Part shown: piece after piece, positions 1 to 64,000 of the stretch
Layout of the letters: the number at the start of each line of letters is the position of its first letter
Position numbering within the stretch: position 1 is the first letter of the stretch
NCBI GenBank assembly: GCA_029573725.1
Contig: JAKQDQ010000122.1
Coordinates: 1-64,000 of the forward strand
Source: Verrucomicrobiota bacterium
GTDB lineage: Bacteria; Verrucomicrobiota; Verrucomicrobiia; Limisphaerales; JADLHS01
Direction: 5' to 3'
DNA length: 64,000 bases
Notes under the pieces: model-generated
The model's database searches: none
What the model saw: the letters and a program-made list of their open reading frames with translations, nothing else
Told to the model about the DNA's origin: nothing
Made by a program: the position numbers and the translations under genes

Positions 1-462
1 TGATAATGTCCCAGGATCCCCCGTCCCCCAACCGCTGGTTCCCAGGGTGAGGGAGCCCGACCATTCCAACGTCCCGGCATTGTTCAGCACCCCGCCCACC
101 AGATACTTCCCATAGTTCCCGCTGATGCTCCCCCCGCCGCACTGCACGATTCCCCGCAACCACCCCCCCGTCCAGGTTAACGTTGCGGCGGTTAGCACGC
201 CGGTGGTGACATTAATGGTGCCACTGCCGCTGAATTGTAATTCGGCCACCGCGACATCATTGGTTACCGTAACCGTTACACCACGATTAAACACCGCCAC
301 GTCCAGCGGGCCGGGGACTTGATTGGGACTCCAATTGCCTGCTTCGTGCCAGACGCCGCTCGCATTGTTGGTCCAGGTAAGTGTAGCGGCGTGGATTCGA
401 GTTGGGACTGAAGTGAACCAGACCACCAGAGTCGCCAGTAACACAACGGTTCTTGATTTCAT
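1..462 (-). CDS. Secreted beta-rich protein, N-terminal part (runs off left edge)
   Basis: The reading frame opens at an ATG at 462 and stays open to position 1, so only about 154 N-terminal residues are visible. It starts with a classic signal peptide: MKSR, then a hydrophobic run TVVLLATLVVWF, and a likely cleavage near RIHAA. The mature part opens with TLTWTNNASGVWHEAGNWSP, followed by Gly/Asn/Thr-rich beta-strand sequence such as LTWTGGWLRGI and GTLEWSGSLTLG. That opening resembles the start of verrucomicrobial autotransporter-like or beta-helix proteins, which are very large and exported. No Shine-Dalgarno sequence precedes the ATG. Cell-surface location is inferred; the function is unknown. 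The upstream 237 bases (463-699) show nothing I can call. Confidence 0.75.
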   Translation of the reverse strand, partial: MKSRTVVLLATLVVWFTSVPTRIHAATLTWTNNASGVWHEAGNWSPNQVPGPLDVAVFNRGVTVTVTNDVAVAELQFSGSGTINVTTGVLTAATLTWTGGWLRGIVQCGGGSISGNYGKYLVGGVLNNAGTLEWSGSLTLGTSGWGTGDPGTLS

Positions 463-699
463 AAGAATTCGACGAGTGGGATAAATTTGATCGTGGAGTC
501 GCCGGAGACCAGGACAGGTTTGAAAATGGAATGGCCTTTTGATATGCCAACCCTACCGTGCTTCCTCCGGCTTAGTTGAGTCATTTGTAACGGTCCATGC
601 TGATAAGTTGCCACCCGGTTGACAAGTGGTTTTGATTGCACTTCCGGTTTCCGGCGCGTCCGTGATGGGGTGCGCACGGGCTGCCGACATCTGAATGTT

Positions 700-1455
700 T
701 CATCGGGCACGCCTGGCGGCAGGAAGGCGGGCGGATTTGGGGCCTGGCGCTCCGGACAGGGAGCGCAACATGAGCATGGAATCCACGTAACGCTTGTTGA
801 CCTGGCGCAGCCGCCCCACGAGAATTTGGGCGAGCGCATGCAGAAACGGCCCGGCCAGCGCCGGTGCTTCCCGCCGCAGTTTGGCGAAGGCGGTTTTGGA
901 AATCTTCAACAGCGTGGTGTGCTCATTCGCGAGCACATCCGCCGAGCGCGGGCCCTCGTCCAGCAGTGAAATTTCACCGAAAAAATCCCCCGCCTTCAGG
1001 GTGGCGACGATCGTTTCGGTGCCCTGCCGCAGCCAGCGCACACGCACTTCCCCCTCGAGGATGAGAAACATGCCGTCGCCGGGCTGGCCTTCCCGGACGG
1101 CGAACGCCGACGGTTCAAGCACCACCATTTCCATGTACTGCAGGAACGCGTGCAATTGGTCCTCATTCAAATCGGCAAAGACCTTGATGCGCAGCAGGGC
1201 GCCGGAGGTCACCCCGGCCTGCAGGACATCGAGCAGGTGGCCCGGCTGGTAGCGGGTTGAATCAAAGAGCTGTTTGAGTTCGTCCATCTGCCCCGCCTTG
1301 CCCCAGGTCTTGCGCCGTTCACAGAATATCCAGTGGTTCGGGCCGATGCGTTGTTCGCGCACCCACCTGGCCAGTTCGGAAAGGTCGATGGGTCCATAGC
1401 AGATCATTTCCGGTCCCCACACCCGGTAACTGGCGGTAATGAGTTTGGTGTTCAT
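700..1455 (-). CDS. Cyclic-nucleotide-binding domain protein with N-terminal GYF_2-like domain
   Basis: A 251-residue soluble protein. Residues about 13-60 (YGPIDLSELARWVREQRIG, then a Trp-containing WIFCERRKTWGKA) look like a GYF_2-type domain. Residues about 90-205 form a cyclic-nucleotide-binding fold, with the phosphate-binding cassette FGEISLLDEGPRSADVLA holding the Glu and Arg that contact cyclic phosphate in CRP/PKA relatives. The C-terminus is Arg/Ala-rich, with no helix-turn-helix and no enzyme domain. I took the ATG at 1455, because residues upstream of it in the same frame look random. The likely role is sensing a cyclic nucleotide and passing it on through a protein interaction. 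It is divergent from the FAH-family gene with 168 bases between them. Confidence 0.8.
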   Translation of the reverse strand: MNTKLITASYRVWGPEMICYGPIDLSELARWVREQRIGPNHWIFCERRKTWGKAGQMDELKQLFDSTRYQPGHLLDVLQAGVTSGALLRIKVFADLNEDQLHAFLQYMEMVVLEPSAFAVREGQPGDGMFLILEGEVRVRWLRQGTETIVATLKAGDFFGEISLLDEGPRSADVLANEHTTLLKISKTAFAKLRREAPALAGPFLHALAQILVGRLRQVNKRYVDSMLMLRSLSGAPGPKSARLPAARRAR

Positions 1456-1623
1456 GGCGTCGGTCTTCGCGGCGGCGACGGGCACGTCGGAGCAGCGCGC
1501 AATTCTTGATGGGTTGTATATGTCAGGTTTGGAAGCGGATGGCAAGACTGGGTGCGGCTCTGGAGGTCGCGTGCTTTGCGCTTGCGGGCCGGCGTCCCGG
1601 CTGGCTAGGATGCCGGCCTACCT

Positions 1624-2379
1624 ATGGCGGCCATTGGGCGATTTCAAAAAGACGGCGATATTTTTTTTGCCAAGATCGTGGATGGCGAGCTTTTCCGTTT
1701 GCGGGGCGATGTTTTCGGTGCGCCGACCTTCGACCGGAAACCGTTTCCCCGAAAGGGGGTCCGCACGCTGGTGCCGGTTGCTCCTTCGAAAATCGTCGCG
1801 ATCGGATTGAATTACGCCGACCACGCGCGGGAACTGAATCAGCCGATGCCCAAGGAACCACTGCTTTGGTTGAAAGCGCCGACCTCGGTGCTGGCCGATG
1901 GCGGGAAGATCGAGATCCCGCATCCGGAACACCGGACTGATTTCGAGGCGGAACTGGCCGTGGTGATCGGGCGCAAAGTGCGCGGGGTCCCCGCCGCGTC
2001 GGCGCCGCGATACATTCTCGGGTTCACCGCTGCACAAGACGTGACCGACCGCACCATTCAAGCGGGGGAAAGCCAGTGGTGCCGTGCCAAATCGTTCGAC
2101 ACCTTCACCCCGCTCGGGCCGTACATCGAAACGAAAGTCAATCCGCAGGACCTGAGCGTCCAGCTCTATCAAAACGGTCAACTGCGACAGAACTCCCACA
2201 CCCGGCAGATGGTCTTCAATTGTTTTGAGCTGGTGAGCTTTGTTTCCGCCCAGATGACGCTGCTGCCCGGTGACGTGATTTTGACGGGCACCCCGGCCGG
2301 CGTGGGGCCGATCCAATCCGGGGACCGTCTGGAGGTGCGCATTTCGGGGCTGACCTCCCTGATCAATCTTGTCAAGTAA
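1624..2379 (+). CDS. Fumarylacetoacetate hydrolase-family protein
   Basis: A 251-residue cytosolic enzyme of the FAH/HHDD-isomerase superfamily, whose members cleave or isomerise 2-keto acids using a divalent metal. Visible family motifs are IVAIGLNYADHARE, the metal-binding acidic stretch DFEAELAVVIGRK, GFTAAQDVTDRT, KSFDTFTPLGPYI and the C-terminal ILTGTPAGVGPI. The N-terminal 60 residues are the short cap typical of the YcgM-like branch. The exact substrate cannot be read from sequence; acylpyruvase or oxaloacetate decarboxylase activity is known for this branch. It lies 58 bases before proS on the same strand, so the two may be co-transcribed. Confidence 0.88.
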   Translation: MAAIGRFQKDGDIFFAKIVDGELFRLRGDVFGAPTFDRKPFPRKGVRTLVPVAPSKIVAIGLNYADHARELNQPMPKEPLLWLKAPTSVLADGGKIEIPHPEHRTDFEAELAVVIGRKVRGVPAASAPRYILGFTAAQDVTDRTIQAGESQWCRAKSFDTFTPLGPYIETKVNPQDLSVQLYQNGQLRQNSHTRQMVFNCFELVSFVSAQMTLLPGDVILTGTPAGVGPIQSGDRLEVRISGLTSLINLVK

Positions 2380-2437
2380 GCGTCGGCGTCGAAAAGACTT
2401 CGTTCCGCGTCCGGCTTTGGTTTAAGCTGCGCGCCGC

Positions 2438-4156
2438 ATGAAGTGGACTGAAACCTTGATTCCGACCCTGCGGGAAGCACCGTCGGACGCGGAAATCCTC
2501 TCCCATAAGCTGCTGTTACGCGCCGGACTCATCCGCAAGCTGGCGGGCGGCGTTTATACCTTTCTGCCGTTGGGATTGCGGGTCTTGCGGAAGGTGGAAC
2601 AGATCATCCGCGAGGAGATGGATCGCGCCGGCGCGATCGAGGTGCTCATGCCGGCATTGCAGCCGCGCGAGATTTGGGAGCAAACCGGACGGGCGGAGAC
2701 GGCCAAAGGGGTGCTGTTCAAGGTCCGCGATGGAGCGGATCGGGAGTGGTTTCTCAGTCCGACCGCCGAGGAAGTCATCACCACCCTCGCCGCGCACGAG
2801 ATCAGTTCCTACCGCCAGCTGCCCAGGAATTTCTATCAGATCAGCACGAAGTTCCGCGATGAAATCCGTCCCCGGTTCGGCCTCATGCGGGCCAAGGAGT
2901 TCATCATGAAGGACGCGTATTCCTTCGATGTCTCCGATGCGGCGGCGATGGCGAGTTATCAGAAGATGTATGCGGCCTACCACCGGATTTTTGACCGGTG
3001 CGGCCTGCAGAATTTCCCGGTGGAGGCCGATTCGGGAGTGATCGGCGGCAGCCATTCCCACGAGTTTATGGTGCCGGCGGATACGGGTGAAAACGAAGTG
3101 GTGTTTTGCGAAGCCTGCGGTTATGCGGCCAACCGCGAGAAAGCCACGAGCGGGGTGCCGGGCACCGCCGCGCGCGAGCCCGGGGGCGCGCCGGAACAGT
3201 TTGCGACGCCCGGCGTGGTCACGATTGAAGCGTTGTCCCGCGAGCCGTACGGCGTGGCCGCCCACCGTCAGATCAAAACCCTGGTCTACCTGGTGGAGGA
3301 CAGCCCGGTGCTGGTTTTGATCCGTGGGGACGATCAACTGAACGAAACCAAGTTCAGCGCGCGGACGGGCGGCCTGACGTTCCGGCCGGCGACCCCGGAG
3401 GAATGTGTGGAGATTTTGGGGGCCCGGCCCGGTTCGCTGGGCGCGGTCAGACGCGTGCCGGCGGAGGTCCGGGTGCTGGCGGATGAGCGTCTGCGGGGCG
3501 CGAATGACATGACCACCGGCGCGAACGAGGATGGATTTCATCTGCGGCACGTGGCCATGGACCGGGACGTGCGCGTGTCCGATTGGTTCGATTTGCGGAC
3601 GGTGGCCGCCGGTGAACCCTGCGTCAAGTGCGGACAACCTCTCAACATCCGGCGCGCGATTGAAGTGGGTCACGTTTTCAAACTGGGCACGAAATACAGC
3701 GAGAAGCTGGGCGCCAGCTACCTGGACGAATCGGGCGCGCGGCGGCCGTGCGTCATGGGCTGTTATGGCATCGGCGTCACCCGCACCTTGCAGGCCATCA
3801 TCGAGCAGGGCAATGACAAGGACGGCATCATCTGGCCGCTTTCGGTGGCGCCCTATCAGGTTTGTCTCACGCCGTTGCAGGTGGCCGCCGGACATCCGGT
3901 CATGGAGCTGGCCGAAACGTTGTATCGGGAATTAACCGCGCGAGGCGTTGAAGTCCTCCTGGACGACCGGGATGAACGTCCGGGCGTGAAGTTCAAGGAT
4001 GCGGATTTGGTGGGATTCCCCATCCGCGTGGCCATTGGCGAGAAATCCCTGGCCCGGGGGCAGGTGGAGATCAAGCCGCGCCGCGGCGCGCTGCTGGCCG
4101 TGGATTGCGCGGCGGCAGTGAGCGGGATTATGGCGCAGCTCCAGCCGCCCGGATGA
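2438..4156 (+). CDS. proS: Prolyl-tRNA synthetase (bacterial type with editing domain)
   Basis: Charges tRNA-Pro with proline in the cytosol. The 572-residue length matches the bacterial form. The class II core starts at residue 1 (MKWTETLIPTLREAPSDAE). Motif 2 is RDEIRPRFGLMRAKEFIMKD, and motif 3 contains MGCYGIGVTRTLQAI. The insertion editing domain lies between, at about residues 225-400, and carries FSARTGGLTFRPATPEECVE. The C-terminal anticodon-binding domain includes LDDRDERPGVKFKDADLVG. A Cys pair, FCEACGYAANREKA, sits before the editing domain. The stop codon is three bases from the stop of the convergent sensor kinase gene. Confidence 0.97.
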   Translation: MKWTETLIPTLREAPSDAEILSHKLLLRAGLIRKLAGGVYTFLPLGLRVLRKVEQIIREEMDRAGAIEVLMPALQPREIWEQTGRAETAKGVLFKVRDGADREWFLSPTAEEVITTLAAHEISSYRQLPRNFYQISTKFRDEIRPRFGLMRAKEFIMKDAYSFDVSDAAAMASYQKMYAAYHRIFDRCGLQNFPVEADSGVIGGSHSHEFMVPADTGENEVVFCEACGYAANREKATSGVPGTAAREPGGAPEQFATPGVVTIEALSREPYGVAAHRQIKTLVYLVEDSPVLVLIRGDDQLNETKFSARTGGLTFRPATPEECVEILGARPGSLGAVRRVPAEVRVLADERLRGANDMTTGANEDGFHLRHVAMDRDVRVSDWFDLRTVAAGEPCVKCGQPLNIRRAIEVGHVFKLGTKYSEKLGASYLDESGARRPCVMGCYGIGVTRTLQAIIEQGNDKDGIIWPLSVAPYQVCLTPLQVAAGHPVMELAETLYRELTARGVEVLLDDRDERPGVKFKDADLVGFPIRVAIGEKSLARGQVEIKPRRGALLAVDCAAAVSGIMAQLQPPG

Positions 4157-4159
4157 GCC

Positions 4160-6718
4160 TTACGCGGCGGCCACCGGGGCGGGCCGCAAACGGGACGGGT
4201 CGTTGGGCGCGGCGTCGAGGGCCTCGCGCACGGCCCGCGCCAGGGTGGTGCGGGTGTAGGGTTTTTGCAGGAAGCGCGCGCTGTTGGTGCGCGTCAGAAA
4301 ATCCGTGTTGATGTCGTTGGCGGTATACCCGCTGGCAAAGATCACCCGCAGTTGTGGATGTTGCGCGATCAAGCGGCCGGCCAGCTCGGTGCCCGTGAGG
4401 CCGCCGGGCATGACCATGTCGGTAAAGAGCAGGTCAATTCCCGGTTTGTGGCGCTCCCAGAGCTGCAGGGCTTCCTGGCCATTGCTGGCAAGCAACACTT
4501 GATAGCCGTATTCCTCCAGGATCAGTTGCGCCATCTCCTGCAGCACGGGTTCATCTTCCACGACCAGCAGCGTTTCTTCGCCTCCGCGGATCGGAGTGTT
4601 GAGCACCAGGTTTTCCGTGGAACTCTTGATCGTCTCCTGGGTCGCGGGCAGATACACCTTGAAGGTGGTGCCGTGGTTGGGCTGGCTGGTCACCTCGATC
4701 CAGCCGCTGTGTTGCTTGACAATTCCGTAAACCGTCGCCAGTCCCAGCCCCGTGCCCTTGCCGACTTCCTTCGTGGTGAAGAACGGTTCGAAGATCCGGG
4801 TGACCGTGTAACTGTCCATTCCGCAGCCCGTGTCGCTCAACCGCAGAAAGACGTGCCGGCCGGCGCGCGCGTCCGGATGGGCGAGCACGTATTCGGGCGT
4901 AATTTCTTCGTCGCCCAGTTCGATGGTCAACACGCCCCCGCGTTCCATGGCGTCCCGCGCATTCACGCAGAGGTTCATCAGCACCTGTTCCATCATCCCC
5001 GCGTCGCCCTTGACCAGGGGCAAATCCGCCGGCGGGGTAAACTGCAGCGTGATCAATTCCCCCAACAGCCGCTGCACCATCCGGCTCAGGTTGGCGACCT
5101 GGTCGCGCAGGTCCAGATTCTCCGGCTGCATGATGTTTTTGCGGCTGAACATCAGGAGCTGGCGCGTCAGGCTCGCGGCTCGTTCTGCCGCAAAGAACAC
5201 GGCCTGCGCCGAATCCAGCGCCTGCGCGGGCATGTTGGGCCGTGCCATCAACATGCCGGCATGGCCCTGGATGATGGTCAGCATGTTGTTGAAGTCGTGC
5301 GCCACCCCGGCGGCCAGCTGGCCGATGGACTCCATTTTTTGCGATTGGCGCAGCTGGCTCTCCAGGTTGAGGTGGGTGGTGATGTCTTCCACGTACGCAT
5401 GAACCACCCGGCTCGAAGCGACCGGATGGAACGACCACGAGAGCGTCCGTCCGGCGACTTTCGACTGGTAATCGGTGCGGCTGGCGTTCTTTTCCAGGCA
5501 ATGCTTGATGATCTCGATGACCTTGTTGGGCAGGAGCTCCCGGGGGTGGTTGAGCTCCACCGAGAGCGCCAATTGCATGGCGGAATCATTGAAGTAAGTC
5601 ACCAAGCCGGCCACCGTCAACTCCATGGCCGGATTGGGGTTCAACTGGGCGAACGCGGCGAGCTTTTGGATTTCGACCTCGGTGCGGCGGCGTTCCGCGG
5701 CCATGCCGAGCGAATTGGCGACGGCCAGCAGGAATTGGATTTCATCGGCGCTGAAGGTCCGCAGTTTCTCCGTGTAGATGCCCAGAATGCCGTACGGCTG
5801 CTGGCGCGTCGCAATCACCAGACAGACGCCGCTCGCCACCGCGTGGTCGAGCAGCAGGTTCGGCGCGACAAAGCGCCGCTCCTGTTTCATGTCGGCAATG
5901 ATGACCGGCTCGCCCCGGCGCAAGACGTACGCCCCGAGCGAGAAGCCGTGTGCCGCGATGACGTCCGAGCCCAGCCGGTGGGGGCCGATGCGCCAGCCCA
6001 GGGCGGCGCGCGGCACCAAGGATTCGGATTCGGGTTGCAGCTCGACAATGTGGGCCAGCGGCACTTCCAGAGTTTCTGCGACGAGCTGCAGGGCCTGGTT
6101 CAGGAGGGCGGTGAAGTCCTGGTTGAGCATGGCGAACTGACCGATCGCCGCCACAACCGCCTGTTGCTGGGCGCGATTCAACAATTTCATCTCCGAGGCT
6201 TCGTTTTCACGCGCGCGTTCCTGCAGCGACTCGGCCATGGTGTCGAACGTGCGCGCCAGCTGGCCCAGCTCGCTCCTGCCATCCTTCACGCGGGTGCGAC
6301 TGGTGAGATCGCCCTGCGCCAGCTTTTCCGCCGCCTGGAGCAGGGCGCGGAGCTGGCGCATGATAAAGCGCTCGCCCCCGTACCAGGCCGCCGCCAGCGC
6401 CAGCATGCCGACCAGAAACCCCGACCATTGTTCCAGGCGCAGGAAATACATCAACAGCAGCACCGGCACCGTGGCGAGGAAAACCGTGGCCACCAGCCGC
6501 ATGCGCAGGCCGGTGAGCACTGGTCCCGGCGGCGGGAAACTCTCCACCACGCGGCGGGCCGCCGGAGGCCGCACCACCCGCTCGGATTTTTTCGCGCCGA
6601 CGCCATGGTCCCCGGGGGATCCCGCCGTTGTGAAAAGACGTCGCCAGCTGCGATGCAGCGTCTCCAGGCTTTCGTCAGGTCTTGTGGATAAACCGTTCAC
6701 CGTGGAGCAGGACAGCAC
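4160..6718 (-). CDS. Membrane hybrid histidine kinase (HAMP-GAF-PAS-HisKA-HATPase-REC)
   Basis: An 852-residue signalling kinase. The order is two membrane segments near residues 75-93 and 98-115, HAMP at about 118-170, a GAF domain at about 190-345, a PAS-like region at about 350-450, then HisKA with the phosphoacceptor His474 (GVAHDFNNMLTII). The HATPase has the N box NLCVNARDA, DTGCGMD and GKGTGLGLATVYG. A C-terminal receiver has Asp767 (LLFTDMVMPGG). The short gap between the membrane segments leaves almost no periplasmic sensor, so sensing probably uses the GAF or PAS domain. The first 72 residues are low-complexity and the ATG at 6502 (MRLVATVFLATV) could be the true start. No partner regulator is adjacent. 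Confidence 0.9.
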   Translation of the reverse strand: MLSCSTVNGLSTRPDESLETLHRSWRRLFTTAGSPGDHGVGAKKSERVVRPPAARRVVESFPPPGPVLTGLRMRLVATVFLATVPVLLLMYFLRLEQWSGFLVGMLALAAAWYGGERFIMRQLRALLQAAEKLAQGDLTSRTRVKDGRSELGQLARTFDTMAESLQERARENEASEMKLLNRAQQQAVVAAIGQFAMLNQDFTALLNQALQLVAETLEVPLAHIVELQPESESLVPRAALGWRIGPHRLGSDVIAAHGFSLGAYVLRRGEPVIIADMKQERRFVAPNLLLDHAVASGVCLVIATRQQPYGILGIYTEKLRTFSADEIQFLLAVANSLGMAAERRRTEVEIQKLAAFAQLNPNPAMELTVAGLVTYFNDSAMQLALSVELNHPRELLPNKVIEIIKHCLEKNASRTDYQSKVAGRTLSWSFHPVASSRVVHAYVEDITTHLNLESQLRQSQKMESIGQLAAGVAHDFNNMLTIIQGHAGMLMARPNMPAQALDSAQAVFFAAERAASLTRQLLMFSRKNIMQPENLDLRDQVANLSRMVQRLLGELITLQFTPPADLPLVKGDAGMMEQVLMNLCVNARDAMERGGVLTIELGDEEITPEYVLAHPDARAGRHVFLRLSDTGCGMDSYTVTRIFEPFFTTKEVGKGTGLGLATVYGIVKQHSGWIEVTSQPNHGTTFKVYLPATQETIKSSTENLVLNTPIRGGEETLLVVEDEPVLQEMAQLILEEYGYQVLLASNGQEALQLWERHKPGIDLLFTDMVMPGGLTGTELAGRLIAQHPQLRVIFASGYTANDINTDFLTRTNSARFLQKPYTRTTLARAVREALDAAPNDPSRLRPAPVAAA

Positions 6719-6775
6719 TTCGCTTGCCGGGCGATTTTGTTCGACAGCGCTGGTTTCTGTCTGAAAGATGGAGCG

Positions 6776-7627
6776 ATGCAGGCAAAACTGCTAACTCTGG
6801 GACACTCACCCGATCCGGATGACGCCTTTATGTTCTACGGGCTGGCGCGGGGACTCCTGCCGACGCCCGGCTACCAGTTCGAGCATGTGCTTCAGGACAT
6901 CCAGACTTTGAATGAGCGCGCGACGCGCGGGGAACTGGACATTTCCGCCATCAGCATTCATGCCTACGCTTATGTGTCGGGCAATTATGCGTTGCTGCCC
7001 AGTGGCGCAAGCATGGGCGATGGCTACGGACCGATGTTGGTGGCGAAGCAACCATTTTCGCGCGCGCAAATCCGGCAGCGGAAAATTGCCGTCCCCGGAA
7101 CCATGACCAGTGCGTTTCTGGCGCTGCAACTCTGGCTCGGCTGTCCCGCCCGGGAATTGCACTTCGAGGTGGTCCCGTTCGATCAAATTTTCCAGGCGGT
7201 GCGCCAGGACCGCGCCGAGGTGGGGCTGATAATTCATGAGGGCCAGTTGACCTATCAAAACGAGGGGCTGGTGGTCTGCGAGGACCTGGGCCAGTGGTGG
7301 GGACGCGAAAATGATGGGCTGCCCCTGCCGCTGGGAGGGAACGTGATCCACAAGCGGTTTGCGCCGGCCGTGCGCCGGGAGGTTTCCGATTTGCTGACCC
7401 GGAGCATCCAGTTCAGTCTGGATCATCGCCCGGCGGCCGTGCAGCACGCGCTGCAGTACGCCCGGGACATGGGGCGTGACCTGGCGGATCAGTTCGTGGG
7501 AATGTACGTGAATCATTGGACGCTGGACTATGGCGCGAAGGGGCGCGAATCCATCCGGCGGTTTCTGGGACGGGCATTTGAACGGCAACTCATCCCGCAC
7601 CGGCAGGAACTGGAATTTGTCAGCTAG
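6776..7627 (+). CDS. mqnD: 1,4-dihydroxy-6-naphthoate synthase (futalosine menaquinone pathway)
   Basis: A 283-residue protein of the MqnD branch, which converts cyclic dehypoxanthinylfutalosine to 1,4-dihydroxy-6-naphthoate in menaquinone synthesis. The signature starts at LGHSPDPDDAFMFYGL. It continues with DIQTLNERA, DISAISIHAYAYV, the substrate pocket GASMGDGYGPMLV, VPGTMTSAFLALQL, and GLIIHEGQLTYQ with its catalytic-region His. The ATG at 6776 is used because the upstream in-frame residues are not conserved-looking. No other mqn gene is present, so the pathway must be completed elsewhere. Its presence implies menaquinone-based respiration, consistent with the NDH-2 gene at 61552. Confidence 0.93.
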   Translation: MQAKLLTLGHSPDPDDAFMFYGLARGLLPTPGYQFEHVLQDIQTLNERATRGELDISAISIHAYAYVSGNYALLPSGASMGDGYGPMLVAKQPFSRAQIRQRKIAVPGTMTSAFLALQLWLGCPARELHFEVVPFDQIFQAVRQDRAEVGLIIHEGQLTYQNEGLVVCEDLGQWWGRENDGLPLPLGGNVIHKRFAPAVRREVSDLLTRSIQFSLDHRPAAVQHALQYARDMGRDLADQFVGMYVNHWTLDYGAKGRESIRRFLGRAFERQLIPHRQELEFVS

Positions 7628-7960
7628 CGCCGCCAGCCTTTTCCAGCCCGCGCAGGCGATGTGCGCTTGCGAAACAGGGCAAACTCGCATCCGACGGAGG
7701 CCGTGAAAGACGCCCTTGGTGCAGGCGGTTTCGCCCGCCCCATCACCGGTCCGCAGCGCCATCCGGGTTGAAGGCGAAGTTCGCGCCTGTTTGTAAATTG
7801 GGGACGAAGTTTGGATGGCCGTCCCGCGGTCCCGGGGATGTCGCCGCCCAGCCTGTCGGGAAGTCAGCCGCGCACCGTGGCGGGGTGCGGCGGGCGCGGT
7901 GTCCCGCCGGCCTTTGTATGCCGTGGCATGGAAAAGGAGTCAATCCCGTCCGGGGGCCGC
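7628..7960. other. Intergenic region between convergent genes, no gene seen
   Basis: This 333-base stretch separates the 3' ends of mqnD and the acyl-CoA ligase. Small open frames occur on the + strand, but they are Arg/Gly/Pro-rich, lack family resemblance and look like chance frames in GC-rich DNA. GC-rich short inverted matches occur around 7865-7910, but none is followed by a T-run in either direction. I see no RNA gene or repeat. Confidence 0.5.
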
Positions 7961-9460
7961 CTACGCGCCAGCGAGCTTCCGCAACTCGGTTTTTAAAATC
8001 TTTCCCGTGGCATTCCGTGGCAGCGCGGGCAGCACGGTGATGTGTCGCGGGACCTTGTAGGCGGCCAGTCTTTCGCGCAAAAACCGGACGAGCGCGGGTT
8101 CGTCGAGCGGGGCGTCCCCGGTGGTGGCCACGTAGGCGACGGGTTGTTCGCCTTTGCGCGGGTCGGTGACGCCGATGACGGCCGCCTCCTTGACCCCGGG
8201 GAATTGATAGATCACCTCCTCGACCTCGCGCGGATAAACGTTGATACCATTCACCAGCAGCATGTCTTTTTTGCGATCGGTGATGAAGAAATATCCTTCG
8301 GCGTCGCGGTAGCCGATATCGCCGGTCAACAGCCATCCGTTGCGCAGCGCCCGGGCGGTCTCCGCGGGATTGTTCCAGTAGCCGAGCATCACGTTGCCGC
8401 CGCGCACACATAATTCGCCGGTTTCATTGGGGCCGAGGATGCGGCCATCGTCATCTTGAATCGTGAGCTCCAGATTGGGCAGGGGCAGTCCGATTGAGCC
8501 GGGTTTGCGCTCGGCGTGCAACGGGTTCTTGGAGACCACCGGGCTGGCCTCGCTCAGACCGTAACCTTCAATCAGGGGAATCTGGTGTTTGGCCTCAAAA
8601 TCTTTCAGCACCTGGACCGGCAACGGCGCCGCGCCGCTGACACAGAGCCGGAACGGCAGCCTGGCAGGCAGATGCGCGTGAGTGAGGGTGCGGTAAAATT
8701 GCGGGATGGCCGGCAGCACGGTGGCCTGGCGTTGGTACATCTCGCGCAACATTTGCTGGGGTTGATTCAACGATTTGATCAACACCATGCTGCCGCCCAC
8801 CAGCAGGGGGAGCAGCATGCCCACCGTCATCATGTAACTGTGAAACAGCGGCAGAAAGACCGCATACCGGTCCGACTCCAGGGCTTCGAGCACCTTCTGG
8901 CAGCCGGCGACGTTGTGCAACAGATTGCCGTGCGACAGCATGGCGCCCTTGGGTTTGCCGGTGGTGCCCGAGGTGTAGATGATGACCGCCAGATCCGACT
9001 CCGCGCGCTGGCGCGCCGCCGCGGGCAGCGCCGGAATCGTCCCGGAGGGTGGCTGGGTGAAGGCAGTCAGCGTTTCCACCCGGGCCACTTGCAAGCTCGG
9101 CCGGCCGGCAGCCAGCGTGGCCGCCGCCCCGCCCAGTTCTTCATCCGTAATCAGCAGGTCAATCCCGGCGTCTTCGAGCAGAAAGCGGACTTCGGGAGGC
9201 TTGAGAAAGTTGTTGATTGGGACCACCGCGGCCCCCGCGGTCAGGATGCCAAAATACGCCGGCACAAATTCGGGGCGGTTTTTCAACCACAGCCCGACGC
9301 GATCGCCCGGCTGGACATTGAATTTACCGGCCAGTTCCGCCGCCACGCCGACGGATTGCGCCCACAGCGTGGCGAACGTAAACTCGCTGGCATCCCAATA
9401 CAGCGCGATTTTCCCGGAGCGCAGTTGCGCGGAATGGGCGAAAGCCTCGGATAAATTCAT
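7961..9460 (-). CDS. Acyl-CoA synthetase / AMP-dependent ligase
   Basis: A 499-residue ATP-dependent adenylate-forming ligase that activates a carboxylic acid, probably a fatty acid, to its CoA thioester. The P-loop-like motif is VIIYTSGTTGKPKGAMLSHG. Later motifs are EGYGLSEASPVV, LRNGWLLTGDIGYRD (the hinge Asp region), FFITDRKKDMLLVNG, and the C-terminal catalytic lysine region NATGKILKTELRK. The start is the ATG at 9460 (MNLSEAFAHS); the frame continues upstream but without conserved sequence. It is divergent from the RNase D-like gene with 38 bases between them if that gene starts at 9499. Confidence 0.92.
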   Translation of the reverse strand: MNLSEAFAHSAQLRSGKIALYWDASEFTFATLWAQSVGVAAELAGKFNVQPGDRVGLWLKNRPEFVPAYFGILTAGAAVVPINNFLKPPEVRFLLEDAGIDLLITDEELGGAAATLAAGRPSLQVARVETLTAFTQPPSGTIPALPAAARQRAESDLAVIIYTSGTTGKPKGAMLSHGNLLHNVAGCQKVLEALESDRYAVFLPLFHSYMMTVGMLLPLLVGGSMVLIKSLNQPQQMLREMYQRQATVLPAIPQFYRTLTHAHLPARLPFRLCVSGAAPLPVQVLKDFEAKHQIPLIEGYGLSEASPVVSKNPLHAERKPGSIGLPLPNLELTIQDDDGRILGPNETGELCVRGGNVMLGYWNNPAETARALRNGWLLTGDIGYRDAEGYFFITDRKKDMLLVNGINVYPREVEEVIYQFPGVKEAAVIGVTDPRKGEQPVAYVATTGDAPLDEPALVRFLRERLAAYKVPRHITVLPALPRNATGKILKTELRKLAGA

Positions 9461-9498
9461 GGGCGAAACTGTAATCACGGGGCGGGACCGTTTGCAAG

Positions 9499-10659
9499 TT
9501 GCTTGACGGGGGACAGTCGGGCGCGGGCGCGTGGTCCGGCGCGCCGGTGGAAAACGGTTTTGACTTCGAGGCGGCGTTTCGCCTTTCATGGCGCGGCGTG
9601 ATAAATACGGAAGAGAAGTTGGCGGGGTTGTTGCCCGTGATTCGGGCCGCGGACTGGCTGGCGCTGGATACGGAGGCGGACAGTTTGCACGCTTATCCTG
9701 AAAAAATATGTCTGATTCAAATCACCACCAGCATCGGAGACCGGCTGATTGACCCGCTCGCGGTAGGGGACATCGGACCTTTGCTGCAGGCGCTGGCCGG
9801 ACACCAGCTGATCATGCACGCGGCAGATTACGATATGCGTCTGCTTTTCAAGCATCACGCATTCAAGCCTGATGGCATTTTCGATACAATGCTGGCGGCA
9901 CGGCTGCTGGGCTATCGCGAGTTTGGCCTGGGGGCATTGGCGGAGCAAATCCTGGGCATCAAACTGGACAAGGGACCGCAAAAGGCGGACTGGGCGCGGC
10001 GTCCGCTGACCGAGCGCATGATCACCTACGCGTTGAATGACACGCATCATCTCAAGCTGCTGGCGGACCATTTGATCCGTGCGCTGACGGAACGGCACCG
10101 GCTCGATTGGCATCGCGAGTGGTGCGCGCGTCTGATTGCGGAATGTACGCGTCCACCGGAGGAGGACCCCGAACGCGAGTGGCGGATCAAGGGCGCCCAT
10201 GCCTTGAATCGCGCGGGGTTGGCCGCGCTGCGGGCGCTATGGCATTGGCGCGAGGGGGAGGCGCTGAAGGCCAATCGCCCCCCGTTCTTCATTCTCGCGC
10301 ACGAAAAGCTGATCGCGCTGGCGGAAGCGGCCGCGGCGCAACAACCATTGGAGCCGGTCTTTCCGCGCCACCTTTCGCCACGACGACGGGAGGCCATAGG
10401 CCGGACCGTTCAAGTCGCCCTCCGGCAACCGCCCGAAACTTTCCCGCAGATTTTGCGCACCCGCACCCGCCGGCCCTCTGAGGCCGAGCGGCGGCGTTAC
10501 CAGGATTTGGAAGCGCGGCGGGATCGGGCCGCCCACGCCCTGGGGCTGGAGCCCTCAATTGTTGCCAATCGGACCGTTCTGGGGGAACTGGCGCGGGATT
10601 GGGACCGGTACGCGCCGCAGTTAATGAACTGGCAGCGGGCGTTGTTGGACCGCGGTTAA
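9499..10659 (+). CDS. rnd: RNase D-like 3'-5' exonuclease with HRDC domain
   Basis: A 386-residue protein of the DEDDy exonuclease family, which trims tRNA 3' ends. Exo I is LALDTEADSLHAY (Asp and Glu), Exo II is HAADYDMRLLFKH, and Exo III is YALNDTHHLKLL with the conserved Tyr and Asp. The region at about residues 225-300, starting RAGLAALRALWHWREGEAL, matches an HRDC nucleic-acid-binding domain. The C-terminal helices include FPQILRTRTRRPSEAE. The start is uncertain: a TTG at 9499 or GTGs at 9547 and 9598 are the options, and none has a strong ribosome-binding site. Its stop codon lies inside the stop of lnt on the other strand. Confidence 0.88.
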   Translation: MLDGGQSGAGAWSGAPVENGFDFEAAFRLSWRGVINTEEKLAGLLPVIRAADWLALDTEADSLHAYPEKICLIQITTSIGDRLIDPLAVGDIGPLLQALAGHQLIMHAADYDMRLLFKHHAFKPDGIFDTMLAARLLGYREFGLGALAEQILGIKLDKGPQKADWARRPLTERMITYALNDTHHLKLLADHLIRALTERHRLDWHREWCARLIAECTRPPEEDPEREWRIKGAHALNRAGLAALRALWHWREGEALKANRPPFFILAHEKLIALAEAAAAQQPLEPVFPRHLSPRRREAIGRTVQVALRQPPETFPQILRTRTRRPSEAERRRYQDLEARRDRAAHALGLEPSIVANRTVLGELARDWDRYAPQLMNWQRALLDRG

Positions 10660-12308
10660 CGCGCCTTGCGCAACGGCCGGCACCGCACGAGCAGCAATAT
10701 TCCGCACCAGATCACACACGTCCAACCAAAGCGGTCGCCCACTTCGTGATAAAGGGTGGCGGGACGCCCGGCGGCCGGGGCGAAGGTGACGCGCCAGTGG
10801 ACGAAGCCCGGGCCGTACTCACTTGCGTGCGCATCCCGGAAGAGGGCGCGCATCCGCCCGGCCGCATCGAACCAGCAGGTCAGTCCATTGTTGCACACGC
10901 GCAGCAACGGCACGCCATTTTCCACGGCGCGAAACGCCGCGCTCGCCGCCTGCTGCCATTGCGCGGCTCCCGCCCCGAACCAGCCATCATTGGTGAGGTT
11001 GACCAGCAAATCCGTTTCCTCATTTATCTGCTCGCGCACGTGGTGCGGAAAAACATCCTCAAAGCAGATCAACGGCGCGATCCGGAGGCGGGAGGGCGAC
11101 GCTGAAGTCGGAGTGGCTGGGGCCGGAATCTCGTAATCCGGGGAGGCGGGCGCGACAAAGGAGCGATCCAGCTCGAACTGCGTTGCTTGCTGCCCCGCCG
11201 TGTACTCCCCGGTGATCGGCGTGAACCATTTCAGGAACGGCAGATAGTCGTCCCAGGGGAGGTATTCGCCGAAGATGACCAGCTGGCGTTTGTGGTAGCT
11301 GGCAACGCAGGCGCCGGCGGGGTTCAGCCAGAATGCCGCGTTGAAGACCTCCGCCGTCGCAGGCGCGGTCGTTCCGATGGTTGGCCGCACTTCATCGGCG
11401 TTGAAGAGCATCCAGACGCGCCGGTGCTGCACCAGATTGGTGATGGCTGCATACGTCTCGTGGTCCAGGCCGGGCACGGCGGCCTCGGGCCAGAGCAGCA
11501 GCTCGGTTTGATTGGTCAGCGCGATTTTCGTCAGCCGCATCAGCCGGTCAAACCGCGCCGCATTCTCGGTGGAATTCCAGATCATGGTCTGCGGCACGGA
11601 CGGTTGGATGGCCGTGACGCTGAGGGTTGCCGCTTCCGCGGGCAGTTGCTGGAGGCGGGACAATCCGCGATTGAAGACGAGGATCACCACCATCAGCGGC
11701 AAAATAATTTCCCCCAGCCAGATGTAGCGGGTCGTCGGGTGGCGCAACAACGTCCCCACACTGGAATAAAGCGCCAGCGCCATCCAGACAACCAGGAACG
11801 AAACGCCATAAACGCCGGTGACAGCGGCGATCTGGATGAGCGGGGTCAATTCCCATTGCGCCGCGCCGAGCGGCAGCCAGGGAAAGCCACTGAACAGCCG
11901 GGCCCGGATCATTTCCAACGCGACCCACACGGCGGCGCCGCTGAGACACCAGAAGCAGCGCCACAACCAGGTGCCGTGCCCGATGCGGCCTGCCAGAAAC
12001 CACACCCAGGTTGCCGGATAGAGGGCCAGGAATGCCGCCAGGGCGATCCAGCCGAGAATGGGCAAGCCGGTGACGGGAATGGCGAGCAACCAGCTCAGTG
12101 TCATCAGCCAAAACACCAGGCCGCCCAGGTAACCGACGCGCCAGGCCGCGCCAGGAGACAATCCGTGCGCGCTGGCCAGCAGCAGGGCGGGGCCCACCCA
12201 CGCCGCTCCGGCCAGATTGAACCGGGGAAACGCGAGTGCCAACACCACTCCGGCCAGCACGGCGAGCAGCTGGCGATGGTGTTTTCTAATCAATGCCAGG
12301 ACTTTCAA
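10656..12308 (-). CDS. lnt: Apolipoprotein N-acyltransferase
   Basis: A 550-residue inner-membrane enzyme that adds the third acyl chain to lipoproteins. Six or so membrane helices fill the N-terminal 210 residues (LAVLAGVVLALAFPRF, FPWLPLGAAQW). The periplasmic nitrilase-fold domain then carries the expected catalytic triad: Glu in LLLWPEAAVPG, Lys in YHKRQLVIFGEYLPW, and Cys in LICFEDVFPHHV. A C-terminal membrane helix (FGWTCVIWCGILLLVRC) closes the protein. It lies 194 bases after argF on the same strand. A decayed relative of this family is found at 59420-60333. Confidence 0.95.
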   Translation of the reverse strand: MKVLALIRKHHRQLLAVLAGVVLALAFPRFNLAGAAWVGPALLLASAHGLSPGAAWRVGYLGGLVFWLMTLSWLLAIPVTGLPILGWIALAAFLALYPATWVWFLAGRIGHGTWLWRCFWCLSGAAVWVALEMIRARLFSGFPWLPLGAAQWELTPLIQIAAVTGVYGVSFLVVWMALALYSSVGTLLRHPTTRYIWLGEIILPLMVVILVFNRGLSRLQQLPAEAATLSVTAIQPSVPQTMIWNSTENAARFDRLMRLTKIALTNQTELLLWPEAAVPGLDHETYAAITNLVQHRRVWMLFNADEVRPTIGTTAPATAEVFNAAFWLNPAGACVASYHKRQLVIFGEYLPWDDYLPFLKWFTPITGEYTAGQQATQFELDRSFVAPASPDYEIPAPATPTSASPSRLRIAPLICFEDVFPHHVREQINEETDLLVNLTNDGWFGAGAAQWQQAASAAFRAVENGVPLLRVCNNGLTCWFDAAGRMRALFRDAHASEYGPGFVHWRVTFAPAAGRPATLYHEVGDRFGWTCVIWCGILLLVRCRPLRKAR

Positions 12309-12502
12309 TCACTTGAGCTTGCGCGAATGGAGGTGTTCAGCGCAAGTCGCCGGAATCAGAAAGGGCGCCAACCGATCACTTTTCGCCCGGCAGTTCCGCA
12401 GTTGCACTGTTGGAAGCAAGGTCGTGGGAAGTGTCGTTGTCCCGACCGCGTTTCCCGCCTGGCAAGGGCCCGGCGCCCTGGTTTGTGATACGGCCGGGCG
12501 GG

Positions 12503-13453
12503 TCAGCTTACGGCCCATTTGAGCACGGCTTTCTGTGCGTGGAGACGGTTTTCGGCTTGTGTGAAAATGGTGTCGGCGTGCGCTTCAAAGGTCTCATTGT
12601 CAATCTCCTTGCCGCGATAGGCGGGCAGGCAGTGCATGACGAGGACGCCGGGTTTGGCCAGTTTCACGAGCGGGCGATTGATCTGATAATGTTTCAGCGC
12701 CTTGAGGCGCGCCGCGGTTTCGCTCTCCTTGCCCATGGAAACCCAGACGTCGGTATAAAGCACGTCGGCCTGGCGCGCGGCGGCCTTCAAATCTTCCGTG
12801 CAAACAATGTTGCCGCCGGCCCGTTTCAGGATGGCGCGGCTGGGCTGGAATTTTTTGGGCGCGGCGATGCGCAGTTCAAATCCGAGCTTGGCCGCGGCAA
12901 AAATCCAGGACACGGGTACGTTGCACGCGCCGTCACCGACAAAGGTGACCACCAGTCCGCGCAGGGATTTGCGTTTTTCGAGAATGGTTTGCAGGTCGGC
13001 GAGGATTTGACAGGGATGCTCCTGATCGGTGAGAGCGTTGATGGTGGGAATTTTTGCAAAGCGCGCAAAGTCCTCCACATCCGTTTGGGCGAAGGTGCGA
13101 AAAATGGCCCCGTGGATCATGCGGCCCATGACGCGGGCGGTGTCCTTAATCGGCTCTCCGCGCCCCATCTGGATGTCCATCGTGTTAAGGAACATGGGCC
13201 GGCCGCCCAGCTCGCTGACTCCCACCTCGAAAGAGATCCGGGTACGGGTCGAGGCTTTCGCGAAAATCAGCGCCCAAGTCTGGCCAGCCAGGGGCAGGGA
13301 GCGATGGCGGCCACGCGTGCGTTTCATCGTCACGGCGTCGGCGAGGATTTGATTCAGGTCGCGCAGCGTGAGCTGCTCAATGCTCAGCAAATGTTTCACG
13401 TGTCTTTGGTGGTCAAGATGTTTGCCTGGTTCGCCATGTGTCAGAAACCTCAT
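12503..13453 (-). CDS. argF: Ornithine carbamoyltransferase
   Basis: Makes citrulline from ornithine and carbamoyl phosphate in arginine synthesis. It is 316 residues long from the ATG at 13453, and the family is usually about 305-335. The carbamoyl-phosphate site is KASTRTRISFEVGVSELGG. The HPCQ motif is present in TDQEHPCQILADLQT. The ornithine loop is DVWVSMGKE, and the C-terminal signature is MHCLPAYRGKEI. A GTG at 13399 gives the start VKHLLSIEQLTLRDL, which resembles most family N-termini and may be the true start. The gene follows argD on the same strand after about 130 bases, so an arginine operon is likely. Confidence 0.95.
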   Translation of the reverse strand: MRFLTHGEPGKHLDHQRHVKHLLSIEQLTLRDLNQILADAVTMKRTRGRHRSLPLAGQTWALIFAKASTRTRISFEVGVSELGGRPMFLNTMDIQMGRGEPIKDTARVMGRMIHGAIFRTFAQTDVEDFARFAKIPTINALTDQEHPCQILADLQTILEKRKSLRGLVVTFVGDGACNVPVSWIFAAAKLGFELRIAAPKKFQPSRAILKRAGGNIVCTEDLKAAARQADVLYTDVWVSMGKESETAARLKALKHYQINRPLVKLAKPGVLVMHCLPAYRGKEIDNETFEAHADTIFTQAENRLHAQKAVLKWAVS

Positions 13454-13583
13454 GTTATAGTAGCGAACGATTCCGGATTCAAGTTCGGTGAAGGTTTGCG
13501 GCGGTGCTGCGGGCAGAACCGGAAAGAATCATCTTCCAGCGCAGCCGGCGGGGGGCCGGAGTTGCCAGCGCGCGGAATTCCCC

Positions 13584-14873
13584 TCAGGCGTCAAGGTCGG
13601 CGGCAACCCGGGCCAGGATTGCCAGCCCTTCCTCCGCATCCGCTTCGGTCAAATTCAGCGCCGGGAGAATCCGCAGCACCTGTGCGCCGGCCGGAATCAG
13701 GAGCAGCCCCGCCTCCTGCAGCTTGGCCGTCATGACGCTGGCCGGAGTTTTGTGGGGAAGGTTGAGCCCCGGCGCGTCCGGGGCCAGTTCCAAGCCCAGC
13801 ATCAAACCCTGCCCGCGCACGGTGCGGAACAGCTTGGGATGCTGTTGGATGATGGATTGCAGGCCGGCGCGGAGTCGTTCGCCCATGTGACGCGCATTGT
13901 CGGCCAGATTTTCCCCGGCAATAACCTCCAGAACTTTTAACGCCACGGCGCAGGCGAGGGGCGAGCCGCCATAAGTGGTGCCATGCGTCCCGGCACTGAG
14001 CAGGTCTGCATACGGGGCGCGCGCCCAAAACACTCCAATCGGAAATCCGCCGCCGAGCGATTTGGCCATGGAAATTCCGTCGGGCAAGAATGCGCCGCCT
14101 CCCGGCACATCTTCGAGAATCCGTTGAAAGCCGTGGAAGCGGCCGCTGCGAAAATGGCCGCTCTGCACACAGTCCAGGAGCAGCAGCAGGTTCCGCTCGT
14201 CACACAAGGCGCGCAGTCCCAGGAGATAATCCGGGCTGGCCGGAGTGACTCCGCCTTCTCCCTGGATATCCTCCACCAAAATGGCAACGGTTGCCGGGGA
14301 CAGTGCCGCGCGCATGGCGGCGAGATCGTTGTAGGGCACATGGCGGAAGCCGGCGACCATGGGTTCAAACCCCTTTTTCACTTTGTCTTGTCCGGTCGCA
14401 GCGATGCCGGCCAGGGTGCGGCCGTGGAAGGAATTGACCGCCGTGAGAATTTCGAACCGGCCGGTATCGTGACCGAATTTGCGCGCGAGCTTGAACAAGC
14501 CTTCATTGGCTTCCCCGCCGCTGTTGGTGAAAAAACATTTGCCCGGGCCGATCAAGGCAACCAGCGCCTGCGCCAGGCGCCCCTGGGGTTCGGTGTAATA
14601 CAGGTTGGAGACATGCATGAGCCGGCGGGCTTGTTCCGTGAGCGCCTCCACCATGGCCGGATGGGCATGGCCCAACGCGCAGACCGCAATGCCACCACCG
14701 AGGTCGAGATAGCGGCGGCCGTGGAGGTCATACACATGGCTGCCCTTGCCGTGGGTCAGCGTGAGATCGAAGCGGCTGTAGCTGGGAACGACGTTCTGGT
14801 TGAATAGCTCGCGAATGGTTGCGTCTGTGGTGTTGTGGGAAGACGGGCGGGATTGAAGGGCAAAATCGTTCAT
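13584..14873 (-). CDS. argD: Acetylornithine aminotransferase
   Basis: A 429-residue PLP enzyme (class III aminotransferase) that forms N-acetylornithine in arginine synthesis. PLP-phosphate contacts are in FFTNSGGEANEGLFKLARK. The cofactor lysine is in ISMAKSLGGGFPIG, and the second-subunit Thr is in HGTTYGGSPLACAVAL. The loop normally reading DEVQxGxGRTG is DCVQSGHFRSGRF, with a short insertion before the lysine. I believe this is a lineage variant and not damage, since everything around it is intact. The start is the ATG at 14873 (MNDFALQSR). It is upstream of argF and divergent from the cupredoxin gene. Confidence 0.94.
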   Translation of the reverse strand: MNDFALQSRPSSHNTTDATIRELFNQNVVPSYSRFDLTLTHGKGSHVYDLHGRRYLDLGGGIAVCALGHAHPAMVEALTEQARRLMHVSNLYYTEPQGRLAQALVALIGPGKCFFTNSGGEANEGLFKLARKFGHDTGRFEILTAVNSFHGRTLAGIAATGQDKVKKGFEPMVAGFRHVPYNDLAAMRAALSPATVAILVEDIQGEGGVTPASPDYLLGLRALCDERNLLLLLDCVQSGHFRSGRFHGFQRILEDVPGGGAFLPDGISMAKSLGGGFPIGVFWARAPYADLLSAGTHGTTYGGSPLACAVALKVLEVIAGENLADNARHMGERLRAGLQSIIQQHPKLFRTVRGQGLMLGLELAPDAPGLNLPHKTPASVMTAKLQEAGLLLIPAGAQVLRILPALNLTEADAEEGLAILARVAADLDA

Positions 14874-15061
14874 GCAGGAGCAAAGATAACAGTTGAAGGG
14901 TTGGTGGGGGAAAGGGAAATGTCGGCGGCGGCGCGACCAGCGCAATTAGCCGGCATCAAAACAACAATGAGCATGAATGAATAATCCATCCGAATACTTG
15001 CCTGCCATCCCGCCGGTTGGTAAACTGCCGTGTTAGTTTTAAAATACCAGAACTTAAAATT

Positions 15062-15781
15062 ATGAAATTGAATCGAACGCTCGCCGCGGTTGGCAGCCTG
15101 GCCATCGCCCTCCAGATGGCGACTGCTGGAAATATCACCGGAAAAGTCACGCTGTCTGGCACGCCACCACCAGAGAAGGACATCACCCCGCTCAAGGATG
15201 ATGCTCAATGTGGAAAATTGCATCCCGGGCCGGTTCCGAAGACGCAGTTTTTTGTGGTGGGGCCCAACCACGAGCTGGCCGATGTGGTGGTCGTACTGCA
15301 AGGCGACAGCCTAAAGGGCAAATCCACCGGCGCCACGGCGGCCCCGGCGGAGCTGGACCAAATCGGATGCATTTACACGCCCCAAATTCTGGCGGTGCAG
15401 ACCGGCCAGAAGATTCACGTGAAAAATTCCGACCCGGTAATGCATAATGTGCATACCACGCCCACCGCTCCGGGAAATAAGGAGGAAAACCGCGCGCAGC
15501 TGGCCGGCGGGCCGGACCTCACGTTTGTGATTCCCCAGCCCGAGGATTTCCTGCGCTTCAAGTGCGATGTGCATCCGTGGATGTTTGCCTGGGTCACCGT
15601 GGTGGATCATCCCTATTTTGCGGTGACGGGCAAGGATGGCACCTTTACCATCAAGGATGTGCCGCCCGGCAAATACAAGCTCGTGGCGTACCACCGGAAG
15701 GCGGCGTTGAAGGGCATCGCGAAAGATGTCGAGGTGACCGCGGACGGCGCGAAAGTTGATTTCGTTGCCGAGGTAAAGTGA
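15062..15781 (+). CDS. Exported cupredoxin with C-terminal carboxypeptidase-regulatory-like domain
   Basis: A 239-residue protein with an N-terminal signal peptide (MKLNRTLAAVGSLAIALQMATA). A type-1 copper site is readable: His128 and His131 in MHNVHTTP, with Cys168, His171 and Met174 in FKCDVHPWM. The last 60 residues (GTFTIKDVPPGKYKLVAYH) are a transthyretin/CarboxypepD_reg-like beta-sandwich. The likely role is periplasmic electron transfer or copper handling, in keeping with the haem A genes downstream, though a strong terminator separates them. The ATG is preceded by AACTTAAAATT instead of a Shine-Dalgarno sequence. It is divergent from argD. Confidence 0.85.
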   Translation: MKLNRTLAAVGSLAIALQMATAGNITGKVTLSGTPPPEKDITPLKDDAQCGKLHPGPVPKTQFFVVGPNHELADVVVVLQGDSLKGKSTGATAAPAELDQIGCIYTPQILAVQTGQKIHVKNSDPVMHNVHTTPTAPGNKEENRAQLAGGPDLTFVIPQPEDFLRFKCDVHPWMFAWVTVVDHPYFAVTGKDGTFTIKDVPPGKYKLVAYHRKAALKGIAKDVEVTADGAKVDFVAEVK

Positions 15782-15795
15782 GCTGATGGATTGCA

Positions 15796-15834
15796 GAAGG
15801 CCGCTGCGGCCCAGGCCGCAGCGGCCTTCTTTTT
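15796..15834 (+). terminator. Strong intrinsic terminator after the cupredoxin gene
   Basis: A perfect 15-base-pair GC-rich stem: 15796-15810 pairs with 15815-15829 around the loop CCAG. It is followed by five T residues at 15830-15834. It begins 14 bases after the cupredoxin stop and ends 10 bases before the ctaA ATG, so ctaA and ctaB probably have a separate promoter or depend on readthrough. Confidence 0.9.
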
Positions 15835-15844
15835 CGCGCGCACC

Positions 15845-17059
15845 ATGACGGTTTCCACAACCCGGCAGCAGGCGTGGTTGCACCGTTTTGCCCTGCTCAC
15901 GGCGCTGGGGACGTTGGGGTTGGTGGGGCTGGGCGGGCTGGTGACCAGCCACGGGGTGGGCATGGCGGTGCCGGATTGGCCGACCAGCTACGGGTACAAC
16001 ATGTTCGCGCTGCCGGTTTCCCTGTGGCTTACCGGTGGAATTTTTCATGAGCATACCCATCGCCTGTGGGCGTCGCTGGTCGGGATTCTGGTCGTGGTTT
16101 TAACGCGGTGGCTGGGCGGGAAAAAAGCGCAGCTCCCGTTGCTCGTCATCGGTCTGGTCGAGATTTTGGCCGGGATCGGGTTGCTGCGGCTGGGGGCGGA
16201 CTGGAAGGGCGCGGGACATTTTCTGGCCGGGATCGGCGGAGTCGTATGTCTGGTTGGAATGGTATGGCTCAGGAACGCGGCGGCCCCGGGCCGCCTGCCG
16301 ACGCTCGGCTGGATCGCCTTTGGTCTGGTGCAGTTGCAAGGGTTGCTGGGAGGTTTGCGCGTGGTGCTGGACGCGGGTGACCTTGCCGGAATCCGCCTCG
16401 GCACGTTGCTGGGAATCTTTCATGGTTGTCTGGGGCAATTGTTCCTCGCCCTGGTCGCGGTGATTGCCTTCATGACGGGTCGTTGGTGGTCCCAGCCCCC
16501 CGAACGGATCACTTCCTTGCAAGCGCGCCCCTGGTTCGTCACCGCCACGGTCCTGGTCTTTGTGCAGCTCCTCATCGGGGCGACCATGCGTCATCAACAT
16601 GCGGGTTTGAGCATCCCGGACTTTCCGCTCGCCTATGGCGCCCTCTGGCCGGATATGAGCGCGACGGCGGTGGCGGAGTATAATCTGAAGCGGATTGAGG
16701 TGACGGCGGCGAATCCGATCACCGGATTTCAAATCGGTCTGCAAATGACCCATCGGCTCCTGGCGCTGCTGCTGCTGGCCACCGTGGCGCTGTGCGTGGG
16801 CATGAGCCGCGATCGGGGGCTGCGCCGGCTGGCGAAATTCTGGCTGGGGCTGATTCTGGTGCAGGCGGCACTGGGGGCGTGGACGATCTGGTCGAACAAG
16901 GCCGCCGATGTGGCCACCGCCCATGTGGTGGTGGGCGCACTTTCGTTCGTGACAGGTGTTCTCGGTTGTCTTATTTATTTCCGGCGTCGCGTTCGCGACG
17001 AGGCTCCGGGTCCGGCGGGCAAGTCCACTTCAGACCTGACTCGTTCCGTCGCGGCGTGA
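15845..17059 (+). CDS. ctaA: Haem A synthase (COX15/CtaA family)
   Basis: A 404-residue integral membrane protein that oxidises haem O to haem A for the aa3-type cytochrome oxidase. Conserved haem-ligand histidines sit in FHEHTHRLWASLVG, GIFHGCLGQLF, the second-half motif MRHQHAGLSIPDFPLAYG, QMTHRLLALLLL and TAHVVVGAL. The first-half motif MAVPDWPTSYGYNMF mirrors the second half, as expected for this internally duplicated family. About eight membrane helices are visible. The start is the ATG at 15845, just after the terminator. ctaB follows six bases later, so the two are almost certainly co-transcribed. Confidence 0.94.
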   Translation: MTVSTTRQQAWLHRFALLTALGTLGLVGLGGLVTSHGVGMAVPDWPTSYGYNMFALPVSLWLTGGIFHEHTHRLWASLVGILVVVLTRWLGGKKAQLPLLVIGLVEILAGIGLLRLGADWKGAGHFLAGIGGVVCLVGMVWLRNAAAPGRLPTLGWIAFGLVQLQGLLGGLRVVLDAGDLAGIRLGTLLGIFHGCLGQLFLALVAVIAFMTGRWWSQPPERITSLQARPWFVTATVLVFVQLLIGATMRHQHAGLSIPDFPLAYGALWPDMSATAVAEYNLKRIEVTAANPITGFQIGLQMTHRLLALLLLATVALCVGMSRDRGLRRLAKFWLGLILVQAALGAWTIWSNKAADVATAHVVVGALSFVTGVLGCLIYFRRRVRDEAPGPAGKSTSDLTRSVAA

Positions 17060-17065
17060 TAGTTG

Positions 17066-17965
17066 ATGAACTCCGCAAGTCCAGGAATTACCCGTGTGGC
17101 GCCGGCCAAAGGCTGGATTTCCGTCTATGCGGATCTGGTCAAAGCGCGCCTGGTGTCGATGGTGCTGGTCACCACCCTGACAGGGGCGTATCTGGGCTGG
17201 GTGCCGGGGGGGGCGGATTTCGTGGTGATCTTTCACGCGATCTGGGGCACGGCCCTGATTGCTGGCGGTGCCGCCGCCTTGAATCAGTTTCTGGAACGCG
17301 AGCACGACGCCCGGATGCGACGCACTGCGGGGCGGCCGTTGCCTTCGGGCCGGTTGCAACCCCTGACCGTGATGTTGTTTGGCGGCACTTGCGCGTTGGC
17401 AGGGACGATTTATCTCGCGGTGTTGGTCAATCCGCTGACCTGTGTTCTCGGGGGGATTTCCTTCATCAGCTATCTGTTCATATACACGCCGTTGAAACGT
17501 CTGACCTGGTGGAACACCGCGGTGGGCACCGTTCCCGGGGCGCTGCCCTGTCTGATGGGCTGGACGGCCATGCGCGGCACGTTGAGCACCGAAGCCTGGG
17601 TGCTGTTTGCCATCATGGTGCTGTGGCAACTGCCACATTTTTGCGCCATTGCCTGGATTTACCGCGAGGATTACGCCCGCGCGGGCTACCAGATGGTGTC
17701 CGTGGTGGACCCGAGCGGCGAGCGGGCCGGGCAGCAGGCGGTTGCCAATGCAGCGGCGCTGTGGTTGGTCAGTCTCACCCCCACGCTGGTGCATCTGGCC
17801 GGTTGGGGGTACTGCGTGGCGGCCTTGGGGCTGGGCGCGGTCTATCTGCTGCATGCAGTTCAGTTTGCGCGCAGCTTGGATGCTCGCCGGGCACGGCAGC
17901 TGTTCCGCACTTCGATTGCCTACCTGGCGTTGCTCTTGATCGCCCTGGCCGTTGACAAGCAATAA
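17066..17965 (+). CDS. ctaB: Protohaem IX farnesyltransferase (haem O synthase)
   Basis: A 299-residue membrane prenyltransferase of the UbiA superfamily that adds a farnesyl group to haem B, the step before CtaA. The polyprenyl-diphosphate site is EREHDARMRRTAGRPLPSG, the second Asp-rich loop is YREDYARAGYQMVSVVD, and between them are YTPLKRLTWWNTAVG and WQLPHFCAIAWIYRED. About nine membrane helices are present. I use the ATG at 17066; a TTG immediately before it is also possible. It is convergent with the AraC regulator gene; the 120-base gap contains a CCCCC-GGT-GGGGG hairpin at 18068-18080 without a T-run. Confidence 0.95.
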   Translation: MNSASPGITRVAPAKGWISVYADLVKARLVSMVLVTTLTGAYLGWVPGGADFVVIFHAIWGTALIAGGAAALNQFLEREHDARMRRTAGRPLPSGRLQPLTVMLFGGTCALAGTIYLAVLVNPLTCVLGGISFISYLFIYTPLKRLTWWNTAVGTVPGALPCLMGWTAMRGTLSTEAWVLFAIMVLWQLPHFCAIAWIYREDYARAGYQMVSVVDPSGERAGQQAVANAAALWLVSLTPTLVHLAGWGYCVAALGLGAVYLLHAVQFARSLDARRARQLFRTSIAYLALLLIALAVDKQ

Positions 17966-18085
17966 ATTCAGACCGCCGCTGTGGCGGGATTCCCTTTGGG
18001 CAGCGCCTTGCGGCGTTCCCGCCCGGGGCGGCGGACACCTACACTGCTGGTGTGGAATTTCAGGCTTCCCCCGGTGGGGGCGGAT

Positions 18086-18976
18086 TCAGATGCGGGAGGA
18101 GGCCACCGTGGTGTGCGGCGTTTCCGAGAGCGTTTGATGCGTTCGATATTCGGCGGGCGTCACCTTGGCCAGCTTTTTGAACACCCGGCAGAAATACGCC
18201 AGATCGCGGTAGCCGCACCGTGCCGCCACCTCGCCGAGTTTCAGGCCGTAGGTGCGCAGGAGGTGTTTCGCGCGATCGGTCCGGACATGCATCAGGTACT
18301 GGCTGAAGGTCATGTGCCCATGCACCTGAAAGATGCGGGACAGGTAATTGGGAGAAATCGCGAAATGCCGGGCGACCGATTCACGGGTTACTTCGTATTG
18401 GTAATGGCTCTGCAGATAAACACAAACTTCTTCCAGCAGCGCCTTGGCCGGACTCAGCGCTTGATTTTGCGCCGGCGAATAGTTTTCGCCCAGGCAGAGG
18501 ACGAGCGCGCGGGCGAGATCCGTAAACGCCCGGGCCGTCCGCTCCCCGACCGGCAGTTCAAGCAGGGCGTCGAGAATTTTGGGGATCGGCCCCGTCAAAG
18601 GCCGCGGGCGGGAGAACTTTTGCGCCATTAATCGGGGCGCGCGCGGGTGACGGGAGCTGACAATGCTGATCCCGATCTGCTTTTTGCCGAAGAGAATGGA
18701 CATCACCTGGACGGGTTCGCGCCAGGTCGGGAGATTCCAGCAATTGGGTCGGGCAAACAAGGCGGTGCCGGGGCGGAGGCGGACGGTGGTGATGCGATAC
18801 TGCAACTCGATCTGGTTTTCGTAGCATCCGCGCAGGGGGATTTCCAGACGCGGGAAGTTGACCACGTGGCTCAACAACGGTGGTTCGAGCTCGTGTCCGC
18901 AGACGTAAACATGCTGGATGTTCTGTCGGCGCAGCAGTGTTTCCGGCCAGGAGAGAATCGGTGCAACTGGACTCAT
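18086..18976 (-). CDS. AraC-family transcriptional regulator
   Basis: A 296-residue regulator. The N-terminal half (about 1-180) is a cupin-like sensing domain (RLEIPLRGCYENQIEL, TVRLRPGTALFARP). The C-terminal 100 residues hold two helix-turn-helix units: VTRESVARHFAISPNYLSRI and LGEVAARCGYRDLAYFCRVF, then the typical end KLAKVTPAEYR. The ATG at 18976 is used. It is divergent from the PTS operon across a 75-base AT-richer gap, so the simplest inference is that it senses a sugar or metabolite and controls that operon and itself. The effector is not predictable from sequence. Confidence 0.9.
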   Translation of the reverse strand: MSPVAPILSWPETLLRRQNIQHVYVCGHELEPPLLSHVVNFPRLEIPLRGCYENQIELQYRITTVRLRPGTALFARPNCWNLPTWREPVQVMSILFGKKQIGISIVSSRHPRAPRLMAQKFSRPRPLTGPIPKILDALLELPVGERTARAFTDLARALVLCLGENYSPAQNQALSPAKALLEEVCVYLQSHYQYEVTRESVARHFAISPNYLSRIFQVHGHMTFSQYLMHVRTDRAKHLLRTYGLKLGEVAARCGYRDLAYFCRVFKKLAKVTPAEYRTHQTLSETPHTTVASSRI

Positions 18977-19051
18977 GCGCGGCAACTCGCGGGTCGGAAA
19001 GGCGGGCGATGATACTTTAGTTCAATAAAAGTTACATCTTTCCGCTTGTGG
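18977..19051. promoter_or_regulatory. Divergent control region between araC-type gene and PTS operon
   Basis: A 75-base gap that is clearly AT-richer than its surroundings at 19012-19040 (ACTTTAGTTCAATAAAAGTT). It must hold the promoters for both the AraC-type gene and the PTS operon. I cannot place -35/-10 boxes with confidence, and no clean operator repeat is visible. Confidence 0.4.
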
Positions 19052-20191
19052 ATGACGGGGGGCCGCTGGAGTATTCCTCTCCGACAACCGCATACGTTGC
19101 GCAAAGTGAAAGAAGCGCTTCGCAAACACAAGCAATATTTGCTGACCGGGGTATCTTATGTGATCCCCTTCATCGCTTGCGGCGGGATTCTGATCGCGGT
19201 CGCGATCACTTATGCCTTCCAGTTTGAGCTGGTGGACGCCCAGGGACGTCCGGATTTCACCCAGGCGCCGCCCTTGATTCAGGCGCTGGCGCGGGTTGGT
19301 GAAAAGGCGTTTCAGTTGTTCCCGCCGGTTCTGGCGGGGTTTATCGCCCATGCGATGGCCGGCAGGCCGGGATTGGTCCCGGGATTTGTGGGGGGGTTGA
19401 TCGCCGGGGTGCCGCAGGCGGTTGGGGAAAAGAGCGCCAACGCCGGGTTTCTGGGGGCGCTGGTCATCGGCCTGGTGGCCGGACATGTCGTCAACGGCAT
19501 CAAGAAGATGCCCGTGCCCAAACTGCTGCGTCCGGTCATGCCGATCATCATCATTCCGATTTTGTCCACGGTTCCGGTGGGGTTGGTGATGCTGGGGATC
19601 AATTTGCCGATTGCCAAGATCATGATTGGTTTGGGTGATTTCCTGGAGGGAATGCAGGGTGGCTCGCAGGTTGTGCTGGCGATGATATTGGGGGCGATGA
19701 TCGCCTTTGACATGGGGGGCCCGGTCAACAAGGCGGCTTTCTTTTTCGGGGCGGCGATGATTCAGCAGGGCAATATCGAGGTGATGGGGGCGTGTGCCGC
19801 CGCCATTTGCACGCCCCCCTTGGGGCTGGGCCTGGCCACCAGGCTCAGCCGGCGGCGCTGGAGCGCCGAACAGCGCGAGGCCGGGTTGGCGGCGCTCGGG
19901 ATGGGGCTGGTGGGCATCACGGAGGGGGCCATTCCCTTTGCGGCGGGCGATCCGTTCCGCGTCATTCCGTCCATCATGATCGGCTCGATGGTGGCGGCCT
20001 CGATCGCGATGTTGGGTGGGGTCGGTGACCATGCGCCGCACGGCGGGCCGATTGTATTGCCGGTCGTGGACAACCGCTGGATGTACCTGGCGGCCATTCT
20101 CGCTGGTTCAGTGGTGACCGCGCTTTGCATAAACACTATGAAGCAGTTGACGGAACGGCCGGCAGAGAAACCGGGAGAGAATCAAACATGA
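19052..20191 (+). CDS. PTS fructose-type permease, EIIC component
   Basis: A 379-residue inner-membrane sugar channel of the fructose EIIC family. Family landmarks are KQYLLTGVSYVIPFIACGG near the N-terminus, GFIAHAMAGRPGLVPGFVGG, FDMGGPVNKAAFFFG, and the substrate-site motif GITEGAIPFAAGDPFRVIP, followed by the HGGPI loop. About nine membrane helices are visible. The start is uncertain: ATG 19052 is used, while a TTG at 19097 (LRKVKEALRKHKQ) gives a more typical N-terminus. The stop overlaps the EIIB start by four bases (ATGA), which indicates translational coupling. EIIC, EIIB and EIIA are on three separate polypeptides here. Confidence 0.93.
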   Translation: MTGGRWSIPLRQPHTLRKVKEALRKHKQYLLTGVSYVIPFIACGGILIAVAITYAFQFELVDAQGRPDFTQAPPLIQALARVGEKAFQLFPPVLAGFIAHAMAGRPGLVPGFVGGLIAGVPQAVGEKSANAGFLGALVIGLVAGHVVNGIKKMPVPKLLRPVMPIIIIPILSTVPVGLVMLGINLPIAKIMIGLGDFLEGMQGGSQVVLAMILGAMIAFDMGGPVNKAAFFFGAAMIQQGNIEVMGACAAAICTPPLGLGLATRLSRRRWSAEQREAGLAALGMGLVGITEGAIPFAAGDPFRVIPSIMIGSMVAASIAMLGGVGDHAPHGGPIVLPVVDNRWMYLAAILAGSVVTALCINTMKQLTERPAEKPGENQT

Positions 20192-20490
20192 ACATTGTGG
20201 CGGTGACCGCGTGCCCGACCGGGATTGCGCATACTTACATGGCGGCGGAACAGCTGGAAAAAACCGCGCGCCGACTGGGGCATCAGATCAAGGTGGAAAC
20301 CCAGGGGGCGATGGGGATCGAGAACGAGTTGCACGCGTCCGAAATTGACGCTGCCGATGTCGCCATTCTGGCCGCCGATATTGCGATTGAAAACAGCGAG
20401 CGCTTCGCGAAGGTTCGCAAAATTGAAGTGTCAGTCCAGGAGGCGCTCAAAAACCCCGAGGGCGTTCTTCAGCGGGCGGCGGTCGCCTGA
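20188..20490 (+). CDS. PTS fructose-type EIIB component
   Basis: A 100-residue cytosolic phosphocarrier. The phosphorylated cysteine is Cys9 in VTACPTGIAHTYMAA, the signature of fructose EIIB. GHQIKVETQGAMGIEN and the DIAIENSERF end are also typical. It takes phosphate from EIIA (the C-terminus of the next gene) and passes it to the sugar carried by EIIC. It overlaps both neighbours: four bases with EIIC and a TGATG junction with the HPr-EI-EIIA gene. Confidence 0.95.
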   Translation: MNIVAVTACPTGIAHTYMAAEQLEKTARRLGHQIKVETQGAMGIENELHASEIDAADVAILAADIAIENSERFAKVRKIEVSVQEALKNPEGVLQRAAVA

Positions 20491-23012
20491 TGGCCATGTC
20501 CCGCGAGTTCCAATTTCAGTGCGTGCTGGCCAACGGGATTCATGCCCGGCCGGCGAGCGCGTTGGAGGAGGTGACACGAAATTTCACCGCCGAAACCTGG
20601 CTCGTCAATGAGCGCACGGGATACACGGCGAATGCCAAAAGTGTGCTGGGCATCGTCAGCGCCGACATTCGCCATGGGGATTCGTGCCGTCTGGTGGTGC
20701 AGGGACGGGATGCTGACGAGGCCTGGGCGGCGCTCAGCCGGTTTTTGCAGCACCAATTTCCGCATTGCGACACGGCCCTGGTCGAATCAGTTGCGGCGCG
20801 AAGTGACGCGGGAGATCTGCCTCGCTTGTTACGCAAAGCCGGGGGGCGGATCCACCCGGGAAAACCGGTGGTGGGTGGCATTGGCCGGGGCCGGTTGCGT
20901 CGCGGGCAGGGGCTGTGCCTAACCGAAGCAATTTCGCGGCAGCACGCAGATGGGGCGGATGCGGAGATTCACCGGCTGGATGCGGCGTTGAGCGCCCTGG
21001 AGGCGGCGTACGAATCCCAGTTGCGGCACCAGGAATCCCTCCTGGGGCGCAGTTTGTTGAAGGCGCATCGCGCAATGGCGCGCGATCCGGAATTCCGGGC
21101 GTATCTGCATGCAGCCATCCGGAAGGATTCGTGTTCCATTGCCGGAGCCGTGCAGGCGGCGGAAGCTCATTTTTCCGAGCAATTGGTTCGTACGGGCGCG
21201 GCGCTGTTGCAGGAACGGGTGCTGGATCTGCGCGATGTCTGCTTTCAGTTGTTGCAACAGGTCTATGGCTCCGCGGCGGTGAGCGAGCGCCTGCACCTGA
21301 CCGAGGCCACCATTCTGGTGGCGGAATCGCTCACCCCGCATCAGTTGCTGAGTTTGAATCGGAAGCATCTGCGCGGCCTGGTGTTGGGCATGGCGGGAGA
21401 GACATCACACACGGTGATTTTGGCGCGGTCGTTCGGTCTCCCGACCCTGACGGACGTGGTGGGGCTGGACCGGGAATTGGACGCCGGTGTCGAGGCAATT
21501 CTGGATGGCGAATGTGGTTTGCTGGTGACCGACATCACCGGCGGAGTGCGGCGATATTACGAGTTGGAGGAACGCCGGTTGACCGGGCGACGGCAGTGGC
21601 TGCGCCGTTTTCAGCGTCCCGAAATCCGGTCCTCCGATGGCGTGACCATCCGCGTGGGCGCCAATATCAGCACGGCGCGGGAAGCCGAGGCGGTGACGTC
21701 TCTCGGAGCTGATGAAGTGGGCCTGTTTCGCACCGAGATGCTTTTTCTGGACCGGGCCGCCCCTCCGGCGGAAGAAGAACAATTCAACGAGTACCGGCAG
21801 GCGCTGCGCACGCTGGAGGGGCGCAGCGTGACCATCCGCACCATGGACATTGGCGGGGACAAGCCGCTGAGTTACCTGCATTTGCCGGTGGAGGACAATC
21901 CGTTTCTGGGGTATCGCGCCGTGCGGCTCTACCCGGAATTTGAAACGTTGTTCCGCACGCAAATCCGGGCGCTGATCCGCGCTTCGGCGTTTGGCCGGCT
22001 CAAGCTGCTGATTCCCATGGTGAGCCTGGTGGAGGAAGTGCAGTGGGCCAAGCAGATCATTCGCGAGGAGCAGGGGCGGTTGCGGTCGGCAGGTCTGGCG
22101 TTTGATCCGACCATGGCGGTCGGGGCGATGATCGAGGTGCCCGCGGCGGCGTTCCTGCTGGAGGCCCTGGGTCGCGAACTGGATTTCCTCAGCATTGGAT
22201 CGAATGATTTGTTGCAATACTTCACCGGCTCGGACCGGACCGATCAGCGGTTGCACCGGCATTTTGACCCGTTGCAACCGGCGTTTCTGCGGTTGCTGCA
22301 CAAGGTGGTGACGGAAGGCCGGGCCGCCGGGAAGCCGGTGAGTTTGTGTGGCGAACTGGGCGGGCGGCCCGAACACTTGCCGCTGCTGGTGGGGCTGGGG
22401 TTGGACCGCATCAGCGTGGCGCTGCCGCAAGTGGCGGCCATCAAGGCGGCTGCCGCCCAATGTTCCGTGGCCGAAGCCCGCTCCCTGGCCGCCCGTACGA
22501 TGGCCTGCGCCACCGTGGCGGAGGTGCGACAGCTTCTGGCAGCGTCGGGCCCGCGCACCGCCAGTCTGTTTGGGCCGGACCTGGTCTTGGTGGATTCCGA
22601 CAGCACGAGCAAGGAGGAGGTGATCAAGGAAGTGACCGACCGGCTCTATGTGACCGGACGCACGGCCCAACCGCGCCTGGTGGAAGCCGCCCTGTGGCAG
22701 CGCGAAGCGGTTTACGCCACGGGTTTCGGTCACGGCTTTGCCATTCCCCACTGCCAGACCGATTTTGTGCAGCTCGATTCACTCGTCCTTGTCAAGTTGC
22801 GTGAGCCGGTGGAATGGAAGGGGGTGGCGGGCGATTTCGTGGGTGTGGTGCTGCTCCTGGTGATGCGGGAGACCGAAACTGCCCGTGAACACTTGAAGGT
22901 CTTCTCGCAGCTGGCGCGTTGCCTGATGGATGAGGCCTTCCGCGAACAGTTGCGGCGCGAGAACGATCCCGAAACGCTCTGCTCTATTCTGAAGCGCAAT
23001 CTGCGCGAGTAA
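20490..23012 (+). CDS. Multiphosphoryl transfer protein: HPr-EI-EIIA(Fru) fusion
   Basis: An 840-residue cytosolic protein that joins three PTS components. HPr comes first, with the phosphohistidine His18 in ANGIHARPAS and the regulatory-Ser region AKSVLGIVS. Enzyme I follows at about 120-690, with the phosphohistidine His307 (GETSHTVILARSFGLPT), PEP-site motifs VGLFRTEMLFL and LSIGSNDLLQYF, and the catalytic Cys620 (SLCGELGG). A fructose-type EIIA closes the protein, with His754 in GHGFAIPHC. The complete PEP-to-sugar phosphate chain is thus encoded by three genes, so it needs no separate HPr or EI. No 1-phosphofructokinase gene is adjacent, so the phosphosugar's fate is not shown here. Confidence 0.95.
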   Translation: MAMSREFQFQCVLANGIHARPASALEEVTRNFTAETWLVNERTGYTANAKSVLGIVSADIRHGDSCRLVVQGRDADEAWAALSRFLQHQFPHCDTALVESVAARSDAGDLPRLLRKAGGRIHPGKPVVGGIGRGRLRRGQGLCLTEAISRQHADGADAEIHRLDAALSALEAAYESQLRHQESLLGRSLLKAHRAMARDPEFRAYLHAAIRKDSCSIAGAVQAAEAHFSEQLVRTGAALLQERVLDLRDVCFQLLQQVYGSAAVSERLHLTEATILVAESLTPHQLLSLNRKHLRGLVLGMAGETSHTVILARSFGLPTLTDVVGLDRELDAGVEAILDGECGLLVTDITGGVRRYYELEERRLTGRRQWLRRFQRPEIRSSDGVTIRVGANISTAREAEAVTSLGADEVGLFRTEMLFLDRAAPPAEEEQFNEYRQALRTLEGRSVTIRTMDIGGDKPLSYLHLPVEDNPFLGYRAVRLYPEFETLFRTQIRALIRASAFGRLKLLIPMVSLVEEVQWAKQIIREEQGRLRSAGLAFDPTMAVGAMIEVPAAAFLLEALGRELDFLSIGSNDLLQYFTGSDRTDQRLHRHFDPLQPAFLRLLHKVVTEGRAAGKPVSLCGELGGRPEHLPLLVGLGLDRISVALPQVAAIKAAAAQCSVAEARSLAARTMACATVAEVRQLLAASGPRTASLFGPDLVLVDSDSTSKEEVIKEVTDRLYVTGRTAQPRLVEAALWQREAVYATGFGHGFAIPHCQTDFVQLDSLVLVKLREPVEWKGVAGDFVGVVLLLVMRETETAREHLKVFSQLARCLMDEAFREQLRRENDPETLCSILKRNLRE

Positions 23013-23056
23013 GCGGCCGGGTTGGCTGGCTGCTCTTGGCACCACCTCGCCCGGAC

Positions 23057-23704
23057 TTACGCTCCGGCATCACGGATGGGCAGATGGGCAAATCGCGCCA
23101 CGGCTTCGGTGCGGGAGCGCACCTGCAGTTTTTCGTAAATGCGGCGGATATAAGTATTCACCGTGGGCACCGCGACGTTCAGATTGTCCGCAATTTCCTT
23201 GTATAAAAAACCGCGAGCGAGCAGCTGCAGTACTTCCGTTTCCCGCGCGGAAAGTTCCGGCAACGCCGGCTGCGGTGGCACGGCGCGATGAAAGGCGCGC
23301 ACCACCTGGCGCGCGATGTTGGCGGTCATGGGCGAGCCGCCCTGATGCACCTCGCGCAGCGCGGCAATCAAGCCCGCGCGCGGGGTTTGCTTGAGCAGAT
23401 ACCCCGTCGCGCCGGCTTGCAGCGCCTGGAAGATGTGATCCGAATCCTCGTAAACCGTGAGCATGACGAATTGCGCTTCGGATAACCGCGGCTTGAGCTG
23501 ACGCACACATTCCGGACCGGTCATGCCCGGCAGATTGATGTCCATCAAAATGACATCCGGTCTGGTTTGCGGCAGGTGCGTTGCCGCCTCCTCGCCGGAG
23601 CCGTAATGACTCACGCACTGAAACCCTTCGGCGCGGTTGATCCAGTCCACGAGAATTTCGCGCGCTTTTGGATCGTCCTCCACAATGGAAACCTTGATGG
23701 CCAT
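23057..23704 (-). CDS. NarL/FixJ-type response regulator
   Basis: A 215-residue two-component regulator. The receiver domain has acidic residues near Glu9/Asp10/Asp11 and the phosphoacceptor Asp55 (VILMDINLPGMTG), with the conserved Lys in GYLLKQTPR. A LuxR-type helix-turn-helix occupies the last 65 residues (LSARETEVLQLLARGF, YKEIADNLNVAVPTVNTYI). It uses the ATG at 23704 and sits 82 bases downstream of the propeller-type sensor kinase on the same strand, which is its obvious partner. HisKA_3 kinases such as that one normally pair with NarL-type regulators. Confidence 0.94.
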   Translation of the reverse strand: MAIKVSIVEDDPKAREILVDWINRAEGFQCVSHYGSGEEAATHLPQTRPDVILMDINLPGMTGPECVRQLKPRLSEAQFVMLTVYEDSDHIFQALQAGATGYLLKQTPRAGLIAALREVHQGGSPMTANIARQVVRAFHRAVPPQPALPELSARETEVLQLLARGFLYKEIADNLNVAVPTVNTYIRRIYEKLQVRSRTEAVARFAHLPIRDAGA

Positions 23705-23786
23705 TGGCGGACTTATAGCAGGCCGGGGAGGCCGAGTATTGTAGTGCTTTCTCATTACAGACGAGAGGATGAGGCACGCGCCGGGA

Positions 23787-26700
23787 TCATTTGTCGGGTT
23801 TGGTTGTGGCCGCGGGGGCGAGGGGCACATAAAGTTCCACGGTCGTGCCCCCGCCGGGAGGACTGTGGATTTGCGCGTGGCCATTGATCTGTTGCAACCG
23901 GCTTTGAATGCCGACCACGCCGTAGCCCGAGCTGACCCGGTCGCGGTGGGAGGGATGCTTGGCGGAGACCAGGCCTGCGCCGTTATCCATGATGACAAGT
24001 CGCAAACCATCCGGAGGAAGTTCCAGTTTCACCCGCACCTCGGTGGCGCCGGAGTGTTTAACGGCATTGTTCAATGCCTCCTTGAACGCCAGAAAGAGAT
24101 TGTGACGAATCTCCGAACGCACGGTTACCTCCGGAGTTTGCAAAGGTGTGTCCAGACGGCAGCGAATCTGTGCGGCGCTCAAAAAATCGTGTGCGAATCG
24201 GGCGACATAGTTGATCAGGCTGTCCAAGGTGTCGTGGCGGGGATTCACCGCCCACACGATTTCGTCCATGGCCCGGGTCAGGTCGCGCGCGGTTTGATAG
24301 ATTTGGTGCAAACTGGATGTGGCCCGCGCCGCGTCGGGCATCTCGTCCACCGCCGACTGGCTCAACATTCCGATGCGTGTCAGGCTCGCGCCAAGGTCGT
24401 CATGGATGTCCTGGGCGATGCGGGACCGTTCGCGTTCCAGTTCGCGCTCGTGCGCCATGCGTTCCAAACGGCGGCGCAGGCGGCGTCGAGATTCGAGGAA
24501 AACCACCGCGACCAGACTCACTCCGGCGGCGCTAAACACCAGAATTTTGAACCACCACGTCTGCCAGAAAAAAGGCAGCACGCGAATCGCCAGCGTGTCG
24601 CCGGCCTCGTTCCACAAGCCGTCGCCATTGCGCGCGGTCACGCGAAACACGTATTCGCCTGGAGGCAAAAAACTAAAAGTCACCCGTCGCCGGGTGTGGG
24701 CAGGCACCCAGTCGGCTTCCACTCCCGGACCGTCGAGGCGGTATTTGAATTGCACCCGTTCGGGCGCGATGAAACTCAAGCCCGTGTATTGCACGTCCAA
24801 CTGCCGTCGTCCGGGCGGCACAACCACCAACTGACGGGTTGCAACCGCCGTCTTGCCGCCCGGTGGAAATGATTTCTTTGGAGTGGTCGGCCGCGCGGGC
24901 TGGTCGTCAATCGAGACGTCCTCAATCCACACTGCCGGCGGCACTGAATCAGAATTGATGGAGGCGGGAGAGATCGTGGCTATGCCGCGGGTGGTGGGAA
25001 ACCAAAGTTGTCCCTCGGTGGATCGGAAACCGGACGGGGTGAATCCGCCCGTGCCCGTTAGCGTGCTTAAACCTTCGGTGAGGCCGAGCGCCAGTACGGA
25101 CACATTGTTGCGTCGGCCGTCGGCACATTCGAGCAACTGCTCCTTGTCGAGGCGGAACAGCCCCGCCAATGAATTGAACCAGAGGTGACCCGCGCGATCA
25201 TCCGCAATGTGGAAAATGGTGTTTGCGGGCAAACCCTGGTTCCGGCTGATGGTGCTAAATCGCCCGTGGCGGTAGCAGCCCAGGCCGTCATCCAGCGTGC
25301 CGATCCAAAGGGTGCCGTCGGCATCCGCGTACAAGGAGAGAACGAAGTTGGCGGAGAAACCCTCCGCGGCCCGGAAAGGCTCCCAACGACCATCCTTGAG
25401 CCGGCCCAATCCCGCGCCTTGCGCCCCAATCCAAATGGCGCCATCCGGTCCGGGTTCAATCGCCCGGACATCGCCCGCTGCCGCGCCGCCAAGTGAAGCG
25501 AGCCATTCTAATCGCCCCCGACGTATCCGGGCCAGGCCCTTGCCCGTCCCCAACCACAAGGTGTTCGATGGAAATTCGACGAGTGCGGTCACCGGAATGG
25601 CCGGAGAAATGAGGTTGGTCTGGGCAACGAACGCGGCGTTTTCCAATCGGAACAAACCGCCGCCCCAGGTGCCGGCCCAAATTTGATTCCGGCTGTCGGC
25701 CAGCACGGCCCATGCGTACTGATTGTCCAGATGGAAGTGAGTCCATTGATTGGTGTGCAGCCGATAAATCCCGGCCCCCTCGGTCGCCGCCCAGACACTG
25801 CCGTCGCGCGCTTGCGTGATGGCGTGGACTGGGCGGCCTTCCCAGTTGTCGGGCGGACTTTGCATGCGCACCTTGCGCTGACGCAGCACCGCGAGACCGC
25901 CTGCCGTGCCCACCCAGAGGTTCTGCTCGCGATCCTCGATCAGGCTGCAGATCCAATCTTGCGGCAAACCGTGTGTGCGATCCAACCCGCTCCAATGCGC
26001 CGTGCCGGGATCAAAAATGAGCAAGCCGCGTTGCAGCGTGCCGATCACTAACTTCCCCGAGGCGGTTTCGCGCATGGTGGTGATCGAAGCGTTGAGCCAG
26101 GAAAGATCGCCGTAGTTGGCGGTCCAGGCTTGTCCGTTCCATTGACGCAGCTGACCTTCACCAACCACCCACCAGCCGCCGTGGCGCGAACGAGCCACGC
26201 CTGCGTAGTAGGGGCGTTCCGCTGGATCCCCAAAGTTGACCGGCTGATAGCCGCTCGAACTCAGCCGGGCCAACACTCCGTTTCTCAGAACGAAGGCCTC
26301 GTGCCGTTCGTTGCCAATAGCGTGCGGAGCGACAAAGGGGTTTGCGCTCATGTCCGTTGTGGGTTGGATGATGAGGCCGTCCTGGATGCGTCGCGCTGCT
26401 CCCGGCTGATTGAGCGCCCAAACCTGGCCGCGTTCGTCCGTGATGAAATCTTGAATCAGCGCGCGACTCCAGTTGGTCGGCAGACTTGCCGCGCTGAACG
26501 TCCCGCCGCTGTAACGTGAGATCGCGCCGGATTCGTGTCCAATCCAGATGGTGCCATCGGGTGACTCGTACAAGCTGGTGATCTGACTGTTGTCCAGGCC
26601 CCTGGTATTCGAGGCGTTGAAGACGCGAAACTGGAGGCCGTCAAATTGCGCGATGCCGTTGTACGTGCCGGCCCAAAGATAGCCGCGTTGCGTTTGCAGC

Positions 26701-26924
26701 AGCGCCGTGATTTTGTTCTGCGGCAGCCCGTCATCGGTGCGCCAGGTTTGGATGGCGTAGGCCTCGCCCGCCGAAGCCAACCGGAACGCATTCGTCGGTT
26801 GCGCGGCCACCGGACTGACGACGAGCAGCCAGCCGAGATTGCCGATGAGTTTCCAACCCCGGACCGCGCCGTGGCGCCAATCCGGCGCGCGCAATCTTGG
26901 TCTTGAAAGCAACCGAGCGATCAT
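23787..26924 (-). CDS. Two-component sensor kinase with beta-propeller and Y_Y_Y sensor domains
   Basis: A 1045-residue sensor. After a signal-type membrane segment (LGWLLVVSPVAAQ) come many Reg_prop repeats forming periplasmic propellers (QTQRGYLWAGTYNGIAQF, REQNLWVGTAGGLAVL, ADGTLWIGTLDDGLGCY). A Y_Y_Y immunoglobulin-like domain follows (FKYRLDGPG, SFLPPGEYVFRVTARNGDG), then a membrane helix (ILVFSAAGVSLVAVVFL). The HisKA_3 domain has its phospho-His at about residue 841 (RSRIAQDIHDDLGASLTRI). The HATPase has FKEALNNAVKHSG, DNGAGL and GYGVVGIQSRL. In Bacteroidetes this architecture senses glycan fragments. The downstream glycan-active genes suggest the same here, by inference. Confidence 0.93.
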   Translation of the reverse strand: MIARLLSRPRLRAPDWRHGAVRGWKLIGNLGWLLVVSPVAAQPTNAFRLASAGEAYAIQTWRTDDGLPQNKITALLQTQRGYLWAGTYNGIAQFDGLQFRVFNASNTRGLDNSQITSLYESPDGTIWIGHESGAISRYSGGTFSAASLPTNWSRALIQDFITDERGQVWALNQPGAARRIQDGLIIQPTTDMSANPFVAPHAIGNERHEAFVLRNGVLARLSSSGYQPVNFGDPAERPYYAGVARSRHGGWWVVGEGQLRQWNGQAWTANYGDLSWLNASITTMRETASGKLVIGTLQRGLLIFDPGTAHWSGLDRTHGLPQDWICSLIEDREQNLWVGTAGGLAVLRQRKVRMQSPPDNWEGRPVHAITQARDGSVWAATEGAGIYRLHTNQWTHFHLDNQYAWAVLADSRNQIWAGTWGGGLFRLENAAFVAQTNLISPAIPVTALVEFPSNTLWLGTGKGLARIRRGRLEWLASLGGAAAGDVRAIEPGPDGAIWIGAQGAGLGRLKDGRWEPFRAAEGFSANFVLSLYADADGTLWIGTLDDGLGCYRHGRFSTISRNQGLPANTIFHIADDRAGHLWFNSLAGLFRLDKEQLLECADGRRNNVSVLALGLTEGLSTLTGTGGFTPSGFRSTEGQLWFPTTRGIATISPASINSDSVPPAVWIEDVSIDDQPARPTTPKKSFPPGGKTAVATRQLVVVPPGRRQLDVQYTGLSFIAPERVQFKYRLDGPGVEADWVPAHTRRRVTFSFLPPGEYVFRVTARNGDGLWNEAGDTLAIRVLPFFWQTWWFKILVFSAAGVSLVAVVFLESRRRLRRRLERMAHERELERERSRIAQDIHDDLGASLTRIGMLSQSAVDEMPDAARATSSLHQIYQTARDLTRAMDEIVWAVNPRHDTLDSLINYVARFAHDFLSAAQIRCRLDTPLQTPEVTVRSEIRHNLFLAFKEALNNAVKHSGATEVRVKLELPPDGLRLVIMDNGAGLVSAKHPSHRDRVSSGYGVVGIQSRLQQINGHAQIHSPPGGGTTVELYVPLAPAATTKPDK

Positions 26925-27230
26925 ACCGGGACGGCTCGTAATTAGAGCAATTCGCCGGGGTACACAAGCCGACAAAACTGGAGCGGCGCGCTGACGGGAG
27001 TGGCGGTTCGCCGGGATAAGTTCCGGAGGAACGGCGGTCGCAAGTTGAGAGAACGGTCTAGTTCTTTCGCCGTGAGAGGAGGGCGTGGACCCGGTGGCTG
27101 GGATTCGGTGCTGGTAATTGGTTGTGATGGCGTGAGGTTGATCTGCGAGGCGGCTGAATCTTTGTATCACACAACCCGGTTGCGATAATCGGCATGGGAT
27201 TGGCACGCAGTTGATGAAAAGAAAACACGC
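26925..27230. other. Intergenic region upstream of the sensor kinase, no gene seen
   Basis: A 306-base gap upstream of the sensor gene. The sensor frame stays open into this stretch without conserved sequence, so I treat the extension as non-coding. It must contain the sensor promoter on the minus strand. No convincing -35/-10 pair, repeat or RNA structure was recognised. Confidence 0.4.
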
Positions 27231-27730
27231 ATGGTTGGGGGCGGCCTGGTGGTTGGTGGGAGGGTCTGGATCACCCGTTGCGGCAAGCATGAGGTGGATG
27301 CGCTGACATCAGGATTGACCACGCCAGGCGACTCGGCGGAAGCCGCCAGCACTTATGCGGATGCGCATCTGACGGAACGGCTCCGCGCGTCGGTCGTCCG
27401 GTCCGCGGCGTTTACGTTGATGGAATTACTCGTGGCCATCGCGATGATTGCGGTTCTGGCGGCCATGCAGTTGCCGGCGTTGGCCCGGGCCATTCCTCGC
27501 AGGCCCCAACGGCGACCGGAGGTGTCAACCAAGGCGCCGCTTGGTACAAGGTGCATGGCGAAAGCTTTAACTACTTGTTCCATGCCGGACATGTCCAGGC
27601 TCAAAAAGCAGGGGAGATGATCGGGACCGGAACCTTGAACGCGTCTCGGGCGATGTGGACCATTGCCGCCGGCGATTGCAGCGCCGGTCGCCGGAGCGGT
27701 TTGGTGAGTGATGCTTGTAATGACTTTTAA
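27231..27730 (+). pseudogene. Broken prepilin-type (pseudopilin-like) secreted protein gene with internal deletion
   Basis: Two ends of a verrucomicrobial type-II pseudopilin-like protein survive in different frames. The N-terminal piece carries a prepilin peptidase motif, AAFTLMELLVAIAMIAVLAA then MQLPALARA, near 27405-27490. After about 10 residues the similarity stops. From about 27505, in a different + frame, the typical C-terminal end of this family appears: WYKVHGESFNYLFHAGHVQ, then IGTGTLNASRAMWTIAAGD, with that frame ending in TAA at 27728. The usual DG-H motif is changed to AGH. The middle 100 or more residues normally expected are missing. The N-terminal limit is uncertain. Such proteins normally number in the dozens per verrucomicrobial genome. 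Confidence 0.75.
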
Positions 27731-27915
27731 CGACGTGACGTGCGGAGGTGGATGGTTAGGATAACGACAATGAAAGCACCCAGACGAACCAGGATTGAAC
27801 TGGACGCGGTCGCGCGCGGGGATGTGGCCGTCCGGATATGCAGGGTTCGTTTCGTTGCCGTTAAAACAGATTTCGTGACAAACACTCACCCTCTGAACCT
27901 AAGAAACTCAAAATT

Positions 27916-29979
27916 ATGAAAATAAACTCAATCCAACGACGCATCTGCCTTGGCTGGACTGCGCTGTCCCTGGTGGCGGGTGCTGGCACGGCCTGGGCGC
28001 AAATGTCCGTCACCAATGTCATTCAGACGTTCGATGTGGATGACTCAGCCAACCACTGGGGGAATGAATGGGGGCCCGGGCAGGTTGCTTGGGACGGGAA
28101 TGAAGGCCTGGAACCCGGCGCGTTGTTGATTACGACGGTGTTGACCCAGGGGCAGGATACACCGACCACATCCTGGATATGCAAATTTGGCAATCCGTGG
28201 TGGAATGGCGGTGAAACCCTGAACTTTTCCAGTTATGATAATCTGGAATTCGACCTCAAATGGGATAACACCTCGGATTTAACCATTGGCCAGTTTAATG
28301 ATTACAGCACCATTCCGCCTGAGGCGACGAATCAACTGGGGCAGAACATCCTGCGGAGTGGGCAGGGGAGTCTGGGAGGAATCGTGAACTTGGACGTGGC
28401 GTTATGCGGCGGACCAGGCGGACAGATGGCGCCGGTGATTGGGAACATTCCCATCCCTGCGGAAGCGGCGGCGGGTTGGGTGCATATCAAGATTCCCATC
28501 AACAAATCGCAGAGCCAGATTGACGGCGTTACCGGAATCGTTTTTCACAAATGGGTCAATAATAACGGAGCGATTGAGAATGACGCCCAGGCGCGGTTTT
28601 GGATTGATAACGTCATATTAACCGGCACGGAGGCCGAACCGCCGCCGCCCGTGGTGCGGTTGCCTGCGCCAGCGACGAAAGGACTCAACATTTTCACCAG
28701 TGCGGGAGGATTGTATGATCGCCAATCGGTGGTGCTCCGTCAGGATTACGGCTTGAGCTGGGTGGGGCAGGCCACCGCGGAAAATCCGGTCACCTATGCG
28801 TTTACGATCGCCGGTTACCCCAATTCGGTGGATTGCGAAGCGTGGCTGTTCCTGGTGCCCAATCCGGATTATTTGCATAGCGCGCCGGATTGGAACGCGA
28901 CCAACTGCGTCAAAATCCGTTTGCAAGGTTCCGCCACCAACGGGGTGATGCAATTCCAATACAAAGTCAACGAGGATCACCAACAAGCGATGTATTACGG
29001 AGGCGAGGAAGCACGCGGCGCTTACACCAACGCTCCCGGTAGTTGGGATGGAGTCACGCCCAATTATTTGGAATCCGGCTTCCTCGGGCAGGTCACCAGT
29101 GACACGATTCTGGGGCAATGGCAGGTCAAATTTACTTCGGATACCGCCATCACCCTGATCGCTCCCAATGGCGCGACCGCCGCGATGGCGCTGCCCGCAT
29201 ACAACGTGAATTACTTCGCCGAGCAGACGGCCCCCGGATTTTACGTGTATCTCGGATTGCAGGCGAACGATGCGAATGCCTTCAATCAGGCGCTCGTGAT
29301 TGCGGATTTCGCCATCACGGGCACCACCAGTCCGTATTCGGAAAATTTCCTGACGGATACCGAACTGGACACCGCTAACATTTGGAACACCTCGGCCTCG
29401 CCTGCACCCAGTGGAGTGTTCCTGATCACGGATCCGGCGGCCAGTTGGGTGATGTGGACGTTGCCCGATCCCGGCTTCAATCTCCAGATTGCCGGCAACC
29501 TGGCCAATCCCGCCGCCTGGACTGATCCCGTCACCGGGCCGGTCCTTTCGATGAACGGAGTGCGGGCGCAGTTGGTGGCCGGAGACGAGATTCCGGCCGG
29601 CAACGCCGCGTTCTTCCGATTGATCAAGCGAAAGGCCACGCAATTACAGGTGTTGTTACCGGGGGAAACCAATGCTCCCAACACTCCCACAGGCAAGACC
29701 GGCACGCCGGCGCCGGTGTTGTTTGGCGACTTCACCACCGTGACCATCAATGCCGTGGATGACACGTTTCATATCGCTCGCTCCACCACGGGTTCGATTC
29801 ACCTGACCAGTTCCGATCCGTACGCGATTCTCCCGATGGATGCTTCCTTGGTGAATGGAACTTTGGAGCAGGTGATACAATTCGGCAACCTCGGCACCTG
29901 GACGGTGACGGCGACCAATACCTCGTCCGAAACCATGCCGGAAGCGACGAGTTCTGAAGTAAACGTAGTCTCGGAGTGA
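27916..29979 (+). CDS. Large secreted carbohydrate-binding-like protein
   Basis: A 687-residue exported protein with signal peptide (MKINSIQRRICLGWTALSLV, cleaved near AWAQ). Residues about 35-240 form a jelly-roll ending ARFWIDNVILTG, similar in pattern to the N-terminal domain of the next gene (GTFYLDDVQF). Residues about 260-470 are a second beta-rich domain (QDYGLSWVGQAT, IADFAITGT). Residues about 520-600 carry the module FNLQIAGNLANPAAWT...NAAFFRLIKR seen in other secreted proteins of this window. The C-terminus resembles an Ig-like fold. No catalytic motif was recognised; binding of a polysaccharide is the best guess. The ATG is preceded by AACTCAAAATT and no Shine-Dalgarno sequence. 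Confidence 0.75.
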   Translation: MKINSIQRRICLGWTALSLVAGAGTAWAQMSVTNVIQTFDVDDSANHWGNEWGPGQVAWDGNEGLEPGALLITTVLTQGQDTPTTSWICKFGNPWWNGGETLNFSSYDNLEFDLKWDNTSDLTIGQFNDYSTIPPEATNQLGQNILRSGQGSLGGIVNLDVALCGGPGGQMAPVIGNIPIPAEAAAGWVHIKIPINKSQSQIDGVTGIVFHKWVNNNGAIENDAQARFWIDNVILTGTEAEPPPPVVRLPAPATKGLNIFTSAGGLYDRQSVVLRQDYGLSWVGQATAENPVTYAFTIAGYPNSVDCEAWLFLVPNPDYLHSAPDWNATNCVKIRLQGSATNGVMQFQYKVNEDHQQAMYYGGEEARGAYTNAPGSWDGVTPNYLESGFLGQVTSDTILGQWQVKFTSDTAITLIAPNGATAAMALPAYNVNYFAEQTAPGFYVYLGLQANDANAFNQALVIADFAITGTTSPYSENFLTDTELDTANIWNTSASPAPSGVFLITDPAASWVMWTLPDPGFNLQIAGNLANPAAWTDPVTGPVLSMNGVRAQLVAGDEIPAGNAAFFRLIKRKATQLQVLLPGETNAPNTPTGKTGTPAPVLFGDFTTVTINAVDDTFHIARSTTGSIHLTSSDPYAILPMDASLVNGTLEQVIQFGNLGTWTVTATNTSSETMPEATSSEVNVVSE

Positions 29980-30183
29980 GGTTGGATCGGGTTGGGTTGG
30001 ATGGGGCTGGGGCCGTCAAGCGGAGGCGTCCCCGGCCGTTCCTTTGAGAACAGGGTCCAGGCGGCGGCGATATCAAGGAATCGAACTGTTCGTGAGAGGC
30101 AATGGGCGACCGGTCCGACAGCGAATTCACCTTGACCTCGCCGTCAGTCTTGGCGATTCAGGTCAGGATTTAATTTGAGCGTG

Positions 30184-32373
30184 ATGTCATTCAAACCGGA
30201 ATATTTGAAGTTGAAACATGGCTGGCGCGCGGCCGCGGGAGGCTGGCTCGGGCTGTGGCTGGCGACCGTGACTCTGCCCGCCCAGTTGCCGTGGTCCATT
30301 TACACCGACAGTTTGCAAAACGGGTTTCAGGATTGGAGCTGGGCCAGTCGCAGTTTGGACAACTCTTCCCCCGTTCATTCCGGCGCTTTTTCGATTCGTG
30401 TAACGGCCAACGCCTGGCAGGCCGCGTCGTTCTATCATTCGGACTATCATCTCAACGGTTACACGCATTTTTCCTTCTGGGCGCATGGTGGGACGGCGGG
30501 AGGACAACAGTTGCAGGTTTATTTTAGTTATCCCGATGAGTCGGTCGGGCCGACGGTCACGCTTCCGAGTGCGTTGCCTGCGAACGCCTGGCAGCAGTAT
30601 CGGATTCCCTTAAGTTCACTCGGAGCCGTCAACGCCACCAATTTGCATCGGATCAATCTGCGGCTTACGGCGGCGGGTGCGAGCGGAACGTTTTACCTGG
30701 ATGATGTCCAATTTGATCCCGAGCCGGTGCCCGGGCAGGTCAACATCAATGTCGCGACCACCGAAACGATCCGCACCATTGACGCGCGGCACTTTGGCGT
30801 GAACCTCACCATGTGGGACCAGTATTTCGATCCGCCCTACGCCGCCACGACCACGGCGTTGTTGCAAGAACTGGGCGCAACTGCAGTGCGGATGCCGGGC
30901 GGTTCGCTTTCAGATGAGTACCATTGGGCCGCCAATGTCACGTTGAACAACACCTGGCAGTGGGCGGCCTCTTTTTCGGACATGGTCCACGTCACCACCA
31001 ATGTCGGCGCCCAGGCTTTCGTGGTGGTGAATTATGGCAGTGGCACGCCCGAGGAAGCCGCCGCCTGGGTGCGCCACGCCAACGTGACGAATCAACTCGG
31101 TTTCAAATATTGGGAGATTGGCAACGAATGTTACGGCACCTGGGAAACGGATACCAATGCGCTGGCGCACCACGCTTACACCTACGCCGTGCGCGCGGCG
31201 GAATACATGGCCCAAATGAAAGCGGCGGATCCGGGTATTAAAATCGGCGTGGTGGCTGTTCCGGGCGAGGACGCATACGCCAATGGCTACTCGGATCACC
31301 CGGCGCTCAATCCGCGCACCGGAACGACGCATAACGGTTGGACGCCCGTGCTGTTGACGACGTTGAAGGCGCTTGGCGCCACTCCGGATTACTTGATTCA
31401 TCACCACTATCCGGAGTGGACGAATCCAGACAACCCTGGCGGCTCGGCGGTGAGTGATGTGTCGCTCCTGCAATCCACCGGTAATTGGCAGGCCGACGCG
31501 GCGAATCTGCGCCAGCAGATCCAGGATTACTTCGGCAGCGCCGGCACCAACATCGAGCTGGTCGTCACCGAAAACAACAGCGATTCCGGCGCGCAAGGCC
31601 GCCAATCCACCAGTCTGGTCAATGGCGTGTATTACGCCGATAGTTTGGGGCGCTTGTTGCAAACCGAATTTCAAGGCTTCGTCTGGTGGTGCCTGCGGAA
31701 CGGCACGGATCACGGTGGAAATTTTGACAGCTCCCTGTATGGGTGGCGCGACTATGGTGATCTGGGTTTGGTGAACGGCGTGAGTCAGCGGCATCCCACC
31801 TTTTACGCGGCCAAATTGATGCGGCTTTGGGCGCGGCCGGGCGATCGCCTGGTGAGTGCGAGCAGCGATTATCCCTGGCTTGCCGCCTATGCGGCGAGGC
31901 AGGAAAACGGATCGCTGACCTTGCTCGTGTTGAACAAATCCCTGGCCGCGGATTTGACCGGTAACATTTCCCTGGCGGGCTACAACCCGGCGGGTGTCGC
32001 CACGGTGCGGTCCTATGGCATTCCCAATGACGAAGCGGCGCGCACGAACGGACCGGCGGCGGATCAGGATCTCACGACCAACCTTCTGACCGGGGTGAGT
32101 GCGAGCTTTACGCATGAGTTTCCCCGGTTGTCCCTTACGCTGATCACGTTGACCCCGGCCGCCCCGCACCTGGAGGTGGTTTCCGCGAATGTGCCCGGCA
32201 CCTTCCGCTTCCGCGTGAACGGTCAGCCGGGCGGGCGTTACGTCATCCAGTCCTCATCCGATTTGGACCATTGGACGGATCAAGCCACCAATCAGCTCAG
32301 CGGCGGAACCTGGGAAATCACCAATTCCGTCGCGTGGCCGCAACACTACTGGCGCGCCTACTGGCAGCCTTGA
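30184..32373 (+). CDS. Secreted alpha-L-arabinofuranosidase-like glycoside hydrolase with N-terminal CBM
   Basis: A 729-residue secreted enzyme with signal segment (GGWLGLWLATVTLPAQ). An N-terminal jelly-roll CBM-like domain spans about 35-185. The catalytic TIM barrel has the clan GH-A pattern: AVRMPGGSLSDEYHW, the acid/base Glu315 in YWEIGNECYGTWE, a HHHYPEW loop, and the nucleophile Glu463 in LVVTENNSDSG. This fits GH51/GH39-like arabinofuranosidases better than others I know. A beta-sandwich follows. The C-terminus GGRYVIQSSSDLDHWT ending in HYWRAYWQP is the lineage's recurrent module. ATG 30184 is chosen over a TTG nine bases upstream. Substrate identity (arabinan or arabinoxylan) is inferred. 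Confidence 0.82.
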   Translation: MSFKPEYLKLKHGWRAAAGGWLGLWLATVTLPAQLPWSIYTDSLQNGFQDWSWASRSLDNSSPVHSGAFSIRVTANAWQAASFYHSDYHLNGYTHFSFWAHGGTAGGQQLQVYFSYPDESVGPTVTLPSALPANAWQQYRIPLSSLGAVNATNLHRINLRLTAAGASGTFYLDDVQFDPEPVPGQVNINVATTETIRTIDARHFGVNLTMWDQYFDPPYAATTTALLQELGATAVRMPGGSLSDEYHWAANVTLNNTWQWAASFSDMVHVTTNVGAQAFVVVNYGSGTPEEAAAWVRHANVTNQLGFKYWEIGNECYGTWETDTNALAHHAYTYAVRAAEYMAQMKAADPGIKIGVVAVPGEDAYANGYSDHPALNPRTGTTHNGWTPVLLTTLKALGATPDYLIHHHYPEWTNPDNPGGSAVSDVSLLQSTGNWQADAANLRQQIQDYFGSAGTNIELVVTENNSDSGAQGRQSTSLVNGVYYADSLGRLLQTEFQGFVWWCLRNGTDHGGNFDSSLYGWRDYGDLGLVNGVSQRHPTFYAAKLMRLWARPGDRLVSASSDYPWLAAYAARQENGSLTLLVLNKSLAADLTGNISLAGYNPAGVATVRSYGIPNDEAARTNGPAADQDLTTNLLTGVSASFTHEFPRLSLTLITLTPAAPHLEVVSANVPGTFRFRVNGQPGGRYVIQSSSDLDHWTDQATNQLSGGTWEITNSVAWPQHYWRAYWQP

Positions 32374-32493
32374 GTTCGGATCGGGCGTTTGCGCGGCCGC
32401 CGGGAACGGGCGAGCCCGCAGGGGGAAGTTGACCGGGCGGGTGCGGTGGACTTTCAACTTTCAACGGCGCCCTGATTTTTCCATGCTTTCTGC

Positions 32494-33726
32494 GTGGAAA
32501 CTGCCGAGATTGCGGCCCTGTTGATGATCCCGGGTTGGACCGGGATGGGCTTCTTTTTTGCGTTGTCGGAGACTTCGCTGTTCTCGCTCAACAAGTGGCA
32601 GGTGCGCTCGCTGGCGGAGCATCAGGGCCGCCGGGGCGCGCAAGTGGCGCAATTGCTGGAGCACCCGCAGGATTTGCTGGCCACAATGGTTTTGGGCAAC
32701 ACCGTGGCCAACGCGGCGATTCTGGCAATGGGCCTTTGGCTGGGACTGGCCGGGCATTGGCCTCTGTGGCTGGCTTTGGGGGTGGTCCTGGTCCTGGTGT
32801 TGTTCGTGGGGGAAGTCGTGCCGAAAATTCTGGCCGTGCATCGCCCCGAGGTTTGGGCGTGCCGGATCGCCATGCCGCTGTTGGTGGTGCAACGCCTCAC
32901 CCAGCCGCTCCATCGCGTCGCCCAACGCGTGGATCGCGCCATCATCGCAGCCGTCGTCCCCTCGCATGTCCAGCCGCAGCTCGCGTTGACAGATGCGGAT
33001 TACCAGGAGTTGGTGAATTTTGCCTTTCAACAAGGCAACCTGGCCCGCTCGGCGCGGGACATCATCCTGCAAATCGTCAATCTGGATCGTCACACGGTGA
33101 AGGACGTCATGCAACCGCGCACGCGACTGGCCGCGATTCCAGATGATCTTTCGATTGAGGAAATGGTGGCGGCGGCGCGCCGTTTCCATCACCGGCGTCT
33201 GCCCCTGTACGACGAGTCCCCCGACACCATCGTCGGAATTTTGAACACGCGCACCCTGTTGCTGGATCCGAATGCCGATCTCGCGGACGCCATCGAGTTC
33301 CCCTCGTTCGTGCCGGAAACGATGAATTTGCTGCACTTGTTCAAAAGCCTGCAACGGCAGGGGCGCGGCATGGCGATCGTCGTGGATGAGTTTGGCAGCG
33401 TGGCGGGCGTCGTGACCATGAGCGACATCCTGGCGGAGCTGGTGGGCAAGTTTTATCGCGAGGTCGAGACGCCCGGGTTTGTGATGGAGAAATTGGGCGC
33501 GGGGCGCTGGCGGGTGAACGGCACGATGCGCATGGATGATTTTCGTCGTGAATTTCCGGCTCTGCCCGACGTGCCCGGGGTGGAAACGATGGGCGGCTGG
33601 CTGGTGCATCTGCTGGGCGTGGTGCCGGCGGCGACCGAGTCCGTGGTGGTGCGGGGGCTCCAACTCACGGCCAAGACGGTGGATGACCGGCGCGTTCGGG
33701 AGCTTCTTGTCGAGGTGACGAAATAG
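32494..33726 (+). CDS. CNNM/CBS-domain membrane protein (HlyC/CorC family), copy 1
   Basis: A 410-residue protein with an N-terminal CNNM (DUF21) membrane domain of three to four helices (GMGFFFALSETSLFSLN, TMVLGNTVANAAILAMG, VLVLFVGEVVPKILAV). A cytosolic CBS pair follows (VKDVMQPRTRLAAIP, GMAIVVDEFGSVAGVVTM), then a CorC_HlyC domain ending in TKTVDD-like sequence (about 340-410). The family is linked to magnesium or cobalt efflux and resistance. The start is a GTG at 32494, since no in-frame ATG precedes the conserved part. The next homologue starts immediately after its stop codon. Confidence 0.9.
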   Translation: METAEIAALLMIPGWTGMGFFFALSETSLFSLNKWQVRSLAEHQGRRGAQVAQLLEHPQDLLATMVLGNTVANAAILAMGLWLGLAGHWPLWLALGVVLVLVLFVGEVVPKILAVHRPEVWACRIAMPLLVVQRLTQPLHRVAQRVDRAIIAAVVPSHVQPQLALTDADYQELVNFAFQQGNLARSARDIILQIVNLDRHTVKDVMQPRTRLAAIPDDLSIEEMVAAARRFHHRRLPLYDESPDTIVGILNTRTLLLDPNADLADAIEFPSFVPETMNLLHLFKSLQRQGRGMAIVVDEFGSVAGVVTMSDILAELVGKFYREVETPGFVMEKLGAGRWRVNGTMRMDDFRREFPALPDVPGVETMGGWLVHLLGVVPAATESVVVRGLQLTAKTVDDRRVRELLVEVTK

Positions 33727-34716
33727 ATGGAAATCAATCTGCTCAGCCTCATCGGCCTGGCGTTCTGCCTGGGAGTTTCGTTTCTCCTCTCGGGCATGGA
33801 GGCGGGGGTGTTTGCGCTCAGCCGGCTGCGCGTGCGCCGGCTGACCCGCACCGGGGATGTCTCCGCGCGGCTGCTGCATCAGTTTTTGGAAAATCCGGAG
33901 AACTTTCTGTGGACAATCGTGGTGGGCAACACGTTGTTCAATTTTGTCGCCCTCGGCAGTTTTTTCGCGGTGCTGCACCACCGGGTGGCCCTGCGCTCCG
34001 GCTGGTTCTGGTGCTGGTTCCTGGTGGCGGTGCTGGTGTTCTACACGTTCTTCGATTTGCTGCCGAAAATCCTGTTCCGGCTTTACCCCAATCGCCTGTG
34101 CCTGTGGCTGGCGCGGCCGTTTCGCGTGCTGCACATCGGACTGCGCCCCCTGGTGATGTTGGTCGAGTGGGTGGCGCATCAATTGTTGCGGTGGACTGGC
34201 GGCCGCCGGTTTTCCCGGCGTCTCTTCGGCAATCGCGAGGAGCTGCGCGCCGCCACCCAGGAATCGGAGCAGGTGTTCACCTCGGATGAACGCGTGATGA
34301 TCTCGCGGGTGCTGGATTTGGAGAACGTGGCCGTGCGCCAGGTCATGCGGCCCTTGTCCGAGGCCGTGAGCATTTCCGCCGCGGATTCGGTGGTGGAAGC
34401 CCTGGCCGCTTCGCGCGCCAGCGGCTTCACCCGGTTTCCGGTGTGGGCGGAGCGGGACGGCGTCCGGCGCGTTGCCGGAGTGGTGAATGTGGACGACCTG
34501 ATTTACCACACGGACCTCGACGGGCAAACGCCGGTGGGCGCGTGGCTGACGCCCGGGTTGTTTCTGCCGGAGGATATTCGCCTGGACGTCGCGCTGGAAC
34601 GGATGCAACGCGGCGGCCAGCGTCTGGCCATCGTGTTGGGCCCGGACGGCCGGGAAACGGGGATTGTGGGACTGGACGACATCCTGAAAACCATTTTTGG
34701 CGAGGTGCAGTTCTGA
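33727..34716 (+). CDS. CNNM/CBS-domain membrane protein lacking the CorC_HlyC domain, copy 2
   Basis: A 329-residue paralogue of the preceding gene. It keeps the CNNM membrane domain (LSGMEAGVFALSRLRVRRL, TIVVGNTLFNFVALGSFF, VLVFYTFFDLLPKILF) and the CBS pair (VRQVMRPLSEAVSIS, RLAIVLGPDGRETGIVG). It ends right after the second CBS, so the C-terminal CorC_HlyC domain seen in copies 1 and 3 is absent. Its ATG directly follows the TAG of copy 1, and its TGA overlaps the ATG of copy 3 (TGATG), so all three are translated from one message. A shortened subunit in a hetero-oligomer is possible but inferred. Confidence 0.88.
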   Translation: MEINLLSLIGLAFCLGVSFLLSGMEAGVFALSRLRVRRLTRTGDVSARLLHQFLENPENFLWTIVVGNTLFNFVALGSFFAVLHHRVALRSGWFWCWFLVAVLVFYTFFDLLPKILFRLYPNRLCLWLARPFRVLHIGLRPLVMLVEWVAHQLLRWTGGRRFSRRLFGNREELRAATQESEQVFTSDERVMISRVLDLENVAVRQVMRPLSEAVSISAADSVVEALAASRASGFTRFPVWAERDGVRRVAGVVNVDDLIYHTDLDGQTPVGAWLTPGLFLPEDIRLDVALERMQRGGQRLAIVLGPDGRETGIVGLDDILKTIFGEVQF

Positions 34717-36053
34717 TGTCCTGGGAATTGTTCATGGCAATCGCGTTGAAGCTGCTGGCCGTGGTGTTTCTGGTTTTTTTGAACGGCTTTTTCGTGGCCA
34801 CGGAATTCGCCCTGGTGAAGGTGCGGGCCACCCAGATCGAGCCCCTCGCCGCCCGGGGGAACCGGCGCGCGCGAATGGCGTTGCACCTGGTCCGGCATCT
34901 CGACGAATATTTGAGCGCCTGCCAGCTGGGGATCACGCTGGCCAGTCTTGGGCTGGGCTGGATTGGCGAGCCGGTCTTCGCCGAGTTGCTGCGTCCGGTC
35001 TTCCAACTGCTGGACCTGCAGAGCCAGGAGTTGCAGCACACAATTTCCATCGTCGTGGGATTCAGCGTGATCACCTTCCTGCACATCGTGGCCGGGGAAA
35101 TGTCCCCGAAATCCATGGCCATCCGCCGGGCGCTGCCGACGGCGTTGTGGGTGGCTTTTCCCATGCGCTGGTTCTATCTGGTGATGTATCCGTTCATCTG
35201 GTTTTTGAACGAGAGCGCCCTGTGGCTGTTGCGCAGCATCGGTTTGGAACCCGCCCATGAAAGCGAGGGGGTGCAGACGGAGGATGAGCTGCGGCTGGTG
35301 ATCGCCTCGGCGCAACGACAGACCGGCGCGTCACCATTCAGCCGCGCCATTTTGCAAAACGCCATTGACCTGCGGCATCGCGTGGCGCGTGACGTGATGC
35401 GGCCGCGGAAGGAGATCACGGTCCTGGATACGGAGGCGTCCATGGCCGAATGTCTGGGGGTGGCCGAAAAGTCGCGTTACTCCCGTTTTCCATTATGCGA
35501 AGCGGGCAATCTGGACCGCACCCTGGGGGCGGTCCACATCAAGGATCTGTACGCGGCCCGCCTCAAGGCCCGCAGCGGGGCCGATTTGCGCTCCGTGGCG
35601 CGCAAGATTGTTTACATCCCTGAAACGGCCCGTCTGGAGCGGGTGTTGCAGCTGTTCCAGGAACGCCGGCTGCACCTGGCCATCGTGGTGGATGAATACG
35701 GCGGTACCCTGGGGTTGGTGACCATGGAAAACATCGTGGAGGAACTGATCGGCCAGATTCAGGATGAGTTCGACCAGGAGAAACCGCTGTTGGTGGCGGT
35801 GGCGGAAAATGAGTGGGAAGCCGACGGGACATTGCCGCTGCATGAACTGGAGGAACTGGTGGGATGCGATCTGCACACGGAGGGGATTACAACGACGAGC
35901 GGATGGGTGACACACAAGCTGGCCGGATTTGCGAAGGTGGGGGATCGCCTGACGGCCGGCAATTGTGATTTGCGTGTGGAAGCGATGAACGGAACGCTCG
36001 TGAGCCGCCTCCGCGTGACGCGGCAGCCGCTGTCCGACACGGCCGCGCCCTGA
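34716..36053 (+). CDS. CNNM/CBS-domain membrane protein with CorC_HlyC domain, copy 3
   Basis: A 445-residue member, the most canonical of the three. The CNNM domain has FLNGFFVATEFALVKVRATQ, ACQLGITLASLGLGWIGEP and ITFLHIVAGEMSPKSMAIR. The CBS pair is ARDVMRPRKEITVLD and HLAIVVDEYGGTLGLVTME. The CorC_HlyC domain covers about 360-435 (DGTLPLHELEELVGCDL, TTSGWVTHKLAGFAKVGD). The start at 34716 overlaps the stop of copy 2. The frame is open far upstream inside copy 2, but that part is a shadow. It is convergent with the CruF-like gene. Confidence 0.92.
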   Translation: MSWELFMAIALKLLAVVFLVFLNGFFVATEFALVKVRATQIEPLAARGNRRARMALHLVRHLDEYLSACQLGITLASLGLGWIGEPVFAELLRPVFQLLDLQSQELQHTISIVVGFSVITFLHIVAGEMSPKSMAIRRALPTALWVAFPMRWFYLVMYPFIWFLNESALWLLRSIGLEPAHESEGVQTEDELRLVIASAQRQTGASPFSRAILQNAIDLRHRVARDVMRPRKEITVLDTEASMAECLGVAEKSRYSRFPLCEAGNLDRTLGAVHIKDLYAARLKARSGADLRSVARKIVYIPETARLERVLQLFQERRLHLAIVVDEYGGTLGLVTMENIVEELIGQIQDEFDQEKPLLVAVAENEWEADGTLPLHELEELVGCDLHTEGITTTSGWVTHKLAGFAKVGDRLTAGNCDLRVEAMNGTLVSRLRVTRQPLSDTAAP

Positions 36054-36114
36054 GCGGGCCGGGGCCACGGCGTTTCCGGCGGGAGGCGATGCGCCGTCCG
36101 GCGGCTGGAATCTC

Positions 36115-36969
36115 TCACCAGCGCGCGCCCCGGACGGCGAAGTGGGTTGTAAGGAGCAGCAGCAGCACATCGAACCCCAGCGCCGTCCAGAGCCGGCCGA
36201 TTCCGGCGCCGAGGGCGCACAGGATCAGGAGCAGCCCCCAAACGAGCAACGGCTGATAATTCGGCGGCAATTTGCGCGCGCGGGAACTGCGGTTGACCAG
36301 CAATGGCGTGACAAAGGCCAGTAGCAACAGCGTGATCAGCGCCCAGCCCAGCGCGTTTGACCACGGCATGTTGAACCACGTGACCGGAAACCGGGTCGGC
36401 AGCCAAAGCCAGTACTGACCCACGCGGGTGGCGAACGGGTCGAGTGCGGTCACCAGCAGTGTGACCAGCACCGTCGTAATTCCGATCACCCAAAACCCGT
36501 AGGGCCGGGTTTTGCGCCAGGGTCGCAGCATGAGCCGGGCGACCCCTCGCGCGTTCAGAAGGACAATGATCCAAAGCCAGGGCATGGCCCAGCTCAATTT
36601 CCCCGCGATTTTCGGCCCGCTGTGCTCGCTGAAAATGAGCGGACCGAACGGCAGGTTCGTGGCCGCGCCGATCCAATGGGCGGCGCCGCCGCCCAGGCCA
36701 ATGATGAGGGCGGCCCACAGCACTTTGAACCCGGGGATTTGCCGGGATTGCGTGAGCAACGTGCCCAGCGCGGTCGCGATGAGAAACACGGCGCAGCTCC
36801 CGCCGCCGGTGGGGACGAGCGTTCCGGCCGGGAGCATCTGCCAGACCAGCACGAGGAAACTCAACAGGCTCAGGCCGGTTGCCGCCCAGCCGGCGCCTTG
36901 ATGCAACCGCTGTTCGAGCGGCCGTTCCACCGGGATGGGCAAACGAGATGGCCGGAATTTTGGCAGCAT
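36115..36969 (-). CDS. CruF-like carotenoid biosynthesis membrane protein (DUF422)
   Basis: A 284-residue protein with about seven membrane helices. The family signature is the loop GAATNLPFGPLIFSEHSGPK followed by the helix start KLSWAMPWLWIIVLLNARG, comparable to the carotenoid 1',2'-hydratase CruF/CrtC-like DUF422 group. Another conserved stretch is VTALDPFATRVGQYWLW, with an Asp-Pro expected in this family. A water-adding step on a carotenoid end is the known role of CruF; the substrate here is not shown and no other carotenoid gene is nearby. ATG 36969 is used. It is divergent from the gene at 37162. Confidence 0.72.
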   Translation of the reverse strand: MLPKFRPSRLPIPVERPLEQRLHQGAGWAATGLSLLSFLVLVWQMLPAGTLVPTGGGSCAVFLIATALGTLLTQSRQIPGFKVLWAALIIGLGGGAAHWIGAATNLPFGPLIFSEHSGPKIAGKLSWAMPWLWIIVLLNARGVARLMLRPWRKTRPYGFWVIGITTVLVTLLVTALDPFATRVGQYWLWLPTRFPVTWFNMPWSNALGWALITLLLLAFVTPLLVNRSSRARKLPPNYQPLLVWGLLLILCALGAGIGRLWTALGFDVLLLLLTTHFAVRGARW

Positions 36970-37161
36970 TGACGGCGCGAGCGTAAACCAATCCCGGCTG
37001 AAGCGAAGCTCAAAAATGGGCACCCCCTCCAGGCAACAAGACTGGCGGGGCCGCCTTTGCCGGCCCGCACCCGCAATTTTCCCGGAATCCGGCGCAAAGC
37101 GGCCGCATCCACTTCCTTCGCGCTGCTGGCATTGAATGTGTTGCAGTCCGCAGCTGGCGCA

Positions 37162-37635
37162 ATGAAACAATCACTGAATTTGGATGACTTGATGACGGCG
37201 GTCCGGTTTTGTGCCGCGCAAATGGATTCGCACTATGGCGACACGGTGTTCGACGAATGGGTGGTCATTTCACTGCAGGGACCGGCCCCGCGCATCCTGC
37301 ACTATTTTGGGCCGCGGCATTATGAATTCCGGCAGAACTTCATGCGCGATCTGGGCACGCTCCGGGAGTCCTTGTTCAGTGGCCGGCATCGCCCCGGCGA
37401 TTTTGAATTTGAGCGGCACGGATACGGCACCTCGTTTGAGGCGTTCATGGCGCTGGGGAACGACGTGTACTTGATCTGCAACAACACCCGCATCTCCATG
37501 GAGGAGATCGCCCGCAATCCCCGCTGGTTGAGCGCTCAAATTCCGTTTGCGGATTTGAGCGAAAAAATCTGCGCCGCAACGGCAACCGCGCCGAATGGAA
37601 CGGATCAGTTCAGCAGGCCCTGCTGCACAAAATAG
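37162..37635 (+). CDS. Hypothetical 157-residue soluble protein
   Basis: Not recognised. The protein has no signal peptide or membrane segment. The N-terminal helix LNLDDLMTAVRFCAAQMD is followed by alternating strands and helices (FDEWVVISLQG, ILHYFGPRHYEFRQNF, FMALGNDVYLICNN). It ends WLSAQIPFADLSEKI plus a short tail. The overall size and alpha-beta pattern are compatible with a roadblock/profilin-like sensing fold, but that is speculation. Codon use resembles its neighbours, so it is probably a real gene. The ATG at 37162 starts the conserved-looking part. Its 3' end overlaps the exchanger-like gene on the other strand by about 30 bases. Confidence 0.6.
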   Translation: MKQSLNLDDLMTAVRFCAAQMDSHYGDTVFDEWVVISLQGPAPRILHYFGPRHYEFRQNFMRDLGTLRESLFSGRHRPGDFEFERHGYGTSFEAFMALGNDVYLICNNTRISMEEIARNPRWLSAQIPFADLSEKICAATATAPNGTDQFSRPCCTK

Positions 37636-38621
37636 CCATACGCCAGGATGAGGCCCCCGCCCACCCAACGCGGCAAGCGTCCGAGCGCGCCGATGAAGAA
37701 CAGTTGCGCCACGGTGACGCCGGTGAGCAGATACATGCTGGTCAGGAAAACCGGGGGCAGGTCGAGAGGCCGGAACAGGGCATAAATGCCGATGCAGAGC
37801 GGAATGCAGATGTGGCCATCGCCAATCTGGGAAGTAAACACCACTTCCGGCTTGCGCCGCCAGCCGTAATACAGCGCCAGGAACGCATTGGGCAGCACCG
37901 TCAGCCAGCCGCTCAACCAGCCCAGGTTGGCGCGGCTGAGAAACCCGGCGGGGCGGGTGTTCAACCAGTTCACCAGACCGTCAATGCTGACGTAGGAGGC
38001 GTAGGTGGCGAGGCCGAGCAGCACCAGCTCCCCGCTCACGGACCAAGTGAGGGCTTTCCGGCCGCCGCCAACCTGTCGTTTCAAAACTTCAAAAACATGA
38101 AAGGTCTGCCAAAACAGAAACAGACCCACGAGCACCAAACCCTCGTTGAACGTGAGCCGCCCGTCGCGCCCCAGCGCCCAGGTGGCGCCCGTGAAAAACA
38201 ACAGCGCCAGCAACGTCAACAGCACCGACAACCGATTCAGCCCCGCTGCCATCCGGACCGCCGTCGGTTTCCGTCTGGATCGGCCCGGGCGCGCGCGCGG
38301 GCCCGCGGCGGTGGGCGGTGGCCACAGCAAGACGGGCAACCCGATCAGCAGGGTCAGGTTGGTGAGGTTGTTGACCAGGGCGTTGGTCATCACTTCCGCG
38401 CCCGGCCCTTGATTTTTGGCGATGATAAAGGTGAACAGCAGATTTCCGGCGCCGGAGCAATACGGCATGATCAACGTGCCGAGTACCGTGCCCTCGAAAC
38501 CGTTCGCGCTGAGCGCCTCCAGCCGCCAGATCATCAGCAGGGAGGCCGCAATGAAGATTCCCAGAAACAGCCACGGAGTGTGCGTTCCCGTGGGTTCAAA
38601 TTGGTGCGGCCAAAAATTCAA
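37605..38621 (-). CDS. Sodium/calcium exchanger-family-like membrane protein with degenerate motifs
   Basis: A 338-residue protein with about ten membrane helices in two halves. Each half has a worn version of the CaCA alpha repeat. The first is EGTVLGTLIMPYCSGAGNL plus NALVNNLTNLTLLIGLPVL. The second is WLTVLPNAFLALYYGWRRKP plus TSQIGDGHICIPLCIGI. The usual TSLPE is replaced by MPYCSG and TVLPNA, and GSNIxN by VNNLTN and GDGHIC, so the acidic ion ligands are missing at the expected places. The start is doubtful: TTG 38621 (LNFWPHQFEP) is the best candidate; the frame upstream overlaps the DUF167 gene and is not conserved-looking. Confidence 0.68.
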   Translation of the reverse strand: MNFWPHQFEPTGTHTPWLFLGIFIAASLLMIWRLEALSANGFEGTVLGTLIMPYCSGAGNLLFTFIIAKNQGPGAEVMTNALVNNLTNLTLLIGLPVLLWPPPTAAGPRARPGRSRRKPTAVRMAAGLNRLSVLLTLLALLFFTGATWALGRDGRLTFNEGLVLVGLFLFWQTFHVFEVLKRQVGGGRKALTWSVSGELVLLGLATYASYVSIDGLVNWLNTRPAGFLSRANLGWLSGWLTVLPNAFLALYYGWRRKPEVVFTSQIGDGHICIPLCIGIYALFRPLDLPPVFLTSMYLLTGVTVAQLFFIGALGRLPRWVGGGLILAYGYFVQQGLLN

Positions 38622-38715
38622 GGCCTGCGGAGTAAAGCAAGCGGGCGGAACTGCGCCAAGTCTGATTCCACGAACGCCCGCGGGACCGGACGGGGCGGCT
38701 TTGCGGACATGAGGC

Positions 38716-39045
38716 TCACGCCGGGAGGCGTCGCACCAATTCGCCCGCCGCAAGGCCGTGAATTTTGACCATCTTGAGCCGCGAGGTGTGGCCGCGGCGC
38801 AGTTCCACTTTGCCCCGTGGCCAGGCCAGGGTGTCCGCCAGCAGTCGCAACAAGGCTTCGTTCGCAGCGGCGTCCACCGGTGGCGCAGTGACCCGGATGC
38901 GGAGTTCCGGACCGGGGCCGGGGAGGATTTCATTTCTGGAGGCGCGCGGTTGCAAACGGATGGTCAGCGTACAGCCATCGGGGTGCTCAACCAGAAACCC
39001 CGGAAGGGGGGCGGGCGGAAAATTGCGGATTTTCGGATGGCGCAT
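38716..39045 (-). CDS. DUF167 / YggU-family protein
   Basis: A 109-residue protein with the small YggU fold. The family core is TLTIRLQPRASRNEI, then LRIRVTAPPVDAAANEALL, where the PPVDGxAN motif appears as PPVDAAAN, and VELRRGHTSRLKMVKIHG. The biochemical role of this widely conserved family is not established. ATG 39045 is used. It is upstream of the exchanger-like gene on the same strand, 94 bases apart, and divergent from the DUF1080 lipoprotein with only 23 bases between the two starts. Confidence 0.88.
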   Translation of the reverse strand: MRHPKIRNFPPAPLPGFLVEHPDGCTLTIRLQPRASRNEILPGPGPELRIRVTAPPVDAAANEALLRLLADTLAWPRGKVELRRGHTSRLKMVKIHGLAAGELVRRLPA

Positions 39046-39068
39046 GGAGGGAGAATTCAATACGAGTG

Positions 39069-39851
39069 ATGATTGCAATGAACCGCTGCTATTTTATGAC
39101 CGGAGTCCTGGCGCTGACAATCTTGGGAGGTTGCGCGCGCCAGCGCTACGCCGCGGCGCCGGTATTGCCCGGCGAACCGCGTCCGCCGTTACCCGAAGTC
39201 ACCGCCCCGCCGGCCGAAGCCGCCCTGTTGAGCCTGGCGGCGGCCCAGCCGGTGCAGCCGTTCGGACCGGGCGCGTGGCGCGATCTTTTTGACGGCCAAT
39301 CCTTGCAAGGTTGGCGGCAGACCCCGTTTGATGAGGGGGGACGCGTTTATCTGACGAACGGTCTGCTGGTGCTCGAACGAGGGACACCGTTTGTGGGGGT
39401 GAACGCGACCAATCCAATTCCCTCCCTCAATTACGAAGTGGCCTTCGACGCCATGCGGGTTGCCGGCGAAGATTTTTTCTGTGGCCTCACGTTTCCGGTT
39501 CGGGACATGCATTGCAGTCTGATTGTCGGGGGCTGGGGCGGCGGCATCGTCGGTCTTTCCAATGTGGATGGGAACAATGCCTCCGAGAATGAAACGACCC
39601 ACTACATCAGCTTTGAAACCGGGCGCTGGTATCGCATCCGGTTGCGGGTGACGGAACAAAAGATCGAGGCCTGGATTGAGCAAAAGAAAGTGGTGGACCT
39701 GCCGATTGCCGGGCGCGGGTTTGAAGTGCGCTTCGGTGAAATCATGTTGTCCAAGCCGTTTGGCTTGTGTTCCTGGGACACCAGTGCGGCTTATCGGGCC
39801 ATTAAAATCCGGGAGGTGAACACCGCGGACGCGCCGATGCGGGCGCCATAG
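39069..39851 (+). CDS. Lipoprotein with 3-keto-disaccharide hydrolase (DUF1080) domain
   Basis: A 260-residue predicted lipoprotein. The signal ends with the lipobox LTILGGC, and Cys22 is the lipidation site. After a Pro/Ala-rich linker the DUF1080 concanavalin-like domain begins at WRDLFDGQSLQGWRQ, the hallmark opening of this family. Further strands include NYEVAFDAMRVAGEDFFCGL, the Gly-rich VGGWGGGIVGLSNVDG, and WYRIRLRVTEQKIEAWI. Members cleave 3-keto-glucosides or bind glycans. ATG 39069 is used; GTG 39066 or ATG 39078 are also possible. It is convergent with the HNH gene. Confidence 0.85.
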   Translation: MIAMNRCYFMTGVLALTILGGCARQRYAAAPVLPGEPRPPLPEVTAPPAEAALLSLAAAQPVQPFGPGAWRDLFDGQSLQGWRQTPFDEGGRVYLTNGLLVLERGTPFVGVNATNPIPSLNYEVAFDAMRVAGEDFFCGLTFPVRDMHCSLIVGGWGGGIVGLSNVDGNNASENETTHYISFETGRWYRIRLRVTEQKIEAWIEQKKVVDLPIAGRGFEVRFGEIMLSKPFGLCSWDTSAAYRAIKIREVNTADAPMRAP

Positions 39852-39912
39852 AGGCGTTGGCCGCGCAAGGCAAGGCGGCAGCACCCGTTCCGGCGGCCGC
39901 CCGCCGCTGGGG

Positions 39913-40545
39913 TCATTCCACATCTTCACCCAGTTCCACGTTCCAATAGGCCAGGTTGACAAAGTGCTTCCAGCTGTCGTGCTGGTGCAGGCTGAAGTTG
40001 ATCTGGACGAAGGGCCGCCATTTGGGGCGTTTCGGCTTCTTGATGAGCCGCATGCCCACTTCGTGCGGTGCGTGATTGGCCTTGCGCGTATTGCATTCGA
40101 TGCACGAACAGACAATGTTTTCCCAGCTGGTGGGGCCGCCGCGATCCCGGGGAATGACGTGATCCAGGTTGAGGTCTTTGCGGTCGAAAACTTTGCCGCA
40201 GTACTGGCAGGTGTTGCGATCCCGCTCGAAGATGTTATGCCGGGTGAACTTCACCTCCTTCTTGGGCATCCGGTCGTACGCCAGCAGCAGGATGACGCGC
40301 GGCAGGCGGATCCGGAACGAAACCGCCTGGATGGATTCGGGATGGGGTTCCTGCTCCGAGAAATCCTGCCAGGCGGAAAAGTTGTAGGTTTGGAACGAGC
40401 CGTCCGCGTGGTTGAGCACCACCTGGGCGTGACCCTGAAAGAGCAGCGCCAATGCGCGCCGGGCCGTGCAGATGTTGACCGCCTGCCACAACCGGTTCAA
40501 CACCAGAACATGTTGGTTCAGCATCAAACTCATAACTGAGGCCAT
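39913..40545 (-). CDS. HNH endonuclease
   Basis: A 210-residue protein. The N-terminal part (HVLVLNRLWQAVNICTARRA) is typical of a widespread stand-alone HNH family. The nuclease has a zinc-binding pair CQYCGKVF, the catalytic LNLDHVIPRDRGG, WENIVCSCIECNTRKANH with the second Cys pair, then the basic tail RLIKKPKRPKWRPF. The cellular role of this family is unknown; no restriction or phage genes are nearby. Start options are ATGs at 40545, 40533 and 40524. It is divergent from the TPR protein gene. Confidence 0.88.
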   Translation of the reverse strand: MASVMSLMLNQHVLVLNRLWQAVNICTARRALALLFQGHAQVVLNHADGSFQTYNFSAWQDFSEQEPHPESIQAVSFRIRLPRVILLLAYDRMPKKEVKFTRHNIFERDRNTCQYCGKVFDRKDLNLDHVIPRDRGGPTSWENIVCSCIECNTRKANHAPHEVGMRLIKKPKRPKWRPFVQINFSLHQHDSWKHFVNLAYWNVELGEDVE

Positions 40546-40638
40546 TGACGGCGGGGACGCTAGCATGACCGCCGCGCGCCTGTCAATTTCCGCACGCCAA
40601 CATTGCCAAAGCAACATCGGGTTCATTAACTTGTCGGC

Positions 40639-42420
40639 ATGAAGCGTGTTTGTGTTTGGTGGCTCTGCTGCCTGGGAATGCTGGGATGGGCGCGGGCACA
40701 ATCAGTCGAGGAGCAATACGTCCGGGTGTACAATCTCATCCAGGAAGCCGAGGCGTTGCGGACCTCGGGCGACGAACCAAACGCCCTGGCCAAATACCTG
40801 GCGGCACAGACAGCCTTGAGCCAGATTCAGAACGTTTATCCCGGCTGGAATCCCAAAGTGGTGAACTTTCGCATCAAGTACCTGGAAAACCGCATTGCAG
40901 CAATCGCCCGAACCACGCCGGGCGCCGGCGGCACGATGACGACCAACACGGCCAGCTTCCGGGCCGGCGGCGGCACCAATCGAACGGTTTCTCTGGAATC
41001 GGGACCAACCGGAGCCGGGATTCCGGACGGTGCCGCCTTGCGGCAGGAGATTGCCGCGCTGCAGGGGACCGTGCATCGGTTGCAGGCGGAGAAGACGATT
41101 CTGGAGGCCAAGTTAAAGGAAGCCTTCAGCACCCGGCCGGCGGCAATTGATCCTGGCGAACTCGCCAAGGCCCAGGCGCGCATCCAGGCCTTGCTCAAGG
41201 AAAATGAGCTGTTGAAAGCCGGCCTCGCGCAGGAGAAGCCTCATGGCGCGCCGGCGGCATCCGATTCCCTGGCGGCGCTGCGTGCCGAAAATGAACTGCT
41301 GAAAAATCAGCTGGCCGAGGTCAAGGCTGCCGCGGCCGGAGTCCCCGACTCCGGCAGGACGGAGTTGGCCCGACAATTGGCGGAAGCCCAGGCGCGGATT
41401 GCCGCGTTGAATTCGGATGCGGAAGTGATGCGACTCGAAAAGGCCGCGTTGGAAACGCGGCTGGTTGCCGCCCGGACCAGGCCGGCGCCGCCGGTGGCGA
41501 AGTCGGAGCTGGTGCCCCAGGGCAGCGCCGCGGAGCAGATCAAGGAACTGGAGCGGCAGCGCGACGAACTGTACAAGGCTCTGGAACGGCGCAACCAGGG
41601 CGGCAGGGAAACCGCCCGCACGCAACAATTGGTGGCCCAAGTAAACCAGTTAACCCGGGAGGTGGAGAATTTGAAAGCGCGGCTTGAAGTCTTTGAGGCC
41701 AAAGCCGTCCCTTACTCCGCCGCGGAACTGGCCTTGATGACGGCGCCGCGGTCGGAATCGTCGCTGACCCCGTGGCCCGCCACTGCGCCCAGCCGGCCCG
41801 GCCCCGCTTCCGGCGCGGGCCAGGAAGCGCCGGGCAGCACCATGGCACTGGCCGCCCGCGCGCAGCAATCGTTCGCTTCGAAACAATACGCACAGGCGGA
41901 GGCAGATTATCTGACGATCCTGCGTCAGGACGAAAACAATCCGAACACGCTGGCGAACCTGGCGGCGATCCAAATCGAAATGGGGCGCCTGCCCGAGGCG
42001 GAGGCGCATTTGCATCAGGCCCTGGCGCTCGCCGCGGATCATCCGCATGCGAACCAGCTGCTCGGATATTTGAAGTTCCGGGAGCAGGACTATGACGCGG
42101 CCATTACGGCGTTGAACCGGGCGGCAAAGCTGAATCCCCAGAATGCCGACATCCAAAATTACCTCGGTGTGACCCTCAGCCAGAAAGGTCTGCGCGGGCC
42201 GGCGGAGCAGGCCTTCCGGAGAGCCATCACGCTGAATCCCGCGCACGCCGGCGCCCAAAACAATCTGGCCGTGTTTTATGCCTCCGAAGAGCCGCCCAAC
42301 ATTCCGCTGGCGCGCTTTCACTACGAGCAAGCCGTGAAAGCGGGGCAGCCGCGCAATGCCGATTTGGAGAAGCTCTTTGAGCACAAGGTTGCGGCCAGCG
42401 GGGGCGGCGCCACACGCTGA
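40639..42420 (+). CDS. Secreted coiled-coil and TPR-repeat protein
   Basis: A 593-residue protein. The signal peptide is MKRVCVWWLCCLGMLGWARA. A helical region follows at about 22-90 (EEQYVRVYNLIQEAEALRTS). A long heptad-rich coiled coil covers about 130-360, with repeats of ELLKxxL type (KENELLKAGL, AENELLKNQL). Three to four TPR units fill about 395-570 (YAQAEADYLTILRQDENNPN, LPEAEAHLHQALALAADHPH, YDAAITALNRAAKLNPQNAD). It likely scaffolds a periplasmic or envelope complex. yjbQ follows after two bases, so the pair is probably one transcript. Confidence 0.85.
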   Translation: MKRVCVWWLCCLGMLGWARAQSVEEQYVRVYNLIQEAEALRTSGDEPNALAKYLAAQTALSQIQNVYPGWNPKVVNFRIKYLENRIAAIARTTPGAGGTMTTNTASFRAGGGTNRTVSLESGPTGAGIPDGAALRQEIAALQGTVHRLQAEKTILEAKLKEAFSTRPAAIDPGELAKAQARIQALLKENELLKAGLAQEKPHGAPAASDSLAALRAENELLKNQLAEVKAAAAGVPDSGRTELARQLAEAQARIAALNSDAEVMRLEKAALETRLVAARTRPAPPVAKSELVPQGSAAEQIKELERQRDELYKALERRNQGGRETARTQQLVAQVNQLTREVENLKARLEVFEAKAVPYSAAELALMTAPRSESSLTPWPATAPSRPGPASGAGQEAPGSTMALAARAQQSFASKQYAQAEADYLTILRQDENNPNTLANLAAIQIEMGRLPEAEAHLHQALALAADHPHANQLLGYLKFREQDYDAAITALNRAAKLNPQNADIQNYLGVTLSQKGLRGPAEQAFRRAITLNPAHAGAQNNLAVFYASEEPPNIPLARFHYEQAVKAGQPRNADLEKLFEHKVAASGGGATR

Positions 42421-42422
42421 TC

Positions 42423-42845
42423 ATGAGCCGGCAGGCGTTTCACGAGTTGCAGCTCACAACCAGCGGGCGTGGCGGATACGAGATCACCCGCGCGGTGGCC
42501 GATTGGATCGGCACCGGGGGATTTCAAAACGGGCTGGTGACGCTGCAATTGCGCCACACTTCCGCTTCGTTGCTGATCCAGGAAAATGCCGACCCGGACG
42601 TGCGGACGGATCTGGAGAATTTTTTCCAGCGGCTCGTGCCGGATGGGGATCGGCGGTTCAGGCATCATTGCGAGGGGCCGGACGACATGCCGGCGCACAT
42701 TCGCACGGCCTTGACGGCAGTAACTCTGGGGGTGCCGGTGCAGCAGGGCCGACTGACCCTGGGGACCTGGCAGGGAATCTACGTTTGGGAACACCGCTCC
42801 GCGCCGCACGTCCGGAAGGTCAGTCTGCATTTCATTGGCGAGTGA
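42423..42845 (+). CDS. yjbQ: YjbQ-family protein (UPF0047)
   Basis: A 140-residue member of the YjbQ/UPF0047 family, reported to have thiamine-phosphate synthase side activity in vitro. Signature blocks are LRHTSASLLIQENADPDVRT, then FRHHCEGPDDMPAHIRTAL, then LTLGTWQGIYVWEHR. The His residues of the metal-like site in these blocks are all present. The length equals the family norm. It starts two bases after the TPR gene stop. Confidence 0.92.
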   Translation: MSRQAFHELQLTTSGRGGYEITRAVADWIGTGGFQNGLVTLQLRHTSASLLIQENADPDVRTDLENFFQRLVPDGDRRFRHHCEGPDDMPAHIRTALTAVTLGVPVQQGRLTLGTWQGIYVWEHRSAPHVRKVSLHFIGE

Positions 42846-43005
42846 AGCAGCGGCCCTGCTGGGGGGTGCGGGTGCGGCCGGCAGCAAAGCTCCGTTTTTC
42901 CGGCTTGTCCTCGCAAACAGCGCCGCTACGATGCTGCCGCGGTCGCCGTCGGGGCGTGGACGGAAGCGGAACCGCAGCGGGCGAATTGCCGGATGAGAGC
43001 GAACA

Positions 43006-44259
43006 ATGGCTGATGCCGCAGGAGAACATGCGATGCCGCGCAAGCGCGGGACGCTGCTCATTGTGGACGATGAAGCCGGCCCGCGCACCGCTTTGCGGGT
43101 CGCCTTCAAGGACGAGTATACAGTTCATCTGGCGGAGGACGGCCCGGCGGCCATCGAGATTGTTCAACGGGAGAGGGTGGACGTGGCCATTCTGGATATT
43201 CGGATGCAGGGAATGTCCGGCGTGGATGTGCTCCAGCGGATCAAATTCATTGATCCCACCATTGAGGCCATCATGATGACGGCCTTTGAAACCACGGATA
43301 CCATCCGGCGCGCCCTCAAACTGCGGGCCTGCGATTACCTCAACAAACCCTTTGACCTGGCCGACATGCGCGCCGCCGTGACGAACGCCATGCAGCGGCG
43401 GACGCTGGACACGGTGATTCTGAATAACAACGAGAAACTGCAGCAATTGTATGAGGAATTGCAGCGCGAAAAAGTGGAGGGCCAGATCGCCCAGGCGCGG
43501 AACGAAATTTACGCCAGCATCATCCACGACATCAATAACCCGCTGACGGTGATTTCGGGTTCGTTGCAGCTCATCCACCAGCGCCTCGGGCCGGAGGCGG
43601 CGCTGGACGCCGCGAACCTGGCATTCGTCAAGGAACGGCTGGGCATTGTCACCCGCCAGGTGACCAATTGCGTCGAAATTGCCCGGCGCTATCTCAGTTT
43701 TCTGCGGCGGCGCCCGGATGCGTTTTCGCAAATTGGCGTCAACCAGCTGCTTGGCGATTTCGAACAGTTGCTGCAGGTGCACCCGAGCCTCCGGGGCAAC
43801 GAATTGGCGGTGCAGCCCTTGGGGCAGGACCTGGCCGTAAAAATGAACGGCACGGATTTGATCCAGTTGTTGCAGAACCTGACGGTGAATGCGCTGCAGG
43901 CGACGCCGCAGGCGCACCGGGTTCGTGTCTCGGGGACCGTCCTCGCGGCGCCGTTGGCGCTCGGACAATTCAAGGACGCGCCGGGCGAGCGGTTGCTGAA
44001 CGTGGAGAATTTTCAAAATATTCCGCCGCTGGTGCAGTTGACGGTGAGCGATGATGGACCGGGGATTCCGCTGGAGATTTTACCGCGGATTTTCGAGCCG
44101 CGCTTCAGCACCAAGGACGTGCGCCAGGGCACGGGTCTCGGCCTGAACATTGTGTTGCGTCTGGTCAAGGAGGGCAACGGCCTGCTGCACGTCAAAACCG
44201 TGCCCGGCACGGGCACCACGTTTACCGTTTATCTGCCGGCCCTGCCGGTGCTCGCGTGA
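43006..44259 (+). CDS. Cytoplasmic receiver-histidine kinase (REC-HisKA-HATPase)
   Basis: A 417-residue soluble kinase with the receiver placed first. REC spans about 15-130 with Asp64 (VAILDIRMQGMSG), Thr in MMTAFET and Lys in YLNKPFD. A linker coiled coil at about 140-165 leads to HisKA with His174 (EIYASIIHDINNPLTVISG). The HATPase has LLQNLTVNALQATP, SDDGPGIPLEILPRIFEPRF and GTGLGLNIVLRL. No membrane segment is present, so it is driven by phosphotransfer or a partner. It is followed four bases later by the REC-Hpt-REC gene. The start is ATG 43006; ATG 43033 is also possible. Confidence 0.92.
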   Translation: MADAAGEHAMPRKRGTLLIVDDEAGPRTALRVAFKDEYTVHLAEDGPAAIEIVQRERVDVAILDIRMQGMSGVDVLQRIKFIDPTIEAIMMTAFETTDTIRRALKLRACDYLNKPFDLADMRAAVTNAMQRRTLDTVILNNNEKLQQLYEELQREKVEGQIAQARNEIYASIIHDINNPLTVISGSLQLIHQRLGPEAALDAANLAFVKERLGIVTRQVTNCVEIARRYLSFLRRRPDAFSQIGVNQLLGDFEQLLQVHPSLRGNELAVQPLGQDLAVKMNGTDLIQLLQNLTVNALQATPQAHRVRVSGTVLAAPLALGQFKDAPGERLLNVENFQNIPPLVQLTVSDDGPGIPLEILPRIFEPRFSTKDVRQGTGLGLNIVLRLVKEGNGLLHVKTVPGTGTTFTVYLPALPVLA

Positions 44260-44263
44260 CTCC

Positions 44264-45451
44264 ATGACGACAAAAAAAATTCTGCTGGTGGACGACGATC
44301 CGTTGGTGCTGGAATTGTACCGGAAAACCCTGGTGAACGGAGGGTACCGCGTGGACACGGCCACGGATGGATTGCTGGCAATCAAACGGCTGGGCGAGGA
44401 GGCTCCCGATCTGATCATTTTGGACCTGATGATGCCCCGGCTTTCAGGCGCAGACGTGCTGAAGTTCATTCGAGGCAAACCGGCCCTGGCCCGGATTCCG
44501 GTTGCCGTTTGGACGAATGCGTTCATGAGCGAGCAGGCGCGGGAGGTCAATGCGCTTGGGATCAGCCGCGCGATCGTGAAGGGGGATTATACGCCCGCCA
44601 AAATACTCCAATTGGCCGCGGAAATGTTGCGGGAACCATCCGCGCCCGGGCCGGCCACCTCCGCCACCCCACCGCGGGCGGAAACGTCCCCTGCCGGACG
44701 TCCTTCCGATGCCGAAACATTTCGCGTCAATTTCCTCGAAAAACTTGTCGCCGAAAACGCAACCTTGCGCGCGTTGGCGGAGGAATTTGGGCGCGACGCC
44801 GCGCTCGCCGCGCGCACCGGCAGCTTGAGCGATCTGGCCGGGCGGGTGCATCGGCTGGGCGGTTCGGCCGGACTGGCCGGTTTGCCCTGTCTCGCGCGGT
44901 TGAGCAGCGCCCTCGAAGCCTTGTTGCTGGAACTCCTTGAGAAACCACAGCTCATCAACGTCTCCACCACCCGCACCGTTACCGCCGCGGTGGGCTTGCT
45001 GGGGCGATTGATCCGGCACGCCGCGGAGCACCGCGCCATCCCCACCCGGCTGGGGATGGTGTTGACCGTGGATGACGACCCCACGGCCAACGAAGTCGTA
45101 CTGGCGGCGTTGCGCCGGGCAGACATCACCGGCGAGGCGGTGACCCAGCCCGCGGCCGCCCTGCACTTGATGGCACAGCAACCCTTTGATCTTGCCTTGC
45201 TGGATGTCGAATTGCCGCAATTGAACGGCTTTGAGTTGTGTCGCAAATTGCGCGAACTGCCCGGCCGGGCGAACCTGCCCGTGGTCTATATCACGTCCTA
45301 TGTGGATTTTGAATCCCGCGCCAAGGCGGCCGGGACCACGGACAGTGACTGGATTGTCAAGCCGATCCTCCCCATTGAACTGGCGGTGAAAGCGCTGACG
45401 CATTTGATCCAGATGCGCTGCCCCGACGACAGCACTCCGTCTGAGGCTTGA
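44264..45451 (+). CDS. REC-Hpt-REC phosphorelay protein
   Basis: A 395-residue protein. The first receiver (1-120) has Asp10-12 and Asp54 (LIILDLMMPRLSG). An Hpt domain at about 150-255 has the phospho-His196 in GRVHRLGGSAGLAG. The second receiver (263-385) has Asp314 (LALLDVELPQLNG) and Lys in DWIVKPILP. There is no DNA-binding or enzyme output, so its output is by protein contact, or it shuttles phosphate from the adjacent kinase. The start at 44264 is four bases after the kinase stop; the frame extends upstream but only as a shadow. Its TGA overlaps the TTG of the metal transporter. Confidence 0.92.
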   Translation: MTTKKILLVDDDPLVLELYRKTLVNGGYRVDTATDGLLAIKRLGEEAPDLIILDLMMPRLSGADVLKFIRGKPALARIPVAVWTNAFMSEQAREVNALGISRAIVKGDYTPAKILQLAAEMLREPSAPGPATSATPPRAETSPAGRPSDAETFRVNFLEKLVAENATLRALAEEFGRDAALAARTGSLSDLAGRVHRLGGSAGLAGLPCLARLSSALEALLLELLEKPQLINVSTTRTVTAAVGLLGRLIRHAAEHRAIPTRLGMVLTVDDDPTANEVVLAALRRADITGEAVTQPAAALHLMAQQPFDLALLDVELPQLNGFELCRKLRELPGRANLPVVYITSYVDFESRAKAAGTTDSDWIVKPILPIELAVKALTHLIQMRCPDDSTPSEA

Positions 45452-46209
45452 AGTCCCGGGCGTTCCGGCCCGGTTTGCTTTGCCTTTCTCGACCGGGGCG
45501 GGCAAACTTTTCCCGCTTGATCGGGCTCGTACTTTTAGCGGGTTTGGGTGGATTGGCTGCCGGGACGATTCACGTCTGGAGTGGTCCGGATCACCTTGCG
45601 GCGATCGGGCCGCTGGCAGTTCAGCGGCCCCAACGGGCGTGGGGGCCGGGGGTTCGCTGGGGCTTGGGGCACTCGGCCGGCGTGGCGGTCATCGGCGGGT
45701 TGTCGCTCTGGTTGCGCGACCTCATTCCCGTCGAACGGCTGTCCATCTGGGGCGAGCGGCTGGTGGGCGTCATGCTGATCGGCATTGGGTTGTGGGCATT
45801 GCGCCTCGCCCTGAAAAACCATCTGCACACTCACGAACACCAGCATGACGGGGAAACGCATGTCCACTTGCATTCGCATGCGCCCGGCGCCGGCCACTCC
45901 GTGGAGGCGGATCACTTGCATGCCCACGCCGCGTTCGGCATCGGCACGCTGCACGGGTTGGCGGGCAGTTCGCATTTTCTCGGGGTGCTTCCGGCGCTCG
46001 CGTTCCAAACCCGGTTGGAGGCGGTGATGTATCTGGTCGGGTTTGGCGCCGGCACCGTGCTGGCGATGGGGTTGTTCTCCTGGGGCGTCGGGTGGCTGAC
46101 GACCCGCTTCGGTGGCACGGCGCTGAAAGCGTATCGCAGCCTGATGGGCACGGCAGCGGTCGTGGCGGTGGGCGTGGGGCTGTTCTGGTTGGCGACCAGT
46201 TGGGGGTGA
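45448..46209 (+). CDS. Nickel/cobalt-transporter-like membrane protein with His-rich loop
   Basis: A 253-residue protein with about six membrane helices. The motif HVWSGPDHLAAIGPLAV and the following GVRWGLGHSAGVAVIGG resemble the HX4D and GHS motifs of the NiCoT/RcnA/UreH group. Between helices 3 and 4 lies a metal-binding loop very rich in His (HLHTHEHQHDGETHVHLHSH, then HSVEADHLHAHA). The later motif GTLHGLAGSSHFLGVLPAL repeats the GxxHGxxGSxH pattern. The start is likely the TTG at 45448 overlapping the phosphorelay stop (TTGA); other TTGs lie downstream at 45475 and 45517. Transport direction and metal are not determined. Confidence 0.82.
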   Translation: MKSRAFRPGLLCLSRPGRANFSRLIGLVLLAGLGGLAAGTIHVWSGPDHLAAIGPLAVQRPQRAWGPGVRWGLGHSAGVAVIGGLSLWLRDLIPVERLSIWGERLVGVMLIGIGLWALRLALKNHLHTHEHQHDGETHVHLHSHAPGAGHSVEADHLHAHAAFGIGTLHGLAGSSHFLGVLPALAFQTRLEAVMYLVGFGAGTVLAMGLFSWGVGWLTTRFGGTALKAYRSLMGTAAVVAVGVGLFWLATSWG

Positions 46210-46293
46210 GGCGCGGAGGGGGCGGGTTTTTCGGCCGTTCAGCCAAACTTTGTTTCAACTTGCCAGAACCGGAGGTTTTTTCCATGCTCGGTC

Positions 46294-47853
46294 ATGGCAG
46301 CGCAACCGCGAAACCTCGACTCCCAATTCTACCAAAATGCGGATGATTTCTTCCTGTCCCAGGGGCACACGGGGTTGACCTTTGACGATCTCACCCTGGC
46401 GACCCTGTATTCGGAAATTTTGCCCCGGGACACGGATCTGAAGACGCAGCTCGCCGAATCGCTGCAGTTGCACGTGCCCATCATCTCCGCGGACATGGAT
46501 ACCGTCACCGAATCGCGCATGGCCACGGCCATGGCGTTGAACGGCGGCATGGGCCTGATTCACTACAACATGACCGAACGCCAGCAGCTCTCCGAGCTCA
46601 GCCGGGTCAAATACCACGTGCCCGGCATGATCCCCGACCCCATCAAGGTTGCGCCGGATCAATTCGTCGGCGACGTGGTGCAGATGGTGGATGAACGCAA
46701 ATTCGGGTTCAGCACCTTCCCCGTGGTGAATGAGAAGGGGGTGCTGGTCGGACTGTTGTCGGGGCATGTGGTCAAGCCGCGTTACGCGAAGCGCAAGGTG
46801 GCGGAAGCGATGACGCCCCGTTCCCAGGTCCAGACCATCAACAAGAAGGAGCTGGGCAAGGATCCGATCGCGCGGGCGGACAAGTTTTTCACCGAGCGGC
46901 CGGGACTGCACAAATTGCTGGTGGTGGACGACAACGACCAGTTGCACGGCCTGTTCACCATGAACGACATCGAGCGGATCACCCAGGAAAAAAAGGCGCA
47001 GTTCCGTCCGGCGCGCGACGCGCAATTCCGGCTGGTCTGCGGCGCGGCGGTGAGCGCCACCCGCAATGCGTTTGGCGAACTGGACCGGGACCGGATTGCG
47101 GCGCACGTGGGGAGCCTGGTGGAACGCGGAGTGGATGCGGTGGCCGTTTCCACGGCACACGGGCACAGCAGGGGGGTGGGGGAGACGGTGAAATTTTTGC
47201 GGTCAGAGTTCAAGCAGCTGCCCATCATCGCCGGAAACGTGACCAGCGGAGCGGGTGTGGAATACCTGGCCGAGTGCGGCGCCAACGCCATCAAGGTCGG
47301 GCAGGGACCGGGGTCCATCTGCACCACGCGCATTGTCGCCGGCGTCGGAATTCCACAGATGACTGCGCTGTACGTTGCGTCACGGGCGGCCGCCCGCAAG
47401 GGGGTGGCGATCCTTGCCGATGGCGGCATCACCAAGAGCGGGGATTTGGTCAAAGCGCTGACCCTGGCGGATGCGGTGATCTGCGGCGGGATTTTGGCGG
47501 GATGCCGGGAGGCTCCGGGTGAAGTCATGGAGATCAGCGGCAAGATTTACAAACAATACCGCGGCATGGGCAGCCTTGCCGCAATGCGCGCCGGTTCGGC
47601 CGCGCGCTACGGCCACGACAAAAATCCCACCCAGAAAGTCGCGGCGGAGGGCATTGAAGCCCTCAAGGAGGTGGTGGGGTCGGTGGACCGGGTGTTGAGC
47701 CAGCTCGTCGGTGGAATCCAATCCGGCATGGGCTATGTCGGCGCGGCGAATTTGCAACAGTTGCGTGCCCGGGCCCGCTTCATCCGGGTGAGCCCCGCCG
47801 GCATGAAGGAGGCGGCCCCGCATGATGTGGTGGAGTTGAAAACGGGAAGCTGA
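46294..47853 (+). CDS. guaB: IMP dehydrogenase, divergent active-site variant
   Basis: A 519-residue enzyme that oxidises IMP to XMP, the first committed step to GMP. The fold is complete: [30 protein letters not shown], a CBS pair at about 115-235, the catalytic Cys343 in [36 protein letters not shown] and [11 protein letters not shown]. Two changes stand out. The block usually reading VIDTAHGHS or VIDSSHGHS has Ser286 in place of Asp ([10 protein letters not shown]). Also [15 protein letters not shown] replaces the more common GSLLAGTxExPGE. These may be lineage-typical. A single guaB in the window with no guaA. Confidence 0.93.
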
Positions 47854-47909
47854 ACGGCGGATTGTCGTGGCGCCGGGAGCCCGGCCGGTGGGACGGCGGG
47901 ACGTCACGT

Positions 47910-48581
47910 TCACCGGGGCGACGGCACGTCAACGGGACTGTGGCTGGAGCGTTGCCACCAGTCGCTCCGCAGCAATTGCCACTCAGTTTCCTTCCGGTGA
48001 ACGAGGTGGAACCCGGCTGCCTGCAGAAATGGATCGGGATTGGTCAGGCTCCGTGCCGGCAATCGGGTGGTGACACGGAAAAATTGGTAGAGCCCCCATA
48101 AGATCAACCGGCTGCGCAAACGCTTCCAGCCGGAGGCGGCCAGTTGAAAATCAGCCACAAGCCAGTTGGCCGCCGGCCGGGCGGCCCGGGCGATTTTGCG
48201 AATCAGCGGAGGTAGCTGCTCGCGTCGGAAACAGTCCAGGAAGAAATGAGTGACGACCAGGTCGTAGCGGGATTCGGGCGGCAGCCAGTTTTCCAGGTCG
48301 GCATGAACGAAATGGACGCGCGCCCTGAACGCGCTCAAATGGCGGCCCTGCCGGCGGGCCCGGTCGAGCATCGCCGCGCTCCCATCCACACAAGTGAGGC
48401 GGGCGGCAGGAAAGCGCTGACCATATTCAAGCAGACTGCGCCCCGGTCCTTCACCGAGCAGCAGCACGTGCTCGGCGGCCGGGAGGGCCTCAAGAAACGC
48501 AACCCGGCAGCGGTGCATTTTCTTTCCGGCGCACACGGATTCCAGCGTTTGATAAAATGGCGCCAGCCGGTTGAAGTTCAT
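47910..48581 (-). CDS. Class I SAM-dependent methyltransferase
   Basis: A 223-residue protein. The SAM-binding Rossmann motifs are HVLLLGEGPGRSLLEYG (motif I, with Gly-x-Gly-x-Gly present as GEGPG), RLTCVDGSAAMLDRAR (acidic end of strand 2), HADLENW, and YDLVVTHFFLDCF (motif IV). It ends with a membrane-proximal looking helix (LILWGLYQFFRVTTRL), as in quinone or lipid methyltransferases. Substrate unknown. The start ATG 48581 overlaps the stop of the upstream small membrane protein by four bases (ATGA), which indicates coupled translation. Confidence 0.88.
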   Translation of the reverse strand: MNFNRLAPFYQTLESVCAGKKMHRCRVAFLEALPAAEHVLLLGEGPGRSLLEYGQRFPAARLTCVDGSAAMLDRARRQGRHLSAFRARVHFVHADLENWLPPESRYDLVVTHFFLDCFRREQLPPLIRKIARAARPAANWLVADFQLAASGWKRLRSRLILWGLYQFFRVTTRLPARSLTNPDPFLQAAGFHLVHRKETEWQLLRSDWWQRSSHSPVDVPSPR

Positions 48582-48958
48582 GCGGCCGGCGCCGGCCGAT
48601 AAGCGTAACGCCACCAGAGGCCGGCAAGAAGTCCGCCGGTGCCGTAGGCCAGTACATCCCCCAGGTCGGCCGTGCTGTGCGTCCAGAGCAGCGGCGCCAG
48701 CCCCTCAAACCAAACCGACCACAAGAGCACGTGCATCAGGATTTCCCCCGGTTGCGGCGGTTTTTCCCGCGGCCGCAATTTGCACCCGCTTTGCACCCGC
48801 AAGACCAGTGGCAGGGCGCAGGGAATCAGCCAGAGATCATTGAAGTACGAATGGAAAAATCCCGTGTGCCAATGGGATTTCAGAATCCAGCGATTCAGCG
48901 CGTACGCGCCGCATCCCAGCAGGAAGAGCGGATCGGTCAGGTAACGGAAAGACCGCAT
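48578..48958 (-). CDS. Small membrane protein, unknown function
   Basis: A 126-residue hydrophobic protein with about three to four membrane segments (LTDPLFLLGCGAYALNRWI, LWLIPCALPLVLRVQ, ILMHVLLWSVWFEGLAPLLW, VLAYGTGGLLAGLWWRYAY). The middle motif HTGFFHSYFNDLWLIPCALP is striking and looks conserved. I do not know a function. The gene is sandwiched between a 24-residue micropeptide frame (one base upstream) and the methyltransferase (four-base overlap), so the three form one translational unit. Confidence 0.75.
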   Translation of the reverse strand: MRSFRYLTDPLFLLGCGAYALNRWILKSHWHTGFFHSYFNDLWLIPCALPLVLRVQSGCKLRPREKPPQPGEILMHVLLWSVWFEGLAPLLWTHSTADLGDVLAYGTGGLLAGLWWRYAYRPAPAA

Positions 48959-48959
48959 T

Positions 48960-49034
48960 TCAAAGCGCGTAAATGGTGACGGCGAAGGCGACCGCGATGG
49001 CGAGTTTCAACAGGATGATTTTGAACATGGACAT
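48960..49034 (-). CDS. Candidate 24-residue membrane micropeptide
   Basis: On the minus strand an ATG at 49034 opens a frame that reads MSMF, then KIILLKLAIAVAFAVTIYAL, and stops with TGA at 48962-48960. That is one clean transmembrane helix with a positive N-terminal side (Lys5 and Lys10) and nothing else. The stop is one base away from the ATG of the 126-residue membrane protein. A second ATG at 49028 (MFKI...) could be the start. No Shine-Dalgarno sequence is visible. The close fit to the operon and the clean helix make it more than a chance frame. Confidence 0.5.
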   Translation of the reverse strand: MSMFKIILLKLAIAVAFAVTIYAL

Positions 49035-49290
49035 AAAATTGAATCAGAGGTGGAGCGTGGAAAGGCGGGTGACCGGGGAGACTCCAGGCGGCGGGAAAGC
49101 GCACGCCGGGAGGGCGGTTCTCCGGGCGCAAGTTGCCGTGCTGAACTTTGAACCAGCCTGGCTTGACAACCGTGACGCAAAGAGATGATGGCCATTTTGC
49201 CGCGGTTCCCGGTTGTTGTGCGGGACAGGCAACCGGCGATGCCGCAGGTCAACAGTGGGAAATTTCCAGAGCGCTTGTCGAGGCAAAATC
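49035..49290. other. Intergenic region between the micropeptide operon and the serine hydrolase, no gene seen
   Basis: No coding frame in these 256 bases has recognisable content. Both flanking genes are on the minus strand; this is upstream of the micropeptide operon, so it should hold that operon's promoter, and downstream of the serine hydrolase gene. Confidence 0.4.
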
Positions 49291-50415
49291 TCAAAATGCG
49301 CGTGGCGCGCTGAGCCACTGCTGGATCATGGCCTGGACAGCTTCGTCACAACCCCGCTCGGCTTCCGGTCCGGCAATGTTGGTGGCGGCGATGACGGCAA
49401 AATGCTTTTTGGGGGCAAGCCACATGACCACGAACCAAAATGTGTTGGACCCCTGGTGCGTGAGCGCCACTCCGCCCGCCCAAGTCCGGCGGGCCACCCC
49501 CCAGCCCGCAGCGTAATCGCCGCCCGTCGGCGGCGTATGTAGTCGTTTGAAGGTATGTGATGACAGAATGCCGCCACCATTTTCACCGTCGAGATGCGCG
49601 ATGACGAACCGGGCCAAATCATCAAGGGAACAATGAACGGTGCCCGCGGGCCCCAGCGCAGGTGGATTGTCCTCCTGGCTGGGGTGGACGCCATCGGCAT
49701 TGCGCAAATGTCCCCAAGGTTGACTCACCTGACCCACGGTCTCTGGCGGGCCAAAACCTGCCGTGTCCAGGTGCAGCGGGCGGAATAGTTTTTCGGTGAT
49801 GAGTTGTTCCCAGGACTGGCCCGTCAACTTTTCCAGCATGGCTCCGGCGACCACGTAACCCTGGTTGGAATAAATCATTTTCGTTCCGGGGGCCGCCTCG
49901 GGTTTCTGCTGCAGGACCGCCCGAAGAAAGTCCCGGCGCTGTTGGGGGAGTGGCTGGCGCGACGTGCGGAGTGCCGCCCAAGCCGCCGCCGGTGGCCGGG
50001 TGGAGAGGCCGGCGCGATGTTGCAGTAATTGTTCGATGGTGACGGGTTCGTACGCTGCGTTGATTTGGCCGCGAAGCTCGGGAAAAATTTCCGCAATGGT
50101 GCTGTCCCAGCGTAAAGTGCCTTGCTCAACAAACATCGCTACCAGCGTGGCCGTCATGGATTTTGTGCAGGAGCCGATGTGGAAAAGATCCTGCGTTGTG
50201 ATTGGCGACGGATCGTCAATTTTGCGGAGGCCCACTGCGGTGCGGTCGCAAATCAGACCATCCTTGACGACTACTGTGGCCAGCGCCGGCAGATGGCGGG
50301 CGGCGCGGATTTTGAGCAAAGCCGCCTCGGAAGAATTCGTTGTGGTTGGTTGCGCCGGGGCGATCGGAAGACTCCATCCCCAAAGACTCAGGAGCAGGAC
50401 GATCACGCGCAGCAT
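49291..50415 (-). CDS. Secreted serine beta-lactamase-like hydrolase (class C/esterase fold)
   Basis: A 374-residue exported protein with signal peptide MLRVIVLLLSLWGWSLPIAPA. The active-site Ser and Lys are in FHIGSCTKSMTATLVAMF (SxxK, near residue 80). The Tyr-x-Asn motif is MIYSNQGYVVAGAMLEKLTG. The third motif region contains VALTHQGSNTFW, with HQG in the position usually HTG/KTG. This family includes DD-peptidases, beta-lactamases and esterases; the real substrate cannot be read. ATG 50415 is used because the frame upstream is not conserved-looking. It is divergent from the metallophosphatase gene. Confidence 0.88.
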   Translation of the reverse strand: MLRVIVLLLSLWGWSLPIAPAQPTTTNSSEAALLKIRAARHLPALATVVVKDGLICDRTAVGLRKIDDPSPITTQDLFHIGSCTKSMTATLVAMFVEQGTLRWDSTIAEIFPELRGQINAAYEPVTIEQLLQHRAGLSTRPPAAAWAALRTSRQPLPQQRRDFLRAVLQQKPEAAPGTKMIYSNQGYVVAGAMLEKLTGQSWEQLITEKLFRPLHLDTAGFGPPETVGQVSQPWGHLRNADGVHPSQEDNPPALGPAGTVHCSLDDLARFVIAHLDGENGGGILSSHTFKRLHTPPTGGDYAAGWGVARRTWAGGVALTHQGSNTFWFVVMWLAPKKHFAVIAATNIAGPEAERGCDEAVQAMIQQWLSAPRAF

Positions 50416-50650
50416 GTCCGCAACATAGGGATCTAAGGAGCTGGCGACAACTTTTCCTGCGAGTCTTGTGGCGCTCCTGCTGGAGCGGCTGGCAGGCGGT
50501 GGCCTGAGCACCGGGCGCCCGCTGGCTGTCGCGGGAGTGATGGTGGCAACGGATTTTCCGCAAGCGGATGTTTTTTGGCAAGGTTGCGAAAATTGCGTCG
50601 GGATGACGGGAAGTTTTGACATTGCGCCCCGGCATCGAGAAACTGCCCGT

Positions 50651-51850
50651 ATGCGACTCACCCATTTGATTTCGCTAATTGCCGGACTCGCTGCGGTCTC
50701 CGTTCCAGGACGCAGCATCGGCGCGCCTTTCGATCCGCCTGCGTTGTACCTGCAATGGCAACGCGATCCCACCACGACCATGACGATTCACTGGCACACG
50801 GTGGGCGAAGCCAAATCCGGGCTCCTGCATCGGCCCGTGGGCGGTGCGGCCTGGCAGGCCGCTGCGGGCACGGCGCAACCGTTCGTTGGTACCGACCGCT
50901 GGGTGCATACGGTGGAACTGACGCAGTTGCGACCGGCCACGGATTACGAGTTTTGCTTCAGCCCGGGGGAGAAGGTTTTCAAATTCCGGACGATGCCGCA
51001 GGATTTGAGGCAGCCGGTGCGTTTTGTTACCGGCGGCGATGTTTATCACGAATACAAATGGATGGACCTGATGTACGGCCTGGCGGGGCGTCTCGATCCG
51101 GCATTTGTCGTGTTGGGCGGTGATCTGGCCTACGCGCATGGCGGGACGAATGAGGAACGGATTACGCGCTGGTTCGATTATTTCGCGGCCTGGAAAACCA
51201 ACGCCATTGCGCCGGACGGCCGCATCATTCCGATGCTGGTCACGATTGGCAACCATGAGGTCAAGGGATCGGCCGGCCAGCCCCCAGAAAACGCCCGTAG
51301 CTTTTACACCTTGTTCGCCGCGCCCGGGGCGCAGGGGTATGCGTGTCTCGATTTCGGCAAGTATCTCAGCCTGGTGTTGCTCGACTCGAATCATACGCAT
51401 CCCATCGTTGGGGCGCAGACCGACTGGTTGAAGGGGCAGCTCGCGGCGCGCACCTCGATTCCGCATGTCATTCCGTTTTATCACACCCCCGCTTATCCGG
51501 GATACCGGAGCGAGACGGGCAGTCATGCCGAACAGATCCGGGCCAACTGGTGTCCGCTCTTTGATCAGTATGGCGTCAAGCTGGTGTTTGAGAATCACGA
51601 CCACTGCTTCAAACGCACCCACCCGATTCGTGGTGGAAACCTTGATCCGACCGGTACAGTCTATCTGGGCGATGGGGCGTGGGGCGTGAATTTGCGCACC
51701 CCCGATCCCGGCAAACCGAAATGGTACATTGCGCAAAGCGGACCAATCCGGCATCTCTACCTCGTGACCCTTTATCCCGAGGCGCGCCATGTGCTGGCCT
51801 TCAACGAAGCGGGCCAGATTTTTGACGAAGTGTATCAGCAGCTCGACTGA
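50651..51850 (+). CDS. Secreted purple-acid-phosphatase-like metallophosphoesterase
   Basis: A 399-residue exported enzyme. After a signal peptide (MRLTHLISLIAGLAAVSVPG) a fibronectin-like N-terminal domain (about 25-110: YLQWQRDPTTTMTIHWHTVG) is followed by the calcineurin-like catalytic domain. The metal ligands are readable: FVTGGDVYHEY, VVLGGDLAYAHG, TIGNHEVKG, IPFYHTPAYPGY and FENHDHCFKRTHP. The Tyr after GGDLA is the purple acid phosphatase Tyr that gives the colour. Its likely role is release of phosphate from organic esters in the periplasm. Confidence 0.92.
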   Translation: MRLTHLISLIAGLAAVSVPGRSIGAPFDPPALYLQWQRDPTTTMTIHWHTVGEAKSGLLHRPVGGAAWQAAAGTAQPFVGTDRWVHTVELTQLRPATDYEFCFSPGEKVFKFRTMPQDLRQPVRFVTGGDVYHEYKWMDLMYGLAGRLDPAFVVLGGDLAYAHGGTNEERITRWFDYFAAWKTNAIAPDGRIIPMLVTIGNHEVKGSAGQPPENARSFYTLFAAPGAQGYACLDFGKYLSLVLLDSNHTHPIVGAQTDWLKGQLAARTSIPHVIPFYHTPAYPGYRSETGSHAEQIRANWCPLFDQYGVKLVFENHDHCFKRTHPIRGGNLDPTGTVYLGDGAWGVNLRTPDPGKPKWYIAQSGPIRHLYLVTLYPEARHVLAFNEAGQIFDEVYQQLD

Positions 51851-51952
51851 CCGCCGGCGTTCGCGCTGGTCGCTCGTCGGCCAGCGGACGTTCGGCAGCG
51901 CGCGCAGGGCGGGCAGGGTCAAGTCCGATCAGGCCCATAACCACCTGAGGTC

Positions 51953-52623
51953 ATGCGCGGTTTTGGCTTATATGCTGGTTGGGTCTGCGGGCTTTTGCTC
52001 CCCGCGGCTTCGGCCTTTGCGCACCGGCCCTACGAACGCGTGGCGGGATCTTTCGAGCGCAGCGACGGCGTCTCAATTGCCATCGCGCGTCATTACGTTG
52101 ATGGCATCATGGGGAGGGATCCGGTCTCGATTCAGTTTCGCCTGCCGAACGGGCGGGAGATTGTTCGCACCCCGCACACCGGGGATGCCGTTGTGCGGCC
52201 GATCACCGGAGGGGTTGAGATTTATATCAATTCCACGGCAACTGGCTGCCTGTCGCCGGGCGTGTGGAGGTGTTCGACGGGTACACGTTGAGGGCGATTA
52301 CCGCGGGCCGGAGAGGCCGTTCCGCTGTGGTTCATTTCACGGACTACTGGCTGCGTTACTTGATCTTTAGCGCGGGTTGGCTCCTGGGGATCAGTCTGCA
52401 GATTTCCACCCGCGGCGTCCCCGCTGCCGGCTGGCGGAGAATGTTGCGCGCCGCAGGCGCGGTCGCCATCGGCATTCTGAATTTCATTTTGCTCTACGAT
52501 TTGATGGTTTTTGAACCCATCTCGCCGCTGGTTGTGGCTGCCGTCTGCGCCGCTGTCTTGTGGGTGGTGGCACGGTACTGGAAAAAGTGGCGTCGTCATG
52601 GAGCCGGGCATCCGGAGATTTGA
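51953..52623 (+). pseudogene. Frameshifted exported membrane protein (unknown family)
   Basis: One gene is split by a single frameshift near 52221-52230, at TTTATATCAA. Part one starts with a signal peptide (MRGFGLYAGWVCGLLLPAASAFA) and runs RPYERVAGSFERSDG, QFRLPNGREIV. After shifting frame it continues smoothly as FHGNWLPVAGRVEVFDGYTL, then SAVVHFTDYW and three membrane helices (YLIFSAGWLLGISLQIS, AVAIGILNFILLYDLMV, PLVVAAVCAAVLWVVARYW). The joined product would be about 223 residues, with a short periplasmic domain and a membrane tail. The cause may be an AT-repeat slip, real mutation or sequencing error. The family was not recognised. Confidence 0.72.
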
Positions 52624-52732
52624 GCGCCGGCAGTGCGGGGCCGGGAGATCGTCCGCCTTCGCATGGTTTATTCTGATGCCCCATCAAGATTTTCAATTTC
52701 TCCTTTGTTTTGTGCTGGAATAGCCTCTCCGC

Positions 52733-55700
52733 ATGACAGACGCCAATTCCCGGCGGGGTGCGCTCGGTGCCGCGACCGCTGCGGCCCGCAGCCAATCCGG
52801 ATTCTGGGCGCTCATCGCCACACAATTTCAGGGCGCGTTCAGTGATAACGTGCTCAAAACCCTGGTCATCTTCATGATGCTCGGGGCCGGGCTGACGATG
52901 GCGGAGAAACACCGGCTCGGGGAACTGGTCGGCGCGCTTTTCTCGTTGCCGTTCATTTTGTTCTCGATGGCGGGCGGCTTTCTGGCGGATCGCTACAGCA
53001 AGCGCCACATCATGATCGGGGTCAAAATTTTTGAAGTGGTAGTGATGTTGCTGGCGTTGGCCGGCTTTTTTTTCACCAGTCTGCCGGTGCTGCTTGCCTG
53101 CGTGTTTTTGATGGGAACGCACAGCGCGTTTTTCGGTCCCTCGAAATATGGGGCGCTGCCGGAATTGCTGCCGGAGCGGAAGTTGTCCTGGGGCAACGGC
53201 ATTTTGGAACTGGGCACGTTTCTGGCCATCATTCTGGGCACGGTGACGGCGGCGTTGCTGGCGGAGCATTTCCGCGGCCGACACCTTTGGTCGGGCACCA
53301 TTCTGGTGGCGTTGGCACTGGTGGGCTTGCTGACCAGTCTCGGCATCACGCGCGTTCCCGCCGCCAACCCGGCGAAAGGCTTCAAACTTAATCTGCTCAA
53401 GGAACTGTTCACCAGTTTGCAACAAGCGCGCGGGGACCGGTTGCTCAAGCTGGCGTTGCTGGGCAACACCTACTTTTTCTTTCTCGGCGCATTGTTGCAA
53501 TTGAACCTGTTTTATTTTGGCGCGGAGGTGTTGGGCGTTTCCGAAACCAAGATCGGATTGTTGAACGTGGCGCTGGCCATCGGCATCGGGATCGGCAGCG
53601 TGACGGCGGGCTACCTTTCGGGCGGTAAGATTGAATACGGTTTGGTGCCGCTGGGGGCGTTGGGAATGTCCGTGACCTGCCTCGCGTTGCTCTTGGAAAG
53701 CCTGAGCCTTCCGGGCGTGCTGGCGGTGTTGGCCGGGCTGGGATTCTTCGGCGGCTTCTTCATCGTGCCGGTCACGGCGCTGTTGCAGCACCGGCCCGAC
53801 AGCCGGCGCCGGGGCGAATTATTGGCGGCGGCCAATTTACTCTCCTTTATCGGCGTATTTGCGGCTTCGGCGGCGCATTACGCGCTCACCAGTTGGTTGC
53901 AATTAACGCCGCGCGGCATTTTTTTCGCGGGCGGAGTCATGACGCTGATCGGCGCCGGCCTGTCCTTCTGGCTGCTGCCGGATGCGTTCCTGCGGTTCCT
54001 CCTGTGGATGATTACGCACACGCTTTATCAGATCAAAGTTTTGGGACGCGAAAATATTCCGTCGAAAGGTGGCGCCTTGTTTGTCTGCAACCACCTCTCC
54101 CTGGCGGATGCCGTGTTGTTGCAGGCGGCGGTGGATCGTCCAATCCGGTTCATCATGCTCAAGGCCATGTATGAGAAGGGCATCATCGGGTGGTGGGCGA
54201 GAATCACCGGCGCGATCCCCATTTCCTCGGAGCTGCGACCGCGCGAAATGATTCATTCACTCCAGACCGCGAGCGCGGCGCTCAAGAACGGCGAAGTGGT
54301 CTGCATTTTTGCCGAAGGGCAGATTACGCGCATCGGTCAGATGTTACCGTTCCGACGCGGATTTGAACGCATCATGAAAGGCGTGGACGCGCCGATCATT
54401 CCAGTGGGACTGGATGGCGTTTGGGGCAGCATCTTCAGTTTCGATCGGCGGCAGTTTCTCTGGAAAATCCCGCAGCGCATTCCGTATCCGATCACCGTTA
54501 ATTTCGGTCCGGCACTGCCACCCACGACTTCGGCGGTTGCCGTCCGCCAAACCGTTCAAGAACTGCTGGCTGCGGCCTGGGAGCAACGCCGCCGCCGCCT
54601 GCGGCCGGTGCATCACGCGTTCGTGATCAGTGCGCGACGGCATCCCCGCCGCTTCGCCATGGTGGATGCTCAGAACCGGGCGCTGACGTTCAACGGCGCC
54701 CTGACGCGCAGCCTGTTGCTCGCTCGCCGCCTGCGCCAGATCTGGTCGGGACAGCGCATGGTCGGGCTGTTATTGCCGCCGAGCGTTGGGGGCGCACTGG
54801 CCAATTGGGCGGCTTTGTTTTGCGGCAAGGTGCCGGTAAATCTGAATTATACGTTGCCGCCCGAAGCCATCGCCTCGTGCGCGTCACAGTGCCAACTGCA
54901 AACCATTCTGACCTCGCGCGCGTTTTTGGAGAAAATGCCGCTGCCATTGCCCGGTAAAATTCTTTTTTTGGAAGACTTGATCGGCAGGAAGGAGGTCGCC
55001 CCATCACTGGGTGAAAAAATGGTGGCGTTGTTCCTGGCGCGTTGCGTGCCGGTTAAAGGGCTGGACCGGATTCTACGCGACCGGAGTTTCGTCGCCGGGC
55101 GCGCGCCGGCAGATGCGGATACTGCTGCAACGTCCGATCCGCTGGATCAGCTGGCGACGATTATTTTTTCAAGCGGGAGCACGGGCGCGCCCAAGGGGGT
55201 CATGCTGTCGCATTACAACATCGGCTCGAATATCGCGCAACTTGGGCAAGTCTTCGCCTTCGGTCGCAAAGACAAGGCGCTGGGGGTGCTGCCGTTTTTT
55301 CACTCATTCGGGTTCACTGGCACTTTGATGTTGCCCGGTGTGCTTGGCATCGGCGCGGTGTATCACGCCAGTCCGCTTGACGCCAAAACCATTGGCCATC
55401 TCGCGCAGACACATGAAATCACCTTTCTGCTGGCGACGCCGACGTTTCTGCAAATTTATCTGCGCGGTTGCGCGGCGGAGCAATTGGGGAGCGTGCGTCT
55501 GGTTGCCGTTGGCGCGGAGAAGCTGTCCGATCGGCTGGCCACGGCGTTCGAGGATCAGTTTGGGGTTCGTCCATTCGAGGCCTACGGCTGTACTGAATGT
55601 GCGCCTGCCGTCGCCGTGAATGCGCCGGATTTTCGCGCGGCGGGATTCCGGCAGGTGGGCGCAAAACGCGGCAAGATTGGTCATCCGTTGCCGGGGATTT

Positions 55701-56251
55701 GCGTGCGGATTGTTGACCCGATGAATCCTGATCCCGGGTCGCCGGTGGCCTTGGGGCAAAGCGGCTTGCTCCTGGTGCGCGGTCCGAATGTCATGCGCGG
55801 CTACTTGGGGCAGCCGGAGAAAGCGGCGGCCGTATTGCGCGAGGGTTGGTACGTCACCGGCGACATCGCTGCGTTGGATGAGGACGGTTTTCTCCAAATC
55901 ACGGATCGCCTGAGTCGCTTCAGCAAAATTGGCGGAGAAATGGTGCCGCACATCAAAGTCGAGGAAAAGCTGCACGAACTCGCCGGGATCGCCCATCAAG
56001 CATTTGTGGTGACCAGTGTCGCCGATGAAAGGAAAGGCGAGCGACTGGTGGTTTTACACCGGTTGGAAACCAGTGAGCTGGAGGTGGTCCTGGGGAAGCT
56101 GGCGGCGAGCGATCTGCCCAATTTATGGAAACCGAAAGCGGAGGCCTTCCTGCCTGTGACCGCCTTTCCCTTGCTGGGCACGGGCAAACTGGATCTGCGG
56201 CAGGTGAAGATGCTGGCCACACAGTGGGCGGAGTCGGCCCCGGCCACCTGA
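52733..56251 (+). CDS. MFS lysophospholipid transporter / acyltransferase / acyl-ACP ligase fusion (Aas/LplT-like)
   Basis: A 1172-residue membrane protein of three parts. Residues about 20-420 are a 12-helix MFS permease (SDNVLKTLVIFMMLG, GGFLADRYSKRHIMIGVKI). Residues about 425-620 are a PlsC acyltransferase with the HX4D motif His454-Asp459 (CNHLSLADAVLL) and the substrate motif FAEGQITRIGQM. Residues about 640-1165 are an acyl-adenylating ligase (IFSSGSTGAPKGVMLSHYN at about 810, EAYGCTECAPAV, GWYVTGDIAALDEDG, LLGTGKLDLRQVK). The parts correspond to LplT and Aas, which flip and re-acylate lysophospholipids; fusion in one chain is known in several phyla. The start is ATG 52733. Confidence 0.93.
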   Translation: MTDANSRRGALGAATAAARSQSGFWALIATQFQGAFSDNVLKTLVIFMMLGAGLTMAEKHRLGELVGALFSLPFILFSMAGGFLADRYSKRHIMIGVKIFEVVVMLLALAGFFFTSLPVLLACVFLMGTHSAFFGPSKYGALPELLPERKLSWGNGILELGTFLAIILGTVTAALLAEHFRGRHLWSGTILVALALVGLLTSLGITRVPAANPAKGFKLNLLKELFTSLQQARGDRLLKLALLGNTYFFFLGALLQLNLFYFGAEVLGVSETKIGLLNVALAIGIGIGSVTAGYLSGGKIEYGLVPLGALGMSVTCLALLLESLSLPGVLAVLAGLGFFGGFFIVPVTALLQHRPDSRRRGELLAAANLLSFIGVFAASAAHYALTSWLQLTPRGIFFAGGVMTLIGAGLSFWLLPDAFLRFLLWMITHTLYQIKVLGRENIPSKGGALFVCNHLSLADAVLLQAAVDRPIRFIMLKAMYEKGIIGWWARITGAIPISSELRPREMIHSLQTASAALKNGEVVCIFAEGQITRIGQMLPFRRGFERIMKGVDAPIIPVGLDGVWGSIFSFDRRQFLWKIPQRIPYPITVNFGPALPPTTSAVAVRQTVQELLAAAWEQRRRRLRPVHHAFVISARRHPRRFAMVDAQNRALTFNGALTRSLLLARRLRQIWSGQRMVGLLLPPSVGGALANWAALFCGKVPVNLNYTLPPEAIASCASQCQLQTILTSRAFLEKMPLPLPGKILFLEDLIGRKEVAPSLGEKMVALFLARCVPVKGLDRILRDRSFVAGRAPADADTAATSDPLDQLATIIFSSGSTGAPKGVMLSHYNIGSNIAQLGQVFAFGRKDKALGVLPFFHSFGFTGTLMLPGVLGIGAVYHASPLDAKTIGHLAQTHEITFLLATPTFLQIYLRGCAAEQLGSVRLVAVGAEKLSDRLATAFEDQFGVRPFEAYGCTECAPAVAVNAPDFRAAGFRQVGAKRGKIGHPLPGICVRIVDPMNPDPGSPVALGQSGLLLVRGPNVMRGYLGQPEKAAAVLREGWYVTGDIAALDEDGFLQITDRLSRFSKIGGEMVPHIKVEEKLHELAGIAHQAFVVTSVADERKGERLVVLHRLETSELEVVLGKLAASDLPNLWKPKAEAFLPVTAFPLLGTGKLDLRQVKMLATQWAESAPAT

Positions 56252-56562
56252 CGCAACCGGGACGCTGAACACCGGAGTTCGTTGGCCGCGGCGCACCGCG
56301 AAACAACAGAACCGCGGAGCCGGGATTGGCCGGCATGGCGCTTCCGCATGCCCCTGGTGGGAGCGGCGACGAGTTTGGAGAAGCGGCCGGTTGCGCGTTT
56401 AATGATTCGGTGGGGCGTCGCCAGGGGCACACACACATGCCGGCTTTTGATGGGATGACATCGCCCGAAACCACGCCACCGGGCCATTGGGCGCGCCCCG
56501 CATGGCTGCGGTAAAAACTTTTTCTTGAATTTCAGCGGCGAACCGATAGCATCTCCCGCAGT
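56252..56562. other. Intergenic region before the repeat element, no gene seen
   Basis: A stretch of 311 bases between the MFS fusion gene and the repeat element, GC-rich. Small frames are present on both strands but none looks coding. The full gap to the next gene is 429 bases, unusually long for this window. Confidence 0.4.
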
Positions 56563-56621
56563 CCCAATACGTAACTCGAGACGGATAGCGAGTTCAGTAT
56601 TGGGTGACCCAATGCTAACTC
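56563..56621. repeat. Overlapping inverted repeats (three related arms)
   Basis: Arm A (56563-56578, CCCAATACGTAACTCG) pairs with arm B (56589-56604, CGAGTTCAGTATTGGG) at 14 of 16 positions around a 10-base loop. Arm B also overlaps a second perfect hairpin, ATTGGGT-G-ACCCAAT at 56599-56613. A third arm A' (56608-56621, ACCCAATGCTAACT) repeats arm A, so B can pair with either A or A'. It lies 60-118 bases before the start of the DGGWFG protein. It could be a REP-like dispersed repeat, a mobile remnant or an attenuator. There is no T-run for a simple terminator. Confidence 0.7.
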
Positions 56622-56680
56622 CTGAATACCCACAGCCTGTGAAAAGCAATTCATCTCAATCTGGTTTGCAGGTCACGGCG

Positions 56681-59296
56681 ATGCGTTGCCTGAGCCTGCC
56701 GTTCACGTTTACGACGCTGCTGATCGCCGCGTTGAGCCTGGCGTTGCCCAGTCTTGCCGACAATATTGCCGCCAAAGGCCATGGCATCATCGGCATCAAG
56801 CTGGGCATCGATTCCGCCCCGGGCAAATCCATGTACAGCGGCGGCATACCGCCCAATATCAACGATGAGAATCCCTACTCGCGCGTGGACACGTTTAGTG
56901 CGCAGTGGGACAGCAAATTGGAAGATTGCAGCTTCGTCGGGGTGCTCTGGCCCACGAAGCGTTACGAGGACATCGGGACGTTGACCTTGACCATGGCGTG
57001 CTTTGGCGACGGCGGCTGGTTTGGCGCGAACGGCGTGATGCCGCCGCCGGGCACTCCCTTTCCGCCGGCAATGCTGGCGGAACCGACCGTGCAGGTGACG
57101 ACCAATGGCGGCGTCACATGGACCCCGGTGGCCGCAACCTCTGATTACACGAACATCATGATCAACCACTACCCCGGCGGCCAGGGCGGCACCTTCAATC
57201 CCAACACGGTGGACATCACCTTTACGCTGACGACCCCGGCTTCGGCCGTTAATGGCGTGCGGCTCATCGGAACGCACGGAGGCACTGCTGACAAGAATGG
57301 ATTTTTGGGCGTGTGGGAGCTCGGGGTGGACGCCACGTTTACCGACTCAGATTTCGACGGAATGCCCGATGCCTGGGAGCTGGCCCACGGTTTGCTCGTG
57401 GGAACGGATGACAGTCTGGCGGACCATGACCTGGATGGTCTGAATAATTATGACGAATATTTGCACGGCACGAATCCGGATGAACCCGATACTGATGGGG
57501 ACGGTTACTCCGATGCCATTGAGGTGGCCGAGGGGTCGAACCCGACGGACCCCGGCAGTGTGCCGGGCGACCTGGCGCGATTCGGAACGGCCACCCTGGG
57601 CACGCAAAGTTCCGGGGGGGTGGACACGGAGTACTTTCACGTCGGAATCCAGGAGGACGTTACCGATGGGAACTTTTACACGGTTGTGGACAATTGGAAT
57701 GGAGACCGGCCGACCCTCGCAGACCCGAAAAGTTATGTCGGCATCATCTGGTGGTCCGACTCGCCGACCAATCCGGTCCAGCGAGTTGAATTGGCCCTGG
57801 CGGCGTATGTTGATGGCGGATGGTTTGGCCCCAATGGGATCGGGCCGGCTCCGGGGCAACCCTTGCAACCAGCCCATTTGGTGTCGCCGGCGGTGGAAGT
57901 TTCGCAGGATTATGGCGCGACCTGGACCGCGGCTCCCGCCACCTCCGATTATCTGACGCTGATGAAAGGACATCAGGTGGGTGGCAACGGCGTTCCTAAT
58001 CCGCACTTTGCTCCCGTCTCCACATTTGTTCTGGACCCTCCGGCCACCAACATTAACGCCATCCGCATCATTGGCAGTGAAGGCGGGGGCGCCTCCGGCG
58101 GCTTCCTGGCCGTGTCCGACCTGAAGGTCTTTGCGCGAACGGATGTGGATGAAGATGGCATGGACGATGATTGGGAACGCAGACATGGCTTGATCGTCGG
58201 CGTCAAGGATGACCAGGGAGATCCCGACCTCGACGGCCTGAAGAACTTGTCCGAGTTCCAGTTGCTCACTGATCCCCATGACCCCGATACGGACGATGAC
58301 GGATTAAATGATGGAGATGAAGTGAACGTTCATTTCACCAATCCGCTTTCGTCGGACACCGACACGGACGGCCTGAGTGATGGCGAGGAAATTAACATTT
58401 ACGGCACCAATCCCTTGAATGCCGACTCGGACGACGATGGTTTCAACGACGGACTGGAAGTCTCCCTGGAAAGTCACCCGCTGGATCCGGCCAGCACCCC
58501 GGATAATTTCGCCTTGCGCAATGATGCCAGCGGCCTTCTGGGTGTGGCGAATAATACGTCGGATCCCGGCACGCCCATCTTCAACGCTGGAAGTGCGAGG
58601 AACATTCACGACGGGGATGTGGCGACGCGGGTGGACAATTACAGCAATCTTCCGCAGCCCCTGGGGTATGTCGGCATCGCCTGGACCGCGCCCGTGACGA
58701 ACCTGTTGACCCGTCTCCGACTGGATCAAGCCACCTTCTTCGATGGCGGCTGGTTTGGAGTGAGCGGGGTCGGGCCGGGCGCCGGCGGCGTCCTCTCCGC
58801 ACCGACGTATCTGGGCACGGAGCCGCCCACGGTCCAGGTGACCACCGATGGGGTGACCTGGACCACCATCGGCGTCACCTCCGATTATCTGACCGCGCTC
58901 GAAGGGCACGCGCTGCCGGCAATCGCGTTCGGGCCGCCCACGCGTGCGACGGCGAATTTCGTGTTCAATACCCCGCAGGCCGGCCTCACCGGCGTACGCA
59001 TCATTGGCGCCGAGGGAGGAACGGCGGATAACGGGTTTATTGGCGTCTTTGAACTCGCGGCCTTGACCAGCCGGCCGTCGCTGCCGGTTACCCTGCTCAA
59101 CGCGGGAACGGACAGTGGGAATTTCCGTTTTGAATTCGACACCCAGACGGGCGGGATTTATGAGGTTCAATATCGCACTTCGCTGACCAGCGGGAGCTGG
59201 CAGACCCTGACCACGATTAACGGAGACGGCACCCGCAAGGCCGTGACGGATGCCATCACCGGCGAGACGCGTTTCTATCGCGTGGAAAGCAAGTGA
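56681..59296 (+). CDS. Secreted protein with three DGGWFG modules alternating with calcium-binding repeats
   Basis: An 871-residue exported protein; signal peptide MRCLSLPFTFTTLLIAALSL, likely cleaved near SLADN. A beta-rich module of about 180-190 residues occurs three times, beginning in DNA near 56770, 57600 and 58520. Each copy has an FxDGGWFGxxG core (FGDGGWFGANGV, YVDGGWFGPNGI, FFDGGWFGVSGV), then TWT...TSDY, and ends GVRLIGTHGG, AIRIIGSEGG or GVRIIGAEGG. Between the copies are thrombospondin-type-3-like runs (DTDGDGYSDAIEVAEGSNP, DSDDDGFNDGLEVSLES) that bind calcium. The C-terminal 70 residues, from GGIYEVQYRTSLTSGSWQ to RFYRVESK, are the lineage's recurrent module. The ATG at 56681 is chosen for its signal peptide. 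Confidence 0.8.
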   Translation: MRCLSLPFTFTTLLIAALSLALPSLADNIAAKGHGIIGIKLGIDSAPGKSMYSGGIPPNINDENPYSRVDTFSAQWDSKLEDCSFVGVLWPTKRYEDIGTLTLTMACFGDGGWFGANGVMPPPGTPFPPAMLAEPTVQVTTNGGVTWTPVAATSDYTNIMINHYPGGQGGTFNPNTVDITFTLTTPASAVNGVRLIGTHGGTADKNGFLGVWELGVDATFTDSDFDGMPDAWELAHGLLVGTDDSLADHDLDGLNNYDEYLHGTNPDEPDTDGDGYSDAIEVAEGSNPTDPGSVPGDLARFGTATLGTQSSGGVDTEYFHVGIQEDVTDGNFYTVVDNWNGDRPTLADPKSYVGIIWWSDSPTNPVQRVELALAAYVDGGWFGPNGIGPAPGQPLQPAHLVSPAVEVSQDYGATWTAAPATSDYLTLMKGHQVGGNGVPNPHFAPVSTFVLDPPATNINAIRIIGSEGGGASGGFLAVSDLKVFARTDVDEDGMDDDWERRHGLIVGVKDDQGDPDLDGLKNLSEFQLLTDPHDPDTDDDGLNDGDEVNVHFTNPLSSDTDTDGLSDGEEINIYGTNPLNADSDDDGFNDGLEVSLESHPLDPASTPDNFALRNDASGLLGVANNTSDPGTPIFNAGSARNIHDGDVATRVDNYSNLPQPLGYVGIAWTAPVTNLLTRLRLDQATFFDGGWFGVSGVGPGAGGVLSAPTYLGTEPPTVQVTTDGVTWTTIGVTSDYLTALEGHALPAIAFGPPTRATANFVFNTPQAGLTGVRIIGAEGGTADNGFIGVFELAALTSRPSLPVTLLNAGTDSGNFRFEFDTQTGGIYEVQYRTSLTSGSWQTLTTINGDGTRKAVTDAITGETRFYRVESK

Positions 59297-59320
59297 TGGA
59301 GTTGAAAGAAGAATTGGTGA

Positions 59321-59348
59321 AGCGGATGGCCCGGGAGGGCCATCCGCT
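59321..59348 (+). terminator. Perfect hairpin after the DGGWFG gene
   Basis: A 12-base-pair perfect stem: AGCGGATGGCCC at 59321-59332 pairs with GGGCCATCCGCT at 59337-59348, loop GGGA. It starts 24 bases after the stop at 59296. No T-run follows, so it is a weak or factor-assisted terminator candidate, or an mRNA-stabilising hairpin. Confidence 0.5.
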
Positions 59349-59419
59349 GTCTGGGGGGCGGCCGCCAAGCGGTTGGCGGAGCCGGCCGGCAACCACGTCA
59401 AACGGGGTCGCGATATAAT

Positions 59420-60333
59420 TTGAGCGCATCTTCCCCAGGCGCATTGGCCGGGCCGGCGCTCAGTTGGAAGGGCGGGGTTGGATTCAGCGCGCTGGCCGTT
59501 GCCTGTTTTCATGTGGCTTATACGCCCGCCGACGCGGGTTGGTTCAGTCTGGCCATTTTGGGGTACGTGATGGCCCTGACCCAGCTGGCGCGCTTGCGCA
59601 GTACGCGACAGTCGTTCTATTTCGGATTGATGGCGGGGTTCGCCTGCGTGGCGCCGCAACTGGAGTGCTTCTGGCGGATCTTCGGCCCGGCTGCCGTTCC
59701 GCTCTGGTTCATTCTGGCGCTCTGGCTTGCGTTGTTTACAGCGCTGAGCCACATCGCGCGTTGCCGGCTGTGGCGGTTGGCGGGCTGCATGGCTGATCTC
59801 GTTTCTCTGGTGCGGCCTCGAGTATTTTCGCAGTGAACTTTACTTTCTAAAATTTTCCTGGCTTAACGTCGGTTATGCATTTGCTTCGCCACCACTGCTT
59901 TCACTCAATCGGCTCGGCATGTACGGCGTCGGATTTCTGGCGGCGCTGCCGGCCGCATTTTTTGTCGCGTTTCACCGGCGCCAAGCGCTGGTGTGGAGCG
60001 GCGTGACGGTGGCGGTGGCGCTGTTGCTGATCGTGCTCAAATCCTGCTCTCCTCCCACAACCCGTCTGCCGGCAATTCGCCTGGCCGGTTTGCCGTTGGA
60101 ATACCCGAGTGAGTTGGAGCTGCTGCCCGCGCTCGCGAAGCTGGCCTCCACCAACGCCACGTTTGACTTGCTGGTCCTGCCGGAAAACACCCTGGAAGGC
60201 GCGCCCGCCCGATCGCTGGCTGGCGTGGGGCAGCGTCGTGGTGACGGGCGGATTTGTGCTGGGCCTGCCCATCGCCCGCTGGCGCCGGCGGCCGGGAAGG
60301 CGCCCGGCCGAATCAAGCTCCGCGTCAAAATGA
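59420..60333 (+). pseudogene. Decayed apolipoprotein N-acyltransferase-like gene
   Basis: Pieces of an Lnt-type protein occur in order but in shifted frames. The first frame (59420-59790) has membrane helices (FGLMAGFACVAPQLECFWRI). A frameshift at about 59785 joins to FLWCGLEYFRSELYFLKFSW and LNVGYAFASPPLL, which continues as MYGVGFLAALPAAFF. The nitrilase domain starts with DLLVLPENTLEGAP, keeping the catalytic Glu. A second shift near 60210 leads straight to DRWLAWGSVVVTGGFVLGLP, which looks like the C-terminal membrane helix. Most of the nitrilase domain with its catalytic Lys and Cys is gone. An intact lnt exists at 10656-12308. Boundaries are approximate; a TTG at 59420 may be the old start. 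Confidence 0.75.
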
Positions 60334-60375
60334 CTTCCCCCGGTGACGTCGTCCGCCGAGCCGCGGGGGCGCGGG

Positions 60376-61437
60376 TCACTCCGAGTTGGGGTAGGACCCC
60401 AGCACCTTGACGTAACGGCATTGCTGCTCCAGTTGCGCCACGGCTTTGGCAACCCGCGGGTCCTGCGTGTGCCCGTCGCAATCGATGAAAAACAAATATT
60501 GCCAGGCTTTGCGCTTGCTCGGACGTGATTCAATCTTGGTCAGATTGATGCGGTGCCGTCGGAACGTGGCCAGCACCTGGTGCAGTGCGCCCACACGATC
60601 GTTCATGCTTACGATCAGGCTGGTGCGGTCCTTGCCGGTTGGCTGTCCGCATTGGCGGCCCAGCACCAGGAAGCGGGTGGCGTTGGCGGCGTTGTCCTGA
60701 ATGTCCTGTTCGAGGATTTCCAGCCGATACTTCTGCGCGGCCAATAAGCCGCCGATCGCCGCCGCGCCCTTCTCCCGGGCGGCCAGTTCGGCCGAGCGCG
60801 CATTGGAGGAGGTTTCAATCAGCTCCGCATGCGACAAATGGTTTTGAATCCAGCCGCGGCATTGGGCGAGCGATTGCGGGTGGACGTAAAGTTTTTTGAT
60901 GCGCGGGCGGGACGTGTTGCTCATCAGGCATTGCTGCACCTTGAGCACAATTTGGGAGACGATCTTCAACTCGCTGTCCACGAACATGTCGAGCGTGTGG
61001 GTGACGACGCCTTCGGTGGAGTTTTCCACGGGGACCACACCATAATCAGCGCGGTTCTTTTCCACCTCCGTGAACACGTCGCCGATGGTGTTTTGGGCGG
61101 CGTAACGCAGGCTCGCGCCAAAGCGTTTGATGGCGGCTTGGTGGGTGAACGTCGCCTCGGGGCCGAGGTAGGCAATCGTGAGCGTTTTTTCCAGGGCCAG
61201 CGCGGCGGACATGACCTCGCGGTAGATGGCGCACAGCTGTTCGTCGGTGAGCGGGCCGGCGTTGGATTTGCAGATGCGCGCGAGCACCGCACGCTCGCGT
61301 GCGGGCGCATAAATTTCCTCACCGGCCTGCAGCTTGATGGCGCCAATGGCGAGCGCGTGTTGGGTGCGTTCGTTGATCAGCCGCACGATCTGCCCGTCCA
61401 ATCGGTCAATGGCCTTCCGGTGTTCCGGGATGTTCAT
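60376..61437 (-). CDS. pheA: Bifunctional chorismate mutase / prephenate dehydratase
   Basis: A 353-residue enzyme of phenylalanine synthesis. The N-terminal chorismate mutase (1-85) has HRKAIDRLDGQIVRLINERT and ALAIGAIKLQ. The dehydratase (about 87-270) begins LTIAYLGPEATFTHQAA and has YGVVPVENSTEGVVTHTLD, SNARSAELAAREKGAAAIGG and NATRFLVLGRQ, with the catalytic TRF. A C-terminal ACT domain binds phenylalanine for feedback (GALHQVLATFRRHRINLTKI, ESRPSKRKAWQYLFFIDCDG). The true start is ATG 61437; the frame continues upstream to 61899 but only as a shadow of the NDH-2 gene. It is divergent from that gene, with 114 bases between the starts. Confidence 0.95.
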   Translation of the reverse strand: MNIPEHRKAIDRLDGQIVRLINERTQHALAIGAIKLQAGEEIYAPARERAVLARICKSNAGPLTDEQLCAIYREVMSAALALEKTLTIAYLGPEATFTHQAAIKRFGASLRYAAQNTIGDVFTEVEKNRADYGVVPVENSTEGVVTHTLDMFVDSELKIVSQIVLKVQQCLMSNTSRPRIKKLYVHPQSLAQCRGWIQNHLSHAELIETSSNARSAELAAREKGAAAIGGLLAAQKYRLEILEQDIQDNAANATRFLVLGRQCGQPTGKDRTSLIVSMNDRVGALHQVLATFRRHRINLTKIESRPSKRKAWQYLFFIDCDGHTQDPRVAKAVAQLEQQCRYVKVLGSYPNSE

Positions 61438-61551
61438 CGGGCGAAGCATACGGGGCGGGGCGGGGGAATTGGAGAAAAAACTTGCCGCCACCCGGTCGCG
61501 CGCGGATGCGGGAACGGTTGCGTTCTGCGGCGCTTCCCGCAAACTGACGGC

Positions 61552-62865
61552 GTGAGTGGTCATCATCCAGTGCAGGTGGTCGTCCTGGGGGCGGGGTTCG
61601 GCGGCCTGACCTTCTGCCAGCATTTCCGGCATCCGGACGCGCGCCTTACGGTGGTGGACCGGACCAACCATCACTTGTTTCAGCCATTGCTCTATCAGGT
61701 GGCCGCCTGTGGTTTGTCGGCCACGGAAATCGCGCAGCCGGTTCGCAGCATCCTGTCGAAACGCCGCGACATCACGGTGCTGTTCAACCGGGTGGTGGGC
61801 ATTGATCTCCAACACAAACAGGTGCGGCTGGCCCAGGGCGAATTGTCCTACGACTACCTGGTGCTGGCGCTCGGCGGGCAGACCAGTTATTTCGGCCACC
61901 CGGAGTGGGAACAGTTTGCGCCCGGCCTGAAAACCCTCGCAGACGCCCTGCGGATTCGCAGTCAGATTTTGCTGGCGTTTGAGCAGGCGGAAAACGCCAC
62001 GGATCCGCAGGAGCGTGACCGGTTGATGACCATCGTGGTCGTGGGCGGCGGTCCGACGGGGGTTGAATTGGCGGGGGCCTTTGCCGAACTGGCCCGCACC
62101 GTGTTGAACCGCGATTTCCGGCGGATTGACCCTTCCAAGGCGCGCATCATTCTCATCGAAGGCTCGCCCCTGGTGCTCTCACATTTGCCCGCCGAACTGT
62201 CCGCCAGCGCCCAACGCCAGCTCACGGCATTGGGCGTGCAAATCCACAATAACATTCATGTGCAAGCGATTCGCGCCCACGAAGTCGAATTGGCGGATGG
62301 ACGCGTGATTCGCGCCGGCACGATCATTTGGGCGGCAGGCGTGGCGGCCTCCCCGCTCGCCGGAGAACTGGGGGTGGAACTGGATCGCGGCGGGCGCATC
62401 AAGGTCGCACCCGATCTGAGTCTGCCCGGGCATCCGGAAGTCTTTGCGATTGGGGACATGGTTTCGTTGCTGCAACCGAACGGCCAGCCGGTGCCCGGCG
62501 TTTCCCCGGCGGCCATGCAAATGGGCCGGCACGTTGCCGTGATCATCAAGGCGGAGTTGAATTCGCCCAGGGGCCCAACCGCGCGACCGCCCTTCCAGTA
62601 TTGGGACAAAGGCACGATGGCCACCATCGGGCGGTCGGCGGCCGTCGCGTGGATCGGCCGTTTCCGCTTTTCGGGATTGCTGGCCTGGTTGACCTGGCTG
62701 TTCGTGCATTTGATTTTTCTGGTGGGATTTCGCAATCGTCTCGCGGTGCTCTTTCAGTGGGCCTATTCCTACTTCGCGTACAAACGCAGCGCGCGCATCA
62801 TCACCTATCTGCCCGGTGCGGCCGCGGACGCCGGATCATTGTCGGCGCGGACCGATGACGCCTGA
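61552..62865 (+). CDS. ndh: Type II NADH dehydrogenase (NDH-2)
   Basis: A 437-residue membrane-associated flavoenzyme that passes electrons from NADH to quinone without pumping protons. The FAD motif is VVVLGAGFGGLTFCQHF, the NAD motif is TIVVVGGGPTGVELAGAFAE, and the second FAD contact is FAIGDMVSLLQPNGQPVPGV followed by QMGRHVAVII. The typical loop HHLFQPLLYQVAACGLS and the tail WLTWLFVHLIFLVGFRNRL (membrane-anchoring helix) are present. The start is a GTG at 61552 (VSGHHPVQVVVLG). With mqnD it supports menaquinone-linked respiration. Confidence 0.94.
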   Translation: MSGHHPVQVVVLGAGFGGLTFCQHFRHPDARLTVVDRTNHHLFQPLLYQVAACGLSATEIAQPVRSILSKRRDITVLFNRVVGIDLQHKQVRLAQGELSYDYLVLALGGQTSYFGHPEWEQFAPGLKTLADALRIRSQILLAFEQAENATDPQERDRLMTIVVVGGGPTGVELAGAFAELARTVLNRDFRRIDPSKARIILIEGSPLVLSHLPAELSASAQRQLTALGVQIHNNIHVQAIRAHEVELADGRVIRAGTIIWAAGVAASPLAGELGVELDRGGRIKVAPDLSLPGHPEVFAIGDMVSLLQPNGQPVPGVSPAAMQMGRHVAVIIKAELNSPRGPTARPPFQYWDKGTMATIGRSAAVAWIGRFRFSGLLAWLTWLFVHLIFLVGFRNRLAVLFQWAYSYFAYKRSARIITYLPGAAADAGSLSARTDDA

Positions 62866-62989
62866 CCGGAGGAAGCGGTCTGGCGTTTTGTCCGGCTGCC
62901 GCCTAATCTGCGGCGGTGGGGCCGGTGGCAAAAATCGCCCACGGTGCGCACGGGATGATTAAAATCAATTCAATCGGCGTCTGAAAGAC

Positions 62990-64000
62990 ATGGCAGATTT
63001 GTTCGCCAGACTTCCCCGGGTGGCGGTGGATGGCAAATTTTTCCGGCGTGGTTCAGAGAAACTCCATTTGAAGGGGGTTTCGTACGGGCCGTTCGCGCCG
63101 GGCCGCGACGGACAACCCTTTGCCACGGCGGAGCGGACGACTGCCGACCTGCAACTGGTCAAGGACCTCGGCGCCAACCTGCTGCGCCTCTATCACGTGC
63201 CCCCGCGCTGGTTTCTCGATCTGGCTGCCCACCATCAATTGCTGCTGTTGATTGACATTCCGTGGAACAAACACCTGGTGTTTCTGGACGATCCCGTGCG
63301 CCGCGCGGAAGCGCGGCAGGCGGTTTGTCACGCGGTGCTGGCCTGTGCGCGTCACCCGGCGGTGCTCGGCTACAGCGTTGCCAACGAGATTCCTCCCGAC
63401 GTGGTGCGCTGGAGCGGCACGCAGGCGGTGGCAGAATTTCTGGACGAGCTGATTGGCGAGGCCAAGCGCATCGACCCCGAATGTCTTTGCACTTACGCAA
63501 ATTACCCCACCACGGAGTTTCTGCAGCCGCAAACCCTGGACTTTGTTAGCTTCAACGTCTATTTGCACCAGCCGGCGGCGTTCAAAAATTATCTTGCCCG
63601 GCTGCAGATGTTGTCCGGGGGCAGGCCGTTGGTATTGAGCGAGTATGGCTGTGATTCCCGGCGCGAGGGCGCGCTGGGCCAGGCGGAAATGTTGTCGTGG
63701 CAAACCGAGCTGGCGTTTCGCGGTGGTGTCGCCGGAGCCGTGGTGTTCAGTTTCACCGATGATTGGCATCGTGGCGGGGAGAGCGTGGCCGACTGGCAGA
63801 TGGGCCTGACCACGGCGGCGCGGGAGAAGAAACCGGCGTTTGACCGCGTGAAAGCCGCCTTCCAGGCCGCACCAAAATTTCCGCTCGGCGACAAGCCCCG
63901 GGTCTCGGTCATTGTGGCGAGCTACAATGGCGCCGCCACGTTGAAGGCGTGTCTGGATTCACTCCGCAATCTCAATTACGGGGACTACGAAATCATCCTG
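62990..64000 (+). CDS. Glycoside hydrolase (GH2-like TIM barrel) fused to GT2 glycosyltransferase, partial
   Basis: At least 337 residues; the frame runs past the right edge. It starts MADLFARLPRVAVDGKFF and RGSEKLHLKGVSYGPF, as in GH2-type TIM barrels. The acid/base is Glu133 in LGYSVANEIPPDVV, and the nucleophile is Glu218 in LVLSEYGCDSRREG; the barrel ends near KPAFDRVKAAF. A linker then leads to RVSVIVASYNGAATLKACLD at about residue 304, the opening of a GT2 glycosyltransferase fold (DXD not yet reached). There is no signal peptide, so it is cytosolic. The substrate is unknown. The gap to ndh is 124 bases. Confidence 0.8.
   Translation, partial: MADLFARLPRVAVDGKFFRRGSEKLHLKGVSYGPFAPGRDGQPFATAERTTADLQLVKDLGANLLRLYHVPPRWFLDLAAHHQLLLLIDIPWNKHLVFLDDPVRRAEARQAVCHAVLACARHPAVLGYSVANEIPPDVVRWSGTQAVAEFLDELIGEAKRIDPECLCTYANYPTTEFLQPQTLDFVSFNVYLHQPAAFKNYLARLQMLSGGRPLVLSEYGCDSRREGALGQAEMLSWQTELAFRGGVAGAVVFSFTDDWHRGGESVADWQMGLTTAAREKKPAFDRVKAAFQAAPKFPLGDKPRVSVIVASYNGAATLKACLDSLRNLNYGDYEIIL

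Follow-up and report, generated by a model that had tools for sequence, protein, structure and literature searches.

A single-chain fusion of a GH157-like glycosidase barrel with a GT2 glycosyltransferase, conserved in Verrucomicrobiota

A gene that begins near the end of the window (the whole stretch of DNA analysed, 64,000 nucleotides) codes for one protein in which a clan GH-A glycosidase barrel is followed by a GT2 glycosyltransferase. This enzyme architecture is real, conserved and little described. The catalytic residues of both domains are intact, and we tentatively propose, with confidence somewhat short of even, that the protein is a glucan oligosaccharide synthase that is attached to the membrane, faces the cytosol and contains its own remodelling domain, which would act by transglycosylation or trimming. 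Few single proteins both build and remodel a glucan. In Verrucomicrobiota the fusion is widespread and mostly occurs once per genome, with its two parts strictly paired; only generic GT2 and TIM-barrel models match it, and it points to an undescribed oligosaccharide in this phylum.

The reading frame starts with an ATG at 62990 on the forward strand and is still open at the window end (64000). Contig C145 extends it to 65677, giving a gene of 62990-65677 and a protein of 895 residues. The order of domains is GH-A barrel, GT2, and then two pairs of membrane helices together with a conserved domain of ~85 residues. A DxD (D387/D389) and membrane helices, which the first-pass annotation had advised looking for past 64000, are present downstream. 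The features are as follows.

62990..64000, forward strand: part of the fusion gene inside the window, 337 of 895 residues
63014..63865, forward strand: clan GH-A (beta/alpha)8 barrel, probably GH157-like, residues 9-292 (Pfam, PDB profile, fold match)
63185..63187, forward strand: Arg66, the strand-2 arginine of the GH-A catalytic site, invariant (30- and 64-member alignments)
63383..63388, forward strand: Asn132-Glu133, general acid/base motif ANEIP (alignments)
63641..63643, forward strand: Glu218, predicted nucleophile, motif LSEYG (alignments, LaGH157 match)
63896..64000, forward strand: start of the GT-A (GT2) domain, residues ~303-530, which runs past the window to about 64720 (Pfam, alignment)
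~64757-64870 and ~65333-65389, forward strand: predicted membrane helices, residues ~590-627 and ~782-800 (hydropathy)
65036-65290, forward strand: conserved domain of ~85 residues, residues 683-767, with conserved W, D, E and R

The motifs ANEIP and LSEYG had been reported as 85 residues apart, and E133 and E218 are indeed separated by exactly this distance. N132, E133 and E218 are invariant in 30 of 30 diverse members; in a second set of 64 members, both glutamates occur in all 64 and N132 in 63. Invariant throughout both sets (64/64 and 30/30) are, besides the glutamates, R66, N189 and W259. With an N-E acid/base on strand 4 and a glutamate nucleophile on strand 7, the barrel falls into clan GH-A, and at this level the earlier description as GH2-like holds. 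It does not hold for the family GH2 itself. The only GH2 model matched in Pfam is that of the TIM barrel (Glyco_hydro_2_C, residues 39-231, 2.2e-6), and the N-terminal sugar-binding and Ig-like domains of GH2 were not detected by Pfam ahead of the barrel, which starts at residue ~9. Glyco_hydro_72 (GH72) matches residues 13-138 at 2.5e-6. Across 30 barrels, GH72 is matched in 19 and GH2_C in 18, while no GH17 model matched in Pfam, neither for the whole protein nor for the 30 barrels.

When a profile of the 30 barrels is compared with the PDB, LaGH157 (9fz9) is on top with 9e-25, followed by GH2 enzymes from 1.8e-12, GH158 (1.6e-9) and GH72 (1.5e-7). The fold search, performed with an AlphaFold2 model of a relative with 60% identity (L068, mean pLDDT 87.6), also has a GH157 structure on top (9g4n, Z 31.9, rmsd 2.6 over 297 residues), but GH2 barrels come close behind (Z about 30), so that the fold alone does not decide between the two families. 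E218 aligns with the glutamate of LaGH157 that is alanine in the E224A mutant entry. The stand-alone proteins of the phylum that come nearest to the fused barrel are GH157-like (L064 matches LaGH157 at 3.6e-60) and seem to have export signals at the N-terminus. In the tree, which contains several long rows and leaves the order inside the group unsettled, the fused barrels group with the GH157-like enzymes of the phylum, apart from GH2 barrels (94/90). The barrel is therefore best called GH157-like, and it is probably closest to the GH157 endo-beta-1,3-glucanases rather than to full GH2 enzymes. GH157 enzymes cut linear beta-1,3-glucan (PMC10229575). In one genome, three distinct genes for GH-A-like barrels, all distant relatives of the fused barrel, lie side by side in tandem (L065:5262-9504).

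The barrel is followed, without a stop, by RVSVIVASYNG, and its identification as a GT2 opening is confirmed by Pfam (Glycos_transf_2 PF00535, residues 306-461, 1.1e-35, and related GT2 models). The domain has the motifs DDGS, DxD (D387, D389), GDDVD and QQxGYG. The DDG and DxD of a GT-A fold are thus present; the DxD and the other metal/base motifs are invariant in 30 members, and D340, D387, D389, D476, D477 and D479 in the set of 64. The QxxRW of BcsA-like processive synthases is absent, and an almost invariant QQxGYG is found at the corresponding place. The best named model (NCBIfam) is MftF, TIGR03965, with 177.2 bits and 5e-52, which does not reach the cut-off of 280. An alignment with an annotated MftF from Thermomicrobium has the GT core in common at 34% identity, and this MftF is devoid of QQxGYG. 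MftF adds a cellulose-like (glucose) chain to the cofactor mycofactocin. With MftF as its closest named family and no QxxRW, the GT2 domain may be limited to short chains or may decorate some other molecule.

No signal peptide was seen, and in none of 30 members did hydropathy show a hydrophobic segment ahead of residue ~580, which agrees with the earlier view of one cytosolic chain with glycosidase barrel and GT2. Long members (~800-930 residues) have helices after the GT2 domain and, with one exception among those tested, a second time towards the C-terminus. Membrane helices are absent from ten short members of ~690-740 residues, which form one clade. Since no helix precedes the GT2 domain and a membrane-free form exists, the two active sites are expected on the cytosolic side, in one compartment with the cytosolic sugar nucleotides.

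In the long form the ~85-residue domain lies between the helices; in the short form it comes last. In the genomes scanned it is confined to this protein family; its members have no Pfam match in common, and no sequence match was found in the PDB. Its fold has a middling likeness to kinase KA1 domains, with a best Z of 7.3 that is within the chance range and a best Foldseek E-value of 0.04, and it was assigned to no family.

Among 387 genomes of Verrucomicrobiota, 37 yielded 38 strong matches to the barrel, all of them in long single frames, and there are four further weak matches; recurrence in the phylum, which the first-pass annotation had suggested surveying, is thus established. The picture is the same in the reverse search, in which 374 genomes of the phylum were scanned for the GT2 subfamily: 36 of 36 carriers also have the barrel, in equally long frames. 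The barrel family and the GT2 subfamily are therefore obligately paired in this sample. The lone other match (G371, E 5e-46) is not a barrel-free member of the subfamily. It is an unrelated exopolysaccharide-type protein which, read by eye, joins a different GT2 to a sugar-phosphate transferase. Conversely, barrel-only matches proved to be secreted-looking GH157-like or GH2 enzymes and not the fusion.

In a public genome collection there are at least 562 relatives, and the best 80 loci were kept. All of these can be aligned over most of their length, and 78 have a single frame that spans both domains. Of the two exceptions, L119 is interrupted within the barrel, whereas L141 is cut by the contig end. 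The fusion gene is real and can be put down neither to chance nor to an artefact of assembly. In Planctomycetota it is rare (3 of 343), and two loci, L155 and L156, were read as fusions. The distance matrices of the GH and GT parts of 30 members correlate with r 0.895 (0 of 2000 permutations), a value that shared ancestry alone would also raise. In the plasmid collection, matches were restricted to GT2 domains of other proteins. Our search of the openly accessible literature found no paper describing this fusion.

In the genome of the window and in most relatives, the gene is a solitary one surrounded by housekeeping genes. Its 3′ neighbour on the same strand is, judged by its sequence, thymidylate synthase-like. 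In seven loci (L038, L040, L042, L046, L058, L124, L128), an MsbA-type ABC exporter follows directly 3′ on the same strand, within 80 bp. These loci are scattered over separated branches of the tree (5 changes); the linkage may be ancestral and often lost, the direction of change being one that the tree cannot tell. The adjacent exporters could not be assigned to the glucan-exporter family, as MsbA-type models score higher and no curated cut-off is passed. No exporter adjoins the soluble short form in the loci read, and no maturase or acceptor gene recurs beside the fusion.

One genome (G319) has both forms, a short one (L057) and a long one with adjacent exporter (L058), and would be useful for comparing their functions. 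At L040:7002-15770, in a genome of the same order, the fusion opens a same-strand run that continues, in this order, with the ABC exporter, a methyltransferase-like protein and two more glycosyltransferase-like proteins, so that the product may there belong to a larger glycan. Two other genes in the window were noticed by eye, both on the forward strand. One (52733-56251) has a frame of 1172 residues and looks like an Aas-like triple fusion of MFS-like transporter, acyltransferase and AMP-ligase. The other (56525-59296) codes for a secreted-looking protein of 923 residues with three similar repeats, between which there are Asp-rich calcium-type repeats (DxDxDG).

We propose that the GT2 domain would extend a glucan from a nucleotide sugar, presumably UDP-glucose, with beta-1,3 or mixed linkage being most likely. 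The N-terminal retaining barrel, on the same chain and the same side of the membrane, would cut the nascent chain and either transfer or release it, and its action would set the length, branching or cyclisation of the glucan. The finished oligosaccharide would be exported by a separate MsbA-type ABC exporter, which adjoins the gene in some genomes and is presumably encoded elsewhere in this one. We put this coupled synthase forward because both active sites are invariant, and because of the pairing, the topology, the likeness to GH157, GH158 and GH72, the exporters and the precedent of Cgs. Counting against it are a GT2 that is closest to MftF and has no QxxRW, the position as a lone gene in most genomes, the MsbA-like character of the exporters, and a soluble form that adjoins no exporter in the loci read. 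Thanks to the soluble form of one clade, the coupled reaction is open to assay with no membrane protein involved.

The barrel might instead be a true hydrolase, which would trim or release what the GT2 domain makes, for length control or to clear aberrant chains, without any transglycosylation. This would suit GH157 and GH158, its nearest characterised relatives, which are endo-beta-1,3-glucanases. However, a hydrolase that is joined to a synthase in the cytosol would run a futile cycle unless it were specific to one length, retaining GH-A enzymes can transglycosylate, and GH72 glucanosyltransferases match the barrel in Pfam about as often as GH2_C (19 versus 18 of 30); we consider pure hydrolysis somewhat unlikely. 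Quite unlikely, in our estimation, is a fusion that assembles and edits a glycoconjugate, whether of a small molecule, a lipid or a protein, in the manner of MftF, with the barrel trimming or swapping the chain. The best score and common GT core with MftF speak for it, as do the MsbA-type neighbours, which usually carry lipid-linked cargo, but the score is far under the MftF cut-off, QQxGYG is not in MftF, and a recurrent maturase or acceptor gene alongside is missing.

Reuse of the barrel merely for binding, which the first-pass annotation had offered as a second option, has lost ground. Two folds in a fixed order, with an activity that is only predicted, would also be consistent with a catalytically dead binding or scaffolding module, but binding alone does not require that E133, E218, R66, N189 and W259 be invariant. 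As the invariance covers the two catalytic glutamates together with the GH-A residues around them, we prefer catalytic coupling to binding, and a dead barrel seems very improbable. That two adjacent genes were joined by accident in annotation or assembly could be argued only from the locus split inside the barrel; single open frames in 78 of the best 80 public loci and in all 38 strong matches from the sample of the phylum refute this and leave it practically no probability.

The coupled synthase has relatives in design. A chain that both cleaves and transfers had been called unusual, and this it is, but single-chain combinations of GH and GT have precedents in NdvB (PMC10237404) and Cgs (PMC10901819). 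The pseudomonad NdvB, or 'Orphan' GH17-GT2 cyclic beta-glucan synthase, likewise has a GH-A barrel N-terminal to a GT2 domain in one chain with membrane helices, and its barrel, too, is related to beta-1,3-glucan enzymes. In NdvB, however, the barrel is a periplasmic GH17 domain that is linked to the GT2 by a BcsA-like membrane region (PMC10237404), whereas the fusion has a GH157-like barrel, no helix between barrel and GT2, and one clade without any helices. In Cgs, all soluble domains are cytosolic and the product has an ABC exporter (PMC10901819, PMC11842490). Cgs resembles the fusion in combining synthase and carbohydrate-processing domains in one cytosolic chain, and in a soluble stretch between membrane helices (PMC10901819, PMC11842490). 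It differs in its (alpha/alpha)6 GH folds, as opposed to (beta/alpha)8 here, in another GT family, in six membrane helices and in being far larger.

With the GH157 endo-beta-1,3-glucanases (LaGH157, 9g4n/9fz9; BcellWH2_01931), the barrel fold is common and both catalytic glutamates align, but identity is 17-18%, and the described GH157 enzymes are surface or secreted degraders while the fused barrel is predicted to be cytosolic. MftF aligns with the GT2 core over residues 300-555 and differs in having no barrel, another N-terminal domain and no QQxGYG, the fusion staying under the equivalog cut-off. It is conceivable, though we think it unlikely, that the protein represents a third, independently evolved cyclic or branched beta-1,3-glucan synthase, made up of a cytosolic GH157-like transglycosylase and a GT2 in one chain, with a fully soluble version that would work off the membrane. 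The logic of the fusion resembles that of the cyclic glucan synthases, with other families, another domain order and another topology.
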